Shown here piece after piece: positions 1 to 59,276 of a stretch of 59,276 nt of DNA. The notes under the pieces were generated by a model. That model saw only the letters and a list, made by a program, of their open reading frames with translations, had not been told where the DNA came from and ran no database searches. The translations under genes and the position numbers were made by a program. The first letter of the stretch is position 1. Every line of letters begins with the position of its first letter. The DNA is taken from the IMG/VR virus record IMGVR_UViG_3300030118_002680, positions 1 to 59,276 of that record. One strand, written 5' to 3'. This DNA is from a virus.

Positions 1-345
1 AAAAAATATAAGCTTACAACTGCAGAATTAGAAACTCTTTTGTTTTTAAAAACTGAAGGAAGGTTTTCTAGAGATGACTTTCAAAAGTTTAATGAAGTCA
101 TTAGTTGGAATAAAGATAGGTTTGAGAAACTACGAAGAGATGGATGGATTGTTGTTTTTAGAAAACGAGTAGGAAAGCGTAGAGCATTGTACGAGTTGTC
201 GTACAAGACGAAGAGACTTATCGCTTCAGTTTATTCAAAACTAAATGGCAATGAGATTCCTACTTCTGTGTTTAGTAACAAGAAGTATACAGACAAAGTA
301 TATAGAAATCTTATAGAACAACTACGACATCCCTCTCCTGAATAA
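1..345 (+). CDS. Winged-helix DNA-binding-like protein, 5' truncated by the window edge
   Basis: The reading frame is open from the first base, so the N-terminus lies outside the window; the TTG at 40 is probably not the true start. The visible protein is small and basic. An N-terminal helical segment (TTAELETLLFLKTEGRF) is followed by a KFNEVISWNKDRFEKLRRDG helix pair and a short beta hairpin (WIVVFRKRVGKRRALYELS). This pattern is typical of MarR/winged-helix folds. It is convergent with the GroES gene and overlaps its 3' end by 35 nt. If the window ends joined as a circle, it would diverge from the late operon and could be a regulator; that is inference only. The family call comes from the fold pattern, not from a recognised relative. 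Confidence 0.55.
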   Translation, partial: KKYKLTTAELETLLFLKTEGRFSRDDFQKFNEVISWNKDRFEKLRRDGWIVVFRKRVGKRRALYELSYKTKRLIASVYSKLNGNEIPTSVFSNKKYTDKVYRNLIEQLRHPSPE

Positions 346-568
346 CCGTAACCTTTTTTCCTTCTATCAATAAAGTGTGTGCATTCCTGAAGTCATAATA
401 TATTTCTTCTGTTGGAATAATAGTACTCACTTCATTTCCTACAGCAATGACTTTACCTTTATGGTATCTACGTCTTTGTGCTTCGTCATTAGTTAACAGT
501 ATTCCTGATTCTGTTTTGAGCTCTTCTTCAATCTGCTCAATTAGAATGTACTTAGATATTGGACGCAT
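311..568 (-). CDS. groES: Co-chaperonin GroES (Cpn10)
   Basis: This 85-aa protein has the length and layout of GroES, the heptameric lid of the GroEL folding chamber. It opens with RPISKYILIEQIEEE, the first Cpn10 strand. The mobile loop follows as ESGILLTNDEA, with the GroEL-binding tripeptide I-L-L in place of the usual I-V-L. Next come GKVIAVGNE (the family's G-V-A-V-G motif) and a C-terminal strand ending in VIQERDVVVVL. I chose the ATG at 568 over an in-frame ATG at 631 because the first 21 residues of the longer form do not match Cpn10 and overlap another small gene. It is the last gene of the GroEL operon. It presumably helps fold capsid or other phage proteins with the phage's own GroEL. 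Confidence 0.88.
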   Translation of the reverse strand: MRPISKYILIEQIEEELKTESGILLTNDEAQRRRYHKGKVIAVGNEVSTIIPTEEIYYDFRNAHTLLIEGKKVTVIQERDVVVVL

Positions 569-683
569 ACGTTTTTTCTTTTGATGATACAACGTAGCCG
601 TTCTTTTGTAAAAGCTTGATAGCTTTCTCAATCTCTAATCTTCTGTTTCTTTCTGCTTCGAATATGTGATTATCTATTGGCAT
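552..683 (-). CDS. Small hypothetical protein between groEL and groES
   Basis: This is a 43-aa ORF with an ATG at 683, five bases after the groEL stop codon, and it overlaps the groES start by 17 nt. The protein begins MPIDNHIFEAERNRR and is mostly a predicted helix with a KNGYVV hairpin. Tight packing in the chaperonin operon supports translation, possibly coupling GroES translation to GroEL. No family recognised. Confidence 0.5.
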   Translation of the reverse strand: MPIDNHIFEAERNRRLEIEKAIKLLQKNGYVVSSKEKTYASNI

Positions 684-688
684 AATAA

Positions 689-2284
689 TTATTTTTTATT
701 TCTATGCATGGTTATAATTGCATTAGTAGATAGCAAAGTTACTGCAACACTAATAGCATTTTGTAAAGCTGACCTAGTCACTTTAACAGGGTCTATAACT
801 CCCATGGAAATCATATCACCCCACTCTTCATTTTTTACATCATATCCTACTCCCCACTCTAAGTCTCCTTCTCTTTCATATAAGTATTCATCCATACCTG
901 CGTTTCTGAGAATCTGTATTAATGGAGTTTGCAATGCAGCTCCTAAAATTGCGTAAGCAATTTTTTGCGCAGAATTTTTCATAGACTTAGATTTCTCTTC
1001 GTATTCATATCCTGTATAATATAAAGACAATCCACCTCCCGGAAGTATACCTTCTTCAAGAGCAGACTTGACAGCACATACTGCATCGTCCACTCTATCG
1101 TATAACTCCTTTTGCTCAAGGTCTGTGTTACCACCAACATGGATAACACCTATACCACCTGTAAGCGAAGCGATTCTTTTTTCGATAAAGTTTTTTAATT
1201 GTTTATCGTTTGTCACTTCATGCTGAACCCATAGCTCTTTGACTCTTTCATCTATCGCTACTTGGTTCTCCATCTTATCATCTTTAATGACGATACTTGA
1301 GTCACGCCCAACTATCACCTTGGAACAATGACCCAAGTCGCCAAAGTTTATTAGGCTTAAGTCATCTCCTGTTTCACCACTAAAGTATTTAGCTCCTACT
1401 GACAAAGCTATGTCTTGCATTAATTCATGCTGCCTATATCCAAAGTCCGGTGGTGCAATATTGACAAGCTTCAAATTATTCTTCATTACGTTTGCTGCCA
1501 ATGTATTTATAAATCCTTGTGAGCATGGAGCTATGATTAATAACTTCTTCTGCTCATTTATGATTGGCTTCAATACACTTTCGATTTGTAGTATGGTATT
1601 TATTTCCGTATCACATACTAGCACCATAACATCTTCCATGATACACTCGTCATGCTTTTGGTCGTTTACAAATAAGTGGGATGTGTACCCTCTATCTATT
1701 TTGATTCCTTTGGTAGTCTCAAAATAGGTAGTGTTTGTTTTTGATTTCTCTACAGTAACAATACCGTCTTTGCCTACAGATTTATAAACGTCTGCTATTT
1801 GTTTTCCAATCTTCTCATCATTGTTGGCTGAGATGACTGCAACATCTTTTAATTTTTTTCCTGAAACCTTTTTACCATTCTTGGTTAGCTTCTTGACTAT
1901 GACCTCACATTCTTTCTGTAGCCATGATAATACATCAGGTCTATTGACCTCTTCATCTATTAGCTCCATACCTATCTTGACTAATGATTCTGTCAAGACG
2001 ATAGCTGTGGTCGTTCCATCTCCTGCTGTGGTGGCTGTTCTATCTGCTGCTTCTTTCATTATGCGTACAGCTAGATTTTCAACCTCATCCATAAGGAAGA
2101 TTGATTTAGCTACAGTCACTCCATCTTTGGTAACTGTGATTCCGTGAGTATGTTCAGGTGATTCGATTAGGACCGTATTCCCTCTTGGTCCGAGTGTGGA
2201 CTTTACTGCTTTAGCGATTTGAGTTATACCATTTAAAAGCTTGGCTCTGCCTTCGCTATCGAAGTGTAGTTGTTTTGGATTCAT
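689..2284 (-). CDS. groEL: Chaperonin GroEL (Cpn60), phage-encoded
   Basis: The 531-aa product is a full-length group I chaperonin, slightly shorter than the usual 545 or so. The nucleotide-binding signatures are intact: LGPRGNTVLIE (31-41), ITVTKDGVTVAKS (49-61) and AGDGTTTAIVLTE (87-99). D89 corresponds to E. coli D87. Also present are the GGIGVIHVGG segment and RVDDAVCAVKSALEEGILPGGG, with the Asp corresponding to D398 that is needed for ATP hydrolysis. The C-terminal equatorial helix reads DPVKVTRSALQNA. The C-terminal Gly-Gly-Met tail is absent; the protein ends in HRNKK. It should assemble a double-ring folding chamber in the host cytoplasm, capped by the phage GroES. It has a candidate -7 promoter at 2309-2316 and shares the operon with two downstream genes. 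Catalytic residues look complete, so I expect an active ATPase. Confidence 0.97.
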   Translation of the reverse strand: MNPKQLHFDSEGRAKLLNGITQIAKAVKSTLGPRGNTVLIESPEHTHGITVTKDGVTVAKSIFLMDEVENLAVRIMKEAADRTATTAGDGTTTAIVLTESLVKIGMELIDEEVNRPDVLSWLQKECEVIVKKLTKNGKKVSGKKLKDVAVISANNDEKIGKQIADVYKSVGKDGIVTVEKSKTNTTYFETTKGIKIDRGYTSHLFVNDQKHDECIMEDVMVLVCDTEINTILQIESVLKPIINEQKKLLIIAPCSQGFINTLAANVMKNNLKLVNIAPPDFGYRQHELMQDIALSVGAKYFSGETGDDLSLINFGDLGHCSKVIVGRDSSIVIKDDKMENQVAIDERVKELWVQHEVTNDKQLKNFIEKRIASLTGGIGVIHVGGNTDLEQKELYDRVDDAVCAVKSALEEGILPGGGLSLYYTGYEYEEKSKSMKNSAQKIAYAILGAALQTPLIQILRNAGMDEYLYEREGDLEWGVGYDVKNEEWGDMISMGVIDPVKVTRSALQNAISVAVTLLSTNAIITMHRNKK

Positions 2285-2308
2285 AAATATATTTAATTAA
2301 ATTCTATA

Positions 2309-2316
2309 CAAATGTA
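2309..2316 (-). promoter_or_regulatory. Candidate -7 element (TACATTTG) for groEL
   Basis: Read on the minus strand this is TACATTTGTA, matching the Bacteroidota -7 consensus TAnnTTTG, 25 nt upstream of the groEL ATG. No TTTG -33 box is visible at the expected distance. Confidence 0.4.
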
Positions 2317-2321
2317 TAAAA

Positions 2322-2582
2322 TTATTCTTTAATCTCACGAGTGTTAAATACAGAGTTAAACCAACCATCGTAAAAATTATTGATATGGTAAATCTCTATC
2401 ACCTTACCTCTGTGTCTTATACTATTGATATAAGTGAAAGCTTCATCTTTGGTTTCAAAGACTAAACGATTCTTGAAACGAGAGGACCATTTGTTTCCTT
2501 CACAAAGGATTAATGGTTTCGTAGGATGATGTATTTCGTATTCGTAATAGTCGTCTTCGTAGGAAGTTAGTGGTTCATTCAT
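2322..2582 (-). CDS. Hypothetical protein (86 aa)
   Basis: This acidic-to-neutral 86-aa protein is rich in Tyr, Asn and His (SYEDDYYEYEIHHP near the N-terminus). A central segment, RLVFETKDEAFTYINSI, resembles the strand-helix pattern of small phage regulators. No family recognised. It is the first gene downstream of a strong Bacteroidota-type promoter at 2606-2637. It precedes groEL by about 40 nt, so it probably heads the chaperonin transcript. Confidence 0.7.
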   Translation of the reverse strand: MNEPLTSYEDDYYEYEIHHPTKPLILCEGNKWSSRFKNRLVFETKDEAFTYINSIRHRGKVIEIYHINNFYDGWFNSVFNTREIKE

Positions 2583-2605
2583 AATGTAGTGTTTTTAATT
2601 TTGAA

Positions 2606-2637
2606 CAAATATACGAAAAAAATTCGACATAAACAAA
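2606..2637 (-). promoter_or_regulatory. Bacteroidota-type promoter (minus strand)
   Basis: On the minus strand TTTG (2637-2634) is followed after 20 nt by TATATTTG (2613-2606), a perfect TTTG-N20-TAnnTTTG arrangement. The spacer carries TGTCG, whose TCG starts 14 nt upstream of the -7 box, as in the promoters at 3549, 5383 and 8971. It should drive the 86-aa gene and the groEL/groES operon. Confidence 0.75.
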
Positions 2638-2703
2638 TTAACCTGTTGAGAATATTTCGCTATACTCTCTCTCTCTCTATTATAACGTATATATTTTTTT
2701 TCC

Positions 2704-2812
2704 GTATACGACCCCTTAAAAGTTAACAAGGTTAACAGAAGTCTTGATTATCAAGGAGTTAGGTTTCAAAAGTCAACAGAAACTCAACAGAAAGTTAACA
2801 GGAAGTTGACAT
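2704..2812 (+). repeat. Composite iteron/palindrome element, copy 1
   Basis: Parts in order: GTATACGA (2704-2711); AGTTAACAAG (2721-2730) and GTTAACAGA (2731-2739); the palindrome CTTGATTATCAAG (2743-2755); then four tandem iterons starting at 2771, 2782, 2793 and 2804, exactly 11 bp apart (AGTCAACAGAA, ACTCAACAGAA, AGTTAACAGGA, AGTTGACAT). A second copy lies at 12897-12985 with the same 17-bp distance from GTATACGA to AGTTAAC. It sits between the chaperonin operon and the early operon. Roughly one-helical-turn phasing suggests a cooperative protein-binding site, such as a replication origin or operator. Confidence 0.75.
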
Positions 2813-2818
2813 ATATAT

Positions 2819-2849
2819 AAAAAAAGAAGGGGATGTGAGGGTCCCCTTC
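2819..2849 (-). terminator. Rho-independent terminator (minus strand)
   Basis: On the minus strand GAAGGGGA-(8 nt)-TCCCCTTC is followed by seven T residues. It lies downstream of the 68-aa gene at 2908-3114. A second, weaker hairpin (GAGGATA 2857-2863 with TATCCTC 2884-2890) lies just before it. Confidence 0.75.
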
Positions 2850-2907
2850 CAAAAGTGAGGATAAGAAAAACACTACTAAAACCTATCCTCTACACAAACT
2901 AAATCTA

Positions 2908-3114
2908 TTATCGTTTGAATAAATCTATATTAGCTCGTGCTAGTTCGTTTCCTTCAGCAATCATCTGTACTTTCTTGTATCTCTTTGCTGCGTTCTTCAT
3001 ATCTGCTAACTCAGTAATACCCATTCTAGGTGAAGGAGCCATATTGATTAGCCTACCGTCTTTTACTTCATACCCTTGCATTGAAGGAGGAATGTTAAAT
3101 CTACTGTGTGCCAT
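2908..3114 (-). CDS. Hypothetical protein (68 aa)
   Basis: This small basic protein (begins MAHSRFNIPPSMQGYEV) has a proline-rich first third and a helical second half (ELADMKNAAKRYKKVQMIAE). No family recognised. It forms a stand-alone unit, with a late-type -7 element (3137-3144) before it and a terminator (2819-2849) after it. It divides the iteron element from the purine/pyrimidine tract. Confidence 0.65.
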   Translation of the reverse strand: MAHSRFNIPPSMQGYEVKDGRLINMAPSPRMGITELADMKNAAKRYKKVQMIAEGNELARANIDLFKR

Positions 3115-3136
3115 GACTATTAATTTTATATATATA

Positions 3137-3144
3137 CAAAGATA
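3137..3144 (-). promoter_or_regulatory. Candidate late-type -7 element (TATCTTTG)
   Basis: Minus-strand TATCTTTGT lies about 20 nt upstream of the 68-aa gene. It is one of a family of identical elements upstream of minus-strand genes and lacks a visible -33 TTTG. Confidence 0.4.
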
Positions 3145-3282
3145 GAAAATTTTATTTAGATACTTAGGGCTTTCGGGTTATATGTATGTGTCACAACAAT
3201 GTGCGCTGCAGGAAACACAAAAAATTTTGTATGGGGGGGGTCGTCTTCTGTTGGTGCATGTCTGATTTTTTTAGCTTTTTCT

Positions 3283-3408
3283 CATGCGTATGTGTGCGTA
3301 TGTGTGCATGCGTCATGCGTTGCGTGTGCGATTCAGGTCAGGACTCCGTGCATGCGTGCATAATGCGTGTGTGTACGCACCTACCTGCATGTGTGCGTGT
3401 ACTGAACA
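3283..3408. repeat. Alternating purine-pyrimidine tract (Z-DNA-prone) in the early control region
   Basis: Positions 3283-3313 alternate pyrimidine and purine without a break and include the 10-bp direct repeat TGCGTATGTG at 3285 and 3295. Further alternating runs, built from TGCG, GCATGC and GTGTG, continue to about 3408. A run of eight G residues lies upstream (3233-3240). The composition is strikingly unlike the surrounding A/T-rich DNA. No convincing gene was seen in 3115-3611; the rest of the gap holds the early promoter. Confidence 0.7.
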
Positions 3409-3548
3409 GAAAATTTAGACAATAACCTTCCCTCGTTAGTACCTGTAGCCAAGGATATATATATAAACAAAACTTAGTAATCGCATTGTTAATAACTCGC
3501 TGAAAATCAAAATTTTACTCTGTTGAGGAAAAAAAGTTATTAACAAAG

Positions 3549-3579
3549 TTTGGAAATTCGAAATATTAAACTACCTTTG
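3549..3579 (+). promoter_or_regulatory. First early promoter (Bacteroidota type)
   Basis: TTTG (3549-3552), a 19-nt spacer and TACCTTTG (3572-3579) match TTTG-N19-TAnnTTTG. Transcription should start near 3585, before the 62-aa gene at 3612. The spacer contains TTCG, with TCG 14 nt upstream of the -7 box. Just upstream lie CTGTTGAGG (an inverted iteron-like word) and AGTTATTAACAAAG, so the iteron-binding protein may also act here. Confidence 0.8.
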
Positions 3580-3611
3580 AACAAATATTAATCAAAAAAA
3601 ACACAAAAATT

Positions 3612-3800
3612 ATGAAAAATTTAATCAATTCAACAGAAGTAAACGTAGTTTCTAACTCTATTACAGAACAAGCGCAAATGCAGTTCGCTCTCGAAGACAA
3701 GCTTGAGAGAGATTTTCACTCAGGGTTCATCTCTGAAGAAGAGTACAACGAAGGGTTACAGGGAATCTTCAGAAGGTTTCAAGATATCTACGGCTTCTAG
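3612..3800 (+). CDS. Hypothetical early protein (62 aa)
   Basis: First gene of the plus-strand operon. The acidic helical protein ends in a GFISEEEYNEGLQGIFRRF segment, a short helix pair often seen in small phage proteins. No family recognised. It is separated from the next gene by a hairpin and a hammerhead ribozyme, so its mRNA would end near 3827 with a 2',3'-cyclic phosphate if the ribozyme is active. Confidence 0.7.
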   Translation: MKNLINSTEVNVVSNSITEQAQMQFALEDKLERDFHSGFISEEEYNEGLQGIFRRFQDIYGF

Positions 3801-3805
3801 AGTAC

Positions 3806-3822
3806 AGGGGACTATGTCCCCT
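3806..3822 (+). other. Hairpin immediately upstream of the ribozyme
   Basis: AGGGGAC (3806-3812) pairs with GTCCCCT (3816-3822) around a 3-nt loop. It follows the stop codon at 3800 and abuts stem III of the hammerhead. No T-tract follows. After cleavage it would cap the 3' end of the upstream mRNA and could protect it from exonucleases. Confidence 0.6.
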
Positions 3823-3872
3823 CTGTCGAGAGATGTGTGTCTCTCCTGATGAGTCCCAAAGGACGAAACAGA
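3822..3872 (+). ncRNA. Type III hammerhead self-cleaving ribozyme
   Basis: All invariant core residues are present in order. Stem III 5' strand TCTGT (3822-3826), then cleavage nucleotide C3827. Stem I hairpin GAGAGA-TGTGTG-TCTCTC (3828-3845). Core CTGATGA (3846-3852). Stem II hairpin GTCC-CAAA-GGAC (3853-3864). Core GAAA (3865-3868), whose last A begins the stem III 3' strand ACAGA (3868-3872). Stems I and II are closed by loops and stem III is open, which defines type III. Predicted cleavage lies between 3827 and 3828, 74 nt upstream of the ArdC-like start codon. The element sits in the leader between two early genes, so it would cut the polycistronic mRNA. Confidence 0.92.
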
Positions 3873-3901
3873 AAATTAACTTAAATTAAAAATTTAAAAT
3901 T

Positions 3902-4840
3902 ATGAGTACAAACAAGAATGCAGTTCTCAAGAAAGTAAAAGCCACGCTTCTCGAAGGACTTAAGAAAGACGGCTTGAAGTGGTTCAAACCTTGGAAATCA
4001 GGAGAGAATCACCCAATCAATAACAAATCAGGTAGAGCTTATCGAGGATTCAATACCTTCATCCTTAACTATCAGATGGTGCAAGAAGGTTATGACCACA
4101 ACGAATGGGATACCTTCAAGAGCATATCTGCTAGAGGTGGTAAAGTCCTGAAGGGTCAGAGAGGAACAGATATATTCTTTTGGTTAATATCATATTGCTC
4201 GAAGGAAAACTTCGGAACTTGGTACAGAACGAAAGCAGAGTGTATGAAGAAGGAAAATTGTAACGAAGATGATATCTTCACAAATTTTGACCTGAGATAC
4301 TACAGAGTATGGAACATTGGACAATGCGAAGGTTTGAAACCTCTGAGAAAATTAGGTGAGACGAAAGAAGTAAAGCCTATCGAAAGCTGTGAAAAAATCG
4401 TAGCGAAGTACAAGAAGATAGCTAAGAAGTTAACCTTCAAGGATGTTGAGCAGGACAGAGCTTACTACTCTCCTTCGAAGGATATGATAGTGATGCCGTT
4501 GATGACTCAGTTCGATTCAGAAGATAAATATTATCACACTCTGTTTCATGAGATGGTTCACTCAACAGGTCATGACTCGAGGTTGAACAGAGAAGGAGTT
4601 GCTACAGCATATCAGTTAAATAAAACCAAGCATGATTATGCCTTCGAGGAACTGATTGCAGAGTCAGGAGCTATGGTGTTATCAGGTATTGCAGGAATCA
4701 ACACAGATGACGAAGATAAGCAGAGTCAAGCTTACGTCAACGGATGGGTCAAAGCAGTTGAGAAAGCTGATGAGAAAGCCATCGTATCAGCTCTAACGCA
4801 GTCGGCTAAGGCTACTGATTACATCCTCGGTAACAAATAA
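3902..4840 (+). CDS. ArdC-like antirestriction protein (ssDNA-binding domain plus zincin)
   Basis: The 312-aa product has the ArdC architecture. The N-terminal single-stranded-DNA-binding domain (about 1-145) includes WFKPWKSGENHPIN and RAYRGFNTFIL. The C-terminal zinc metallopeptidase domain carries FHEMVHSTGH (HEMVH at 216-220) and a likely third ligand in EELIAE (249-254). ArdC proteins shield incoming DNA from host restriction. A role early in infection fits its position as second gene after the first early promoter. Its leader contains the hammerhead ribozyme. The stop codon lies in the loop of a perfect 9-bp hairpin (4823-4849) that abuts a tRNA-like minihelix. Confidence 0.88.
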   Translation: MSTNKNAVLKKVKATLLEGLKKDGLKWFKPWKSGENHPINNKSGRAYRGFNTFILNYQMVQEGYDHNEWDTFKSISARGGKVLKGQRGTDIFFWLISYCSKENFGTWYRTKAECMKKENCNEDDIFTNFDLRYYRVWNIGQCEGLKPLRKLGETKEVKPIESCEKIVAKYKKIAKKLTFKDVEQDRAYYSPSKDMIVMPLMTQFDSEDKYYHTLFHEMVHSTGHDSRLNREGVATAYQLNKTKHDYAFEELIAESGAMVLSGIAGINTDDEDKQSQAYVNGWVKAVEKADEKAIVSALTQSAKATDYILGNK

Positions 4841-4891
4841 ACCGAGGATATTCGAGAATGGTTGCAGGGTGGTTCGATTCCACCCCTCGAA
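4823..4891 (+). ncRNA. Hairpin plus acceptor/T-arm minihelix (tRNA-like processing signal)
   Basis: A 9-bp hairpin (ATCCTCGGT 4823-4831 with ACCGAGGAT 4841-4849) encloses the ArdC-like stop codon. One base later TTCGAG (4851-4856) pairs with CTCGAA (4886-4891). Inside it GGGTGG (4867-4872) and CCACCC (4880-4885) enclose TTCGATT, a canonical T-loop. Together these form the 12-bp acceptor/T-arm stack of a tRNA, with only 10 nt (4857-4866) in place of the D and anticodon arms. Such minihelices are known minimal substrates of RNase P and tRNase Z. It ends 25 nt before the next start codon. A processing role is inferred. Confidence 0.6.
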
Positions 4892-4916
4892 GCTAATTTT
4901 AAATATATATATAACT

Positions 4917-5348
4917 ATGAAAAACACACACAAAATCAAAGCTATGAACGCACTCAGAAAGTTAGGAATAACTTGTAAGGAGTCAGAAGTTTATGACCAC
5001 CAAGGTAACGACCTGAGAACTGAAGGATTATTGTTTTGGATTGACAACGAGAGCAACGTAGAAACAGAGTACCATCTTGAAGGAGGTCAATGGGGTAATC
5101 CTACCGAGACATTTGAGCAGGTTTGCGAGGAGTTTAATCTGTTCGTGGAGCCATTCAACTCAGCTATATATTTAGTTTATCTAGATGACATTCCTGAGCC
5201 AACGGAAGTACCTGCAGATGTACTAGCCTTAGATTCAGATTGTCATGCGATAGACAGATGCGATTTCTGTGGCAGTCATGAAGTAACTTATCATCAGTAC
5301 ATAGGTGATTCATACTGCTCGGATTGTGGCGAATGGCAATCAGAGTAA
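4917..5348 (+). CDS. Hypothetical protein with C-terminal zinc ribbon (143 aa)
   Basis: I chose the ATG at 4917 over a GTG at 4869, because the extra 16 codons would overlap the tRNA-like element and look non-coding. The acidic protein begins with basic helix MKNTHKIKAMNALRKLG and ends with a zinc-ribbon pattern: CDFC, then about 15 residues, then CSDC. The middle is acidic and Trp/Phe-rich. It may bind nucleic acid or a host protein, but no family is recognised. It has its own leader after the minihelix. Confidence 0.75.
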   Translation: MKNTHKIKAMNALRKLGITCKESEVYDHQGNDLRTEGLLFWIDNESNVETEYHLEGGQWGNPTETFEQVCEEFNLFVEPFNSAIYLVYLDDIPEPTEVPADVLALDSDCHAIDRCDFCGSHEVTYHQYIGDSYCSDCGEWQSE

Positions 5349-5382
5349 ACGAAAAAAGTTTAACCTGTTGGGCAAAAAAAGA

Positions 5383-5414
5383 TTTGCATATGTCGTTTTT
5401 TTGTCGTATGTTTG
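5383..5414 (+). promoter_or_regulatory. Second early promoter (Bacteroidota type)
   Basis: TTTG (5383-5386), a 20-nt spacer and TATGTTTG (5407-5414) match the consensus. The spacer holds TGTCG with its TCG 14 nt upstream of the -7 box, and ends in TCG. The expected start near 5420 is only about 15 nt upstream of the tRNA-like element at 5435. An inverted iteron-like word (AACCTGTTGGG, 5362-5372) lies just upstream. Confidence 0.8.
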
Positions 5415-5434
5415 TCGAAATTCTGTTGCATAAT

Positions 5435-5503
5435 CGTGGGGAGTCGGTCTAATTTAGGGACTCGAAAACCCTAAAAAAGAAGGTTCAATTCCTTCCCCCA
5501 CAA
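5435..5503 (+). ncRNA. D-arm-poor tRNA-like element
   Basis: CGTGGGG (5435-5441) pairs with CCCCACA (5496-5502), apart from the outermost C/A. GAAGG and CCTTC enclose a TTCAATT T-loop (5479-5495). In between, TTAGGG and CCCTAA form a stem around ACTCGAAAA, in which CTCGAAA could act as an anticodon loop (CGA, Ser-like) with an A/A closing mismatch. There is no normal D-arm and only a short variable loop, so I do not call it a functional tRNA. It lies between the 5383 promoter and the 40-aa gene, ending 22 nt before the ATG. Confidence 0.6.
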
Positions 5504-5524
5504 CTAACTTAAACACTATATAAC

Positions 5525-5647
5525 ATGAGAAAATTAATTTCAAAATTATCAATCGAGAACGTAATCACTTACGGAGTAATGGCTTTTGTATTATCGTCTT
5601 GGACGGCATTAGTATACCACATCATCGTAACAGGTAATACTATATAA
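5525..5647 (+). CDS. Small single-pass membrane protein (40 aa)
   Basis: ATG at 5525, in the A/T-rich leader after the tRNA-like element, opens a 40-aa ORF. It has a basic N-terminus (MRKLISKLS) and a hydrophobic segment (YGVMAFVLSSWTALVYHIIV) long enough to span the inner membrane. The next gene starts one base after its stop. Probably an early host-membrane modifier; function unknown. Confidence 0.6.
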   Translation: MRKLISKLSIENVITYGVMAFVLSSWTALVYHIIVTGNTI

Positions 5648-5648
5648 T

Positions 5649-5915
5649 ATGAAAGGAAGAGGTTGGTTAAACGACACCACTTACAGAGATTTCCCATTCA
5701 ATTATATGGGAAACTCTGCAGGTGAAGAACTAAGCTACTACGATAGGCTAGCTAGTTATATAAAACACAATGAGCTACTCAACGAAGAGCAAACCTTCGA
5801 GCTACTCAGTAGAATTGAAATGTTTATTGAGCAAGAGATTGAAGAGATAAAAGCTGAAGACCAAAGTGAGTGGAGCAGTTCAATTGTTTGGGAGAAAAAA
5901 GATTTTAATAAATAA
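5649..5915 (+). CDS. Hypothetical acidic protein (88 aa)
   Basis: The protein starts MKGRGWLNDTTYRDFP. Its C-terminal two thirds is strongly helical and acidic (SRIEMFIEQEIEEIKAED). No family recognised. It follows the membrane-protein gene directly and shares its transcript. Confidence 0.65.
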   Translation: MKGRGWLNDTTYRDFPFNYMGNSAGEELSYYDRLASYIKHNELLNEEQTFELLSRIEMFIEQEIEEIKAEDQSEWSSSIVWEKKDFNK

Positions 5916-5925
5916 ATATATATAT

Positions 5926-6297
5926 ATGGCGAAAACACACATAGGAACTTCGGTTCCAAAGGATAAGGAAATCAAGCATTATATATTTGATTGCCTTGGT
6001 ACAGCCGATGGATACGAAATCGGTTGGCTACACGAGAAAGATGACGACAATATCAGCGACCCTGATTCAGAATTATTCTATGATAAATATGGGATGATGG
6101 ACGTAGCGAGGGAGCTGATACTTGAAGGACATGACTTCACTAACTATTGGTTAGATGAGGAGGACATAGAAGAATGGGAAGCTGAGAGAGATAAGTGTGA
6201 GGAATGCGATGGTGAAGGGACAATCATATCCCCCACCTACGATGACCCTTACCATGAGGTGCCATGTCCTGAGTGTTCTTGTGGGCATGATATATAA
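5926..6297 (+). CDS. Hypothetical protein with DnaJ-like zinc finger (123 aa)
   Basis: I chose the ATG at 5926 (MAKTHIGTSVPKDKE) rather than one at 5866, because the latter overlaps the previous gene in another frame. The acidic protein ends with CEECDGEGT and then CPECSCG, a paired CxxCxGxG/CxxCxC pattern like the DnaJ cysteine-rich domain. It probably binds one zinc ion. With a chaperonin operon nearby, a chaperone-linked role is conceivable but unproven. A very long hairpin follows the gene. Confidence 0.7.
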   Translation: MAKTHIGTSVPKDKEIKHYIFDCLGTADGYEIGWLHEKDDDNISDPDSELFYDKYGMMDVARELILEGHDFTNYWLDEEDIEEWEAERDKCEECDGEGTIISPTYDDPYHEVPCPECSCGHDI

Positions 6298-6298
6298 A

Positions 6299-6351
6299 TA
6301 TATAATAACTCACACCCCCTTCATTTATGAAGGGTGTGAGTATTATATATA
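6299..6351 (+). other. Long near-perfect hairpin after the zinc-finger gene
   Basis: The left arm TATATAATAACTCACACCC continues CCTTCAT, and the right arm is ATGAAGGGTGTGAGT followed by ATTATATATA. Together they pair over about 24 bp with small bulges and a 2-nt loop. No T-tract follows. It could be an RNase III substrate, an attenuator or an mRNA 3'-end stabiliser. It lies just upstream of the third tRNA-like element. Confidence 0.7.
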
Positions 6352-6356
6352 AATAC

Positions 6357-6486
6357 AGAGCAGATGCTACCTTGGAGGTCGATGTGGTTTTGGAATCATA
6401 ATCCGTTTGACACAGCGTTAGTTAATCATCGATGACCTGTTCACAATCATAGATGTAAAACAGAGGTTCGAATCCTCGTCTGCTCT
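6357..6486 (+). ncRNA. Enlarged (130-nt) tRNA-like element
   Basis: AGAGCAGA (6357-6364) pairs perfectly with TCTGCTCT (6479-6486). GAGG and CCTC enclose the T-loop TTCGAAT (6463-6477). The 5' half resembles a tRNA: CTAC/GTGG as a D-stem, then a short stem presenting CAT (6397-6399) as a possible anticodon. About 55 extra nucleotides fill the variable region. Alternative internal pairings exist: AGGTC+GATG (6376-6384) with CATC and GACCT (6427-6438), and CTGTT (6437-6441) with AACAG (6459-6463). It ends 24 nt before the next ATG. It may be an insertion-bearing tRNA or a tRNA mimic; charging is doubtful. Confidence 0.6.
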
Positions 6487-6510
6487 CTAACTTAATTAAA
6501 CACTACGAAT

Positions 6511-7713
6511 ATGACTAAATTAGAAAAGTCGAACTATGACTATCTCAAGGAGGTACAATGGTTCAATCATGTAGAGTCAATGAAGATTGTCATGCATGAT
6601 AAGGAAACAGGTAGGACTACTAGCTTTACCTGTCACCTGAAAGAAGGTGAATCAGTTGCCGAAGCTCTGCTTAGAGAGAAGGTGACGAAAGACAGAGTTG
6701 ATGTGACGAAAGCAATCAATGACGGAGTACAGGAGTACATGCAATCATATATAGATAGAGAGTTGCTGAAGTACGACAAAGCTATTGCGATACACAACAT
6801 GTTGTGTGACCTGAAGGTCAAAGACAAGAGGACTTACTCGAGTGGTGAAACTTACGAAGGTAAGATAAGAAGTGGAGAACTAATCAACACTCTTCCCATG
6901 AACGATGAGCAGAAGATAGCTTATACCAATGACAAGTTTGTTGTGAAGTTCAATTGTCCATACGATTACGATTGGAGTAATGGTGGCAACAGAAGAGTGT
7001 GGGACAAGAAGAAATGTCTTGTTAGTTATATTCCTGCTTGTGACCTACACCTCACACTAGAGATTACCTCTCAAGCAGTCGAGCTTCCTGTTGGTGATGG
7101 CACCAAAAAGTTTCTGAAGCTCCCACTCTATGACTTGCAATATATATTAACCGAGACGGACAACAAGCCGTATCACCTGTGCCTACTCAACGCTTGTAAC
7201 AGGACTCGCAAGTGGTCGTCCAAGACACACAAGAATGAGTGGAACTACAAGTTCAGTAGCTATCGTGTAAACAAAGAGCAACGAGAAGTAAGCTTGAACA
7301 CATTTATTATCTACTGCCGTGAGAAATCCGAGGACAACAAGAGTATGTTTATTCAAGAGATGAAAGAGGATGTGAACGCAAGAGAAATGATGAATGAGTT
7401 ACGAGAAAAGTTTGGTGTTGATAATGTATCTCAATGCAACATGGGTAAATCAGATGTGAACTTTAACTATTGTTCTTATTGGGGTAGGTACGGCTCCAAG
7501 TGTGTGAAGATATCTTTGGAGGATGGTAGCTACATCCTGTATGACTTCAATGACCTGAAGAGATACAGAGACCTGAAGTTACTTGGATTATATGACAGCA
7601 CATATCAGAAAGAAAAAGTATCTGATGCGTACAAGAGAGTCATGACGACCAACAAGATAGATGCAGAGTTGGTGACGGACATGATGGAAGTATCATTCAA
7701 AAAAAATAAATAA
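6511..7713 (+). CDS. Hypothetical protein (400 aa)
   Basis: The largest unassigned early protein. It has a helical, charged N-terminal third (about 1-120), a beta-rich middle with several Cys and Trp (CPYDYDWSNGGNRRVW near 150), and a Lys-rich helical C-terminus. No catalytic motif recognised. Its own leader follows the 130-nt tRNA-like element. Its stop codon overlaps the next ATG (TAATG), indicating translational coupling. Confidence 0.8.
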   Translation: MTKLEKSNYDYLKEVQWFNHVESMKIVMHDKETGRTTSFTCHLKEGESVAEALLREKVTKDRVDVTKAINDGVQEYMQSYIDRELLKYDKAIAIHNMLCDLKVKDKRTYSSGETYEGKIRSGELINTLPMNDEQKIAYTNDKFVVKFNCPYDYDWSNGGNRRVWDKKKCLVSYIPACDLHLTLEITSQAVELPVGDGTKKFLKLPLYDLQYILTETDNKPYHLCLLNACNRTRKWSSKTHKNEWNYKFSSYRVNKEQREVSLNTFIIYCREKSEDNKSMFIQEMKEDVNAREMMNELREKFGVDNVSQCNMGKSDVNFNYCSYWGRYGSKCVKISLEDGSYILYDFNDLKRYRDLKLLGLYDSTYQKEKVSDAYKRVMTTNKIDAELVTDMMEVSFKKNK

Positions 7714-7865
7714 TGCTGAGAATAAAAAAGCTTAGAACAAAAGTGATTTGTGTGTTTGATGAGGATGAAGGGGGACAGATAGATGTCTATCGTCCCTCGG
7801 ACTCCGAATACCAAATCTATTTAGAAATATATAATAACAAAAATAAAATCAAATACTATGGGTAG
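7713..7865 (+). CDS. Small hypothetical protein (50 aa)
   Basis: ATG at 7713 overlaps the upstream stop codon, and the 50-aa frame ends inside the start of the next gene (ATGGGTAG). Basic start (MLRIKKLRTKVICVF), acidic middle, Tyr/Asn/Lys-rich tail. Coupling at both ends supports translation. No family recognised. Confidence 0.55.
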   Translation: MLRIKKLRTKVICVFDEDEGGQIDVYRPSDSEYQIYLEIYNNKNKIKYYG

Positions 7866-8244
7866 ATATTATTATGGGGACATCGAAGGTAAGTTTATGT
7901 TCGCTGTCCAACCAAGTGACGCAGGAGAAAGGTTCGGTGCATACGAGACACCACAAGAACCATCATCAATTGACTATGCTGTAAGCAGAGATTCATACGA
8001 TAAACTCTCCAAAGAATTAAAAGAGATAGAACTTTCAGGTGCTGTAGCTAGAGTCGAGCATATGTGGGAAGAGTTAGAGAAGGAAGGACAGCATGGGTAC
8101 AACATGGAGAAGGATTGTGCAAGATTCAATGTAACTCCAAATGACTTATCGGAGTATGCTGATTGGAGAATGGGTAAGCAGATGAAGGATTACTTTGATA
8201 AGAATCCTGAAGCTGAATCATTATGGTTTAACGCAGAGCTGTAG
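7858..8244 (+). CDS. Hypothetical protein (128 aa)
   Basis: The acidic protein starts MGRYYYGDIEGKFMFAVQ, a beta-hairpin-like segment. A long helical region containing Trp-Glu-Glu and Asp-rich stretches follows. No family recognised. A 50-aa gene follows after two bases. Confidence 0.7.
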   Translation: MGRYYYGDIEGKFMFAVQPSDAGERFGAYETPQEPSSIDYAVSRDSYDKLSKELKEIELSGAVARVEHMWEELEKEGQHGYNMEKDCARFNVTPNDLSEYADWRMGKQMKDYFDKNPEAESLWFNAEL

Positions 8245-8246
8245 CT

Positions 8247-8399
8247 ATGAGTGATACGAGTAGATACATGGACAATTGGTCACGCAAGGCGTGTGCCGAT
8301 GAGTTAAGAGAAGTAATAATGTTTGGTGAATCAGACCGAGAACTCCTGATTCGTGACATCACCGAAATAATAGATAAATATATAGATTACAGGTTATGA
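8247..8399 (+). CDS. Small hypothetical protein (50 aa)
   Basis: ATG at 8247, two bases after the previous stop; its TGA overlaps the next start (ATGA at 8396). The helical protein begins MSDTSRYMDNWSRKACADEL and contains IRDITEIIDKYID. It fills what would otherwise be a gap and is coupled on both sides. No family recognised. Confidence 0.6.
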   Translation: MSDTSRYMDNWSRKACADELREVIMFGESDRELLIRDITEIIDKYIDYRL

Positions 8400-8572
8400 G
8401 TAAAATTTATAAAGCAATTGACAAAAGCCACAAGTTTCAGCTAGTATTATATAATATACTTGAGGACATCGTGGATGAGGATGAGTGTGTTGACACTCTC
8501 CTCCAAGATTCATTGGTTGATATAGCTGATGCCATAGAATCAAACCGACATAGAAGGTCTATGTGGGGTTAA
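8396..8572 (+). CDS. Small hypothetical protein (58 aa)
   Basis: Starts in an ATGA overlap with the previous gene. An N-terminal MSKIYKAIDKSHKFQ is followed by an acidic helical stretch (EDIVDEDECVDTLLQ) and a basic end. No family recognised. Confidence 0.6.
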   Translation: MSKIYKAIDKSHKFQLVLYNILEDIVDEDECVDTLLQDSLVDIADAIESNRHRRSMWG

Positions 8573-8593
8573 CTAAAATTTAAATATAATATT

Positions 8594-8941
8594 ATGACAT
8601 TAAGTAAATTAGTATCCGTAATTAAGCATGCTCGAAATGAGAGCAAGGTGAAAGTAAAAATTCAGAACCGAAGTGTGTATCACAAGTTCGCAGAGGTAGA
8701 GATAGAGATTCCGAAAGATTGGAGAGATAAGGATGGAGTTAAAGATTATTATGATGGATACCTCCTCGATTATCTACATGACAATGAAGATTTGTATGCC
8801 GATAAAATGGATGAAGCAATCAGTAAAGCTGAGTACATCCATGGCAATGGCTCATATGATTATAGAGGAATGGATGATACTCTGTCTACAAGCGAGTGGA
8901 GATTTGAATGTGATGAAGAAGATGAAGGAGGACACCTGTAA
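8594..8941 (+). CDS. Hypothetical protein (115 aa)
   Basis: The first half alternates basic strands (KVKVKIQNRSVYHKFAEVE). The second half is strongly acidic (DEEDEGGHL at the end). The charge split is notable and could mimic DNA, but no family is recognised. The A/T-rich leader before it and a promoter-like gap after it suggest a transcript-unit end. Confidence 0.7.
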   Translation: MTLSKLVSVIKHARNESKVKVKIQNRSVYHKFAEVEIEIPKDWRDKDGVKDYYDGYLLDYLHDNEDLYADKMDEAISKAEYIHGNGSYDYRGMDDTLSTSEWRFECDEEDEGGHL

Positions 8942-8958
8942 TCTGTTGTTAATAAATA

Positions 8959-9002
8959 ATTACGAAATGATTAGGAATTGTCGATTTCTTTTCGTAATAT
9001 TG
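8959..9002 (+). promoter_or_regulatory. Degenerate early promoter with flanking inverted repeat
   Basis: TTAG (8971-8974), TGTCG (8979-8983) and TAATATTG (8995-9002) have the same spacing as the promoters at 2606 and 5383, but with imperfect -33 and -7 boxes. ATTACGAAA (8959-8967) and TTTCGTAAT (8990-8998) form a 9-bp inverted repeat across it, possibly an operator. The gene at 9025 starts 22 nt later. Confidence 0.5.
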
Positions 9003-9024
9003 TCGAACTTAAATTTAAAACACT

Positions 9025-9390
9025 ATGACAAAACTATTATCTTATGAAGGTGCAACCTTCAAAACATTAACCAACGATGAACACTATTTTGATGGTGGCA
9101 GTTGGAAAGTAGGAAACCTAAACAATGTATGCTACCAAGAATTAATTGACATCTTTGGACAACCCACATACCCAACGGAGAGTGGTGACTTCAAAGTACA
9201 AGTTGAATGGGCGATTGAAGTGAACGATGGTGACAAAGTTTATATCCTTAGAATTTATGATTGGAAAACTTATGACAGAGATTACACTTTGTCTCAGCTT
9301 AGAACTTGGAGTATAGGTGGTAACGATGAGGGTAATCCTTATCTGCTGAAGTCGTTTGTCCATGCACATCAATCAGTTGAACTTAATTAA
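9025..9390 (+). CDS. Hypothetical protein (121 aa)
   Basis: A compact alpha/beta protein with regular strands (KVQVEWAIEVNDGDKVYIL, YDWKTYDRDYTL) and a C-terminal helix. The pattern GxPTYPxESGDFKVQVEW is one I associate with small conserved phage proteins of unknown role. It follows a promoter-like sequence and heads a run of tightly overlapping genes. Confidence 0.75.
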   Translation: MTKLLSYEGATFKTLTNDEHYFDGGSWKVGNLNNVCYQELIDIFGQPTYPTESGDFKVQVEWAIEVNDGDKVYILRIYDWKTYDRDYTLSQLRTWSIGGNDEGNPYLLKSFVHAHQSVELN

Positions 9391-9397
9391 ATATATT

Positions 9398-9739
9398 ATG
9401 GCAAACGAAAACAAAACAATAGAAGAAGCTAAGAATGTATTAACTGAGTGTGGTTACGCAGTCACTTGCCTATGGCATATCCGTGATGTGAAAACTATGT
9501 ATCCTTATCTAAGTGATGACGAATGTCAGAAGGTATTGGAAGAAGTTCTTTCACATGAAGGTTTAACTGAAGAGCATTTCAATATCATGGACATCGTAGT
9601 CAACGACTTGTTCAGCGATGAGAAAACTGACACAGGACTTGACATTCCTTATCAAATGTATGAGGATGAAATAGTAAGGATGAAGATGGAAGGTAAACCC
9701 AAGGATGAGATACAAAAGAAACAGCAGGAGAATGGATAA
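9398..9739 (+). CDS. Hypothetical protein (113 aa)
   Basis: I chose the ATG at 9398 (MANENKTIEEAKNVLTEC), which has an A/T-rich leader, over an ATG at 9356 inside the previous gene. The protein is helical and acidic, with a C-terminal Lys/Gln-rich tail (KPKDEIQKKQQENG). Such small acidic helical proteins are common in Bacteroidota phage early regions. No function assigned. Confidence 0.75.
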   Translation: MANENKTIEEAKNVLTECGYAVTCLWHIRDVKTMYPYLSDDECQKVLEEVLSHEGLTEEHFNIMDIVVNDLFSDEKTDTGLDIPYQMYEDEIVRMKMEGKPKDEIQKKQQENG

Positions 9740-10037
9740 GAGATTGTATACCACAAAGGATAAGTTTAGTTGGTGGATTGTCACCGACAAAGCTGATAAG
9801 ATATTTGAATCAGGCAGTATTCCTTTATATGTTATATATGAAGACGAGTCTGAAAGTTTAATCGAGAGCATCGATGAGCTTCACGAAGCCATCAATCTTA
9901 ACCTACCCATAGCCATGGAGTTAGGTTATATAAAAGAAGAAAGACCATCTCTTTGGGATAAATGCGAGAGAGTATTGAAGAATGGTCATTGGTATGTGAA
10001 GCTATCAGATGTAGTAAAACAATTGAATCATGGCTAA
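9732..10037 (+). CDS. Hypothetical protein (101 aa)
   Basis: Start set at the ATG overlapping the previous stop (ATGGATAA, 9732); an upstream ATG at 9705 would add nine residues. Begins MDKRLYTTKDKFSWWIV. A mixed alpha/beta protein with an acidic middle. The stop overlaps the next gene's start. No family recognised. Confidence 0.7.
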   Translation: MDKRLYTTKDKFSWWIVTDKADKIFESGSIPLYVIYEDESESLIESIDELHEAINLNLPIAMELGYIKEERPSLWDKCERVLKNGHWYVKLSDVVKQLNHG

Positions 10038-10191
10038 AAAATTTATAACACATTGGACAATTAAAGTTAAGTGGAATGATGGGGAGGAAGAGTTTCTTGA
10101 GGATATACCTCAGTTCATAGCTACTCCTGTCGATGAGCATTTATCTGCAATAGAAATGTCTAGAGAAAATCATAGAAAGATATATGGCTAG
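10030..10191 (+). CDS. Small hypothetical protein (53 aa)
   Basis: ATG at 10030 overlaps the end of the previous gene, and the TAG at 10189 overlaps the next start. Begins MAKKFITHWTIKVKW, a beta hairpin, then an acidic turn and a helix ending ENHRKIYG. Coupled on both sides. No family recognised. Confidence 0.6.
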   Translation: MAKKFITHWTIKVKWNDGEEEFLEDIPQFIATPVDEHLSAIEMSRENHRKIYG

Positions 10192-10471
10192 TACTGAAGA
10201 ACTAATAAAACAAGTGGCAAGAGATGTAGTTCTCTTGTTGCTTGAAAAGAACAAAGCTTATGGTGACACAGCTAACAATCCTCCTCAGATTTTTAGTAAG
10301 CTGTCAGCACGAGAGGGAATACTTGCACGACTTGATGACAAGTTGAGCAGAGTAAAGAACAAAGGACTGAACGATAACACAGAGGATACCATTAGTGACA
10401 TCATTGGTTATCTTATCTTGTATAAAGTTCAAGTATTAAAAGAGGAGTTAATTAAAAAGAAAGACAAATGA
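10184..10471 (+). CDS. DUF1599/MazG-like all-alpha protein (95 aa)
   Basis: The pattern NKAYGDTANNPPQIFSKL, then ARLDDKLSRVKN and a C-terminal DTISDIIGYLILY helix, matches DUF1599-type proteins. These belong to the all-alpha NTP-pyrophosphohydrolase-like group linked to nucleotide modification. Acidic residues in the second and third helices (RLDDK, EDTISD) could bind magnesium. In phages such proteins are thought to act on the nucleotide pool. It directly precedes the DnaA-like gene, with a 4-nt overlap. Confidence 0.65.
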   Translation: MASTEELIKQVARDVVLLLLEKNKAYGDTANNPPQIFSKLSAREGILARLDDKLSRVKNKGLNDNTEDTISDIIGYLILYKVQVLKEELIKKKDK

Positions 10472-10761
10472 AGTTAAATATTTTCAATGACTATGTAACA
10501 GAGGTTGCAAACCTATATAACATAGAGGAAGAAAAGATATTTGAGAAGTCAAAGGAGAGAGGTATAGTTGACGCTAGACATTTACTTTACTATCTTTGCT
10601 ACTACAGACCTATGAAGCTTAAGTATATACAAGATTACATGGGTCAAAGAGGTTATGAGATTGGACACTCAAGTATCATTCATGGAATTCAATCTGTCCA
10701 TAAAGCTATGGCACAGGATGATGACTATCAAAAAGTTATTAATGAAATAAATGGTAAGTAA
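10468..10761 (+). CDS. DnaA domain-IV-like DNA-binding protein (97 aa)
   Basis: The protein consists almost entirely of a DnaA C-terminal helix-turn-helix. ARHLLYYLCYYRP (36-48) matches the helix preceding the HTH. MKLKYIQDYMGQRGYEIGHS leads into GHSSIIHGI (66-74), the equivalent of the DnaA signature RDHTTVIHA. There is no AAA+ ATPase domain. DnaA domain IV recognises DnaA boxes, so this protein may bind phage sites such as the 11-bp iterons at 2771 and 12953; that link is inference. A second protein of the same type is at 17779. Confidence 0.75.
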   Translation: MKLNIFNDYVTEVANLYNIEEEKIFEKSKERGIVDARHLLYYLCYYRPMKLKYIQDYMGQRGYEIGHSSIIHGIQSVHKAMAQDDDYQKVINEINGK

Positions 10762-11164
10762 GTTCAAAGCAATAACATTAAAAGATATATGGATGGAAGC
10801 CAAGCAAGACGAATATGCGTCAGGCTTAGACGGAAATACATACGAAGCACGCATGGTCTTCGGTATCAAGATTGTTTATGACCATGATACAGATGGTGTA
10901 ACCATTTGGAATACGTCAAGAGGTGGTGACTTCTACACAGAAGTGATTGACCTTGACCCATTCTTTGAAGGAGGGTGGAGGTATGGAGTATATCAAACTG
11001 CTTTAAATAATTATAGATTCAAACTAGATAAAGTTGAAGAAGCTATGAAGAAAGAAGTAAATGGTAAACGAAATCCAAAACAAATAAAATCGTTGAAGAA
11101 TTCGAGAGTAAGATTACTCAATAAATATAATTATATTAGTGATAAATTAAATGAAATAAAATAG
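10751..11164 (+). CDS. Hypothetical protein (137 aa)
   Basis: Overlaps the DnaA-like gene by 11 nt. The N-terminal half is beta-rich with several Asp and Trp (VYDHDTDGVTIWNTS). The C-terminal 60 residues are a basic helix (EEAMKKEVNGKRNPKQIK). No family recognised. It lies just before the recombination genes. Confidence 0.7.
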   Translation: MVSKFKAITLKDIWMEAKQDEYASGLDGNTYEARMVFGIKIVYDHDTDGVTIWNTSRGGDFYTEVIDLDPFFEGGWRYGVYQTALNNYRFKLDKVEEAMKKEVNGKRNPKQIKSLKNSRVRLLNKYNYISDKLNEIK

Positions 11165-11166
11165 AT

Positions 11167-11697
11167 ATGGCAAAATTAAAATCAGTAAACATCAAAGGGA
11201 AAGAGTATGTAGAAGTGAACGAGAGACTGCGTTACTTCAGAAGCACATACCCAAATTATTCTTTAACATCAGAAGTGTTAGAGAAGACAGACAAATCAAT
11301 CCTAATCCTCGCATCTATTATAAATGAAGATGGTAGAGTCATAGCAAATGGTATGGCAGAGGAAGAGAAAGGGAGTACCTTCATTAACAAAACATCATAT
11401 GTAGAGAACTGCGAAACATCAGCTTGGGGTAGGGCGTTAGCCAACTTCGGTATCGGACTTGATACTTCAGTTGCTTCGGCTGATGAAGTGCAGAACGCTA
11501 TAGCAAATCAAGAACCAAAGGGAGTATTGATGGACTTGAATGATGAGAAGATGGAAGATGTTCTTAAGTATGTGGTAGCCAACAAGAGCAAAGGTCTTGA
11601 GTGGATAGTTAAAAACATAAGTAAGAAATATAATGTAACTTCCAAGGTAAAGAACACTATAAAAAAGACGCTACAAAATGGAGACAAAGGTAACTAA
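11167..11697 (+). CDS. Putative single-strand annealing (Sak/Rad52-like) recombination protein
   Basis: The 176-aa protein carries a motif common in phage annealing-type proteins: YVEVNERLRYFRSTYP (14-29), then INKTSYVENCETSAWGRAL (73-91) with the ETSAxGRAL helix. A second domain of about 60 residues is helical and basic. Such proteins coat and anneal ssDNA in two-component phage recombination systems. The next gene is a RecE-like exonuclease that overlaps it by 20 nt, and an SSB-like gene follows, which supports the call. Fold assignment is by motif only. Confidence 0.65.
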   Translation: MAKLKSVNIKGKEYVEVNERLRYFRSTYPNYSLTSEVLEKTDKSILILASIINEDGRVIANGMAEEEKGSTFINKTSYVENCETSAWGRALANFGIGLDTSVASADEVQNAIANQEPKGVLMDLNDEKMEDVLKYVVANKSKGLEWIVKNISKKYNVTSKVKNTIKKTLQNGDKGN

Positions 11698-12436
11698 GAA
11701 AGTAATTAGCTTACTTAAATCTGACACCGAGTATTACACAGGGATTGGAAAACAATTCTTATCCAATTCTGATATCGGAACTTTACTTAAAAACCCACAG
11801 CAGTTTGGTATACCTCAGCCTGATAATAAAAACTTTATCATGGGTAGGTACTTTCATTGCAAGATGTTAGAACCTGAGAAGCTAGGGGATTATTTAATAG
11901 CTCAGGTGAGTAGCAGAAACACAAAAGCATACAAGGAATTTTGTGCAGAGCATTTGATTCCTTATGCTATGCTTCAGCCTGAAAAAGAAATGGTAGATGG
12001 ATGGTGTGAAACTATGCTAGGGAACATGGAGTTCTATGATTTGATTCAGGATGGTTCAAACAAATATGAAGTGCCTAGTGTAAAGAACATAGGTGAGTAC
12101 GAAGGTGGAGCTTTATGGAAAGGTAAGGCAGACATTGTACATAAAGATTATGTGATTGACCTGAAGACAAGTGGGGACATCACCAAGTTTAAGAACAGCG
12201 TTTATAATTACAATTATGATTCACAAGGTTATATATATCGTGAACTCTTTGGTAAGCCTATACTCTTTCTTGTTATCGACAAGTCGACACATGTATTGGG
12301 TATGTATGAATTATCTGAAGAGACTTACGAAAGAGGTAAGTACAAAGTGGAACAAGCTCTTGAAGTTTATAAGACTTTCTTTGGAGAGAATAGAACAAAA
12401 GATATTGAGCTACACTATCTTAAGGGTACCATATAA
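11678..12436 (+). CDS. RecE/YqaJ-like PD-(D/E)XK exonuclease
   Basis: The 252-aa protein has the signatures of phage recombination exonucleases: MGRYFHCKMLEP (55-66), GKAD (149-152) and VIDLKTS (159-165). D152, D161 and K163 are likely metal-binding and catalytic residues. A conserved downstream YDSQGYIYR (180-188) helix carries the Gln. Partnered with the upstream annealing-like protein, it would resect double-strand ends so the partner can anneal the ssDNA, aiding replication or repair. The C-terminal segment KDIELHYLKGTI is followed by the SSB-like gene after about 150 nt. Confidence 0.8.
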   Translation: METKVTKKVISLLKSDTEYYTGIGKQFLSNSDIGTLLKNPQQFGIPQPDNKNFIMGRYFHCKMLEPEKLGDYLIAQVSSRNTKAYKEFCAEHLIPYAMLQPEKEMVDGWCETMLGNMEFYDLIQDGSNKYEVPSVKNIGEYEGGALWKGKADIVHKDYVIDLKTSGDITKFKNSVYNYNYDSQGYIYRELFGKPILFLVIDKSTHVLGMYELSEETYERGKYKVEQALEVYKTFFGENRTKDIELHYLKGTI

Positions 12437-12677
12437 ATGGGTAGCCAATAAGATAAATAAGAAACAGACACATTGGATTATTCAAGTTCCATTAGAATTC
12501 AATGATGTCGATGACTACAACGAGTTTGTAGTAGCAACAAACAAATTAATGGAACGTAATATTAATATTAAAAATTATAGATTATGGCACAGACTGAAGA
12601 AAAAATCTTTGCTGACGGATTCTCGTTCAAGAAGAGAGAGAATGCACCTGACTTCGTTGTCGGAAGAATTAGCGTGA
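12405..12677 (+). CDS. Possible small protein without an ATG (uncertain)
   Basis: Between the exonuclease and the SSB-like gene, one frame encodes a protein-like segment (KKQTHWIIQVPLEFNDVDDY). It has no ATG upstream that avoids the exonuclease frame; a TTG at 12405 is the nearest candidate. The 3' part overlaps the SSB-like gene and looks non-coding. It may be a real small gene with a rare start, a frameshifted extension, or a gene remnant. Confidence 0.3.
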   Translation: MSYTILRVPYKWVANKINKKQTHWIIQVPLEFNDVDDYNEFVVATNKLMERNINIKNYRLWHRLKKKSLLTDSRSRRERMHLTSLSEELA

Positions 12678-12838
12678 AAGTAGATGACGCAATATCTTTT
12701 CTGAAAAAACATCAGAAAGGTGGATGGGTAAACCTAAATTGCAATCAGGCTAAGAGTGGTAACTACTACTTAGAGTTAGATACTTTCGTACCTAAAACTA
12801 CTGAAGTAAAAGAAGAGAAGGCTGACCTTCCATTCTAA
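12584..12838 (+). CDS. SSB-like ssDNA-binding protein (84 aa)
   Basis: A short beta-rich protein (DGFSFKKRENAPDFVVGRIS, GGWVNLNCNQAKSGNYYLEL) with a linker rich in Glu/Lys and an acidic-hydrophobic C-terminus ending ADLPF. That tip resembles the SSB tip (DDIPF), which recruits partner proteins. The phage form is much smaller than bacterial SSB. It lies in the recombination cluster and ends its transcript at a strong terminator (12847). The SSB call rests on the tip, the fold pattern and the context. Confidence 0.65.
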   Translation: MAQTEEKIFADGFSFKKRENAPDFVVGRISVKVDDAISFLKKHQKGGWVNLNCNQAKSGNYYLELDTFVPKTTEVKEEKADLPF

Positions 12839-12846
12839 ATAAAATA

Positions 12847-12875
12847 GGGAGGGGTTTTTTCCTCTCCCTTTTTTT
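12847..12875 (+). terminator. Rho-independent terminator after the SSB-like gene
   Basis: GGGAGGGG (12847-12854), a T6 loop and CCTCTCCC (12861-12868) form an 8-bp stem with one G-T pair, followed by seven T residues. It ends the recombination-gene transcript, so the primase-helicase needs its own promoter. Confidence 0.9.
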
Positions 12876-12896
12876 ACTTACTTTTATTTTATTCTT

Positions 12897-12985
12897 GTAT
12901 ACGAGGGCTAAAAAGTTAACAAAGTATGCAAGTGACTGATAATCAAGACTAAACTTAACAGAAAGTTGACAGAAAGTCAACAGCG
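12897..12985 (+). repeat. Composite iteron/palindrome element, copy 2
   Basis: GTATACGA (12897-12904) is followed 17 bp later by AGTTAACAAAG (12914). TGATAATCAAGAC (12937-12949) is the exact reverse complement of a 13-bp segment of copy 1 (2741-2753). Three iterons start at 12953, 12964 and 12975, each 11 bp apart (ACTTAACAGAA, AGTTGACAGAA, AGTCAACAG). It ends 12 bp before the primase-helicase ATG. Candidate origin of replication or operator; no TTTG-type promoter was seen here. Confidence 0.75.
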
Positions 12986-12997
12986 AACCACTAAAAT

Positions 12998-15418
12998 ATG
13001 ACATCAGAACAGAAGATTACTATATTTAAAAACATAAAAGAGACAGACACACCATTCCACAGACCTGTCAAACACATACTTAAAAGAATCAAAGACGGCT
13101 CAACCAAAGAGCTAGTCAAACAAATCAGAGCAGAGAAAAGAAAAGCAGAACGCAACGAGCTGAAGAAGAATCTACCTGCCATTTGTTTCTCAGGAATATT
13201 TAACAAGCGTAACGATACATCCATCCAAGAACACACAGGGATTATATGTCTTGACTTTGATGGGTACGAAAAGAACAAAGACTTACTGCAGGACAAAGAG
13301 AACCTGACCAAGAACAATTTTGTTTACTCGGTTTTCATTTCTCCATCAGGCTTAGGTCTAAAGGTATTGGTCAAGATACCAAAGGACGCAGAGAATCATA
13401 TCAATTACTTCAATGCATTATCAAAACACTTCGACAACCCACACTTTGATGAGACATGTAAGAATGTATCTCGTGTATGCTATGAAAGTTATGACCCCCT
13501 TATATATATAAATGAGAACTCAAGCGAGTGGGACAAGATAGAGGAGAAAGAATACCAAGAGAAACATTCTTTGCGTGACCTACCTACGATACCAATCACA
13601 GATGAGAATAAGATTGTAGATATACTTACGAAGTGGTGGGTAAAAAAATATCCAATGAATGAAGGGCAAAGAAACAATAACACTTTTGTATTGGCATCAG
13701 CGTTCAATGACTTTGGAATCAATAAGTCCTTAGCTAGCTATGTTCTTACTAACTATCAAACAAAAGACTTTGGTGAGAGAGAGATACAAAGAACTATAGA
13801 TTCAGCTTATGCACAGACCCAAAACTTTGGGACGAAATACTATGAGGATGACGAAAGAATAAATACCATCAAGCTAAAGCTTAGAAGAGGTGTATCGAAA
13901 AAGGAAATCAAAAGTCAGTTGATGGATACAGAAGTTGAAGCAAGTGTTATCGATGCTGTACTTCAAAGAGTTGATGAAGAAAATAAAGAACAAAAGTTTT
14001 GGTCGAAGAGTGATAAGGGTGTAATAAAAATAGTACACATCTTGTTCAAACAATTCTTAGAGGACAACGGATTCTATAAGTATTGTCCTGAGGGTAGCAA
14101 GAACTATGTATTTGTTAAGGTAACTAATAACCTCATCGACCATACTGATGAAAAACAAATCAAAGACTTTGTGTTGAATCATTTGTTTCAGCTAGATGAC
14201 GCAAACATTTACAACTACTTTGCTGATAACACTAGGTTCTTCAAAGATGAGTTCTTATCGATGTTATCTACCATAGATATATATTTCATCGAAGATACTA
14301 AGAACACCTCTTATTTGTACTTTAAAAACTGCGCAGTCAAGATTACGCAAGACACTTTAGATATACTAGACTACTTAGATTTAGGTGGGTATGTTTGGAA
14401 AGACCATGTGATAAATAGAAACTTCAATGTGTGTGACTATGACGGAGCTGACTACAAGAAGTTCGTATATAATATATGCAAGAGAGAAGATGACCGAGTA
14501 AAGTCTATGGAATCTACGATAGGTTTCTTAATGCAGGGACACAAGAACCTCAGCTATTGTCCTGCTGTAATACTGAATGATGAAGTTATATCTGACAACC
14601 CTGAAGGTGGGACAGGTAAAGGAATATTCATGAATGCTTTGGCTCAGATGAAAAAGGTTGTGACTATAGATGGAAAATCTTTTTTCTTTGAACGAAGCTT
14701 CGCTTATCAATTGGTATCAGCCGACACACAGATACTAGTATTTGATGATGTGAAAAAAGCATTTGACTTTGAAAGGTTGTTCTCCGTAGTAACTGAAGGC
14801 TTAACCTTAGAAAAGAAAAACAAAGACGCTATCAAGATACCATTTAGTAAATCACCTAAGATAGCTATCACAACTAACTATGCCATCAAAGGTGCAGGTA
14901 ATTCTTTTGCACGAAGAAAGTGGGAGCTTGAACTACATCAGCATTATAATAAAAACTTTACACCCTTAGATGAATTCAAGAAGTTAATGTTTGGAGATTG
15001 GGATGACAACGAGTGGTGTAAGTTTGATAACTACATGATTAGCTGTCTTCAATTATATTTAGGTGAAGGATTAGTTAAAAGTAAATTCGTAAATTTAAAG
15101 ATAAGACAACTATCTGCTGAGACTTGTCATGACTTTATCGAATGGTGTGGAGTCATCAATGGTTCTATAGCTAATGAAAAACTTAGAGTAGATACAAAGA
15201 TAAACCTTCAGGATTGTTACTATGATTTCATAGAACAATACCCGGACTATGCACCTAAAGCAAAGCTGACAATCTCTCGGATTAGATTTAATAAATGGAT
15301 GGTATCATACGCACACTATCAAACAGGTGGCTCCCCTGACGAAGGAAGAGATGAGCATGGCAGATGGATAAGATTAAAAAGAATAGACGAACTTAACACA
15401 CAAACCAAACTATTATGA
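12998..15418 (+). CDS. VirE_N/BT4734-type primase fused to SF3-like helicase
   Basis: An 806-aa replication protein with three parts. The N-terminal VirE_N/BT4734-like domain (about 20-200) contains HTGIICLDFDGYEKNKDL and SPSGLGLKVLVKI, the primase-related metal-site segments. A PriCT-like helical linker follows (about 210-300; GQRNNNTFVLASAFNDFG). The helicase domain has Walker A EGGTGKG (K541; the usual Ser/Thr after Lys is Gly), Walker B VFDD (D583, D584) and TTNYAIKGAGNSFARRKWEL as sensor/arginine-finger region. It probably primes and unwinds DNA at the fork. It starts 12 bp after composite element copy 2. This domain order is typical of Bacteroidota mobile elements and phages. Confidence 0.85.
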   Translation: MTSEQKITIFKNIKETDTPFHRPVKHILKRIKDGSTKELVKQIRAEKRKAERNELKKNLPAICFSGIFNKRNDTSIQEHTGIICLDFDGYEKNKDLLQDKENLTKNNFVYSVFISPSGLGLKVLVKIPKDAENHINYFNALSKHFDNPHFDETCKNVSRVCYESYDPLIYINENSSEWDKIEEKEYQEKHSLRDLPTIPITDENKIVDILTKWWVKKYPMNEGQRNNNTFVLASAFNDFGINKSLASYVLTNYQTKDFGEREIQRTIDSAYAQTQNFGTKYYEDDERINTIKLKLRRGVSKKEIKSQLMDTEVEASVIDAVLQRVDEENKEQKFWSKSDKGVIKIVHILFKQFLEDNGFYKYCPEGSKNYVFVKVTNNLIDHTDEKQIKDFVLNHLFQLDDANIYNYFADNTRFFKDEFLSMLSTIDIYFIEDTKNTSYLYFKNCAVKITQDTLDILDYLDLGGYVWKDHVINRNFNVCDYDGADYKKFVYNICKREDDRVKSMESTIGFLMQGHKNLSYCPAVILNDEVISDNPEGGTGKGIFMNALAQMKKVVTIDGKSFFFERSFAYQLVSADTQILVFDDVKKAFDFERLFSVVTEGLTLEKKNKDAIKIPFSKSPKIAITTNYAIKGAGNSFARRKWELELHQHYNKNFTPLDEFKKLMFGDWDDNEWCKFDNYMISCLQLYLGEGLVKSKFVNLKIRQLSAETCHDFIEWCGVINGSIANEKLRVDTKINLQDCYYDFIEQYPDYAPKAKLTISRIRFNKWMVSYAHYQTGGSPDEGRDEHGRWIRLKRIDELNTQTKLL

Positions 15419-15645
15419 ACCTAGAAGAATATGTAGACGTAGCACATAGAAACTCCTATGATGTTATTATAAACAATAAAGATGCAAAGAACTTAATCGT
15501 AAGAGATGATGGGTATTTTATTCACCATCCTGCTGAACCTGTAACTAAAGATGTACTTGAAGATTTGAAGATGTACTTTAGTGAGATGGAGGAGTTTGAG
15601 AAATGCATAGAGATAATGAAATATATAGATGAAAACATTGATTGA
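15415..15645 (+). CDS. Hypothetical protein (76 aa)
   Basis: ATGA overlap with the helicase stop. Acidic helical protein (LEDLKMYFSEMEEFEKCIEI) with a short beta hairpin before it. No family recognised; translationally coupled to the primase-helicase. Confidence 0.65.
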   Translation: MNLEEYVDVAHRNSYDVIINNKDAKNLIVRDDGYFIHHPAEPVTKDVLEDLKMYFSEMEEFEKCIEIMKYIDENID

Positions 15646-15874
15646 TTTTTCTGACAAAGGTTTTAATGACTATGAATGCTTACAACAAGCAAAGGTATTG
15701 AAGAAGGTTATGTTTAATACCAAAGAAGTAAAGACAGGCAGAGGTAGGAAAGCAATTGTAACACATGAATTTATTTTTAACACAGAAGAAGACGACCAAG
15801 TAAGAGAGAAAATAATAAACACTATAAAACACTATGAAGCTAAGTTGGAGACCATACCAAACAAGAATAATTAA
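15629..15874 (+). CDS. Hypothetical protein (81 aa)
   Basis: Overlaps the upstream gene by 17 nt and the SF2 helicase gene by 41 nt. Begins MKTLIDFSDKGFNDYECLQQ; basic KTGRGRKAIV loop, then an acidic helix. No family recognised. Confidence 0.6.
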   Translation: MKTLIDFSDKGFNDYECLQQAKVLKKVMFNTKEVKTGRGRKAIVTHEFIFNTEEDDQVREKIINTIKHYEAKLETIPNKNN

Positions 15875-17069
15875 TAAGGCACGAGAAGTCCTACACAAGT
15901 ATAGGTTTGTTTATCTAGCTATGGAAGTTAGAACAGGAAAGACCTTGACTGCATTGGGTACAGCTCAAGCTTGTGCTTTTAGGAATGTAGTATTCTTAAC
16001 TAAGAAGAAAGCTATATCATCTATAACAAATGACTATGAGTTACTGAATCCTAACTTCAAGTTTGATGTTATCAATTATGAATCAATGCATAAGTTACTA
16101 ATCAATCGATGTGACTTCTTGATACTTGATGAAGCTCATGGATTGGGTGCGTTTCCAAAACCAAGTAAGCGTGCAAAAGCTGTGAGAGATTTTATCAGGA
16201 AATATAATTGTGCTGTTTGCTTGATGTCAGGGACACCAACACCTGAAAGCTATAGTCAAATGTATCACCAAGTATATGGTATACCTGCCAATCCTTTCAA
16301 TCATTTCAAAAACTTCTATGCTTTTGCTACGGACTATGTTAAGGTTACAAGAAAGAAAATAAACTCTCTATATATAAATGATTACAGCAATGCCAAGACT
16401 AGTGTGTTACGAACTATGGAACCCTATACTATAAAGTATACACAGAAAGAAGCAGGTTTCAAAGTACAAACTACCGAACAGGTAATGAAAGTAAAGATGA
16501 ATGATGCAACATATCAGATAGCAAAGAAACTTAAAAGGCACCACATCGTAGAGGGTAAAGAAGAAATTATATTAGGTGACACACCTGCGAAGCTGATGAA
16601 TAAATTGCACCAATTATATTCAGGTACAATTATATTTGAATCTAACAATGCTACCACTCTTGATTTGAGTAAAGCAGAGTTCATCAAAGAACATTTTAAA
16701 GGAAAGAAGATAGCAATATTCTATAAGTTCCGTCAAGAATTAAAAGCTTTGAAGGAAGTTTTTAGTGGTACTTTAACTACAGAGCTAGATGAATTTAATT
16801 CTACGGACAAGTGTATTGCTCTTCAGATTGTTAGTGGGAGGGAAGGCATAAGCCTTTCAAAAGCTGAGTGTTTAGTTTATTATAACATAGACTTCTCGGC
16901 TACCTCCTATTGGCAATCAAGAGATAGGATGACAACCAAAGAACGATTGAAGAATAATGTGTATTGGATTTTTGCTGACGATGGTATAGAGAATGATATA
17001 TATAAGACAGTAATAAAGAAGAAAGACTACACAGTAAATCACTTCAAGAAGGATTTGTTATCTTTGTAA
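15834..17069 (+). CDS. SF2 DNA helicase (DEAH-box)
   Basis: The 411-aa protein has the ordered SF2 motifs. RPYQ (Q-motif-like, 6-9) precedes motif I EVRTGKT (31-37, K36). Motif II is DEAH (99-102) and motif III is SGTP (132-135). In domain 2, motif V-like GREGISLSKAE is followed by motif VI QSRDRMTTKER. It resembles compact phage SNF2/RecG-like helicases that remodel forks or D-loops. It overlaps the preceding gene, so it is part of the replication operon. Confidence 0.85.
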   Translation: MKLSWRPYQTRIINKAREVLHKYRFVYLAMEVRTGKTLTALGTAQACAFRNVVFLTKKKAISSITNDYELLNPNFKFDVINYESMHKLLINRCDFLILDEAHGLGAFPKPSKRAKAVRDFIRKYNCAVCLMSGTPTPESYSQMYHQVYGIPANPFNHFKNFYAFATDYVKVTRKKINSLYINDYSNAKTSVLRTMEPYTIKYTQKEAGFKVQTTEQVMKVKMNDATYQIAKKLKRHHIVEGKEEIILGDTPAKLMNKLHQLYSGTIIFESNNATTLDLSKAEFIKEHFKGKKIAIFYKFRQELKALKEVFSGTLTTELDEFNSTDKCIALQIVSGREGISLSKAECLVYYNIDFSATSYWQSRDRMTTKERLKNNVYWIFADDGIENDIYKTVIKKKDYTVNHFKKDLLSL

Positions 17070-17070
17070 C

Positions 17071-17277
17071 ATGAGGTTTATTAAGTTTCTCTTGGTTTGG
17101 ATTAGCCAAAACTTAGCAATTCCTTTTTGGGTTGTTGGTCACATACATTTATCCATCCATGATTTTCATGACCTCTACGAGCTACTAAGTTCTATAGCCA
17201 TGAACATTATAGTAGCCGTTGGATTTTTAATTGACTATAATAATGACCGAACAACAAATACAAAGGAAAAGAATTAA
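17071..17277 (+). CDS. Two-pass small membrane protein (68 aa)
   Basis: Two hydrophobic stretches (IKFLLVWISQNLAIPFWVVG and LLSSIAMNIIVAVGFLI) are joined by a short His-rich loop (HIHLSIHDFHD) that could bind metal. Basic C-terminus. Probably sits in the host inner membrane. No family recognised. Confidence 0.65.
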   Translation: MRFIKFLLVWISQNLAIPFWVVGHIHLSIHDFHDLYELLSSIAMNIIVAVGFLIDYNNDRTTNTKEKN

Positions 17278-17482
17278 GGAACTTGAGAGTGAAGGTTATT
17301 ATGTAATAAAGCTAACTGTGACTAACAAGAATGGTATACCTGATTTGATTGCTATACCTCGAGACTCACAAGTTTTATTTGTAGAATGTAAAAGGAAGGA
17401 CGGAAAGTTATCCGAGCTTCAGAAATATAGAATAAAAGAATTAAAAGATTATGCTAAGACAGAAGTATATAGGGGAGGTTAA
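17243..17482 (+). CDS. VRR-NUC (PD-(D/E)XK) nuclease, minimal (79 aa)
   Basis: Start chosen at the ATG of MTEQQIQRKR (17243); an ATG four codons upstream is possible. The protein is a bare VRR-NUC domain: LTVTNKNGIPDLIAI with the catalytic Asp, then VLFVECKRKDGKLSELQ with the E-x-K pair. These short phage enzymes cut branched or flapped DNA, and the domain is shared with FAN1. It overlaps the genes on both sides. Confidence 0.8.
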   Translation: MTEQQIQRKRIKELESEGYYVIKLTVTNKNGIPDLIAIPRDSQVLFVECKRKDGKLSELQKYRIKELKDYAKTEVYRGG

Positions 17483-17822
17483 ACACTACGAGGTAGATGA
17501 TTACTTTGTAGATAAGATTAGAGACTTACCCACTAAGGTTGGGTTTGATATTGCTAAACAAATTGACCGAGCTGCTTCTGACTTGCCTGAATTAGATTTT
17601 TGGGAACAACAAGTAGCCGTTGTAACCCACGCTTTAAATCAACCCATGTATTTTGTAGTGGAATATATTCATTCCGAAGATGTAGCTCCTGTATTTTTAG
17701 ACTTACATCAAATAGAAGTAGATGACTACTTAGATTATTATAATGAAAACAAAGCAATTAAATTAAATCAATACACATATGATTACAGATGCACAGATAC
17801 GATACCTGAAGAAGATAGTTGA
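17451..17822 (+). CDS. Hypothetical protein (123 aa)
   Basis: Begins MLRQKYIGEVKHYEVDD. Acidic alpha/beta protein ending in a Tyr/Asp-rich tail. A middle segment (QPMYFVVEYIHSEDVAPVFL) looks like paired strands. No family recognised. Its 3' end overlaps the next gene by 44 nt, so its exact limits are uncertain. Confidence 0.55.
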   Translation: MLRQKYIGEVKHYEVDDYFVDKIRDLPTKVGFDIAKQIDRAASDLPELDFWEQQVAVVTHALNQPMYFVVEYIHSEDVAPVFLDLHQIEVDDYLDYYNENKAIKLNQYTYDYRCTDTIPEEDS

Positions 17823-18222
17823 TAATGAATTCAATGTAGATATTCTTGAAAAGAAAAGAACACGAACTCTAGTAGATGCCCGGCTAGTATATAGTTATAT
17901 ATTAAGACAGAGAGGAGTGGGGTTAGTTAGAATAGCTGAATCAATAAATAAAAACCACGCTACTATTGTATATCTCCTGAAGAATGCCACCTCTTATTTC
18001 AAACAAGATGAAGATTTAAACTTCCGATATGAGAATTGTAAGAGTCTTTTTGAAAGCCATCACTCTCCTATCATGGACATGACTCGCAGAGAAATATTAA
18101 GGCTATATGTCAAGCTAGATTCTCAATATGACATGCTAATAAAACATAATGAAGAGTTGCAGGAAGAGAACACTCAACTAAAAAAAACCATAGAAGAGCT
18201 AGATTTATCAAAAAATTATTAA
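17779..18222 (+). CDS. Second DnaA domain-IV-like protein with coiled coil (147 aa)
   Basis: TRTLVDARLVYSYILRQRG (28-46) and IAESINKNHATIVYLL (52-67) match DnaA domain IV, with NKNHATIVYLL as the signature helix. Residues about 110-143 form a coiled coil (MLIKHNEELQEENTQLKK) likely to drive dimerisation. No ATPase domain is present. Together with the 97-aa protein at 10468, the phage encodes two stand-alone DnaA-type DNA-binding modules. A role in binding the tandem iterons as a dimer is inferred. Confidence 0.7.
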   Translation: MITDAQIRYLKKIVDNEFNVDILEKKRTRTLVDARLVYSYILRQRGVGLVRIAESINKNHATIVYLLKNATSYFKQDEDLNFRYENCKSLFESHHSPIMDMTRREILRLYVKLDSQYDMLIKHNEELQEENTQLKKTIEELDLSKNY

Positions 18223-18238
18223 TAAATTAGACAACTGT

Positions 18239-18469
18239 ATGGAATATACAATAAAGGACATTGATAAAATAGCCGAGTTTAAAACTTGGACTACGAAACA
18301 AAAGCTTGATGAACTCCTAAGACTAGACTGCCGTCAGTATTGTAACTTAGGTAAGGACTCTACGAATCAAGAGAGAGAAGAAGTCAAGAAAAAATCACGC
18401 AGAATATATCGTTTAATTAAAAGGATAGACAAAGAGCTAGGCGAAAAGTTCTTACACTATATGGATTAG
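18239..18469 (+). CDS. Hypothetical protein (76 aa)
   Basis: A small helical basic protein. Segment CRQYCNLGKDSTNQEREEVK resembles a motif in small conserved phage proteins of unknown function. No domain recognised. It lies in a compact run of small genes. Confidence 0.65.
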   Translation: MEYTIKDIDKIAEFKTWTTKQKLDELLRLDCRQYCNLGKDSTNQEREEVKKKSRRIYRLIKRIDKELGEKFLHYMD

Positions 18470-18473
18470 AACC

Positions 18474-18662
18474 ATGGTAATTACAGCATTGGAGCAAGAG
18501 AGATTAACTTACATCAATACGTTGATGCAGGAACTCCACTCTGATAATGTAATTATATATGAGTCTTTGTGTGACCGAGAATATGTAGATACCAAGTTAG
18601 CTATAGATAGAATTCAAGAAAGGTTAAAGAACCTTAGCGACTCAATACAAGATGAAATCTAA
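18474..18662 (+). CDS. Hypothetical protein (62 aa)
   Basis: An acidic helical protein (TALEQERLTYINTLMQELHS). It overlaps the HNH gene by 11 nt. No family recognised. Confidence 0.55.
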   Translation: MVITALEQERLTYINTLMQELHSDNVIIYESLCDREYVDTKLAIDRIQERLKNLSDSIQDEI

Positions 18663-19044
18663 AACATGTAGAGAGTGCAAGAAAGATTTACCTGAAACTG
18701 AATTTTATTTTAGTGGTCATGTTACTTTAAAAGGAAAAAAAATTAGAGACACTTTATGTAAGTCGTGTAAAGTTGCATACAAAAAAAAGAGAAGAAGAGG
18801 ATTAAGAAAATGGTTGTCTGAAATAAAATCCAATATGGCGTGTAGCAAATGTGGATACTCAAAAGAAACCAACCCTTCATTCAAACCAACAGGACTTACG
18901 TTTCATCACCCACAAAACAACAAAGGGTTTTGGATTGGAGATGCTAGCTCAAAGGGTTATTCAAAAGAAAGTGTACTAAAAGAAATAGATAAGTGTGTGT
19001 GCCTTTGTGTAAGGTGCCATGCTGAAATACATAATCATGAGTAG
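18652..19044 (+). CDS. HNH endonuclease-like protein (130 aa)
   Basis: Cys pairs CRECKKDL and CKSC in the first 45 residues form a zinc ribbon. A second CSKCGY pairs with a CLCVRCHAEIH helix. TGLTFHHPQNNKG provides the HH and Asn of the HNH core, and the terminal CHAEIH supplies the last His. This layout matches phage HNH nucleases. Some are free-standing homing endonucleases, others act in packaging or host-DNA breakdown. The position near the end of the early operon does not settle which. Confidence 0.75.
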   Translation: MKSKTCRECKKDLPETEFYFSGHVTLKGKKIRDTLCKSCKVAYKKKRRRGLRKWLSEIKSNMACSKCGYSKETNPSFKPTGLTFHHPQNNKGFWIGDASSKGYSKESVLKEIDKCVCLCVRCHAEIHNHE

Positions 19045-19132
19045 GAAATATAAAAATAAAATGAGAGCTTTATTCATAAGCTATCTAGGAGTAATAGTAA
19101 CCTTGTTCTACATTTACCTGACAAGAACATGA
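19037..19132 (+). CDS. Tiny single-pass membrane protein (31 aa)
   Basis: Starts within the end of the HNH gene and ends in an ATGA overlap with the next gene. Basic start (MSRKYKNKMRA) followed by LFISYLGVIVTLFYIYL, a transmembrane helix. Coupling at both ends supports translation. Confidence 0.5.
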   Translation: MSRKYKNKMRALFISYLGVIVTLFYIYLTRT

Positions 19133-19542
19133 GGTTTGAACAAGACAAGGATTTAAAGCGTGAGAAAAAAGCAATAGAATATTTTGTAAAAAGATTTCAA
19201 GGGTCATACAAAAAACTTGGACCCAACGATGTGGACTACAAAGTCTTTGATAAAGATGACAATCTTATTGCCTACGCTGAGGTGAAAGGAAGGTACAGAA
19301 GTATAGCTAGTTGTTATCCTCTGCCTATTGCATGTCGTAAAGTTGTAAAGCTATGTGACAAACGATTGAATCCTGTTATGATATGGGCTTGTGATGATGG
19401 TATAGTATATGGTCAACCTGCACAGCTTGATGGATATGTAAAGTGGGGTGGAAGAAAACCAAGAGAGGGAGCTGTCAATGACCAAGAGTTAATGATATAC
19501 TATGACAAACAAAAAACACTAAGATATTTTAGATACTACTAA
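19129..19542 (+). CDS. Putative PD-(D/E)XK nuclease (137 aa)
   Basis: VDYKVFDKDD and then IAYAEVKGRYRS fit a PD-(D/E)XK core (Asp, then E-x-K). An RFQGSYKKLGP segment precedes it, and a WACDDGIVYGQ strand pair follows. Similar small proteins act as resolvases or endonucleases. Last gene of the plus-strand operon; its stop codon overlaps that of the converging 45-aa gene. Confidence 0.6.
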   Translation: MRFEQDKDLKREKKAIEYFVKRFQGSYKKLGPNDVDYKVFDKDDNLIAYAEVKGRYRSIASCYPLPIACRKVVKLCDKRLNPVMIWACDDGIVYGQPAQLDGYVKWGGRKPREGAVNDQELMIYYDKQKTLRYFRYY

Positions 19543-19676
19543 GGCTTTAGTCCTCTAGGTTTCTTAGGAGATTTTTTAAATCCATCAGTTGCATAGTACA
19601 ATCTAACTTGTGCGTCAGTAAATACTCTTCCACTTGGACTTTGATTTTTATTTTTTCCTATCTTTTTAAATGGCAT
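19539..19676 (-). CDS. Small basic protein, last gene of the late operon (45 aa)
   Basis: A short Lys-rich protein, MPFKKIGKNKNQSPSGRVFT, ending KKSPKKPRGLKP. It follows the 2828-aa gene by two bases, and its stop overlaps the stop of the converging early gene. It could be a minor virion or DNA-associated protein. No family recognised. Confidence 0.6.
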   Translation of the reverse strand: MPFKKIGKNKNQSPSGRVFTDAQVRLYYATDGFKKSPKKPRGLKP

Positions 19677-19678
19677 AT

Positions 19679-22600
19679 CTATCGTTTAGGTGCAAAGACA
19701 CTTTTTCTTTTGGTGTTACCTTTCGGAGCAAACACCGAGTTCTTGCTCATATTTTTTCTTTGTCTTTGTAATCGTTCTTGCTCTCTGTAATACTCTTCAT
19801 TTAATTCTTGCAGAGTTTTAGTTTTTCTACTACTTGATTTTTTCTTTGGTCCTTCAATCACATAATCAGAAAAATTAAACAATCTTAAAATCTGCGTACC
19901 TACATCACCTCCCTTACCCATTTTCTCTAAGTTATCGATGAACCTAGTTACTTGTGTTGCAGGTAAACCTGTAGTATTAACTATCTCTGTGTATAGTTTA
20001 CCAAAGTTTTCAGCTCGCTTCTTAGGGTCTTTAGTATTCAAAGCTCTTGTCGCTAGCTGTGAGATTCTAGCTATAGACATTAATGGAGCAATACTTTTAC
20101 CTTGTTTACCTGCGTATGGTTTCTGTTGTATTACGTCTACAACCTGATTTACAACATCTCCTATTATGAATAAAGCGTTCAGGTTACCAACAACCATAGC
20201 TCTAACCAAATCTTCTTCATCTTCAGGACGCACAGGTCTAAGAAGTCCCGGCAAACCTAATGCAACATATTGGAACAAAGTAGGTGCAAGTATATGATAT
20301 GTGATAAAGGTTCTAAGATTCTCACTTAACGTACCCTTACCTGCGTTTCTATCCCAAGCTATCAACTTTCTGAATAAGTTACGAGTAGATTGTATTTCTT
20401 TTCTTAAGTATTGTTTAGGTGTAGTTAAGAACATATTCATTCCTCTATATAACGCACCTGATGTTTGATAGAAGTCTCTATCCTGTAAGTCCATAGATTG
20501 CTGTGTTCTCTTGGTATCTTTTTCAAACTTAAGGATAGCTTCTTTCTTTGCTTGGTCTTCAGTTAAACCACGCTTTAATGCTTGGTCTTTGTAATATAAA
20601 TAGTTAGGCATACCTCCAAGATATATAGCTGCCTTGTCACCAAACTTAGTTGAATACATAATAAAGTTTACATAGAAATCCCAATACTGATTAGGAACAA
20701 ACTCCATCATTCCATCTTCTGTGTATGACTCTATTACTCTAGTAATTGATTGTCTGTTTCGGTCTTGCATATAAACAGAGTTCTCTGATATTTCCTTAAA
20801 GGTTTTTTTAATTTGAGGAATATTTTTTAAAGAATACTTTAACCAATTTACATATCCAATATCATTAGCATAAGTAATCATAGATGTCAACTGCTTTATC
20901 ATAACAGTTGGGTTCAAACCAATTCTAGAAAATATAAATAAGTTATTCATCTGATTAATAAACCTGTCTGCTCTATTATTACTAACACCTCTGTTAGCAA
21001 TCTTTGCTAACATATTCTTAATTAATCTGTTTACATATTGTCCATGTATACTTTCAATTGCTTGACTTACTTGCTTGTTTGAAAACATCTTATGAATGTC
21101 TCTTATGGTTTCACCATAAGCTGCAAAGTATTCCATATCTCTTAAGTAAGTTGCCATAACATTCATGTTGTTCATCTCTCTTATAGGAAGATTGTTTTGT
21201 GTTCTAAACTTAGTCGAAGACGCACCTACAGATGTATTCATGATTGATTTATCTGACAACATATCTAATGGTTCTTGCTCTATTGCATTCCCCTCAGGGT
21301 CATTTCTATATATCATACCGGCATAGAACCTGTTCCATGGCATATTAGTTCGGTATAAAGCTTTGTATGTTTTATTATAATGCTCATATAAAGCAGGATA
21401 AAATTCATTTACTTGCCAATCTGCAAACTCTTTTACCTTTTCATCCATATTGGATATCATCTCATCCATTATTCTTTTATAGTCTTCACCAAACGTAGCT
21501 TCAAAAGCTCCTTTGTTTGCAGGGTCTTTGTAAAGATTGTAGTAATACATCATTACATTTTGAGGTAGATGTACTTCGTTTTTAAACAAAACTTTTTTTA
21601 GGTTTTCTTTATTCTTAAGACTTGGGTCTTGCTCGTATGCTTTTTTAGCATCCTCTACAGCTTTTGGGTCTAATAAATAAGTAGCTTTTTTGTCAGGCTT
21701 GTTATTATCTCTAACTTTATTTCTCCATTTCTTTCCATATAATTCCTCAAATTTTTTGGCTATGATATCTTCCTGCTGCATCATTCTAGCTTTAAACTTT
21801 CTGCTTGAAGCATCTACTCTTCCTGTTACCATCTCTTGCAACCTTCCCCCAAACATTTCCCCCGGCAATTTAGATATCAAATCCATCAGACCATCTAAAG
21901 CTTCAGCCTCATTGAAAAACTTTTTAACCCCTGTGTTTATTTTAGTCACAAACTTTTTAAGCACACCTTTAAGTTTATTTTTTTTCTCCTCTAATCTTTG
22001 CTTGTTTTTTAAATCTGCTTCTTTACGCTTACCCTTATCTCCTAAGTCTGCCTTTTCACCTGTTACTTCTTCATAAGCTATGGACGCATTTTTATTATAT
22101 TTATTGTGAGCATCTTCAAGCTCTTGTTTCAACTCGCTTCTACCTTGTTGAACCATTTCTTCTAAAGTTGCTAGAGCTGTATCAAGTGCACCTGTCTTAT
22201 TGACATCAGTATTCTCCATTAACAATGCGTTGTTCAGATTAATTAGAACTTGCAAGTCTACCATTCTATCAAAGTCACCTTCGGTCATTTTAGATTTGGC
22301 AGCTATTTCATTAAACTCCTGAGTTAACGCTTCGTTCTCAGCCTCAATCTGCTGAACTGTAGAGTTCTTACTTAGTCGGTCTTGTTTTATCTTTTGTATT
22401 CTTTCTTTAATTTTTAAACTAATTTTAGCTCCTTTCTTTCTACCTGCTACTTTGGTTTCGTATTTACCATTGAGTATATTTTCAATTTTACTTTCAAGTC
22501 TTGTGTTGTTCTTTTTATTTACAAACTCTAACACCTCCTCGAATATGTTTTCAATATTAGATTCGTTTGCGTTAGTAACTTTTCTTATAAGACTCATGAC

Positions 22601-25600
22601 TTCACTACGAGTATATATATCAGCAGGTAAAGACTTTCTAATAAAGTTTCTTATAGCTGCTTTGGCTTTCTGTAAATCTTTAGCACCACGCCTTCTTTCC
22701 TGTACCATTCTACGAGCAGCAGTAAGTTTCTCTTGTACATTTTCACTTGTTCTTGTACCTACTGCTCTTTGGAATTCAACCTGTAGTAACGCTTGCTTGG
22801 TAGTTAGATTCTTACTTCCGTCACCTTCGTTTATATATTCAGGTTGTTTCTGTAGGAATTCAATAGTTTGGTCTGCTATTTGCTGTTCTGTAAGCTTGAC
22901 CTTTCTTCTCTTATTTCCTCTAATAAGTTTTTGTTCAAACGCTTTTACTCTTTGGAACAATTTAATACCTGCTTCCATACCACCCTTTATGTTTGCAAAC
23001 GCTTTAGGTAGAGTGTTAAATAAATCTACATCTATATTCATCAGATTGTTAACCACACTAGCAGGATAACCTTTTGTTCTAACTAAAAAGTCTTTGATAA
23101 CTTCATCTCTAAAGTTCATGTCCCTACCTTCGGTGATAATATCTACTATTTCTTTTTGCTCTCTACCTCTAGGAGTTTCAGTAATCTTTTCAGTTATAGT
23201 TTCAAACAATGGTAGTTTAGATTGAGCAATCATACTAACAGCGTTTGCTTTACCTACCACCATCAAGTCTTTGTTTTTGTTTTTAAACGCTATTTTGTTT
23301 ACACCTGTTAAGTCTGTGTATGTACGTTGGTCTAATGGTTTGTTTGCTATTCTTTTTTTGTTATATGATTTATCGTCAGGGTATTGTTCTCTAACTCTCT
23401 CATTTATTTCTTCTGTTTTAGTTTTGTCTCCTATTAAAGTTTCAGGCATATAAGGTTGTAAAGATGTTTTGACGCTATATAAACCATCAAATATAACAGC
23501 ACTATTAGGTTCTGAAGGAACTTTACCTACAAAGAATGGATGAGTGATTCCTTTATCTTGTACTCCATCCACTAAAGATTTAGTGTCTTCCGGAACCACA
23601 TAGGTAAAGCCACCTACTACATAGCCACCTTTGTTTTCTTTCAAGAAGTTCTCTCCTAATAAAGCTTTGTCTCCAAACTCTAAAACAAAATCTTGAGTGT
23701 TGGTACCATTATCTAAAAATGCTTTTTTATATCCCGGAGTTTTAACATTAGTTTTAAGGTCTTTGTTCTTTGGAATAACCCCTTCCATATAATATCTTCT
23801 TCGGTCAAAGTTTTCATTCTTCATAGCCTCAACAAATTCCTCAGGACTTACAGACTGTGGGTCTTTAATCATGTCTTGCATTTCCTGTGAAAGAGCTCCA
23901 CCCATTCTATTGTTTTTATATGAAGCTAGCTCCTCGGCAAATGCTGCATAAGCTTTAGGGTCTTTCTTTTGTAGGTCTTCGATTGCGTCATAGAAAAACT
24001 CTGCACCATACATGTTTCCGTACATAGCATCAGGAGTTTGAATCATAACTGCTACACCTACTCTATCTCCTGCCTTGTATTTCTTTTTAAGTTTATCCAT
24101 ATTGCTTAAAGCTTTGCCGGAATTCAAAGATGCAAACCCTACTCCGTTTTCATTGTTCTCCTTCAAAGCTGCATAACCGAAGCCACCAAGCAAACCTTTG
24201 TCAGGGTCAAGAGCTGTAGCATCAGAATTAATTACATATATATTTCCATTGTGCTGTTCAGCAAAATCATTCAGAGTAATAATCGGAAGGTCCGATACAT
24301 TGTCTCCTTTAAATACTTTCTGTTCTCTGCCCGGAACTTTTTCAACTTTACCTTTAGGATTTACTGTAGCTGCTACACCATTGTCAGAAAATGGTTCTGA
24401 CTTTTCAAGAATCTTGAACTCATCAGTAAATATTTCTTGACCCATAGTAATTTTGTCTGCTAAAGTATTTAGTAAGTCAACTACTTGTGCGTCTTGTTGT
24501 GTGATGTTAGGACTAATGTCTATTAATTTATCTATTCCTAAAGTTCTAGCTGTGCTTTTTAAGAAGTTTAGTATAGCACTTTGCGCAGGTCTGTCTAGTC
24601 TTTGATACCTGCTCGACATAATACCAAATAATTCTGCTAATCTCTCCTCGTTTTGAGCAGTCATTCCTTGGTCTTTATATTGCTTGGAAAATGCGTCAGC
24701 TTTTTTATAAAGTAAACTATTTTTATCTACAGCACTCATCACTCCTTTTGTAAGTGTGTTAACTGCCTTGGCTACATTAGCTTCACCTAATCTTTCAAAC
24801 AACATAGCATGAAAAGCTTCGTGAGCTACGGTAGTTTCTGAAGCTTTATTCATATCAATATGAATAGTGTTGGTATCGAAATCATAAAATCCTCTACCTC
24901 CTCTACCTGTAGCTTTATTAAACTCATCAGAAGATTCATGTAAAACTATTTTAGTTTTAAAGTTTTTAGCTAAGGCTTGAGCTGCTTTTACTGCTCTGTT
25001 AATTACTTTATTACGAGTAGATTTTTGCTCTTTATCTAATGCACCTTCTTGTTTTCCTTTTCTATTAAAGAATAAGTTGTCTTGTGTTTGTTCTGCTTCT
25101 GTCTCGGTACCAAATGCTTCTTGAATATCTTCTTTCTCTTGAGCAGTAATATCACTATCTTCATCTAGTTCTTCTGAAGTTTCAGTTTGAGTTGCTGTTG
25201 TACCAAACTCTTGTATCTTAGACTCTGCATCTTCAGCAGCCTGTTGTTCTTGTGCAGCTATAACCGTTATGTTCTCAAGCTGTTCATTGATTTCAGCTAT
25301 TCTGTTTTGGTCACTCTTAGTAAGCTGCTTGTCTTTGCCGGTGATTTTATTCTCTATGTTTTGTTTCTCTAATAGTAAGTTTAAGGCAACTCTTGATTGT
25401 TGAACTGTGTAGTCGCTAGGAATCTGTGGCATCAATGCTTCAATCTTATTATAGTTTTCAAGTAAACCATCTGCACCTGCCTGAGTTAGTGGGTCATTAG
25501 GGTCGGCTACTCTTTGTTTTAGATTAGTAACAAAAAACTTTTTATACTGTGGGTCTTTCAACATTTCTTGATACCAACCAAAAGCTTCATCAGATACTAA

Positions 25601-28165
25601 ATCTAAATCATTAGGGTTGCTTGCCATAGCAGATATAGCCGTAGGTATTGCCATTACTTTACCACCAAGAGCTTCAAGATAACCTTGATACATTACTTCT
25701 TCAAAAAATGCTCCTACTGTTTTAGGAGTTTGGAACATCTCTTTTTCTTTAGCCATGTTATATATATACTCTGAAGATAGTTCAGCTACAGATTGTAAAG
25801 CTCCTGTTTCAAATTCAGTTGCTGCACCTGCACCAAGTACTAATGCTCCTTGTGTTGCACCAATTCTTAATTTACTCTTACCTTCTTGAGCCATCAAGTT
25901 CTTTAAATCTTTTCGGATAAATTCAGCGAAGGTTTTACTTGTAGTGTTTTTATTACTTTTTAATAATGCTCTTCCTACAATACCGTTTACTAAACCTTCT
26001 TGTTTTAATAAGTTTCTAAAACCGAAATCTTCTAATACAGCAGTAGCGATAGCTACCGGATATGCGATTAATCTTTTTTCATTGTCAGAAATATTGTCAA
26101 AGTTTGGATTCATTGACATTTTTTCCATTTGTGCATCGGTACTTTGAGCCATTAACCTTACGATTCTCGTAGCTTTGTTTTTACCTTGGCGAGATTTAAT
26201 CATTTTCTTACCTAACTCAGGACCATATTTTATAGACAACTCAGTAGCTTTTTTACCACCGGTTTTCAGCGCACCAACAAAAGCAGGAATAGAATAAAAC
26301 ACCCCATGCGTAGCTTTTTGCAAATCATTACCGTTATTTTTGTAAGCCTTTCTAATATATTCTTGAGGTAAATCTTCTTGCCCTATATATCTACTTAGAA
26401 CTTTATTAAAAGCCTCTCGACTTCCTTCTTCTAATCCTCTAGCTCGGAAATCTGCACGCCCTGTATATATATTTCTATTAAAAGCATCCCCTCTAGCTGC
26501 ACTCAATGCTCTATCAAACGCACTTACTTTGGTGCCATCAGGTAAAGTTATGATGCCTTGACTTATACCTGAGAACTCGCCTTTAAACAAGTTACCATCA
26601 TCATATATTTCTGACGCATAAAAACCGGTAGGGTCTCCACCTCTTTCTCTAAAGGCATTCATAGCTACTGTTTTATAGGTGTCACCCGTATATTGTCCTA
26701 ACTCTCCATCGTCATTAGATATATTTTCAAACAATACCTCACCATTTTGAGGTCCTAAATCAGCCATTATATTTTTTAATCTGAGCTCATCATAAGCATC
26801 TAAATTTTTTCCTTTGTTAAGTATTTCTTTTATCTCTATCAACTCATCGGTAAAAGCATCTCCTAAAATTGTGGTGTCATCAAGCTTATATTTAGTCTCT
26901 CCGTTTTGTGATAGCGCATCCATTGCAATATCCAAATGAACATCATAGTTTTTTGCAACATTATCAGGCGTAAAATTACCTATTAAACTTGCAAGACCTG
27001 TACCTATTTCTTCAGGAACACCTATGATAGCACCACCAATACCTTCTAATAATGAATTACTGAGTCTTTCTACAAATAACATTCCCCCTTTACCTCTATC
27101 CTGTCTCATCTGTACAAACTCACCTACCATCGCATCAAATTCTGCACCCTTAAGCATAAAAGCTTTTTGCCTAGCACGCAGAGATTTTTCTGCCATGTCT
27201 AGTCTTTCTGTTGCCATTAAATAAGTGTTGTAATTAGGGTCGTCAGCTAGCTCTTCAGGAGTTTTTCCTCCAAAAGCATTCCTATATATTCTGTCAAGTC
27301 TAATTTTTTCAGCAGAGTAACCTTTAACATCCTGCGCAAACCTATCTACTTGTGTATTAAAAAGAGTATTCAAAGCCATCAACTCTTTTTCGTTTTGAAT
27401 TTTATTTAGCTTCTCTTCTTCCTTTCTTAATCCTGCTCTAAATGCTGCTTCTGAAGCTTCTTTGTTGTCTTGTAAAAACTTTTTTAATTTATTAGCTCTT
27501 CTTTCTGCACCGAATTCTACACCTTCAAAAAATGGTATACCATATGCATCGAGAGGTATAGTTATTTCTTGGTCATTAGCTGAGGTTACCTTCATTCTAT
27601 CTCCTAAGCTTGTCTCCTCAAACTTAAAACCATACTGACCAAACTTGTAGTTCATTTCAGGAACCACAGCTTCTTCTTCTCTATCAGATGTTAACTCTTT
27701 GTCTATGGAATTGATGCTAGCTTCAAAGGCATTCTCTCCTACATTTGTGCTGTATTCATCAGATAAAATACTTTGTGCGAATGGGTCAGATTCATCAAAG
27801 GTCGACTGACTCAAATAAGATTCCGATGTAATATCGTCTCCTGTTAAACCTGAAGGAGAACCCGAAGGGGATTGAATTCCCATTTCCGGTGGAGCTTGTT
27901 GAGTGAATGGAAGGTCCGGATTTTTTTTTTCATCTTTCACCTCAACATCTTCCACAATTTCTTCACTTGAAACCACGGTATCACCTAAAGAATACTGCTG
28001 ATTAAATTCATCTTGACTTTTTGTATATAATCCCTGTTGAACAGCTACATTATAAACCTTATCCCTATAAGCTTCATCTTGATACTGCTGCTCAAATTCA
28101 TCATAGGATTTGGTGTAAAGCCCTTGTTGAGTTAATACGTTATAAAGCTTTTGTAAGTTCTCCAT
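19679..28165 (-). CDS. Giant internal virion protein with zincin-like motif (2828 aa)
   Basis: The largest gene. Two N-terminal repeats (KLYNVLTQQGLYTKSYDEFE at 6-25, KVYNVAVQQGLYTKSQDEFN at 36-55) start the protein. A zincin-like helix, TTVAHEAFHAMLFERLG with HEAFH at 1115-1119, follows a segment reading GFYDFDTNTIHIDMN. Next comes a region beginning PIITLNDFAEQHNGNIYVIN, then GGFGYAALKENNENGVGFAS, as in large polyvalent phage proteins. The remainder is long alternating helices and coiled coil. The last 250 residues contain a hydrophobic stretch near FQYVALGLPGLLRP. By size and position it resembles T7 gp16-type ejection proteins. The zincin may process the protein or cut host envelope proteins; that is inferred. 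Confidence 0.85.
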   Translation of the reverse strand: MENLQKLYNVLTQQGLYTKSYDEFEQQYQDEAYRDKVYNVAVQQGLYTKSQDEFNQQYSLGDTVVSSEEIVEDVEVKDEKKNPDLPFTQQAPPEMGIQSPSGSPSGLTGDDITSESYLSQSTFDESDPFAQSILSDEYSTNVGENAFEASINSIDKELTSDREEEAVVPEMNYKFGQYGFKFEETSLGDRMKVTSANDQEITIPLDAYGIPFFEGVEFGAERRANKLKKFLQDNKEASEAAFRAGLRKEEEKLNKIQNEKELMALNTLFNTQVDRFAQDVKGYSAEKIRLDRIYRNAFGGKTPEELADDPNYNTYLMATERLDMAEKSLRARQKAFMLKGAEFDAMVGEFVQMRQDRGKGGMLFVERLSNSLLEGIGGAIIGVPEEIGTGLASLIGNFTPDNVAKNYDVHLDIAMDALSQNGETKYKLDDTTILGDAFTDELIEIKEILNKGKNLDAYDELRLKNIMADLGPQNGEVLFENISNDDGELGQYTGDTYKTVAMNAFRERGGDPTGFYASEIYDDGNLFKGEFSGISQGIITLPDGTKVSAFDRALSAARGDAFNRNIYTGRADFRARGLEEGSREAFNKVLSRYIGQEDLPQEYIRKAYKNNGNDLQKATHGVFYSIPAFVGALKTGGKKATELSIKYGPELGKKMIKSRQGKNKATRIVRLMAQSTDAQMEKMSMNPNFDNISDNEKRLIAYPVAIATAVLEDFGFRNLLKQEGLVNGIVGRALLKSNKNTTSKTFAEFIRKDLKNLMAQEGKSKLRIGATQGALVLGAGAATEFETGALQSVAELSSEYIYNMAKEKEMFQTPKTVGAFFEEVMYQGYLEALGGKVMAIPTAISAMASNPNDLDLVSDEAFGWYQEMLKDPQYKKFFVTNLKQRVADPNDPLTQAGADGLLENYNKIEALMPQIPSDYTVQQSRVALNLLLEKQNIENKITGKDKQLTKSDQNRIAEINEQLENITVIAAQEQQAAEDAESKIQEFGTTATQTETSEELDEDSDITAQEKEDIQEAFGTETEAEQTQDNLFFNRKGKQEGALDKEQKSTRNKVINRAVKAAQALAKNFKTKIVLHESSDEFNKATGRGGRGFYDFDTNTIHIDMNKASETTVAHEAFHAMLFERLGEANVAKAVNTLTKGVMSAVDKNSLLYKKADAFSKQYKDQGMTAQNEERLAELFGIMSSRYQRLDRPAQSAILNFLKSTARTLGIDKLIDISPNITQQDAQVVDLLNTLADKITMGQEIFTDEFKILEKSEPFSDNGVAATVNPKGKVEKVPGREQKVFKGDNVSDLPIITLNDFAEQHNGNIYVINSDATALDPDKGLLGGFGYAALKENNENGVGFASLNSGKALSNMDKLKKKYKAGDRVGVAVMIQTPDAMYGNMYGAEFFYDAIEDLQKKDPKAYAAFAEELASYKNNRMGGALSQEMQDMIKDPQSVSPEEFVEAMKNENFDRRRYYMEGVIPKNKDLKTNVKTPGYKKAFLDNGTNTQDFVLEFGDKALLGENFLKENKGGYVVGGFTYVVPEDTKSLVDGVQDKGITHPFFVGKVPSEPNSAVIFDGLYSVKTSLQPYMPETLIGDKTKTEEINERVREQYPDDKSYNKKRIANKPLDQRTYTDLTGVNKIAFKNKNKDLMVVGKANAVSMIAQSKLPLFETITEKITETPRGREQKEIVDIITEGRDMNFRDEVIKDFLVRTKGYPASVVNNLMNIDVDLFNTLPKAFANIKGGMEAGIKLFQRVKAFEQKLIRGNKRRKVKLTEQQIADQTIEFLQKQPEYINEGDGSKNLTTKQALLQVEFQRAVGTRTSENVQEKLTAARRMVQERRRGAKDLQKAKAAIRNFIRKSLPADIYTRSEVMSLIRKVTNANESNIENIFEEVLEFVNKKNNTRLESKIENILNGKYETKVAGRKKGAKISLKIKERIQKIKQDRLSKNSTVQQIEAENEALTQEFNEIAAKSKMTEGDFDRMVDLQVLINLNNALLMENTDVNKTGALDTALATLEEMVQQGRSELKQELEDAHNKYNKNASIAYEEVTGEKADLGDKGKRKEADLKNKQRLEEKKNKLKGVLKKFVTKINTGVKKFFNEAEALDGLMDLISKLPGEMFGGRLQEMVTGRVDASSRKFKARMMQQEDIIAKKFEELYGKKWRNKVRDNNKPDKKATYLLDPKAVEDAKKAYEQDPSLKNKENLKKVLFKNEVHLPQNVMMYYYNLYKDPANKGAFEATFGEDYKRIMDEMISNMDEKVKEFADWQVNEFYPALYEHYNKTYKALYRTNMPWNRFYAGMIYRNDPEGNAIEQEPLDMLSDKSIMNTSVGASSTKFRTQNNLPIREMNNMNVMATYLRDMEYFAAYGETIRDIHKMFSNKQVSQAIESIHGQYVNRLIKNMLAKIANRGVSNNRADRFINQMNNLFIFSRIGLNPTVMIKQLTSMITYANDIGYVNWLKYSLKNIPQIKKTFKEISENSVYMQDRNRQSITRVIESYTEDGMMEFVPNQYWDFYVNFIMYSTKFGDKAAIYLGGMPNYLYYKDQALKRGLTEDQAKKEAILKFEKDTKRTQQSMDLQDRDFYQTSGALYRGMNMFLTTPKQYLRKEIQSTRNLFRKLIAWDRNAGKGTLSENLRTFITYHILAPTLFQYVALGLPGLLRPVRPEDEEDLVRAMVVGNLNALFIIGDVVNQVVDVIQQKPYAGKQGKSIAPLMSIARISQLATRALNTKDPKKRAENFGKLYTEIVNTTGLPATQVTRFIDNLEKMGKGGDVGTQILRLFNFSDYVIEGPKKKSSSRKTKTLQELNEEYYREQERLQRQRKNMSKNSVFAPKGNTKRKSVFAPKR

Positions 28166-28178
28166 TCTTCAATTTTAT

Positions 28179-30185
28179 TTAATCGAGTATTCCTGAGGGT
28201 CCTTCACCTGACCTTCTTGGTCCTGCAAAGTCTGCCATGAATGCTTCTTGTGCTGCGATATTTCCAACAGGAGTTCCACTTCTAATATAGTCAATTAATA
28301 AGTCTAACTGCTCCTGCATATTATCCTGATTTGTAAAGAATATATGTGGCTGTTCACCATCAGCAGCACCCGGTCTCTTGATTTCTAAGAAATTCGTTCC
28401 TTTGCCTTTTAATTTAAAACTTGGATTGTTAATGGTAAATCCAAGCCCTTGAATGTACGGAGCTAATTTTGTTTCAACATATGCATCATCAGTTTCTATT
28501 CCACCGTCTGCATTCATAAGAATGTTTTCTTTTGTTATAGCTTTGTCTAAATATCTACCTAAGTATTCTTGCTCACTCTCGATTGTCTCTGTTCCTGCAC
28601 CTGCACCTGATGGAGTCAGCGAACCAAGGTTGATAGTTCTACCTATTATATAATCAGGAGAGTCAGGGTTGGTATACTTATCGTCAGTAATCATTTCTCC
28701 TGCAGGAAGTTTTCTTTGTTCCTTTCTACCATCTTCAAACTCGAATATAACGAATTCTTTATTCTTAGGGTCTGTATATATAGATTCAATTTTTCCTGTT
28801 CTTATACCACCTGCTAAATCAACACTATCTTTTATGTTAGATATACCTGTTAGCAATACTGCAGACTCTGCAAAATCATCAAAGCTCATTAAATTTCCTT
28901 GAGGGTCTGTTAAAGGAACTTTTTTAGTTACTCCTCCCTCAGTTATATATATTATATTACCTTGTTTTCTAACCCTATCTGCGCCTAGTAAATCTCTGAA
29001 GTAAGTTTCTGATGCTGCAACCTCTTCAGCAGTTCCATAAAATATATCACCTAACTTATTGAATGTTACTTTATCTTTCTTAAGTTGGTCTCCTTTTGCA
29101 ATATTAGTAGAACTCTCGAATGGTTGTCTACTTCCTGTGGCTTTTATCTTTTTATCTACGGAATCATTTAGTCTTTGCTTAATAGCATCTTTTACTACTT
29201 TCTTTTGGTCATCAGTAAATTCAGGCTCACCACCTGCATTATTATCTCTATTCAAATAGATTTCGTTTGCCTTTCTTTTCTTTGGGTCTTTCTCATAAGT
29301 AAAAGTATAAGGTACTTTTTTACCATCTACTTCAACCATTAAGTTTTCATTAGTTAAAATAGAAGTTACATGGAATGGGTTAGCCATCATAGCATCTGCC
29401 GTGTAACCTGCCCACTCATTATATTCTTTAATTAACTCTGCATCTCCACTATATTTTCCACCTTGTGATGTGGTTGTAACAATAAGGTCTAACCCTCCTT
29501 CTTTTCCTGATAACTCAAGAGCTAATTCATCAATTAATCCTAAATCATCTACTGCAGTATTAACTTCACTTCTTACATCAAAATAATCATAAGTACCTTG
29601 AAGGTTACCCATCAGTTCAGGAACCGTTTGGAAGCTAGATGGGTCGGTATCCATCTTGCCATCTTTCCATAAACCAATTGAAACCATTCCACTATTAGGA
29701 TTGATTAATGCTTTACTATTTTTTAAGTTATATAATCCTTCTGCCTGCTCCATTTTCCATTGCTCTAACATTTGAGACCTAGTTGCAGGGTCAGCCGAAT
29801 TCATTCTTTCCATCTTAAGTTTAAATGCTTCTTGATAAGCTTCACCTAATTTAAACATCATGCTGTTAGAGGAGTTTAAGTTAGCACGAACTCTTGAATA
29901 TTCTCTAGGTTTTATAATACCTTGTCTTAAAAGTCTATCTTGTGTAAGTAAAACTTGCTGTGCATCAGCAGCATAATCAGCAATAAAAGTATTTCCATCT
30001 ACATAATCTCCGGTGGGTGCATTGTTTAATGTTTCCACCATTTCACGAGAGCGTTCTTCAATTTCTTTTTTTGATTGCTCTCTTACTTTAGCTTCTTCAC
30101 TTAATATAGTGGTGAATTGCGTTGCTACAGCTCCCCAATCTACTTGGTCTGTGGCTTCCCTTCTGACATATCCAAATTTACTCAT
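28179..30185 (-). CDS. Internal virion / ejection-type protein (668 aa)
   Basis: Highly helical and acidic (for example TTILSEEAKVREQSKKEIEE) with few hydrophobic stretches and no signal peptide. Its position between the 347-aa and giant internal proteins matches the podovirus ejection block (equivalents of T7 gp14-15-16). The middle carries beta-rich segments (KGDQLKKDKVTFNKLGDIFY). Exact function not recognised. Confidence 0.7.
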   Translation of the reverse strand: MSKFGYVRREATDQVDWGAVATQFTTILSEEAKVREQSKKEIEERSREMVETLNNAPTGDYVDGNTFIADYAADAQQVLLTQDRLLRQGIIKPREYSRVRANLNSSNSMMFKLGEAYQEAFKLKMERMNSADPATRSQMLEQWKMEQAEGLYNLKNSKALINPNSGMVSIGLWKDGKMDTDPSSFQTVPELMGNLQGTYDYFDVRSEVNTAVDDLGLIDELALELSGKEGGLDLIVTTTSQGGKYSGDAELIKEYNEWAGYTADAMMANPFHVTSILTNENLMVEVDGKKVPYTFTYEKDPKKRKANEIYLNRDNNAGGEPEFTDDQKKVVKDAIKQRLNDSVDKKIKATGSRQPFESSTNIAKGDQLKKDKVTFNKLGDIFYGTAEEVAASETYFRDLLGADRVRKQGNIIYITEGGVTKKVPLTDPQGNLMSFDDFAESAVLLTGISNIKDSVDLAGGIRTGKIESIYTDPKNKEFVIFEFEDGRKEQRKLPAGEMITDDKYTNPDSPDYIIGRTINLGSLTPSGAGAGTETIESEQEYLGRYLDKAITKENILMNADGGIETDDAYVETKLAPYIQGLGFTINNPSFKLKGKGTNFLEIKRPGAADGEQPHIFFTNQDNMQEQLDLLIDYIRSGTPVGNIAAQEAFMADFAGPRRSGEGPSGILD

Positions 30186-30192
30186 ACTGATT

Positions 30193-31236
30193 TTAATTTA
30201 TAGAACTTCTTAACGTAGCTACCTCTGCTTGCTCCTCTACTGTTAATCCTCCACCAAAACTCATTTTATTCATAAGCTCTTGTAGTCTAGCCATTTTTGC
30301 CTCATCAGTCATCATAGTATTAACTTGAAGGAAATCACTCGGTGGAAGAGGGTCAGCATTACCTGAGTCCATAGTTTGATTTTGAAACGCTTGTTGTCGG
30401 TTTGCTGTCAATCCTAATCCATATTGGGTTTGATACGATTGACTTCCAAATAACGTAGCTTTTTGGTCTGCATCAAGACCTCTTCTGAATTGTCTAAACT
30501 CTCTGTTGGTCATACCGGGGATTCTAGTCAAATCTAAATTAGTAAATCCTTCTCCTGCTGCTTCACCCATGCCTACATCTACATTACCTATCGCTGCAAA
30601 TTCATCAGCCGTCAATTGTGTATTTCCTAAAGCTGCTTTTTGAAGAGCTGTGTTTTGTTGATATAAAGGTATTTGAGATAGCCCTGTCTGTAATGCCGTA
30701 CCTGCTGCAGAAATACCTGCTTGCGTAGATGCAGCAGCCATTCGTTGAGCATCAGCAGCAGCTCTTTGCTGTCCTTCTATTTCTCCTAAATCTAATTGTA
30801 CATTGAGGTCTCTTAATCTTGAATCTTCTTTTGCCACAGCCATTTCAATAGCTTGTTGTTCTTTACTCATAGCAGCACGAGTCTGTGCCTGTGCTTGATT
30901 CTGTGCTTGTTGTAATCTTCCTGCCGTTGCAGCTACTCCTCTTTGGTCTCCTTCTCTCGCAGCATCTAAAGCCGTAGCTCCTGCCTGTAGCATTGCTTCT
31001 CTTTGTAATTCATATGGTTCTTTTTTAATTGCTAGTTGCTCCATATAATTTACATTCAATCTTTTACGAGCTCTACGCATCATTGCTTCAGCTTCTGACT
31101 CTGCGTCTCTCTGCGCTCTTTTACTTTTACCGGCTTGAGCAAAGGAAGCAGCACTTGAACCTACAGCAACTGCTGTAGAGCCAATAGCTAACCACCCTGT
31201 CAAACCAATTGTTGCTGCTGTTGCGACTCCTGCCAT
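30193..31236 (-). CDS. Internal virion protein, gp14-like (347 aa)
   Basis: The N-terminus has a glycine-alanine hydrophobic segment (GLTGWLAIGSTAVAVGSSAA) that could cross a membrane. A very long Ala/Gln-rich coiled coil follows (QQAQNQAQAQTRAAMSKEQQ). This resembles the small ejection protein of T7-like phages, which helps form the DNA channel. It overlaps the upstream cupin-like gene by 37 nt. Confidence 0.7.
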   Translation of the reverse strand: MAGVATAATIGLTGWLAIGSTAVAVGSSAASFAQAGKSKRAQRDAESEAEAMMRRARKRLNVNYMEQLAIKKEPYELQREAMLQAGATALDAAREGDQRGVAATAGRLQQAQNQAQAQTRAAMSKEQQAIEMAVAKEDSRLRDLNVQLDLGEIEGQQRAAADAQRMAAASTQAGISAAGTALQTGLSQIPLYQQNTALQKAALGNTQLTADEFAAIGNVDVGMGEAAGEGFTNLDLTRIPGMTNREFRQFRRGLDADQKATLFGSQSYQTQYGLGLTANRQQAFQNQTMDSGNADPLPPSDFLQVNTMMTDEAKMARLQELMNKMSFGGGLTVEEQAEVATLRSSIN

Positions 31237-31751
31237 ATTTTTTTTATTTTTTTTATGACCTTTTTAGGAAGGTCTTTATAGTTATTTGTGTAAACATCTG
31301 CTTCAGCTTCTTCAAAAGTCTTAGCATTTGTTTTATATACGCAACACCAAGTTGTATCTTCGTGTATATATAATACTCTTTGGGTGCCTATTTTAGTAAA
31401 TATTTTATGTGGACCCTCTACCGTTCTGACAACACCCTTGTCATCCAAGTAAGAAACCACTCCTTTTAATACAAAAGAGGGATGGTCTTGTTTGTGTATC
31501 ATACTCACAACCACCATTCCTTTCGGCATAAATATTTCTCGAGTATACAGCCCTCCTTCTAAATGCTGTTTTAAAGGTAAAGTTTCTTTTAATTCTTCAC
31601 TTTGTTCAGCACCTGCTTCATGATTCATAACTCCTTCAAGAGTATTCAATTTTTCTTGAAAAAGTTTTATTTTATCCCACATTATACCTGTTAATTGTGG
31701 AATACCTCCTAATACCCTTTCTGCAAGGATTGACTCTTGTCCATCAACCAT
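31200..31751 (-). CDS. Cupin-fold protein of the tail region (183 aa)
   Basis: MPKGMVVVSMIHKQDHPSFV, then GPHKIFTKIGTQRVLY, IHEDTTWCCVY reads as a cupin barrel with conserved His/Asp positions. The N-terminal helix (LFQEKLNTLEGVMNHEAG) and C-terminal basic tail ending in Gln repeats are extra. A cupin is unexpected in a virion block. It may be a structural protein using the fold without catalysis. A late-type -7 element lies just upstream. Confidence 0.6.
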   Translation of the reverse strand: MVDGQESILAERVLGGIPQLTGIMWDKIKLFQEKLNTLEGVMNHEAGAEQSEELKETLPLKQHLEGGLYTREIFMPKGMVVVSMIHKQDHPSFVLKGVVSYLDDKGVVRTVEGPHKIFTKIGTQRVLYIHEDTTWCCVYKTNAKTFEEAEADVYTNNYKDLPKKVIKKIKKIWQESQQQQQLV

Positions 31752-31755
31752 ACAA

Positions 31756-31763
31756 CAAAGATA
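31756..31763 (-). promoter_or_regulatory. Candidate late-type -7 element (TATCTTTG)
   Basis: Minus-strand TATCTTTGTTGTATG places the element only a few bases upstream of the cupin-like ATG, implying a near-leaderless transcript if used. No -33 TTTG. Confidence 0.35.
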
Positions 31764-31769
31764 CTAAAA

Positions 31770-32606
31770 TTAAGGAAAACTTTTCATTACATCCGATTCT
31801 ACAACAAATAACTCCGATGGGGTTGTAACATCTAATGTTAGTTCAAATATGCAATAATGACCTAAAACTCCGTGTGATTCAGCTATTGGATTCTTAATAA
31901 AGAACCAATAATCGTTACTTACAGGTAAAACTGTAGGTTGTGGTGAAGGAAATGGTGGGTTAGCTGTAGAGTTTATTGTGATTGTAAATACATTTCCAAC
32001 CCTAGTTATACTAGTTAATACACCTGCAAACTGAGGGGTACTGTAGCTTGGTCCTACTGCAAAATACATGAAGTCTCCAACGCTAATGATACTTCCTACA
32101 TTGATTCCTGCAGGAAAAGTTATAATTATATTGGCAGGGTCAGTAGTATCAAACGAATCACCTACACCAATACCATTTACACTTCTCAACTCCCATTGAC
32201 TTTGGTCTGTGTTAGGTCCTGTTGGTCCATCGTTTCTTACAAAAGCAAACCATGCTCCTTCTTTTTGCTCAAAGTATGCAGCTTCTATTTCACCATCAAA
32301 CTGAATGTCTGTTTCTAAAGTAGCTGACCATGCGTCATCACCTTCTAAGTTTAATGTTTTAAATATTTTATTTTCTAACGGTTGCTCGTTAAATACACTT
32401 GTAATTCTTGATGGGTATTGTTGACCATAATAATTGTTTCTTATCTCATTTGTATTATGTCTCCACAAGTTTCCATTTTTAAATGTATATAAATATTGAT
32501 TCATCCCTTTAATAAATTCAGGACAATAGGTATAGAACGAAGGGAAACCTTGTGAGTCTTCGCTATAAGTAATAGTACATTTATTTTCTTCGGTTATTGG
32601 TATCAT
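31770..32606 (-). CDS. Virion structural protein (278 aa)
   Basis: A beta-rich protein (TYSEDSQGFPSFYTYCPEFI) with a repeated strand-turn pattern and a Gly/Pro-rich middle. It overlaps no other gene and lies between the 309-aa protein and the cupin-like gene. It is likely a tail or baseplate component by position; no family recognised. Confidence 0.6.
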   Translation of the reverse strand: MIPITEENKCTITYSEDSQGFPSFYTYCPEFIKGMNQYLYTFKNGNLWRHNTNEIRNNYYGQQYPSRITSVFNEQPLENKIFKTLNLEGDDAWSATLETDIQFDGEIEAAYFEQKEGAWFAFVRNDGPTGPNTDQSQWELRSVNGIGVGDSFDTTDPANIIITFPAGINVGSIISVGDFMYFAVGPSYSTPQFAGVLTSITRVGNVFTITINSTANPPFPSPQPTVLPVSNDYWFFIKNPIAESHGVLGHYCIFELTLDVTTPSELFVVESDVMKSFP

Positions 32607-32607
32607 A

Positions 32608-33537
32608 TTATGGACAATTTACTAAGTTAGTTATTACTCCGTTTGCATCTACAGTCATTTGCTTTTGACCGGATGGAGGATTTATTGTATAGGAACCGGC
32701 AGGTAATTTTGTTTGACCACTTCCATCAGTAAATACAAACTCAAATACTGCAGGCTCTCCTGCAGTCCCACCTCTATTCGGTGCAGCATAACAAGCACCT
32801 TCGGTAACAGCACAATTTTCTCCTTCAACTCCCATAGGTGTAGCTGTCAAGACTACCGGACAATTAATTTCTAAATCCCATTGTGTTCCACAAAAACCTA
32901 CAACTGATACTAAACATGTATTAGCAATATTAGTTGGTCTTGGTATTACTAATGTACAATATCCCGGTGGACCTGCTGTTAAGTTTACATCAGTACCTGT
33001 TCCGGTAACAACTCCTGAGTTTCCTATCACATCATATTGTGAGGTCACAACATTATACTCATATTCATCTAAATTACTATATCCTCCTGCATTTAATGTA
33101 GCAGCAATTCCGGGTGTACAATCGCTACCTGTGTTTCCAAGCACCACATAATTTCCGGGTGTGGCAGATGCTAGATATCCAAAGTTAGGACTTGTAACCT
33201 CGTTGTAAGTAACGGCATCAAATAAAACTCTGATACCATCAGGTACACTTTGAGGACTAAAGTATATAATCATTGCACCCAATTGTGTGCCTGTATCAAA
33301 TGTAAGGTTGTAAATACCTGTGTTTCCACTTTCTGTTATGGTACTAGCACAGCTTGTATTACAAGAAGGACAAGTCGCAGCATTTAATAATGAACAATTG
33401 AACTGCTGTCTAACAATTGTACCATCAGAATAGAATCCATCTGCTGCACATATTGTTAAATTGATATCATCAAAAACTGCAGTTGCAGTTGCTAATGTAT
33501 CTCCGTCTATAAAATAATTTCCTAAAGTTGCTGCCAT
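32608..33537 (-). CDS. Cys-rich virion structural protein (309 aa)
   Basis: A beta-rich, Cys- and Gly-rich protein (CNTSCASTITESGNTGIYNL), with repeated 'GTAGEPAVFEFVFTDGSGQT'-like segments near the C-terminus. The composition resembles the C-terminal part of the neighbouring 1824-aa protein. It may be a tail-tip or appendage protein; function inferred from position. Confidence 0.6.
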   Translation of the reverse strand: MAATLGNYFIDGDTLATATAVFDDINLTICAADGFYSDGTIVRQQFNCSLLNAATCPSCNTSCASTITESGNTGIYNLTFDTGTQLGAMIIYFSPQSVPDGIRVLFDAVTYNEVTSPNFGYLASATPGNYVVLGNTGSDCTPGIAATLNAGGYSNLDEYEYNVVTSQYDVIGNSGVVTGTGTDVNLTAGPPGYCTLVIPRPTNIANTCLVSVVGFCGTQWDLEINCPVVLTATPMGVEGENCAVTEGACYAAPNRGGTAGEPAVFEFVFTDGSGQTKLPAGSYTINPPSGQKQMTVDANGVITNLVNCP

Positions 33538-33547
33538 ATCTTAATTT

Positions 33548-36500
33548 TTATGATGAACATCCACATGAATAGAATGAAACATTGAATTGCTGTGGTGTAG
33601 GGAATGACTTAACACATCTAACCTGTACACCTGTTGGGAGTACTTCAACCGTTGCTACATTGTCATTACAATCTGTATAGAAGAATGTTCTCGTTTCTGT
33701 AGTTGAAGGATTCTCTATAAAGTATTCATCACATTCACATTCAATTACTGTTGAATTAACTATAGCAGTTTGAGGTAAATTAGATGATTGTATTACATTA
33801 TATGTACAAGCTCCAAACCCTTGTAAAGTTACGATATCTCCTATCTGTACCACTCCATCTTGAGGAATATACTCTAGTGGTTTTGTTCCGGTGCCATCAA
33901 TTTGACATCTTTCTACTTCCCAAGTTAGAGTACATCCACAATCCATCTCTGCTACTACGTTAGTTAAAGTTAAGTCTTTTGCACAAATCAATAAGGTTTC
34001 TCCTGCAAGCAGTTCTCCTGATTGATTTTGACTACTACAATCTACATAGTCATATGTTCCTCCACCTGCACCACCGGTTAGAGTGTAACTACTACAAACG
34101 TCAGTACAGTCTGTGATAGTTGGAAGAATGCTGTTTACTATTTCATTAGAATTATTTTGTGTTTCTGCACCTACTACATATACACACGATGGTTGAGAAA
34201 CAATACTAATAAACGTACCTGCTGTAACTCCTGAGGTAGGTGGTATTACTACTTCTAGTGGTTGACCACTTGCCGGAGTTGCTTCATCGTCTATACATAA
34301 AGTTGCAAATCTATTTGCACTTGGAACAGGAGTACCACTACAATCACAACATGCTTCTATCGCACTAACATTTGAATAACATAAATCTAAATTTGTTATA
34401 TCTCTTAAATCCCAAATTAAATATAAAATACTATCCGATGTGTTAGGCATTGCAAATAATGCTTCATAAGTATTACCTCCACCTAGAATTGGTGTTGCGT
34501 CTTGTGTGCTTGGGTTTGCAAGCAACGCAGCCACAGAGGTCGGACTGTTAGTGTAAACCGTATTAGTTCTTAGGTATCTAAATTTATTAGACAAAGGATT
34601 GAAAACAAAGTCATCTCCATCAGGCACAATTTTGTTACTAATAATTCTGATAGTAGCTCCATTTGCAGGTACTAAGTTTCCACCTTGTTGAGCTTGAGTT
34701 TGAGTAAACTGAGATACAATTAATCCTGTGCCTGTGTCAAACACCACTTGCTCAGATTGTAATGCACTTATAAATACTCCGTCTGTCCATCTATACTCAT
34801 TATGAATTAACTGCCCTGCTTCATTGTCTGAAGTAACAGTTACTTGAACTATATTAATTAGTGGAGCATCCGGACAAGTTACAGTAAACTCAATACTAAC
34901 ATCATCATTAGTAGCAGGAACAGAACTAAATTGTAAAAACAATTCTTCTGCTGATACTGAGGATTTGTTGAAGTTAAATGTAAAGGCTCCGTTTGCATTT
35001 AAGTCTGTATCTATTACGTTTACACCATCATATACTCCTAAAATTGGTATAGGTGTTCCACCATAGTTACTTACTTCTATGGTTACATCTACAGGACCAA
35101 CAGATACACCAAGCTCATATATATATTGTAATGAAGTTTGCCCTGTCCAAACCACAGTTTGTGTAACACCACAATTAATAACCGGAGGTAAAACAGGCTG
35201 AAGTCTGTCGGAACGATTTAAAACATATTCATTCATGTAGGGGTCATATCCTCCAAACTTAAATGTGTTAAAGCTTTCAATAAAGTAATCTCTAAAGAAA
35301 GACCTCATTCCTGTTTCAGATATTACAGCAAGCTGTTCGTTTTGAGCTGACGTACCTTTAAGCTGTAATACAGCTCCACGCTTGGCATCAGTAAAGAACT
35401 TATCTGAACCCCATTGTACATAGCTTTCAGGATTGTTGCTATTCCCATACTCTTCTATTCTAGCAATCTGAGTTCCTAAAACTTCAGGGACAGAAGTAAC
35501 GGCACCACCACCTGCAGAATCAGATAGTAGGTTTTTACCGGTTAACACATAAGAAATCTTATCTTCCTGTAAACACAGCACATCTGTTTCTCTTCCATCT
35601 AAAACTGTAATCGGACCATATGTGTCTTCAAGTGGTTTAAAGTTTAGTAAACCTAAGTTAAATACATTAAGCCTGTTAACATTGTTTTCATCATTATATA
35701 CACCACTATAAGTAATATCAGCAAATCTATGAGCTTGTTTAAATTCTTGCTCTGATGTGCTTGTAACACGGTTACCGAGCTCTAATGGTTTTCCTATAAT
35801 AGAGTCTTGTATTTTTGAGCTTTCAACACCATTACCAAATGTATAACAATTAAAAAATTCAGTATCAATAATCGCAGGTTGCGTAGGCGTTTGGTCTTGT
35901 ACATTTCCTGTATGAATAGCGTTTGATACAGGAGTGTCTGTTATTGTAACATTTGCAGGGTCAGTAGCAGGAGTGGATGCGCTAACTGCTGCTGTACCAC
36001 AATCTCCATAAACCACTTGCGTGGTGCCCGGTGCTACTGTAACACTTTCAGTAACTCCTTGAACCTCATAATCTATTATTAAAGGATTAGGTTCGGCTGC
36101 GTCTACAGTTATTGATATAGAACACTCTTCATTAAAAATAGGATAAGTTTTTGGAGACTCGTACCATAAATCAGGAGTTGCATCTTGAGGGTCAGACTCA
36201 AATATAATTAATGTATTGCTTCTTATAATTGTAATTTCCACATTCAAATTTGACCTACGGTTTCTGTTGCTACCACAACCTTTTGTACCTGTCATACCAA
36301 ACACTTGTTTACCTGATAAGTCAGGGTCGGTTCCATTATAATCTAAAAACCTCATGTTGTTAAATGAAAACTCACAAGGAAGGTCAGAAGTATCATTTGG
36401 GGAACTAAAGTTTCCTATTGTAGGGTCATATGCAAACTCAGAAGGTTGGTCATTTGTATCAGTTCTACATTCAGCTTGACTTGTTAAACCAAAAATATTA

Positions 36501-39022
36501 TCTCCATCAAAAAAGTCTTTTATATTTGCATAGTCTTGAGAAGCTGTAGCTGTAGTTTCCCATATACATTCTCTTAATTCACACCTGTTTCCATTACCAC
36601 CATTTCTTCTGTTGAAGTATTCAATCTTCATAGTTGAACCTTCAGGAATATCGAAGGGGAAAAATGCAAAAGTTGCAGGGTCTGCAGGGTCATAAAGTGT
36701 AGAGTCATAGTCAGGATTTGGAACTGTACAAACACTCATTAAAACTTTAGGACAATCTCCTCTATTACCCCTTCCACTTTGGTCATCGCTTACTACAGGA
36801 TTATCACCTAACTCTGTTGCGATTTGATTAGTTGCCACTAACATATAAGTTCCTGCAGGAACAATAGCCACATTGCCGGCTGCGTCTGTAGGTTTAGGAT
36901 TTATAAAGTCTTCTTCTTTAGCTTCTTTTTCTAATACAGTTACTTCTGTACACCTTAGCTTTGGTCCATTAGTATCTGCTTTTACAAACAAAGTGTCTCC
37001 TGCTTCTACCTTTTGAGAGTTCTCCCCTTCAAGCCTAAACCATGTTGCGCCTAAGGTTGCATCTTTAAAAAATAAATTTGTATATATAACATCATAGTTT
37101 TCTTTATCAGCCTTGATACAAAACTTATAATACTTGGCATAAGCCGGTGGAAGCTGAGTAGGAGGAATCTCTACTCTAATTTTGTTTTGACTAATAGACC
37201 TGTCACACGGAACATACTGCGTGTTGTTGGGACTAACAAGAGCTGTAGAAGCTCTCATGTATTCATCTAAATATATAATACCAACCTCATATCCTCTGTT
37301 ACTTTTTAAGCTAGTGGCATTAGCAACTTTGGTGTAGTCAGCTTCAGCTAAAGAAACCTGAAGATATTCATATGCTACATTTGCAGGATTGGTACTATCA
37401 ATATATTCAGCAGCGTTTATTTGAAGTAGTAAAATGTCAGGTTGACCGGGAGCATTAGTTGCTACAAAAAATGGTTCGTTTATACCGGTAATACCTGTTC
37501 CTGTTTTCTCATAGTTAGTGTCTAAAGTTAGTTGTAACGCACAATTAAACTCATCAGTTAATGAGGTGCCATCACATGCGTCAGCAAAAACAGGTTCTAG
37601 TAACTGTATAGCATCAAGAAAATCTTGGTCGTTAACTAAATCTTGTAGGGTTGGATAATCTTGTGTAAGCAGATATACAAAAGTAAGTCCTATATTACTA
37701 TTAGTTTGTGTAAGCTGCTGACCTGTTGGGTCAAAAGATTGATGCACCAAATCTATATCAATAGCTATACTTGAGCCTGCCACTAAATCAATACCTGCGA
37801 GATTTACTTCTATTACTGTATCAGGAATATTTACTACAGGTCCTCCTGCAATTGTATATCCTCCTGATGAGAGTTCTACTTCTAAAGCTGTAAACTCCAC
37901 TTGCTCACTCAAAAGTTCAGTAGTGTATTCAAGTTTTATTGCAGTCCCATTGTTGTCCACTAAATCATAACCATCAAAATAATTACCATACATCAAACGA
38001 TTACCCATTAATGTTTGAGCTTTTGCTTTTAACGGTACATTGTCATAAAGTCTTAATATTTCTGAATCAGGTAGAATAGTAAAAATTTTACTGTTACTAA
38101 ATGTATATTGTTGTTCGCTGTTATTTGGAATACCGAGGTCTGCCTTATCAAGTTTTTCAATAACTTTTATTGTGCCTGTATTCATATCTTTGAATAACAG
38201 GTCTATTCCTACAACTAACTCTCCTCCTGAGTTGTATGTTATTTCAGCAATGTTTGTAGTGTTTAACATTCCTTGATTTAAAAATGTAGCTGATGAAAAG
38301 TCAAAAGGTCCGGGTATAAAAGAAGGTGGAGAAAAAGGTGAGGTTGCAGAGTACTCATTATCTATATATCTATACCTATATCCAAAGCATACAAATCTAT
38401 CTTCTAAATAATTATTTGTTCCACCTGATTGTGGAGAAATTAAGGGTGCTGTGTAAGGAGGTCTCTTAATTACTAAAAGAGATTCAGCACTAAATTGGTC
38501 AATAAAGTTTCCATCAGGATTTGGATAGTTTCTATTTACATTGAAAAATCTTGGAGGGTTATTGTTATCAGTAAAAAATATTAACTCGTCTACATAGTTA
38601 ACACCTAACACTAAATAGTCAGGGTCAAAATTTAAAGTAGTATTTACTCCTCCTCCGTCATCAATACTTACAACATGATAAGTTAAGGTTTGACTATTCG
38701 TGTTAAATGAAACTATCATATCACACTTTCCTGTATCTCCTTGACCATAAGAAGGGTCGTGAACAAACCAATACATAGTTTCTTCTTCCCCTACTTCAAT
38801 AGCTCCTAAACATATAGCAGCACTTGAAAGATTGATTCCGTTATAATTAAGAGTAGTCAACTGCTCGTTTCCTTTAGAGTTTTCAACTGCACCAATCTCT
38901 GTGGTTTCAGTAGAACCTAAACGAACATTAACAGCATCTATATACTGTCCATTAGGTAAGAGTCTTTCATCAAGACCCTTGTTCATTTTACCTGCTACAA
39001 AATTTCTGCTTGTATTCGCCAT
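33548..39022 (-). CDS. Large tail tube / stabilisation-like protein (1824 aa)
   Basis: The N-terminus NFVAGKMNKGLDERLLPNGQ, followed by YIDAVNVRLGSTETTEIGAV, resembles the start of podovirus tail-nozzle/stabilisation proteins. The following 800 residues are repeated beta-strand blades with Asn/Asp turns, suggesting a propeller. The C-terminal third is Cys-rich with repeated 'tip' modules (for example TVVWTGQTSLQYIYELGVSV). It is far larger than T7 gp12, so extra modules have been added. It follows the two connector-like genes, as expected for the next ring in the tail. Confidence 0.7.
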   Translation of the reverse strand: MANTSRNFVAGKMNKGLDERLLPNGQYIDAVNVRLGSTETTEIGAVENSKGNEQLTTLNYNGINLSSAAICLGAIEVGEEETMYWFVHDPSYGQGDTGKCDMIVSFNTNSQTLTYHVVSIDDGGGVNTTLNFDPDYLVLGVNYVDELIFFTDNNNPPRFFNVNRNYPNPDGNFIDQFSAESLLVIKRPPYTAPLISPQSGGTNNYLEDRFVCFGYRYRYIDNEYSATSPFSPPSFIPGPFDFSSATFLNQGMLNTTNIAEITYNSGGELVVGIDLLFKDMNTGTIKVIEKLDKADLGIPNNSEQQYTFSNSKIFTILPDSEILRLYDNVPLKAKAQTLMGNRLMYGNYFDGYDLVDNNGTAIKLEYTTELLSEQVEFTALEVELSSGGYTIAGGPVVNIPDTVIEVNLAGIDLVAGSSIAIDIDLVHQSFDPTGQQLTQTNSNIGLTFVYLLTQDYPTLQDLVNDQDFLDAIQLLEPVFADACDGTSLTDEFNCALQLTLDTNYEKTGTGITGINEPFFVATNAPGQPDILLLQINAAEYIDSTNPANVAYEYLQVSLAEADYTKVANATSLKSNRGYEVGIIYLDEYMRASTALVSPNNTQYVPCDRSISQNKIRVEIPPTQLPPAYAKYYKFCIKADKENYDVIYTNLFFKDATLGATWFRLEGENSQKVEAGDTLFVKADTNGPKLRCTEVTVLEKEAKEEDFINPKPTDAAGNVAIVPAGTYMLVATNQIATELGDNPVVSDDQSGRGNRGDCPKVLMSVCTVPNPDYDSTLYDPADPATFAFFPFDIPEGSTMKIEYFNRRNGGNGNRCELRECIWETTATASQDYANIKDFFDGDNIFGLTSQAECRTDTNDQPSEFAYDPTIGNFSSPNDTSDLPCEFSFNNMRFLDYNGTDPDLSGKQVFGMTGTKGCGSNRNRRSNLNVEITIIRSNTLIIFESDPQDATPDLWYESPKTYPIFNEECSISITVDAAEPNPLIIDYEVQGVTESVTVAPGTTQVVYGDCGTAAVSASTPATDPANVTITDTPVSNAIHTGNVQDQTPTQPAIIDTEFFNCYTFGNGVESSKIQDSIIGKPLELGNRVTSTSEQEFKQAHRFADITYSGVYNDENNVNRLNVFNLGLLNFKPLEDTYGPITVLDGRETDVLCLQEDKISYVLTGKNLLSDSAGGGAVTSVPEVLGTQIARIEEYGNSNNPESYVQWGSDKFFTDAKRGAVLQLKGTSAQNEQLAVISETGMRSFFRDYFIESFNTFKFGGYDPYMNEYVLNRSDRLQPVLPPVINCGVTQTVVWTGQTSLQYIYELGVSVGPVDVTIEVSNYGGTPIPILGVYDGVNVIDTDLNANGAFTFNFNKSSVSAEELFLQFSSVPATNDDVSIEFTVTCPDAPLINIVQVTVTSDNEAGQLIHNEYRWTDGVFISALQSEQVVFDTGTGLIVSQFTQTQAQQGGNLVPANGATIRIISNKIVPDGDDFVFNPLSNKFRYLRTNTVYTNSPTSVAALLANPSTQDATPILGGGNTYEALFAMPNTSDSILYLIWDLRDITNLDLCYSNVSAIEACCDCSGTPVPSANRFATLCIDDEATPASGQPLEVVIPPTSGVTAGTFISIVSQPSCVYVVGAETQNNSNEIVNSILPTITDCTDVCSSYTLTGGAGGGTYDYVDCSSQNQSGELLAGETLLICAKDLTLTNVVAEMDCGCTLTWEVERCQIDGTGTKPLEYIPQDGVVQIGDIVTLQGFGACTYNVIQSSNLPQTAIVNSTVIECECDEYFIENPSTTETRTFFYTDCNDNVATVEVLPTGVQVRCVKSFPTPQQFNVSFYSCGCSS

Positions 39023-39023
39023 A

Positions 39024-39947
39024 CTACTTTATCCATTTATCTCTACCCCTAAGATTCATTAAGAGTCTACCCGGGTGTATATTGCTTATTCTAATTTTTG
39101 CGTTGCGCAGCAATGAAGCTTTCTTTTTTCTTAATCTATTAACTATATACTCTTGCACACCAACCTTTGAACTTAGAATAGCATATTCGATATATGCATA
39201 AATATAATCTTCAAATAATTTGTTTACTGTCACTAAGGAGTCGTTACCATTTTCCATACCATCCGATACATATTCTAAGATACATTTTTCGTTAGCCATT
39301 CCTGAGCTAAAGTTTATGACCCCACCTTTTCTGTCAATAGAAAAAGTAGGATTGGCATTAGCTGTCTCGGTGTTTAATCCAAACCTAGCACCAATTGCAT
39401 AATCGAAATACCAATATCCATCACAACACCAACCTTCATAGCCATAGAAAATACTATTTTTATTTAAGTAAATACTTTTTAAACCGGATGTGATTCTTTC
39501 AAAATCTAAATCTGAATATTGAGGTTTCAATACATTTCCATCTTGGTCAAACAAAATTCTACAATCATGGTCTTGAAGATATGCATCGCTATAATTTGTT
39601 TGAATGTTTTCCGTTAAAGGATATAGTAAGCCGTTTCTGAATACTTGTATTCTCACCCAATTTACATAGTCAGGTGGCAACACAAATCTTAAGTTGTTAC
39701 ACACATCAAGCTCTAATATTTTTATTTCTTTAAAAGCATCGTAGTTTAGTTCTTGTATTCCTCTTTTGGCATGGAATAAAATTTTATACCTTTCTTCATT
39801 GTTTACTAATGAATGGTTACCTGCATACATTAGTTGAAAGTTTGTAACGATATCCTCTAAGCTAACATATTGATATGACCCCCAATTAGCATTCTCAGGT
39901 GGATTCCCTCCGTTTTCATAATATTGATAAGCTGATATATAAGTCAT
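39024..39947 (-). CDS. Head-tail connector / tail tubular A-like protein (307 aa)
   Basis: Begins MTYISAYQYYENGGNPPENA; LEDIVTNFQLMYAGNHSLVN leads into a helical first third typical of adaptor proteins (TTA/gp4 type). The middle is beta-rich and the end is a basic helical tail (NRLRKKKASLLRNAKIRISN). Its position immediately before the tail-nozzle gene supports a neck role. Confidence 0.6.
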   Translation of the reverse strand: MTYISAYQYYENGGNPPENANWGSYQYVSLEDIVTNFQLMYAGNHSLVNNEERYKILFHAKRGIQELNYDAFKEIKILELDVCNNLRFVLPPDYVNWVRIQVFRNGLLYPLTENIQTNYSDAYLQDHDCRILFDQDGNVLKPQYSDLDFERITSGLKSIYLNKNSIFYGYEGWCCDGYWYFDYAIGARFGLNTETANANPTFSIDRKGGVINFSSGMANEKCILEYVSDGMENGNDSLVTVNKLFEDYIYAYIEYAILSSKVGVQEYIVNRLRKKKASLLRNAKIRISNIHPGRLLMNLRGRDKWIK

Positions 39948-39953
39948 AATCTA

Positions 39954-40709
39954 TTATTTTTCTTCTGTATTTTCTAAAGTTTCTAGTTGTCCACCAAATT
40001 GAACAGCAGTTACCTCTCTAATCGACATGCCTGCAAACTGTAATATTTTGCTAACTAAATTATACTCATCGTCAAGTGGTAACTCAAAGTCTTGAAACGA
40101 TGGGTTTGATTGATTAAACACAGGTTCTCCTCCGGTTAATGTAGTGTATGTCCATTGTGGGTCTCTAGGGTATCTTATATATTGACACCATATACTATTT
40201 TGCACTAATCCTGTTGGACCAAAAACCGTTAACAAATCTCCTTCAGTTGTATATGCAGGATAAGTTTCATTAGGCGCAGTAAGTAAAGAAGACCTTAGTA
40301 AATTAATTTTTTTATGAGTAACCTTTTCCACTTCTACAAAATCAGTAGCAAGAACACCTGTCCCTGCAGCTTGAGATGGAGAAAACAATACTTTATTAAT
40401 AAAATAATAATCCGATGCAGTAGTAGCTACTGATGGCATATTATAGAACTGAGAAGCCACAAAGTTTAACGGAAGAAAAACAGAAAACAAATCTATTACC
40501 TCTTCGTATCCTTTTTTAATATCGGCATAACCTGTACCGGATTGTCTTGCGTTTTCTTTGTTTACCTGATAGTTATATTGATAAAAATAATCCTCAAACA
40601 AATCTAGCTGTGCTTGCTTTGCATAAAGGTTGAAATCTTGTGGCGATATGTATCCGTAATTATTTTTATTAAGTATAGCTAATACCGTGTTTCGGACTGA
40701 GTTTATCAT
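39954..40709 (-). CDS. Neck/connector-like protein (251 aa)
   Basis: N-terminal helices (MINSVRNTVLAILNKNNYGY, ISPQDFNLYAKQAQLDLFED) are followed by beta segments. Similar N-terminal patterns occur in connector or stabilising proteins of podoviruses. It is preceded by a terminator and a candidate promoter, so it may head its own transcript. Confidence 0.55.
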   Translation of the reverse strand: MINSVRNTVLAILNKNNYGYISPQDFNLYAKQAQLDLFEDYFYQYNYQVNKENARQSGTGYADIKKGYEEVIDLFSVFLPLNFVASQFYNMPSVATTASDYYFINKVLFSPSQAAGTGVLATDFVEVEKVTHKKINLLRSSLLTAPNETYPAYTTEGDLLTVFGPTGLVQNSIWCQYIRYPRDPQWTYTTLTGGEPVFNQSNPSFQDFELPLDDEYNLVSKILQFAGMSIREVTAVQFGGQLETLENTEEK

Positions 40710-40725
40710 CTATAAATCTTTTTTA

Positions 40726-40733
40726 CAAAGATA
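40726..40733 (-). promoter_or_regulatory. Candidate late-type -7 element (TATCTTTG)
   Basis: Minus-strand TATCTTTGT, directly after the terminator T-tract and 17 nt upstream of the 251-aa gene. Its placement between a terminator and a gene start makes it one of the better late-promoter candidates, although no -33 TTTG is visible. Confidence 0.45.
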
Positions 40734-40736
40734 AAC

Positions 40737-40767
40737 AAAAAAAAAAGAGGGTTGAAAAAATCAACCC
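40737..40767 (-). terminator. Rho-independent terminator (minus strand)
   Basis: On the minus strand GGGTTGA (40767-40761) pairs with TCAACCC (40755-40749) around a T5 loop. Ten T residues (complement of A at 40737-40746) follow closely after CTC. It lies downstream of the 248-aa gene. Confidence 0.9.
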
Positions 40768-40798
40768 CCTACTAACTAAACCACAATGTGTGCCTACA

Positions 40799-41545
40799 CT
40801 ACGATAATTGTTTTTCTAAATACTCAAGTTTTTCTACACCCTCATCAGTCTTAAAATAAGAAGCTAATACATGCAGAGGTTCTTCACCAAAAGGAATAGT
40901 TACTAATCTCTTTTTGTTTGATGGTAGATTAAAATAAACATCTTTCTTTTTGTTTCTATAAGATAACATTCCTTCTTCAAAAAACTTTTGAATAGTTGAA
41001 TGTAACTTTAATGCAGGGTCATCAATGACTTGTAAAAAGTCTGAAGGATAATTTCTAGCGTAAACTAAAATGTCTCGTTTCAATTCAGAGCTAGACATTT
41101 TTGTTACATCTCCTTTTAATATCACTCTTCCTACTGCTTCCATTTCTTCTACATCCATTTGCTTGGCTGCAATTAAAGCGTCTACTTCAACATTCAAAGA
41201 TTCAACTTCTCTAGCTGCATCTTTGGCTGTATCTACTTCTTCAAACTTTCTTCCATTCAAAGGATGATAAGCTAGAAATCTTTGTAAGGCTTGATTTTGT
41301 TTTGGAACTCTTAGTAATCCTGATTCAAAGATAATAGGCGTTACGATAGCATTGCCATCTTGCTCATCTTTAAAAGGACTTTGTTGATTAGTTGCGTATC
41401 TGATTTCTCTATTTTCTCCTGTTTCTTCATCAAAGTAAAGTAGAGGTCTACGCTTTGAACTTTTGGATGGGAGCATGAAGCTCAAGGGAGCTGCTCCTCT
41501 CGTCAAACGATATATTCGTGACTTAAATTCTTTTTGCTTTTTCAT
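40799..41545 (-). CDS. Hypothetical virion-region protein (248 aa)
   Basis: RPLLYFDEETGENREIRYAT leads into EQDGNAIVTPIIFESGLLRV. A helical middle (EVESLNVEVDALIAAKQMDV) follows, with a C-terminal FGEEPLHVLASYFKTDEG. A protein of this type often follows the capsid gene in uncultured podoviruses. No function assigned; a head-completion role is inferred from position alone. Confidence 0.6.
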   Translation of the reverse strand: MKKQKEFKSRIYRLTRGAAPLSFMLPSKSSKRRPLLYFDEETGENREIRYATNQQSPFKDEQDGNAIVTPIIFESGLLRVPKQNQALQRFLAYHPLNGRKFEEVDTAKDAAREVESLNVEVDALIAAKQMDVEEMEAVGRVILKGDVTKMSSSELKRDILVYARNYPSDFLQVIDDPALKLHSTIQKFFEEGMLSYRNKKKDVYFNLPSNKKRLVTIPFGEEPLHVLASYFKTDEGVEKLEYLEKQLS

Positions 41546-41571
41546 TATATTTAAAATTAAAGTTGATTAAT

Positions 41572-41601
41572 AAAAAAAGATAGGGGAGTCCGAAGACTCC
41601 C
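41572..41601 (-). terminator. Rho-independent terminator after the major capsid gene (UUCG loop)
   Basis: On the minus strand GGGAGTC-TTCG-GACTCCC forms a perfect 7-bp stem with the very stable UUCG tetraloop, followed after CTATC by seven T residues. It lies 22 nt beyond the capsid stop codon and may set capsid mRNA levels above downstream genes. Confidence 0.92.
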
Positions 41602-41622
41602 TTATCAATATATATATAGGTA

Positions 41623-43110
41623 TTATTCTTCAAATAATACGAAGTTGTTCGCACCCATAACACAAACACATCTTTCTGATAAGAAGTTAACTCTCATCTC
41701 ATCAATGTCTGTAGTAGCTGCTCCACCTGCTGAACCTGTAATCCAAGTCTTGTAACGTCTGTCTTCAGTTTCTGAAGCTCTATAACGTACATGAAGGAAA
41801 GGTCTCTTAGCATTTTTACCAAGTACTTGGTCATAAACACTTGTAGAACCTGCCGGTACTAATAAACCTGTGATTGCACCTGAACCCGGAATAACAGGGT
41901 TGTTTGTTAAACCACCTCTCATTGTTGGGTCATTCAGATATTTCCAATCAGACTTATAGAAGTCATAACCTCTTCGGAATCCTGAGAATCCTAAGTTAAG
42001 AGCCATTTCCTCATCGTTGTCAAATAGTCCGTAAGACGTACCACCTGCACCATATGAGTTTTGAGCTGCTAACATATCATCAATATCGAATCCGAATTGT
42101 CTGTTAACGAAGAGTACATTTTCTTCGATTGCTCCTTGCTTGTCTAATCTATCGATAACTGCATCAAAGTCAGCTAAAGCGTCAGGGTTACCACCACCCC
42201 ACAAGTTTCCTCTAGTTCCTACAGCGTGGAATACACCTTCTGAACCAATGAATCCTGCGACTGCTGCACCTGAAGCTGCTCCTGCCGGTACTGCTTCAAT
42301 CATTGAAGTTTCTAAATAGTCATCGAATCTTAATCTAGTTTCGTGCTCTGATTTTAGGTACCATAAGTATCCTGATGCACCATCCTCAGTTGTGATTTCA
42401 ATCCAACCGATTTGAGCCATATCCGAACCATTTACTAGATAAGTATCTTTTAAAATGATTGGGTTGTTCTCAAAGATGTAGTCATCAGACTCTAATGAAC
42501 CATCCATTCCTGCTGTTCCTTTTTGGAACTCAGAACCATAGATGAATACTGTAACATCATCGTTACCGAATCCTGTTCCTGCAGTTACTAAACCTGCTGC
42601 TTCATAGAACGCTACAGTAAATTGAAGAATATTACCACCCACTTCTACTGCTGTGATAATACCTTTGTTTTCACCTGAACCATTGTTTTGGCTAACAACT
42701 ACAGTTTGTCCTACTCTTAAGGCTATACCACCTTGAGCATCAAACGGGTTGCTACCCGTGATAACTGTCCCTGCAGGGTTTGCACCGATTGCCGGGTCGT
42801 TAACTTGGAATGTACATGTTGCATCACCAATGTTTGATGCAGGGTCTCCCCCTACTTGTACATATTTAATATGTAGCCTACCTTGCTCTGCCCACTTAAT
42901 AAGGTCAGAGTTAGAAGGCATCTCAGCTCCCACCATTCTTAGGAACGAGCTAAGTGTACGATTACCATATCTTTCAAATTCTTTCTCATATGTATCAGGA
43001 AGATACTGATTCAAGAAGTCAAAGTTGGTAATGTAATTTGTCTCCAACGGTACTTTCTGTGCAGAAGGCTGCAAAGAAAATGTTGGATTCGCTTGTAAAT
43101 TACCTGCCAT
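41623..43110 (-). CDS. Major capsid protein (HK97-fold-like)
   Basis: The 495-aa product starts with an Asn/Gln/Pro-rich arm (MAGNLQANPTFSLQPSAQKV). A helical segment follows (NQYLPDTYEKEFERYGNRTL), then a long beta/alpha protein with a Gly/Ala-rich middle. Its place after portal and scaffold-like genes and before a strong terminator fits the major capsid protein. No single motif proves the HK97 fold, so the call rests on order, size and composition. Confidence 0.75.
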   Translation of the reverse strand: MAGNLQANPTFSLQPSAQKVPLETNYITNFDFLNQYLPDTYEKEFERYGNRTLSSFLRMVGAEMPSNSDLIKWAEQGRLHIKYVQVGGDPASNIGDATCTFQVNDPAIGANPAGTVITGSNPFDAQGGIALRVGQTVVVSQNNGSGENKGIITAVEVGGNILQFTVAFYEAAGLVTAGTGFGNDDVTVFIYGSEFQKGTAGMDGSLESDDYIFENNPIILKDTYLVNGSDMAQIGWIEITTEDGASGYLWYLKSEHETRLRFDDYLETSMIEAVPAGAASGAAVAGFIGSEGVFHAVGTRGNLWGGGNPDALADFDAVIDRLDKQGAIEENVLFVNRQFGFDIDDMLAAQNSYGAGGTSYGLFDNDEEMALNLGFSGFRRGYDFYKSDWKYLNDPTMRGGLTNNPVIPGSGAITGLLVPAGSTSVYDQVLGKNAKRPFLHVRYRASETEDRRYKTWITGSAGGAATTDIDEMRVNFLSERCVCVMGANNFVLFEE

Positions 43111-43133
43111 TTTTTCTAATTTTTAATTATTAA

Positions 43134-44276
43134 TTACTTTCTACTTTTAATTTTGAGTCCTCTCCCCTCAGTTGGGTTGAGAGCTCTAATTGTCATACCA
43201 TCCTTCTTCGCAACTTGAGGTGTATTCCTCGTAGACATATTGACATTTTTAATTTTTTTTGTCACATCTGTCGTTGCGTCAGCCATACCTTGTTCATAAA
43301 AAAACTTGGCAAACCTTTCAGGATTCTGAGCAACGGATGCAGCTCTATGGTAACCTACTGCGTCTTTGATTAAACCTGTTTCTTCATCAAGAAACCTTTT
43401 AATAAAGTTTGATGAATCAGAATTTAAAGTTTTAATCTCAGCCACATTCGTAGAAGGTAAAAAAGTTATCACTTTGTCTTCACCAACTTTGAAGTCAAAA
43501 CCTTTGAACTCCGGGGAAAAAACTTCTTCGGTCTTAGATAAGAACCAATCTCGTTTCCTTTTTGCTTCCTCTTCATAGGTCTGAGCATCCTTTACATATT
43601 GATTATAAGCTTCAATAGTTTTTTGTTGCTCTTCAGAAATAGATGCCGTACTTGACTCAAGTGGCTCCTTATACATTTCTTTCTGAGCTTCGAAAAACTT
43701 TCTTGCTTTACCAATCTCTTTTTTAAAAGCTAACTTCTTTTTCTTTATTACATTTTCTTCATCTACATCTGCGTCATACGCAAAATCTTCAAGCATGTAA
43801 TTAATATCATCTCCATCTAATGAATCTTCAGTAGCATGATAATATTCTCTAAGAAGCTGCTTTTCATCCATAGCTTTGAAGTCTCTATTCAATTTAGAAT
43901 AGTCTTCAAAACTACGTCCTGTCTTTTTTCTATACTCTAAATATGCAGCAACGTCTTCAGGAATTTCTTCGTTTGCTTCTTTTTCTGCAAACAAATCTGA
44001 AACGGATGCAACATCTTTGTCGTATCTATTCTTAATAAATGAAAGAACATCCTCCTCTTTTAACTCTGAGGATTGAGTAACTTCTTTTGGTGCTTCCTCT
44101 TGAGGTTTAGCACTCTCTTCAACTTGTGGTGTTGGTTCGCTAGGTGTTTCTGAACTAACCTCTTCCACTTTTGGAGCTGCAGTTTCTTTTTCTACAGCTT
44201 TGTCAAGAACTTCTTGTTCCTTTTGGGATACTGATTTTTCTTCATCAGACCCAAGGTCTTTTACTTTTATTTCCAT
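43134..44276 (-). CDS. Scaffold-like capsid assembly protein (380 aa)
   Basis: Very acidic and Glu/Pro-rich at the N-terminus (EEVSSETPSEPTPQVEESAK). It then becomes long helix (DEENVIKKKKLAFKKEIGKA) and ends with a basic Ser/Arg tail. This is the classic composition of a podovirus scaffolding protein, which is needed for procapsid assembly and absent from mature heads. It lies between portal and capsid genes, as expected. Confidence 0.75.
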   Translation of the reverse strand: MEIKVKDLGSDEEKSVSQKEQEVLDKAVEKETAAPKVEEVSSETPSEPTPQVEESAKPQEEAPKEVTQSSELKEEDVLSFIKNRYDKDVASVSDLFAEKEANEEIPEDVAAYLEYRKKTGRSFEDYSKLNRDFKAMDEKQLLREYYHATEDSLDGDDINYMLEDFAYDADVDEENVIKKKKLAFKKEIGKARKFFEAQKEMYKEPLESSTASISEEQQKTIEAYNQYVKDAQTYEEEAKRKRDWFLSKTEEVFSPEFKGFDFKVGEDKVITFLPSTNVAEIKTLNSDSSNFIKRFLDEETGLIKDAVGYHRAASVAQNPERFAKFFYEQGMADATTDVTKKIKNVNMSTRNTPQVAKKDGMTIRALNPTEGRGLKIKSRK

Positions 44277-44293
44277 TAGATTAAATTTTTATA

Positions 44294-44321
44294 CAAAGTT
44301 AATAAATATTTTTCGTTCAAA
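44294..44321 (-). promoter_or_regulatory. Candidate promoter upstream of the scaffold gene
   Basis: On the minus strand TTTG (44321-44318), a short 16-nt spacer, then TAACTTTG (44301-44294), 18 nt before the scaffold ATG. The -7 box is good but the spacer is shorter than usual. It may supply extra scaffold and capsid transcripts. Confidence 0.45.
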
Positions 44322-44328
44322 TTATTTA

Positions 44329-46764
44329 CTATCTAGGGTCAAATTCTGCCAAGTCGAATCCGTCTAGACTGTCCTCATTTGATTCAAAATTTTGAGGTGG
44401 TAAATTATTTTTACGTTGAGCAATCATTTTAGATTGTTCTGTATTTTGTTGGCTTATTCTTTTAGACTTAGCTTCTTCTCTTGCTCCTTCTCTAAAAGCC
44501 AACGCTTGTTCTGATATACCACGAAGCTTTTGATTATAATTAAACTCTTCTTCCATTAGTTTACTTTTCAATGCAGCTTCATTGTTCATCTTCTCTATTT
44601 CAAATGCTATCTCTGCCTGCTTCAATTGCATCTTGCCCTGTATCTCTTGTTGTGATTTTTGCATTGCCATTTGAGCAGCCATCTGTTGTGATTGCATTTG
44701 AGCTTGAGCTTGAGCTTGTTGCTGTTGCATTTTCATCTTCTGTTCTTCTTCAGCCTTTTGCTTACGCTTTAGCTTGAGTAATTGATTAGCAAGTTTTAAA
44801 TTTTTAAGCTCTCTAATATCAATTGCATCTTCTAAATTTATATCCTGTTTAGATAAAGCCATTTGAATGTTTTGCTCTAACTGTTGTCTTTGCTCTTCAT
44901 CCGGTGCTACCTCAATAAAGATTCCAAAGTCATATATATATAAGTCAGAAATATCATTTAAGATACTCACATTGTATTTACCGATTTTATTTATGAAATC
45001 ATCTTTAAAATCTGCATACTCTAAAATGTCAGCTACTCTATAAGTCAGAGCTTCAGATAAACTTCTATATATATATAACGCACCATCTAATATATGACGA
45101 GTGGCTACATTAGAATTTAAGGCTGCAAGTTTTTGTAGACCAACTAAAGAGTTAGGGTCAGGTACACTTGCATCTCTTGCTTCATTCAATCCTGTAACAT
45201 CTCTTAACATTTGAAGATAATGGTTGTAATTAGCAATCAGCATTTGAGCTTTCGATGCTCCTGAACTAGAAGCTATTTCTTTGATTGGAACTCTAGCTTG
45301 ATTAAAGTCACCATCTTGAGTGTAGCTTCTTCCAATAACCGAACCTGTTTGGAAAAACATTCTTAATGCGTCCTCAGGATTATATGCTTGACCTGTCCCT
45401 AAATCAACTTCATTCAATCCATCTGCATCAATAAATACTCCATCAGGAACTGTTCGTGCAATTACTTGTTGAAGTTTTAAATGAGTCACTTGGATTAAAT
45501 CAGCAAATGGAATCATTCTTCTAACTAAAGATTCAACAACACCTTTATACATTCTAGGTGCAACTGCTACATAATTAGGTAGAGCATGTTGTGATGAAGA
45601 CTTAGGTCTAACCATGTTCTCAGCCATCTGCCACTTCAATAAAATGTTGGTACCCATAACCATTATTCCGTCATACCATACGTCAATAGTTTTCTCTATC
45701 TTTTCAAAGTTAGCTTCTTCCATTACTTCTACGGGTGGATTAAATTGGTCATCTTTCTCAATAACCTTATTACCACCTGTAGCTAATATTTTTTTCTTGT
45801 ATACTATTTTTTTAGTTGTCTTGTAGTTAAAATAAAGCAATGTACATGTGTCTTTATAGAACATGTCATTCTCATAATATTGTGCTACATTATAATAATC
45901 ATACCAATTTTGACTATACTTACTTATAGTATCTAAATCCTCATTCGTTAGTGAAGGGTCAATTTTTATTAGCTCTACAATAGGAAGTGTTTTTACTTCT
46001 CCCCAATAGAAACAATCTTTAAAATGTGGGTCTTCAGTATAGCTGTATACAATATTAGCAGGGTCAACATAACTTACTTCTACTCCTGACCCCGGAAGGA
46101 ATTGATGTTTGCTTACTGCAATACCTAAAACAGTTAAATCATAATCTAATCTTTTTCTTAAATCAATGTAATGGTTTTCCTCGAAGATAGTATTGATAGC
46201 TTCTTCTTCAGCTATCTCAATTGCAGGTTTATAGTTAAGCTCCATATATAATGAAAGCTCCTCATCCGATTGAGGTAATTGTTCAGGTGAAACCATGAAT
46301 GGGTCAAACCCTGTATTCTGCTGTAAGTTTAGTAGAAAATCTTTTGATACCATCTGAGCTTCTACCATATCCTGATACTTGCTCCTCTTTGATTGTGACA
46401 TAGCATCTTGTGCATATGCCTTTACCTTAAATAATCGGTCAGACATTCCGTTAACAACTATATCTACAAACTTAGGAATGATAGGTACCGGTGTCCAATC
46501 TAAATTTAGATAACTTAAATCTCCATCGATAGCGAGTTCATTCTTATATTTTGCTACAGATTGCTCTCCTCTTGCGTATAAGCGAAGCCTATGGAATTGT
46601 CGGAATTGGTCATAGAATCTACAACTAACTCCGTCCCTACGGAACCATTCATACTGTATAGCTTGTCCTATCTGTAAGCCATACTCCTGAGTTTCTTTTT
46701 CTGCGTCAGATACAAATTGACTTGGGAAAGCTGCTTCGGTTATGTTTACTTGTACATCTTTCAT
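44329..46764 (-). CDS. Portal protein (811 aa)
   Basis: A large, mainly helical protein overlapping TerL by 4 nt. RDGVSCRFYDQFRQFHRLRL, then PIIPKFVDIVVNGMSDRLFK, is typical of portal proteins of Bacteroidota podoviruses. The C-terminal quarter is a long Gln/Lys-rich coiled coil (QKAEEEQKMKMQQQQAQAQA), as in large crAss-like portals. It forms the dodecameric vertex through which DNA is packaged. The size and gene order support the call. Confidence 0.85.
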   Translation of the reverse strand: MKDVQVNITEAAFPSQFVSDAEKETQEYGLQIGQAIQYEWFRRDGVSCRFYDQFRQFHRLRLYARGEQSVAKYKNELAIDGDLSYLNLDWTPVPIIPKFVDIVVNGMSDRLFKVKAYAQDAMSQSKRSKYQDMVEAQMVSKDFLLNLQQNTGFDPFMVSPEQLPQSDEELSLYMELNYKPAIEIAEEEAINTIFEENHYIDLRKRLDYDLTVLGIAVSKHQFLPGSGVEVSYVDPANIVYSYTEDPHFKDCFYWGEVKTLPIVELIKIDPSLTNEDLDTISKYSQNWYDYYNVAQYYENDMFYKDTCTLLYFNYKTTKKIVYKKKILATGGNKVIEKDDQFNPPVEVMEEANFEKIEKTIDVWYDGIMVMGTNILLKWQMAENMVRPKSSSQHALPNYVAVAPRMYKGVVESLVRRMIPFADLIQVTHLKLQQVIARTVPDGVFIDADGLNEVDLGTGQAYNPEDALRMFFQTGSVIGRSYTQDGDFNQARVPIKEIASSSGASKAQMLIANYNHYLQMLRDVTGLNEARDASVPDPNSLVGLQKLAALNSNVATRHILDGALYIYRSLSEALTYRVADILEYADFKDDFINKIGKYNVSILNDISDLYIYDFGIFIEVAPDEEQRQQLEQNIQMALSKQDINLEDAIDIRELKNLKLANQLLKLKRKQKAEEEQKMKMQQQQAQAQAQMQSQQMAAQMAMQKSQQEIQGKMQLKQAEIAFEIEKMNNEAALKSKLMEEEFNYNQKLRGISEQALAFREGAREEAKSKRISQQNTEQSKMIAQRKNNLPPQNFESNEDSLDGFDLAEFDPR

Positions 46765-48983
46765 CTAATTATTTCGCTTTGTATGCCTGTATTAGTATAC
46801 CTTGCAAAGTTAAGTTTTATTTTTGAATTTTTTCTTTCAGCCACATATAAGTGCTTCTGACAAGCCATTATAGCTAAACCTGAGCTAATACTAGCATCAT
46901 ACTTGGTTCTGTTGTTTATATCAAACTTTGCCCAATCTAATAATGTTCTGTTAAAAGGCATAGAACCCATGTCTTCATCAGGTCTAAATATTCCTTCAAA
47001 ATCAATTCCGATATATTTTTCAATGTAAGATTCTATAGCTGCAGCATGTGCTTGTTTTACTTCTTCGCTTGTGTTAGGAATACCACCTAGCTCCCTTTCT
47101 GTTTTTGATAATTTATTAAAATGCTTGTCAGGTCTATTCATACAATACTTTCTATATCCTCTATTTTTAAAATGATACAACAACCTTGGTTTATTATTCT
47201 CTACTAAGATTGGCATGCCATAAAAAACACAAGCCATCAATACATCTTCAAAAAACATTTCGGCAGTTTGTGGTCTTGCAATATACTCTAAAAAAAACTC
47301 ATTGCTTGGTGCGTCATCCATGTTAAACTTTGTCAGACCATGCAAGGCTCCATTAGAACCTCCTCCTCCAACTACTCCACTTATATCATAGGAGTCACAA
47401 CCAAAAGCTCCAAGATGTTCATTGCCGGGAATCTTTAATCCGTTTCTTTCATGAGCATGGTTTTGTATATTGGCTGACGGCAACCATGATATATTAAACC
47501 TACCTTTTTTGTCCGGCACCCATACTACTTTAGAATCTTTAACTCCATCTTTCCAAATAAATTTTCCACGAGTTATATGATGCTCTGTAATCATTGAGTC
47601 ATTGTAATCTATTTGTTGATATAGTTTGCTTAAATTAAAAATAGAAGAAACACTTTCATCTCTAAAAGCGTGAGAAGTTGTTCTTGGAAACTGCCTGTAA
47701 AATTCATTTAAGTTGTCAGGGTCTGACTTCAAAGATTCTACTTCTCCTTTCCAATACTCAATTGAGCTTGTATAGATTGGCTGTCCATCCACTCCTTCTT
47801 GTTCTACCTTAGGCACCTCCAACACAGGCATTCCATATCTATCTATAAAACCTTCCATGTTCCACTCCATGGGAATAAACAAACTATACAATCCACTTTT
47901 AGTTTGTCCATTAGCATTTCTTTGTAAGGCAGATGAATCGTCATAAAGTTTTTTAAAATTATTCCCACCCTTCTCCAATGCGTTTGATGTACTACCCATC
48001 ATACATTTCCCTATAATTTTGCTACCTAGTCTTAAGCAAGTTTTAGTTACATTCCAATTGTTTAATATATTATTTGGCTTCACCCATTTACCACTTTCAT
48101 CATGAACTAATAATAAAAGCTTTTCTCCATCATAAGAGTTATCGTCTGTGTTTTTCCAATCAATAGTGGTATCTAATCCTTGCATGTCATCTTCAAAAAC
48201 TTCATGCATATTCTTTTTTGTAATCTTAGATGCAGGAACTCTATACGCTAATTCGGATTTAGGTTTGTCCATTCCGTCTTGAATAGGTTTGAAAAAGAAT
48301 GGCAGACGGTTAGAGATTGGAACAACTTTGTCTGTAAACATTTTTTTAGCATCGGCTCCTGTCTTTGAGAGTATACCTATTCTAGAATCTTTAGCTAATG
48401 TTGCTGTATTCACACATTCAGAAGAGCCCATGAATGAAAATCCTGAACGTCTAATTTTTAAATATATCATTCCGTAACTTCTTGAGTCAGCTTTACAAGC
48501 TTCCCAAAAAATAAAAAAAGCTCTGTTAGCTTCTCTAAAGTCAGGATAACCGACATCTATTTTGGTCCATTGCAAATACATATAATGAGAACCGGTTATA
48601 TAAGTTGGAACTCCACGGCTCATAAACCAATAACCTTGTTCTCTATAATCAAACTCTTGCTCTATGTAATCAACATATTTATCTTTGAATGAGTTAGGCA
48701 TTTCATTCCATTGAAATATAGATTTAATTCTAGACAAGTTTTTAGGCAGCTCTTTTCTTTCCCAATACTGCTTTAACTTGCTTTCATGTCTTTTGTAAAC
48801 TTCTTTGGGAGCTTTAGGTAAACCTATTTTTAAATTAGAAATTTCTACTATCTTTCCTAGTTGTCCACTTTTAGATATAATAATTAAATCATATTTTTTA
48901 TTATAACCATACAACCAACTTCTTGCTCTATTCTTATTAGAGACAACATTTTGTGGTATATAATTTTTTATTTCTTTTATCAT
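46761..48983 (-). CDS. terL: Terminase large subunit (TerL)
   Basis: The ATPase domain has a deviant Walker A, IYLKIRRSGFSF. It lacks the usual Lys after Gly; K176 just upstream may substitute, as in some phage terminases. Walker B is LLLLVHDE (289-296), and a GSTSN coupling motif lies near 330. The nuclease domain contains GAFGCDSYD (D530), VENN (E595) and KYDASIS near the end, the three acidic sites of an RNase H-like fold. The 740-aa length suits this phage group. It packages the genome through the portal; the portal gene follows with a 4-nt overlap. Confidence 0.92.
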   Translation of the reverse strand: MIKEIKNYIPQNVVSNKNRARSWLYGYNKKYDLIIISKSGQLGKIVEISNLKIGLPKAPKEVYKRHESKLKQYWERKELPKNLSRIKSIFQWNEMPNSFKDKYVDYIEQEFDYREQGYWFMSRGVPTYITGSHYMYLQWTKIDVGYPDFREANRAFFIFWEACKADSRSYGMIYLKIRRSGFSFMGSSECVNTATLAKDSRIGILSKTGADAKKMFTDKVVPISNRLPFFFKPIQDGMDKPKSELAYRVPASKITKKNMHEVFEDDMQGLDTTIDWKNTDDNSYDGEKLLLLVHDESGKWVKPNNILNNWNVTKTCLRLGSKIIGKCMMGSTSNALEKGGNNFKKLYDDSSALQRNANGQTKSGLYSLFIPMEWNMEGFIDRYGMPVLEVPKVEQEGVDGQPIYTSSIEYWKGEVESLKSDPDNLNEFYRQFPRTTSHAFRDESVSSIFNLSKLYQQIDYNDSMITEHHITRGKFIWKDGVKDSKVVWVPDKKGRFNISWLPSANIQNHAHERNGLKIPGNEHLGAFGCDSYDISGVVGGGGSNGALHGLTKFNMDDAPSNEFFLEYIARPQTAEMFFEDVLMACVFYGMPILVENNKPRLLYHFKNRGYRKYCMNRPDKHFNKLSKTERELGGIPNTSEEVKQAHAAAIESYIEKYIGIDFEGIFRPDEDMGSMPFNRTLLDWAKFDINNRTKYDASISSGLAIMACQKHLYVAERKNSKIKLNFARYTNTGIQSEIIR

Positions 48984-49252
48984 TTAGAACGACTTTCAGC
49001 GAAACCTTGTTTAGTTCTTGGTTTACCCTCACCCATTTCTATTGCCTCTTTTTCTGCTTCTATTCTTGTAAGAATTTCAAAAGCATCAAAGATAGCTAGC
49101 TTTTTAGTTGCTGCAGCATTCTTTAATCTATCAGCAGCCAAGTCATCATCAGTATCTAATTTAATAATATCTTCTTTAGCTACTTTGACTAGTTGCTCTA
49201 CTGCTCTATATCCTGCTTGTATAATTTTTAATTTAGTCTCTTTTAGATTCAT
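48980..49252 (-). CDS. Possible terminase small subunit (90 aa)
   Basis: A short helical protein (MNLKETKLKIIQAGYRAVEQ, then AADRLKNAAATKKLAIFDAF) overlapping TerL by 4 nt and lying immediately upstream of it. The position and helix content suggest TerS, but no DNA-binding helix-turn-helix is clear. A CAAAGATA word at 49087-49094 lies inside it and may be coincidental. Confidence 0.45.
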   Translation of the reverse strand: MNLKETKLKIIQAGYRAVEQLVKVAKEDIIKLDTDDDLAADRLKNAAATKKLAIFDAFEILTRIEAEKEAIEMGEGKPRTKQGFAESRSK

Positions 49253-49808
49253 ATGCTATTATATTTTTAGAACGAATTCGATATAGTATTCTATCATCTA
49301 ATCTAAACTCATATTCTGAATCCGGCATGAAAGTAACCACATCACCTTTTTTAATTCCATGTTTATCTATTGAAGGACAAGTATACTCCATTACACCCAT
49401 CAAAGGTTCGTTAGTTATATTCTTATATATATAGGTGTCTATTTTGGGAAGAGGTGATACAAAACAAAAAGGTTCGATGGCTATCCATTGATGTACTTTT
49501 TTGTACATATAATATTGATTCTCGTCTACAAAAAACTGATTGTCACGAAAAAAACTTTTACCACTTTGTCTTCTTCCGTGCATGTCATTAAAAAATTTAA
49601 AAACATTATGGTGAACTAAAATGCTGTCACCTTCTTCAATAGGTCCTTTGTAATTAATTGGTGTAGATAAAACAACAGCTTCACGATTTGAGAAAGAATA
49701 TGATTCTTCTGAAACATCTAATATGACTTGAGTCCCATCAATATCTTTTATATTGTCATACCTTCTGTCATTTTTAGGAATAACTATAAATTGATTTGGT
49801 GACTTCAT
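49233..49808 (-). CDS. Hypothetical beta-rich protein (191 aa)
   Basis: Starts MKSPNQFIVIPKNDRRYDNI. Contains EEGDSILVHHNVFKFFNDMH, then HKGDV-like loops near the C-terminus (HGIKKGDVVTFMPDSEYEFR). The repeated VxFxxDSEYxF pattern resembles GroES-like barrels, so a distant Cpn10-fold relation is possible but unproven. It overlaps the 90-aa gene by 20 nt. Confidence 0.6.
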   Translation of the reverse strand: MKSPNQFIVIPKNDRRYDNIKDIDGTQVILDVSEESYSFSNREAVVLSTPINYKGPIEEGDSILVHHNVFKFFNDMHGRRQSGKSFFRDNQFFVDENQYYMYKKVHQWIAIEPFCFVSPLPKIDTYIYKNITNEPLMGVMEYTCPSIDKHGIKKGDVVTFMPDSEYEFRLDDRILYRIRSKNIIAYESKRD

Positions 49809-49822
49809 TTTGTTTCATTTGA

Positions 49823-50053
49823 TTAAAAGTGTATATTAAATTCTAAAGATATAGGCATTGTGCCATTGAACTGTTTCCATAATAAAATTTCTTTCTCATC
49901 GCTATCTTCTATATAGATTTGATAAGCATCTTGCTCAATACTATATTTAATTAAGTGAATAGTGTGTCTGCCATTAAGAACGGATTGTCCTACTAAATAG
50001 TGCATACCTCCTGATTTGTAATCAGGACCGATAGAAATTTTTCTTATTTCCAT
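49823..50053 (-). CDS. Hypothetical protein (76 aa)
   Basis: MEIRKISIGPDYKSGGMHYL followed by beta-strand pairs (QSVLNGRHTIHLIKYSIEQD) and ending in NIHF. No family recognised. It lies between the tail-fibre gene and the 191-aa gene. Confidence 0.6.
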   Translation of the reverse strand: MEIRKISIGPDYKSGGMHYLVGQSVLNGRHTIHLIKYSIEQDAYQIYIEDSDEKEILLWKQFNGTMPISLEFNIHF

Positions 50054-50063
50054 TTAATTAAAA

Positions 50064-51797
50064 TTATTTTCCTGCTTTGCAAGCGTCAAGCTCTTCCTTG
50101 AGTTCTTGTATAGCTTTGACTAACACAGGTATAAGTGCTGCGCTACCAACTTCCCAAGCATCAGGATTATTTTTGTTTACTAATGATGGCAATATTTCTT
50201 CTGCTTCCCAATCTTGTACTACTTCGTCAATTTCTTGTGCCACAAAACCTGAACCTTTTTTACCCTGCATTGTACCATCTCTTCTGTCCCAATCCCATGA
50301 TACAGGGTCTAAGTCCATGATAAATTGTAAACCACAAGATAACTCTTCAATATTATCTTTATCTCTTACATCAGATAGACCTGAAATAACAGGAGTGTTA
50401 CATCTTAAAGTGGTAACTGCATTATCTCCTAATACTATTTCATCACTTCCTTGTGGTTGAGAGTTGTGACCCAAAGCAGTTGTGTTACTAAATCCTACTA
50501 CAGTAGAACCTGCTGCCTTACCAATAGCTGTATTATTAGTTGCAGTTTGCATTTGCTGTAACGCATCATTACCTACAGCTACATTAAAGTCCCCACCTGT
50601 TTGACTCTGTAAAGCGTTTACTCCAAGTGCTGTATTATAAAAACCTAGGTTACCACTTACATTAGCGTTTTGTCCAATTCCTATATTACCTACACCGGCT
50701 GCTTCTAATCCTGCGTCTGAGCCTATATATATATTATGTTCATATGCCTGAACATTAGTACTTGCACCATTACCACCTGCTCTATAACCAATTAATATAT
50801 TATCATTAACTGATTGTTGGTTAGGATTAGTAAGACCTAAATTTAGTCCTGCTCTTGTTCCAAGGAAAGTATTTTTTTCATTTACTTCGTTATTGGATGA
50901 GCCTTGATTTACATTTGCTGCAGTAAATGCTCCAATAAAAGTATTTGAAGTATTGAATTCATCTCCACATCTAATTGCTGCTGAATGACCAATAATAACA
51001 TTTTCATCTGCTGTTGTAGTCCCGGGTCCGGTCCAATTCATATCTCTTGCTGCTTCAGAACCTATAATAACATTTTGAGTTGCTGAATCAACTTGTTGAA
51101 GGGTTGCTCTACCTATCACTATGTTTTCTTCTGCCTCATCCATACCTGCTGCAAGGTCTCCTATAACAATATTGTCTTTACAAGTTGTTAAGTTATCTGA
51201 TAAGGAAGAGCTACCAATACAAATATTGCCGGTTGCATCACCGTTAGTATTATTTAAACTTCCTCTACCAATAATGATACAACCATCTACAGCGTTTGCA
51301 TTTGTACCTAAGTCTGTACCAAACAAGTGTGATGCATTAATACTAGTTGCATTCCTAGCTAGAATCTTACCCACCATAATGCTACTATTATTACTAGCAC
51401 CACCTAGGTCGTTGATTTCTTGACCTATCAATATGGAATTTGTATATGCAGTACCTATCTTCGAACCAATGTCAATTGACCCACCATCATTTATGGAAGT
51501 TGCTGTTAAAGACATCGTCCCATCAATAACCACGGTATCTTGTCCAACCGAACCTAGTCCACCTGAAATATAAGATAACTTATCTGTATCTACACCCACA
51601 TTAGTAGCATCTCCATAAAGTAGCTTTGTAGCTGTAATTGTTGGAGGTGACTGAGGGGGTGGAGGAGGAACTAAATCGATTATACTTTGAACAGTAATAT
51701 TCTTTGTAGCATCCGGTGGATTACCGTTAACTTGGGTAATAATAATTTTGTCTCCACCTACGGGATTTACTACGGGATATTGTTCAATTTTACTCAT
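50064..51797 (-). CDS. Tail fibre/spike with S74 intramolecular chaperone (577 aa)
   Basis: The body (about 60-470) is built of repeated Asn/Ile/Gly strands, such as NIVIGDLAAGMDEAEENIVI and ATQNVIIGSEAA. This resembles YadA-head and trimeric fibre repeats. The last ~105 residues are an S74 (ICA) domain: SDVRDKDNI with S475 and K480 as the expected self-cleaving Ser-Lys pair, then GFVAQEIDEVVQDW. Such domains trim themselves off after trimer folding. It is the best candidate for host-receptor recognition. Confidence 0.85.
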   Translation of the reverse strand: MSKIEQYPVVNPVGGDKIIITQVNGNPPDATKNITVQSIIDLVPPPPPQSPPTITATKLLYGDATNVGVDTDKLSYISGGLGSVGQDTVVIDGTMSLTATSINDGGSIDIGSKIGTAYTNSILIGQEINDLGGASNNSSIMVGKILARNATSINASHLFGTDLGTNANAVDGCIIIGRGSLNNTNGDATGNICIGSSSLSDNLTTCKDNIVIGDLAAGMDEAEENIVIGRATLQQVDSATQNVIIGSEAARDMNWTGPGTTTADENVIIGHSAAIRCGDEFNTSNTFIGAFTAANVNQGSSNNEVNEKNTFLGTRAGLNLGLTNPNQQSVNDNILIGYRAGGNGASTNVQAYEHNIYIGSDAGLEAAGVGNIGIGQNANVSGNLGFYNTALGVNALQSQTGGDFNVAVGNDALQQMQTATNNTAIGKAAGSTVVGFSNTTALGHNSQPQGSDEIVLGDNAVTTLRCNTPVISGLSDVRDKDNIEELSCGLQFIMDLDPVSWDWDRRDGTMQGKKGSGFVAQEIDEVVQDWEAEEILPSLVNKNNPDAWEVGSAALIPVLVKAIQELKEELDACKAGK

Positions 51798-52032
51798 CGG
51801 TTTTTTGTTTTACGACTCCGGTATGCATATTGATAACAGAATCTTTTCCATATTTTTTAATTAGTTTATCTTCCATCTGAGTGAACTCCTGTTGTAGGGA
51901 AGTTACAGATTCATATAAACTTTTCTTTTGCAGTTCTAAATCGCCTATTGCTAATTTATATTTATCTAATGCAACCTTTGCTTCTTTTAGTTCTGCTAAT
52001 TCTTTTTCTTCTAGTTTTACTTCTTTACTCAT
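51790..52032 (-). CDS. Coiled-coil protein (80 aa)
   Basis: Residues 5-60 form one long coiled coil (ELAELKEAKVALDKYKLAIG). The short C-terminal NMHTGVVKQKTDE follows. Overlaps the fibre gene start by 8 nt. It may be a fibre-assembly or attachment chaperone; that is inferred from position. Confidence 0.6.
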   Translation of the reverse strand: MSKEVKLEEKELAELKEAKVALDKYKLAIGDLELQKKSLYESVTSLQQEFTQMEDKLIKKYGKDSVINMHTGVVKQKTDE

Positions 52033-52052
52033 TTTATTAAATTTAATTTATA

Positions 52053-52060
52053 CAAAGATA
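52053..52060 (-). promoter_or_regulatory. Candidate late-type -7 element (TATCTTTG)
   Basis: Minus-strand TATCTTTGT, 21 nt upstream of the coiled-coil gene, in the short gap after the holin gene. No -33 TTTG at normal distance. Confidence 0.4.
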
Positions 52061-52462
52061 CTATTTTTTATTTTGTCTAATCTTTTCAAAACTACGTCCA
52101 CCGAAGTATGCAGATATAACTGTAATTAAAGTTAGCTGCAAGAGGTCTGTCCATTTATCTTCTACTTCAAACGTAATCATTCCTGCGTCTATAAATATCA
52201 TAACTACCGTAGATACCACAAGAAACAATAAGACTATCGGTCTTATGTTTTTTGTTAACTTAGATGCAGAATTGTCCGATACCCATCTCTCAGTAATATT
52301 TTTTTCCATGTCAGCTTCATGCTTCATGAAGAGCTGTGTCATTTCTTTTTCAAATGCATCTTTTTCTTCAGGAGTTTTTACAAACTTATCTACTATACCT
52401 GCTAATCCATCAGCTACATTAGTTGCTGCTCCTCCAAATATTTTGCTTAAAATTTCTTTCAT
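52061..52462 (-). CDS. Holin-like membrane protein (133 aa)
   Basis: An N-terminal amphipathic helix region (DGLAGIVDKFVKTPEEKDAF) leads to SKLTKNIRPIVLLFLVVSTV, VMIFIDAGMI and LLQLTLITVISAYFGGRSFE. That makes two or three membrane helices, matching the GTA-type 3-TM holin family. It probably forms the pore that releases the downstream-acting endolysin. It overlaps the amidase gene by 4 nt. Confidence 0.75.
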   Translation of the reverse strand: MKEILSKIFGGAATNVADGLAGIVDKFVKTPEEKDAFEKEMTQLFMKHEADMEKNITERWVSDNSASKLTKNIRPIVLLFLVVSTVVMIFIDAGMITFEVEDKWTDLLQLTLITVISAYFGGRSFEKIRQNKK

Positions 52463-52878
52463 AAGTTTTCGTATTCTTTTGTTGCATCAAAACTAGGACA
52501 AGCTTTGTTGGCAAAATCTCTATGTCCATGAATCTTTGCTTCAGGTTGTAATAATTTTAAAAAGTATAATAGATATTCTAATGCTTCTTTTTGCTTTTCA
52601 GTTCTAGTATCTTTAGGAGTCTTACCGTCTTTCTCTACTCCTCCAACATAACAAACTCCCCATGACTTGCAATTGATTCCTTTTGTGTGAGCTCCACATT
52701 CATTTAACTTTCTTCCCACTTCAATCTTTCCATCCATCAACACAACAAAATGATATCCACACCCTCGCCATCCTCTAGCTTTGTGCCATCTATCTATTAC
52801 TTCTACATTGACCGAGTCATCTCCTTCACGAGTTGCCGAACAATGTACTATTATTTTTTCTACGTTTTCAGTTTTCAT
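52459..52878 (-). CDS. N-acetylmuramoyl-L-alanine amidase endolysin
   Basis: The 139-aa product is a single amidase_2 domain like T7 lysozyme. VHCSAT supplies zinc ligand H12, GYHFVV carries Y42 and H43, HGHRD supplies H119 and ACPSFD supplies C127; together these are the T7 zinc ligands. No signal peptide, so release needs the holin. It cleaves the peptidoglycan amide bond. It overlaps the flanking genes at both ends. Confidence 0.92.
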   Translation of the reverse strand: MKTENVEKIIVHCSATREGDDSVNVEVIDRWHKARGWRGCGYHFVVLMDGKIEVGRKLNECGAHTKGINCKSWGVCYVGGVEKDGKTPKDTRTEKQKEALEYLLYFLKLLQPEAKIHGHRDFANKACPSFDATKEYENL

Positions 52879-52997
52879 CTTCCTTGTCCTCTATATGGTT
52901 TTACATATCCCGTTTGTCCACGGCTAGCGTTTTTACTATGTGGATGGGATTTGCGTTTTGGTTTTCTATATGTTACTACGTTAGCTCTTCGTGCCAT
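52875..52997 (-). CDS. Small arginine-rich protein (40 aa)
   Basis: MARRANVVTYRKPKRKSHPH, then a RGQTGYVKPYRGQGR tail: strongly basic. It overlaps both neighbours by a few bases (ATGA and TAATG-type joins). May bind nucleic acid or the envelope. No family recognised. Confidence 0.6.
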   Translation of the reverse strand: MARRANVVTYRKPKRKSHPHSKNASRGQTGYVKPYRGQGR

Positions 52998-54229
52998 TAT
53001 AATCTAAAGTTAATTCCTACAGAACTATTATATAATTTTGAATCCCAAAATTTAGTATACTCTGCTTCAATAAATACACCGAGTTGTCTTGAAAGTTTCC
53101 ATCCAACAATTAATCCTGCCTGATAATCATCCCATTGTTCAGGCTCTGCATCTTGTCTTAATCCCCCAAGACCCCAATTGTTTCTATTAAGATATGAAAA
53201 ATCTTCATTGCCTTGTATGTATTTATGATAAGGAAGAATCCAATTACCATAAGCATGTAACCAAAAGTCTTTTTTATATTCATAAAAATCAAAACCAACT
53301 ACAGGAGCTACTTCACCAAACACATCTAACTCAGCCCACTTCTCCTGATTGAACCTGTTCATCAGCCTACCAAATACCAAGTCTCTAAACTGTACGTCAG
53401 TATGTGCCACTACATCTCCTTGTTCATTTATCCAATACCAATCATATGTTTCATTGCCTAATGCATCTTCTTGTGAATACCATATATCTTGATATCCATA
53501 TTGATATCCTAGACTATACCATGGGTTTACAGGATATCCGTCATCATCTATTTCATTCAACCAAATCTCTATAGGATTATATCCGTATGGACGTTGGTGT
53601 GTTCTATATATAACGCCTGCTGAAAGACTAAACTTTTTTCCAATAGGAAGTCTTGCTCTAACTTCTCCCGACATATATTTGAAACCAACATTACCTTGTT
53701 CTCTTTGCTCAAACTTAACTATATGATAGTTACCTGTATGTCTAACAAAGTATCTTGTATTAGTAAACTCTTGACTTCTTTCTCTTTCCTTTTCATAGTG
53801 AATAAGGTATTCAAAACCTTTTACTGCTGAGGTGGGAGAAGATAGAGCTATGTTGTTTTCTTTTCCATCGTAATAATTTTTTGCTTTTATCTCATAGTCA
53901 AATCTAGCTAGCTTACGAAAACCAACACCTATTCTATAGTCATGAGGATGATAAACTGTATTGTCTATAACTTGAGGTACATCATAAAGATTGTCAGGAT
54001 TAGTTCTTACAAAGTAACTTGGACTCTGTGTTTCGTATGCATTAGATACTTCTCCTGCTACATATACAGTTCCGTACTTTAAAAAGTCTGCGTAAAACTT
54101 TTTAAATATACTTTCTTTTTTTGCTTCTTGTGCTTGTACACTAACAGACAATAAAGCAGCTATCAAAAATATTATTATTACTGCTATTGAGTTTAGCGCA
54201 AACTTCTCGGTAATTTTTTTTCTGTCCAT
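52997..54229 (-). CDS. Phage-encoded outer-membrane beta-barrel-like protein (410 aa)
   Basis: Start set at MDRKKITEKFALNS (54229), the ATG one base beyond the upstream stop; an ATG six codons earlier is possible. A signal peptide (IAVIIIFLIAALLSVSVQAQ, cut near AQ-E) is followed by amphipathic strands rich in Tyr, Trp and Gly turns (NVGFKYMSGEVRARLPIGKK), ending in SVGINFRL. This looks like an outer-membrane barrel such as a porin-like or OprB-like protein. Possible roles: superinfection exclusion, receptor masking or outer-membrane disruption at lysis. It sits inside the lysis gene group. Confidence 0.75.
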   Translation of the reverse strand: MDRKKITEKFALNSIAVIIIFLIAALLSVSVQAQEAKKESIFKKFYADFLKYGTVYVAGEVSNAYETQSPSYFVRTNPDNLYDVPQVIDNTVYHPHDYRIGVGFRKLARFDYEIKAKNYYDGKENNIALSSPTSAVKGFEYLIHYEKERERSQEFTNTRYFVRHTGNYHIVKFEQREQGNVGFKYMSGEVRARLPIGKKFSLSAGVIYRTHQRPYGYNPIEIWLNEIDDDGYPVNPWYSLGYQYGYQDIWYSQEDALGNETYDWYWINEQGDVVAHTDVQFRDLVFGRLMNRFNQEKWAELDVFGEVAPVVGFDFYEYKKDFWLHAYGNWILPYHKYIQGNEDFSYLNRNNWGLGGLRQDAEPEQWDDYQAGLIVGWKLSRQLGVFIEAEYTKFWDSKLYNSSVGINFRL

Positions 54230-54230
54230 A

Positions 54231-54566
54231 TTAAAACTTGCTTTCAATTATTAAATCAATCTCTTCTTGAATAACGTCTAAAGTATTTTCAGGTAGCTTT
54301 AAAGTTATATCACTCTCTACTCTAACAATTTCTTTGCCGTTATGATACAGTACAACTGTTGGCAGAAAAACTATTTTTTCTTTTTCAAAAACGTCAGGGT
54401 GTTTACCCATAAGCAATAGCTGAGTTTCAGCATCACGAATAGGTTCTAATGAAATAGCGTTTTCAGATAAAAAGGAAGCGTTGAATTGTACGACAGATAT
54501 GCCGTCTTTAAAATCTTGGGAAAGTAAAGCTTGAGAATATAGTAATAAAATTATTAACCATCTCAT
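54231..54566 (-). CDS. Secreted thioredoxin-fold-like protein (111 aa)
   Basis: An N-terminal signal peptide (MRWLIILLLYSQALLSQ) precedes a small thioredoxin-like domain: VVQFNASFLSENA in place of the active-site strand, and FLPTVVLYHNGKEIVRVES with the cis-Pro motif. The CxxC pair is missing, so it is probably not a redox enzyme. It would act in the periplasm next to the barrel protein. It overlaps the upstream gene by 4 nt. Confidence 0.65.
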   Translation of the reverse strand: MRWLIILLLYSQALLSQDFKDGISVVQFNASFLSENAISLEPIRDAETQLLLMGKHPDVFEKEKIVFLPTVVLYHNGKEIVRVESDITLKLPENTLDVIQEEIDLIIESKF

Positions 54567-54883
54567 CTTGATTTCTTGCTCATTTCATAAAGACGCTCAT
54601 CCATCTTCTCAAGGGAGTTCTTGATTTCATTTACGTCTTCTTTTACTGTAGTAACATCAGCATCAATCTTCTCAATGGTGGACCTAATTAATTTATCTTT
54701 ATACTCGAACTCAACCTTTTGAATCTCAGGTTTTGGAAGCTCCATTGCAGTTTGTATTTGAGCTTGTAATGTAAAGTACATTCCTATCAGAGAACTGAAC
54801 CCGATAGCTGCTGCAATGATTTCTTTAATTGATAAACTAAACTTTGTATCTGATGTAAGATTTTCTTCTTTCTTTTGTGTCAT
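54563..54883 (-). CDS. Membrane-anchored coiled-coil protein, possible spanin/holin component (106 aa)
   Basis: One membrane segment (IIAAAIGFSSLIGMYFTL, about 24-41) is followed by a long acidic/basic coiled coil (DADVTTVKEDVNEIKNSLEK). The topology resembles i-spanins or small type II membrane proteins that connect to the cell wall. It lies at the head of the lysis group. Function inferred. Confidence 0.6.
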   Translation of the reverse strand: MTQKKEENLTSDTKFSLSIKEIIAAAIGFSSLIGMYFTLQAQIQTAMELPKPEIQKVEFEYKDKLIRSTIEKIDADVTTVKEDVNEIKNSLEKMDERLYEMSKKSR

Positions 54884-54959
54884 TTTTATTATCCGATTTA
54901 ACTACTTCATATATTATTTTAATGTCCATTAAATAAGAGTTAGTTTGAATAAATTCCAT
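54837..54959 (-). CDS. Possible small protein overlapping the coiled-coil gene (40 aa)
   Basis: ATG at 54959 opens a 40-aa frame (MEFIQTNSYLMDIKIIYEVV) that overlaps the next gene by 47 nt. A late-type -7 element lies just upstream, which is its best support. Long overlap and lack of family make it doubtful. Confidence 0.35.
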   Translation of the reverse strand: MEFIQTNSYLMDIKIIYEVVKSDNKNDTKERRKSYIRYKV

Positions 54960-54963
54960 GAGA

Positions 54964-54971
54964 CAAAGATA
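54964..54971 (-). promoter_or_regulatory. Candidate late-type -7 element (TATCTTTG)
   Basis: Minus-strand TATCTTTGTCTCATG puts it 5 nt upstream of the 54959 ATG and about 80 nt upstream of the lysis-group gene at 54883. Without a -33 TTTG. Confidence 0.4.
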
Positions 54972-54989
54972 AAGAAAAAAAATATAGGA

Positions 54990-55733
54990 TTATTTGCCCA
55001 CACGCTCTATAAGAATAGAGGTAGCTATAGAACCTGCAGCCGTACCAATTGCAGGGAATGGATTGTTTCCTACACCACCTGTAAATTCTATTTTGATTTC
55101 TATCTCATCGTTGTCAACACAAGTGATACTATTTTGACCAAAGTAATTTATATCATTTTTAAATCCTGAAGCCACTTCATTGATAAGTCCTTTAATTATT
55201 GAACCACCTGCAACTCGATATATTCCGGCAAATACTGTCATCCCTTGTTGGTTTTGGTCAAAGAAACTTAAGTTAACTCCTATCTTGTATTGACCTGCAT
55301 TAGCAATTTCAAATGTAGTAGTACCGTTGTTTCCGGGTAGACCGTTGTATTGCATTACAATTCCTGTTCCTTGTGAATTAGTGTTTATGTTAGCCTGCTC
55401 ATCGTTGTAAGGAACATTTGTTAAAGTATTTTTTAAAACATTAAAATAAGATTGGTTTGGTGTACCTGCATTTTGGTTAACCCATTCTGCGTAAAGGGTT
55501 TGTCTTACAGGAACATTAGGGTGTTGTGAGGGATTGATAAAATCTACATTACCACCACTAATGTAAAGCATGTCATTGTTGGTTTGATTTGGTGAATCTG
55601 TTAGAGCATCCAACAATGCGAGGTCAGCCGGAACTTTAATATTAGTTCCTGCCACAGTATTCAATCCTACTAACTCAGTAGTTAGATTCTGAGGATTATT
55701 CTCTAAATTAAATTGTGAAAATTTTGTTGCCAT
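54990..55733 (-). CDS. Fibre-like protein with C1q/TNF-like C-terminal head (247 aa)
   Basis: The last 130 residues (GTTTFEIANAGQYKIGVNLS, then GIYRVAGGSIIKGLINE and GVGNNPFPAIGTAAGSIATS) have the alternating strand and Gly pattern of C1q-like trimeric jelly-roll heads. The N-terminal part is Asn/Thr-rich with no strong repeats. It may be a minor fibre or head decoration. The assignment is by pattern. Confidence 0.6.
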   Translation of the reverse strand: MATKFSQFNLENNPQNLTTELVGLNTVAGTNIKVPADLALLDALTDSPNQTNNDMLYISGGNVDFINPSQHPNVPVRQTLYAEWVNQNAGTPNQSYFNVLKNTLTNVPYNDEQANINTNSQGTGIVMQYNGLPGNNGTTTFEIANAGQYKIGVNLSFFDQNQQGMTVFAGIYRVAGGSIIKGLINEVASGFKNDINYFGQNSITCVDNDEIEIKIEFTGGVGNNPFPAIGTAAGSIATSILIERVGK

Positions 55734-55734
55734 A

Positions 55735-55893
55735 TTATTCTACTATTAAAGGTGACCCACCCTCAGTTACTATTTGGTCGTCTGCCGGTACCATTGGTGC
55801 CGACTCAGTTATTATAAAATTTTGTACAGGTGGAGTTATTCCAACTCTTTGTTGAAACGGTATTCCAATTCCTATTCCAATTCCTAAAGGCAT
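55735..55893 (-). CDS. Gly/Ile-repeat structural protein (52 aa)
   Basis: Starts MPLGIGIGIGIPFQQRVG, a five-fold G-I repeat, then an acidic Pro-rich tail. Packed two bases from each neighbour. A similar repeat-start small protein occurs in other phages of this type, likely structural. Confidence in translation is good because of the tight packing. Confidence 0.6.
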   Translation of the reverse strand: MPLGIGIGIGIPFQQRVGITPPVQNFIITESAPMVPADDQIVTEGGSPLIVE

Positions 55894-55894
55894 T

Positions 55895-56362
55895 TTACCA
55901 AAGTGCTAATATATCGCTAGCTGTAGTATCTGTTGCAAATACTTTAATACAGTTTACCGGAATGAATGTTCCACCGGGTACTCCTGCAAATACTACATCA
56001 TCATTACCTGAAGTTAATACTCTAACTTCTCCTCCTGTACCTACATATAATACTGCTCCTTGGTTGTTGCCACCATAGATTGCATAAGCATCTCCTATGT
56101 TAGGTACCGGTTGAGCATTCATAATTATCTCGTCTTCACTAACAGACTGAATAATAGCTGAAGCTCCACTTGCAGGGTTTACTACTACCATCCCTCTCTT
56201 TACTCCTATTGTAAGAAAGTTAACAGTTGCATCTTTAAACCCGTTTGCGCTTGTGCCGGTAGTTGTTCCTGTTCCATCTTTTACCATGAACTCAGGAATG
56301 ATTCCATCGTCAGTAGGAATTACTTTCCACGCTCTACTTGCATTTAACTTTTGGTATGCCAT
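55895..56362 (-). CDS. Beta-rich virion protein (155 aa)
   Basis: MAYQKLNASRAWKVIPTDDG and repeated Gly/Val/Thr strands (AVLYVGTGGEVRVLTSGNDD). A small decoration- or fibre-like protein by composition and context between fibre genes. No family recognised. Confidence 0.65.
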   Translation of the reverse strand: MAYQKLNASRAWKVIPTDDGIIPEFMVKDGTGTTTGTSANGFKDATVNFLTIGVKRGMVVVNPASGASAIIQSVSEDEIIMNAQPVPNIGDAYAIYGGNNQGAVLYVGTGGEVRVLTSGNDDVVFAGVPGGTFIPVNCIKVFATDTTASDILALW

Positions 56363-56365
56363 ATT

Positions 56366-56533
56366 TTATTGTTTATATGGAAACACTCTATTCAAAGTGT
56401 CTCGTCTTTTATTACAGCCACAATCACTATTTGTCATTTTGGCTACTGTGTTTACAACTCTTTTTATTCCGGAGGCTGTTGTTATCTTTTCCACCGTGTC
56501 TCCTAGACCTCTTGATTTATGCTTCCATTTCAT
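56366..56533 (-). CDS. Small Cys-containing basic protein (55 aa)
   Basis: KWKHKSRGLGDTVEKITTAS, with DCGCNKRRDTLNRVFPYKQ near the end. CGC may coordinate a metal; the basic C-terminus may bind DNA. The pattern DCGCxKR recurs in small proteins of Bacteroidota phages. A late-type -7 element lies 4 nt upstream of the ATG. Confidence 0.6.
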   Translation of the reverse strand: MKWKHKSRGLGDTVEKITTASGIKRVVNTVAKMTNSDCGCNKRRDTLNRVFPYKQ

Positions 56534-56537
56534 AAGA

Positions 56538-56545
56538 CAAAGATA
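56538..56545 (-). promoter_or_regulatory. Candidate late-type -7 element (TATCTTTG)
   Basis: Minus-strand TATCTTTGTCTTATG directly precedes the 55-aa ATG. One of the identical late-type elements; no -33 box. Confidence 0.35.
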
Positions 56546-56556
56546 AACATTTTATC

Positions 56557-57291
56557 TTACTGCTTAACCATCAGGATACCTGCAACATCTAAAGGTGCTG
56601 CTCCGGTACCATCGGTTTGATAAACTTGGTCTGCACCTAGTCCGGCTGCTCCTGCTGCTGCATCATCTGCATATGCAGGTGGATTAAAAAATATGTTTAC
56701 CCACTCTGAAGTTCCACCTAATGAGGCTGTTCCTGACCTTGGTCCAAATGCATCATATGTAACTCCATTCTTAGTTTGAGTTTCAAATCCAAATTTAGAT
56801 GAACCATTACGGGTAATTAACATTGGCTTGTCAGGTACATTACTAGGAGTACCAATCGTAACAAATAAATCATTTGCTACCAACTCTAATTCAGAAAGTA
56901 TATTTCCTGTTGCGTTATCAACATCTCTAATTTCAACTCTTGCATTTGTATTGTCTTCAATAAATAAAGCACCTACACCACTTGTGTTAGACTCTCCAAA
57001 TATTTTTAAGTTACCTCTTAGTTCATACTGACCTCCGTTAGGTGTCGAATAAACTGCTGTTCTTTCTATATCACTATCACCCAATTGTGTTGGAGATATC
57101 CATCTTGAAAGAAATGATGTGGTACCTGCACCTGCAAGTCCACCACCACCACCATTTAGAATTACTGTTGAAGTAATATCTGACATGGTATATGCTGCCT
57201 TTCTACTATTAGTTAATCTAGACCCTCTAAGCTTTGTGTCTACTGCTTCTGATACTGCGTGAAATTTATCACTATTTGGAATCGTTGCCAT
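56557..57291 (-). CDS. Fibre-like structural protein (244 aa)
   Basis: MATIPNSDKFHAVSEAVDTK, then a TVILNGGGGGLAGAGTTSFL flexible segment and beta strands (ELRGNLKIFGESNTSGVGAL). It ends with a Gly/Ala-rich tail. Probably a head- or tail-associated fibre; no domain certain. Confidence 0.6.
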   Translation of the reverse strand: MATIPNSDKFHAVSEAVDTKLRGSRLTNSRKAAYTMSDITSTVILNGGGGGLAGAGTTSFLSRWISPTQLGDSDIERTAVYSTPNGGQYELRGNLKIFGESNTSGVGALFIEDNTNARVEIRDVDNATGNILSELELVANDLFVTIGTPSNVPDKPMLITRNGSSKFGFETQTKNGVTYDAFGPRSGTASLGGTSEWVNIFFNPPAYADDAAAGAAGLGADQVYQTDGTGAAPLDVAGILMVKQ

Positions 57292-57312
57292 TGTTTACGT
57301 TTTTGTTTGTTA

Positions 57313-57453
57313 TTATTTTTTACACATACATTCTGATACAGGACAAGACTCTACTTTAACTATTAACTTAGAGACTAACCAATTCCATTTACATAATACT
57401 TTTATCCAACTCTTGGATATCCAAGTACCTAATTTAACTAATAATTTTCCCAT
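57313..57453 (-). CDS. Small Trp/Cys-rich amphipathic protein (46 aa)
   Basis: MGKLLVKLGTWISKSWIKVL, then CKWNWLVSKLIVKV and a CPVSECMCKK Cys cluster at the end. It could be membrane-active or zinc-binding. Fills the gap between two structural genes. Confidence 0.5.
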   Translation of the reverse strand: MGKLLVKLGTWISKSWIKVLCKWNWLVSKLIVKVESCPVSECMCKK

Positions 57454-57460
57454 ATTCTTT

Positions 57461-57661
57461 TTATTTTTTACAGCCGAAGTTCTTAGCAAAGTTTGCCATC
57501 TTGACTACAGGAGCTTTGTACTTGTCTTTGTTTTTCATTACTGCACTTGCTGCAGCACAAACCGACTTGCCCGGCATATTCTTTTTAGCCCATGCCGTGA
57601 ACTTGCCCTGATTACCCTTGCTAATCATTTCGCCTAAACCCTTTTCACCTTTCTTAGCCAT
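57461..57661 (-). CDS. Lys-rich small protein (66 aa)
   Basis: MAKKGEKGLGEMISKGNQGK, with a helical SVCAAASAVMKNKDKYKAP middle. One of a cluster of short basic proteins at this end of the window; a DNA-condensing or virion-core role is possible. No family recognised. Confidence 0.6.
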   Translation of the reverse strand: MAKKGEKGLGEMISKGNQGKFTAWAKKNMPGKSVCAAASAVMKNKDKYKAPVVKMANFAKNFGCKK

Positions 57662-57667
57662 GACTAA

Positions 57668-57880
57668 TTATTTTCTAATTAATCCACCTAAGTGACCGTG
57701 AACGTCTTTTGGATAGTGCTTGTCTTCTTTCATTGAGTGGTCTCCTGCATATGCATGTCCACTTAAAGCTTTTGACTCTCCTTTAGATTCGTCTCTTCTG
57801 TCTTTTAAAGATTGCTTATGAGCACCTTTGTGCTTCATTCCTAAAGACTCATCTAGTCTTGCGTTATAACCTTGTTTCAT
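57668..57880 (-). CDS. Lys/His-rich small protein (70 aa)
   Basis: Basic and Ser-rich (MKQGYNARLDESLGMKHKGA), with a C-terminal His/Lys end (EDKHYPKDVHGHLGGLIRK). Part of the basic protein cluster. A TATATTTG element lies just upstream. No family recognised. Confidence 0.55.
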   Translation of the reverse strand: MKQGYNARLDESLGMKHKGAHKQSLKDRRDESKGESKALSGHAYAGDHSMKEDKHYPKDVHGHLGGLIRK

Positions 57881-57911
57881 GATTTTAATTTTTAATGATT
57901 ATTACTGATTA

Positions 57912-57919
57912 CAAATATA
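57912..57919 (-). promoter_or_regulatory. Candidate -7 element (TATATTTG)
   Basis: Minus-strand TATATTTGT, 31 nt upstream of the 70-aa gene in a short gap. No TTTG -33 box. Confidence 0.35.
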
Positions 57920-58210
57920 CTAATATTTTCCTTGTCTATTTTTCGGTGAAGACTTGGTACTACCACCTTTGCCTGCCCATAATTTTTTACATGCCCAATA
58001 TCTTGCTGTTAGTTTTGATTTGGCTGTTGAACATTTGTGTCTTGCTCGAAAGCTTTTCCTTGCAGCTCCTGAATAATTATGTCCATATCCTTTGGCTCCA
58101 AAGTGAATAAGCTTTTCCTTTCCACCTTCACAAGCTTTAACCATTTTCTTTTTACCCGGTCTAGTACTTGGTCTAACAACATTGCATTTCATTTTAGATT
58201 TATTCGCCAT
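57920..58210 (-). CDS. Basic Cys-containing protein (96 aa)
   Basis: MANKSKMKCNVVRPSTRPGK, then KACEGGKEKLIHFGAKGYGH and a YWACKKLWAGKGGS ending. The Cys pattern (C9, C27, then HKC and WAC) suggests a zinc-binding module. The pattern is one I associate with uncultured aquatic phage genomes. No function known. Confidence 0.65.
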   Translation of the reverse strand: MANKSKMKCNVVRPSTRPGKKKMVKACEGGKEKLIHFGAKGYGHNYSGAARKSFRARHKCSTAKSKLTARYWACKKLWAGKGGSTKSSPKNRQGKY

Positions 58211-58307
58211 CTTCTTCTAACTTTTTATTAAGCTCTTCAGGAGTTGGTAGCAAGTCTTTGTCTCTTGCTATATTATAATTTTGATATTGATATTTATAAA
58301 ACTTCAT
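58200..58307 (-). CDS. Small protein (35 aa)
   Basis: MKFYKYQYQNYNIARDKDLL, then a Glu/Lys-rich tail. Overlaps the 96-aa start by 11 nt. No family recognised; translation supported by packing only. Confidence 0.45.
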   Translation of the reverse strand: MKFYKYQYQNYNIARDKDLLPTPEELNKKLEEDGE

Positions 58308-58419
58308 CTTCTTTTTTTAAAGCTTCCATTAAGTTCATAAGTTCAACATAGTTCTTTACCCAATCTTCAGGTAATCTATTTCTATTGTATTGTTCAACAT
58401 ACCACTCTTCTGAATGCAT
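58294..58419 (-). CDS. Small acidic helical protein (41 aa)
   Basis: MHSEEWYVEQYNRNRLPEDW, then LMEALKKEDEVL. Overlaps the 35-aa gene by 14 nt and shares one base with the 84-aa gene stop. No family recognised. Confidence 0.45.
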   Translation of the reverse strand: MHSEEWYVEQYNRNRLPEDWVKNYVELMNLMEALKKEDEVL

Positions 58420-58673
58420 TATCTCTTTGTGTATTTTTTTGTCACCCTTCCTGCTTTGGTATTAGCGACTACAGTCTTGCCTCTTCTACCTGCTCTCTTT
58501 TTCTTACGAGCTGTTCTAGCTCGTTCAGCTTTTGTCATGGACTTAGCTTTAGCTAATGGCAAACATCTATCAGGATTCTTTTTGTTCTTGCTTGTTCCAC
58601 AAGCTCCCTTAATAGAACCATCGGTTCCAATACGAACCCACTTCTCTTCTCGCCACTTCTTAAGCTCACCCAT
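58419..58673 (-). CDS. Basic conserved-type small protein (84 aa)
   Basis: WREEKWVRIGTDGSIKGACG, then KNKKNPDRCLPLAKAKSMTK and a KKKRAGRRGKTVV basic tail. The pair WVRIGTDGSIKG...CG and PDRCLP recurs in phage small proteins (I believe a DUF5872-type), with Cys in each half. Possible zinc and DNA binding. Confidence 0.65.
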   Translation of the reverse strand: MGELKKWREEKWVRIGTDGSIKGACGTSKNKKNPDRCLPLAKAKSMTKAERARTARKKKRAGRRGKTVVANTKAGRVTKKYTKR

Positions 58674-58674
58674 C

Positions 58675-58833
58675 TTAATAGTTTACTTCCATTCCGTATC
58701 CCGGATTGTTCTTCTTAGAACCTTGGTTTAATTTTTCAAAAGCATCAGCTTGTGCTTTCCCTACTGCATTGTATGGAAAAGACTTTGTCATTTTCTTGCC
58801 TGTATCAGGACATGTATAACTTACTGTTGGCAT
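58675..58833 (-). CDS. Small protein (52 aa)
   Basis: MPTVSYTCPDTGKKMTKSFP, then a helical middle and PGYGMEVNY end. A short beta-hairpin with one Cys. Two bases from the next gene. No family recognised. Confidence 0.55.
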   Translation of the reverse strand: MPTVSYTCPDTGKKMTKSFPYNAVGKAQADAFEKLNQGSKKNNPGYGMEVNY

Positions 58834-58839
58834 AACTAA

Positions 58840-58983
58840 TTATTTATTTTGGTTTAACACTTTGAAGTCTCCACTATCGATTTGGTCCACAGGAGCACTT
58901 TGTTGAGCAATATACTTTTGCCCTTTAGTTAGTCCTTTGTTTTTATCTCGATGTGGTTTGCTTCCTCTTTTTAATTTACTCAT
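58840..58983 (-). CDS. Small basic protein (47 aa)
   Basis: MSKLKRGSKPHRDKNKGLTK, then a DQIDSGDFKVLNQNK end. Basic first half. It overlaps the 39-aa gene by 4 nt. No family recognised. Confidence 0.55.
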   Translation of the reverse strand: MSKLKRGSKPHRDKNKGLTKGQKYIAQQSAPVDQIDSGDFKVLNQNK

Positions 58984-59099
58984 TTCTTTTTCTTTGACAT
59001 TGATTTAATCATTCTCTCAATCTTTGCAGCTTGTGCAGCATGCATCTTCGAAGCTCCTTTAAGTTGCTTCACTACTTCTCTCATTTGTTTTACATTCAT
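58980..59099 (-). CDS. Small helical basic protein (39 aa)
   Basis: MNVKQMREVVKQLKGASKMH, then AAQAAKIERMIKSMSKKKK. One continuous amphipathic helix with a Lys-rich end. Overlaps the next gene by an ATGA. Possibly DNA-bound in the head; inferred. Confidence 0.5.
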   Translation of the reverse strand: MNVKQMREVVKQLKGASKMHAAQAAKIERMIKSMSKKKK

Positions 59100-59266
59100 T
59101 TCTTTTTCTTTTTAGCTCCCTTAGCGTAATTAGGGTCTTTACAATATTTACTTGCTGCCATATTCGCATACGCTGACGGATATGTATCAAAGGTTCTCTT
59201 TGCCCATGCTATACCTGCAGGACAAATCTTGTTACCTTTCTTTTTTGTTTTTCCCTTCTTAGCCAT
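59096..59266 (-). CDS. Lys-rich Cys protein at the window edge (56 aa)
   Basis: MAKKGKTKKKGNKICPAGIA, then SAYANMAASKYCKDPNYAKG and a KKKKK end. Basic, with two Cys. The CPAG-W-K-DTYPSAYANMAASKYC layout recurs in short phage proteins. First gene of the minus-strand late run; ATG at 59264-59266, only 10 nt from the window end, so its promoter is not visible. Confidence 0.6.
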   Translation of the reverse strand: MAKKGKTKKKGNKICPAGIAWAKRTFDTYPSAYANMAASKYCKDPNYAKGAKKKKK

Positions 59267-59276
59267 TACGATAAAG

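Follow-up and report, generated by a model that had tools for sequence, protein, structure and literature searches.

Gene block and phage relationships

In IMG/VR virus record IMGVR_UViG_3300030118_002680, a plus-strand gene block beginning at position 3612 contains structured RNA in four intergenic gaps, which raises the question of whether a transcript of these genes is cut between them. The window analyzed here is the whole virus record (59,276 bases). The RNA elements are probably best explained by punctuation of a polycistronic phage mRNA by a hammerhead and in the style of tRNAs. Their structures, the conservation of their pairing, their synteny and their positions with respect to stop and start codons were observed directly. 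The initial annotation had placed the four elements in consecutive gaps of an early transcript. The elements are indeed located in one block, but the gaps at 5648 and 5916-5925 consist of only a few bases and are empty, and the designation "early" could not be established, as the analysis yielded neither a promoter nor evidence on expression.

The window encodes a terminase that shares 73% identity with that of an uncultured podovirus; its identity to the terminases of Flavobacterium phages (genus Elemovirus) is ~45%. Based on these relatives, the host of the phage is likely to belong to the Bacteroidota. Neither a megablast search with the window nor a tblastn search with its 400-aa protein gave a match among the INPHARED phages, and a related-locus search with the same protein did not identify relatives. 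Related contigs, with identities of 94, 78 and 68%, were found via the gene for an ArdC-like antirestriction protein (3902..4840, plus strand; Pfam ArdcN and MPTase-PolyVal; PHROG 7245, anti-restriction), which has a hammerhead on one side and a minihelix on the other. Hammerhead and minihelix were both absent from the scanned parts of the terminase relatives MW202828 and Elemovirus elemoE. Because these closest terminase relatives lack both, the body of the phage does not depend on them.

The window also contains a GroEL-type chaperonin gene (689-2284, minus strand), and groEL and co-chaperonin genes are present in MW202828 and elemoE as well. A GT/GC-rich alternating repeat tract (tgtgtgcgtatgtgtgcatgcg) at 3180-3400 lies between divergent gene blocks and might serve as an origin or as a control region. 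MW202828 also has, directly 3' of a gene, a tRNA-like sequence that is neither annotated nor called by ARAGORN (L312:522-630); its 7-bp acceptor is perfect, a T arm is present, and its middle is enlarged.

A type III hammerhead upstream of the antirestriction gene

The first element (3822..3872, plus strand) matches the Rfam model Hammerhead_3 with 48.5 bits (E=6.9e-9). This score is exactly at the gathering cut-off, and an Rfam scan of the window at gathering thresholds listed no match. Its sequence, UCUGUC^GAGAGAUGUGUGUCUCUC CUGAUGA GUCCCAAAGGAC GAAA CAGA, contains the type III core CUGAUGA...GAAA and a UH cleavage site, as seen in both the sequence and the Rfam alignment, and folds into three stems, of which stem III is the one that opens to the rest of the transcript. 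Judging from the intact core, the hammerhead is predicted to cleave itself after C3827. Compensated changes are found in 7 of its 14 pairs (six homologues); stem III of contig L004, for example, is CCGGU/ACCGG versus UCUGU/ACAGA. When single sequences were folded, the hammerhead region was the only one that stood out strongly (z -3.75). The element ends 29 nt before the start codon at 3902.

Three tRNA-like elements

The second element (4851..4891, plus strand) is a tRNA-like minihelix of 41 nt with the sequence TTCGAG / AATGGTTGCA / GGGTGG TTCGATT CCACCC / CTCGAA. It is composed of a 6-bp acceptor, the D-loop-like linker AATGGTTGCA, a 6-bp T stem and the T loop TTCGATT, and it is followed by GCTAA. 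Covariance model R1 detects it with 61.7 bits (E=9e-15), an E-value that is not independent evidence, as is the case for every sequence in the alignment of the model, the window minihelix included. A strict minihelix descriptor gave one match in ~2.8 Mb of Markov-shuffled sequence.

The third element (5436..5501, plus strand) has no D arm and consists of a T arm and an anticodon-like arm with the loop CTCGAAA, in which a serine-like anticodon loop is kept; AACTAAC comes next. Five of its pairs are compensated, in a comparison of only three homologues. The fourth (6357..6486, plus strand) is an enlarged tRNA-like element that combines an acceptor, a conserved core (TGCTACCTTGGNGGTCG) and the T arm AGAGG TTCGAAT CCTCG, followed by CTAAC. 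Compensation was observed for 8 of its 20 pairs among seven homologues, counting that of the window. In the clade of the window, CTAA is usually found within a few bases 3' of the acceptor stem.

These three elements end 25, 23 and 24 nt before the ATG codons at 4917, 5525 and 6511, respectively, so that, together with the 29 nt for the hammerhead, the spacings given in the initial annotation (22-25 nt and about 30 nt) hold. None of the three is a tRNA in the sense of a cloverleaf recognized by tRNA models: ARAGORN found no tRNA in the window, and the Rfam tRNA model left the second and fourth elements unmatched and scored the third at 22.6 bits, below its 29-bit cut-off. Folding of the single sequences of elements 2, 3 and 4 gave signals that are weak on their own (z -0.6, -2.1 and -1.2), and the reality of these elements therefore rests on the comparison with relatives.

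Conservation of element order and adjacent hairpins

The order hammerhead, antirestriction (ArdC-like) gene, minihelix is common to the window and contigs L002, L003 and L004. Moreover, L002 and L003 contain all four element types in matching order, and L004 contains, also in matching order, a hammerhead, two minihelices and the enlarged element. The four elements are confirmed at the places where they had been reported, and the comparison with related phages proposed at that time shows that all four recur with compensatory changes at conserved positions between genes. In the same gene block, L002 additionally encodes an intact tRNA-Met and, immediately 3' of it, a tRNA-like RNA with its anticodon arm extended by a long insertion; both (L002:4940-5152) are located in the gap 5' of the next gene.

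Hairpins are present immediately 5' of most of the proposed cut sites examined. According to folding, the hairpin GGGGAC-UAU-GUCCCC (3807..3821, plus strand) directly precedes the hammerhead of the window, with a gap of 0 nt. Such a pre-hammerhead hairpin occurs in 5 of 6 cases (window, L002, L003, L004 and L123), with stems that differ in sequence but are compensated, and it is a candidate protector of the 3' end of the mRNA of the 62-aa gene. A second hairpin (4823..4849, plus strand; folding) is formed around the stop codon of the ArdC-like gene, 1 nt from the minihelix; in L002, L003, L004 and L123 as well, hairpins of different sequence are found directly at the minihelix or no more than 4 nt away. 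Finally, a strong hairpin, CTCACACCC...GGGTGTGAG (6298..6350, plus strand; folding), separates the 123-aa gene from the fourth element, and a similar one can be read from the sequence of L002 at ~5770-5812. If the transcript is cut at these sites, the hairpins would be located where a protective 3' end is wanted.

Outside the clade of the window, the co-occurrence of hammerhead and minihelix is weak (L103, and L019 with a type II hammerhead). The combination is therefore a feature of this phage group and not of the minihelix family. The hammerhead-bearing contigs L179, L225 and L255 contain a second minihelix type, possibly a sister class, with a linker of 11-12 nt that often ends in GTAGGTT and an acceptor containing several G-U pairs.

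The minihelix family

We screened IMG/VR and one genome per prokaryote species for the pure sequence motif GAATGGTT-8N-GTTCGATTC, which represents one spelling of the linker and T loop and does not require pairing. At least 145 unique matches were obtained in virus and prokaryote contigs; of the 145 matches listed, 107 form the T stem as well as the acceptor. When the 3' strands were dealt at random, a mean of 2.7 of the 145 were paired, with a maximum of 9 over 200 trials. In a set of 63 non-redundant members, the share of cells that pair is 97.4%, versus 54.8% after shuffling and 40-53% when the partner was slid; because these rows were chosen partly for pairing, the random-dealing test is the unbiased one. 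Compensatory changes maintain the pairing across unrelated phages, and one contig of 17 kb contains ten model matches. GC-rich stems in intergenic gaps could also be intrinsic transcription terminators or chance inverted repeats, but it is extremely improbable that this applies here, considering that the excess of paired elements over random strand dealing is 107 to 2.7 and that a terminator scan was empty at the element sites, for which reason the terminator model was rejected.

The stack of acceptor and T stem is mostly 11-13 bp long among the matches listed, with a mode of 12 in unbulged members; a subclass has one bulged base in the stack. The 3' tail reads A-C-N-A, with the C present in 53 of 71 unbulged and 12 of 36 bulged members among the matches listed. 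The +1 base is often U, versus the G that is usual in tRNAs.

A minihelix with both stems was also found in the archaeal genome of Haloferax marinum (L274:5471-5515, minus strand), which suggests that the family extends to archaeal viruses or proviruses. Blastn searches with the minihelix loci L107, L012 and L037 gave no match; those with L274 gave short matches, the annotated ones being tRNA genes. ARAGORN and Rfam contain no family or call that covers the minihelix, and we found no description of the family in the open-access literature, most subscription papers being outside that search. It thus appears to be an undescribed RNA family.

Position of minihelices relative to genes

The stop codon of a long reading frame is located at most 60 nt upstream of the minihelix in 80 of 113 members among the matches listed, compared with 59 of 294 controls; gene positions in these unannotated contigs correspond to open frames and not to curated genes. 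The distance from stop codon to minihelix has a mode of 8 nt, and a few elements are far from an upstream stop.

Two annotated phages of Mycobacterium smegmatis, Indlulamithi and Fowlmouth, provided an independent test of this position. Indlulamithi contains 11 minihelices in ~8 kb (L310, NC_048824 34500-42700) and Fowlmouth 8 in ~8 kb (L311, NC_048734 33400-40900), all unannotated in both records. In 15 of these 19 cases the minihelix starts 5-13 nt past an annotated stop codon, and most of them end 35-53 nt upstream of the next annotated start. In places, nearly every gene of these two phages is followed by a minihelix. Their linker is mostly AACGGTTTTCG and not AATGGTT; the conserved part of the linker is therefore GG followed by TT. 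Two members in L310 resemble mascRNA-menRNA (RF01684), with 23.0 and 22.3 bits versus a cut-off of 42.5, and two stretches of L310 resemble the tRNA-like domain of tmRNA at scores below the Rfam cut-off.

Viral readthrough signals have a similar 8-nt spacing after the stop codon, and the minihelices might accordingly be signals for stop-codon readthrough or reinitiation ~8 nt past the stop. The stops are predominantly TAA, however, and the frames behind them, with a median of 18.5 codons, are short and of widely varying length, which makes this function very improbable; the readthrough model was rejected on these grounds. The preferred distance to stop codons also bears on the idea of an origin as worn phage tRNA genes, or of a role as tRNA mimics acting in trans, such as decoys for host defences that target tRNAs; the location between genes would then be incidental. 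The anticodon loop of the third element would fit such an origin, as would the intact tRNA-Met and the long-insert tRNA-like RNA nearby in L002. We consider it unlikely all the same: decay would not produce a preferred distance, and minihelices have no anticodon and show compensated pairing across unrelated phages.

A model for transcript punctuation

RNase P makes use of a ~12-bp stem that ends in a T loop, of a GG able to contact this loop and of an RCCA-like 3' tail. The minihelices resemble model substrates of this enzyme in having a stack of ~12 bp and a T loop, the letters of the latter being part of the search motif. In tRNAs, G18-G19 reach the T loop, and the GG of the minihelix could do the same. 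The RCCA interaction and the model substrates of RNase P have been reviewed (PMC11143913).

From these features we infer the cleavages, the enzymes and the benefit to the phage in the following model. A polycistronic phage transcript would be cut between genes by two routes. The hammerhead would cleave itself after C3827 and require no enzyme. The three tRNA-like elements would each offer an acceptor/T-arm stack with a T loop, to which the minihelix adds a GG-bearing D-loop-like linker; host RNase P would cut them on their 5' side, just past each gene, and their 3' side would probably be processed by RNase Z or exonucleases. The upstream message would consequently end shortly past its stop codon, often behind a hairpin, and the downstream message would begin 23-25 nt from its start codon or with the body of the hammerhead as a folded leader. 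Speaking against the model are the frequent U at +1, the less CCA-like tail of bulged members, the few elements remote from an upstream stop, and the terminase relatives that lack hammerhead and minihelix in the parts scanned.

The main rival to this model is that only the hammerhead cleaves and that the tRNA-like elements stay uncut, as folded structures that shield mRNA ends, block exonucleases or bind proteins recognizing T arms, such as TruB and TrmA. A site just past the stop codon is what a 3' protector would occupy, and the hairpins at the same places indicate that 3' structure matters; a plain hairpin would suffice for this role, though, and a stack of constant length with a T loop and a GG linker, together with a tail that is RCCA-like in part of the members, is what a substrate for processing would show. 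We therefore give this alternative a modest chance, well short of an even one. As for the punctuation proposed in the initial annotation, structure and position are conserved and look like those of RNA-processing signals, and cleavage itself, like the suggested purposes of tuning gene stoichiometry or resisting nucleases, is a prediction.

More broadly, we lean towards the view that minihelices of ~41 nt are a widespread gene-end signal that captures host RNase P, to which some phages add hammerheads; this would cover Bacteroidota-type phages, mycobacteriophages and the one match in a Haloferax genome. If so, phages of distant hosts use RNase P, which to our knowledge hardly any cell can do without, as an mRNA-cutting machine by means of a tiny tRNA-like RNA. 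This would then account for a class of gaps that is conserved in phage genomes, and the minihelix would provide both a transcript-boundary marker that can be read from the genome and a compact cleavage element. Two of the carriers are isolated phages of M. smegmatis, which makes punctuation directly accessible to experiment.

Comparison with known systems

In the early mRNA of T7, RNase III sites allow a polycistronic transcript to be cut between genes; these are double-stranded hairpins cut by RNase III, whereas the window contains tRNA-like RNA. The mammalian nuclear mascRNA and menRNA (of MALAT1 and MEN beta) are tRNA-like, and RNase P forms the 3' end of the RNA upstream of them beside a protective structure. 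They have a fuller cloverleaf; homology with the phage elements is not claimed, and by the Rfam gathering cut-off these do not belong to RF01684.

In plant mitochondria, cuts by RNase P and RNase Z at t-elements define transcript ends (PMC11658184). Like t-elements and the tRNAs of mitochondrial punctuation, the phage elements are tRNA-like, intergenic, located at gene ends and on the coding strand. However, t-elements are tRNA-derived homologues of tRNA genes, whereas the phage minihelix consists solely of an acceptor, a linker and a T arm and is not recognized by tRNA models. The minihelix would thus work like a t-element but is not classed as one, because homology to a tRNA gene is lacking.

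The initial annotation knew of no phage system that combines a hammerhead with tRNA-like minihelices. Part of this has precedents. Hammerheads flanking phage and prophage genes, including ardA, were described in 2011 as likely processors of long transcripts (PMC3088659). The hammerhead of the window similarly has a type III core beside an antirestriction gene, here ArdC-like; unlike those, it shares its gene block with tRNA-like elements, and a covarying hairpin lies 5' of it. Both a hammerhead and tRNA-like sequences are mentioned for one virus genome of the halovirus HF1 group; their functions were said to need study, and a partial tRNA-Thr was assigned as attachment site (PMC7230728). This likeness, two kinds of elements in one virus genome, is taken from the published description. 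The minihelix family itself, by comparison, was not found described in the open-access papers searched. The principle of punctuation by tRNA-like RNA is therefore known, and its minihelix version appears to be new.
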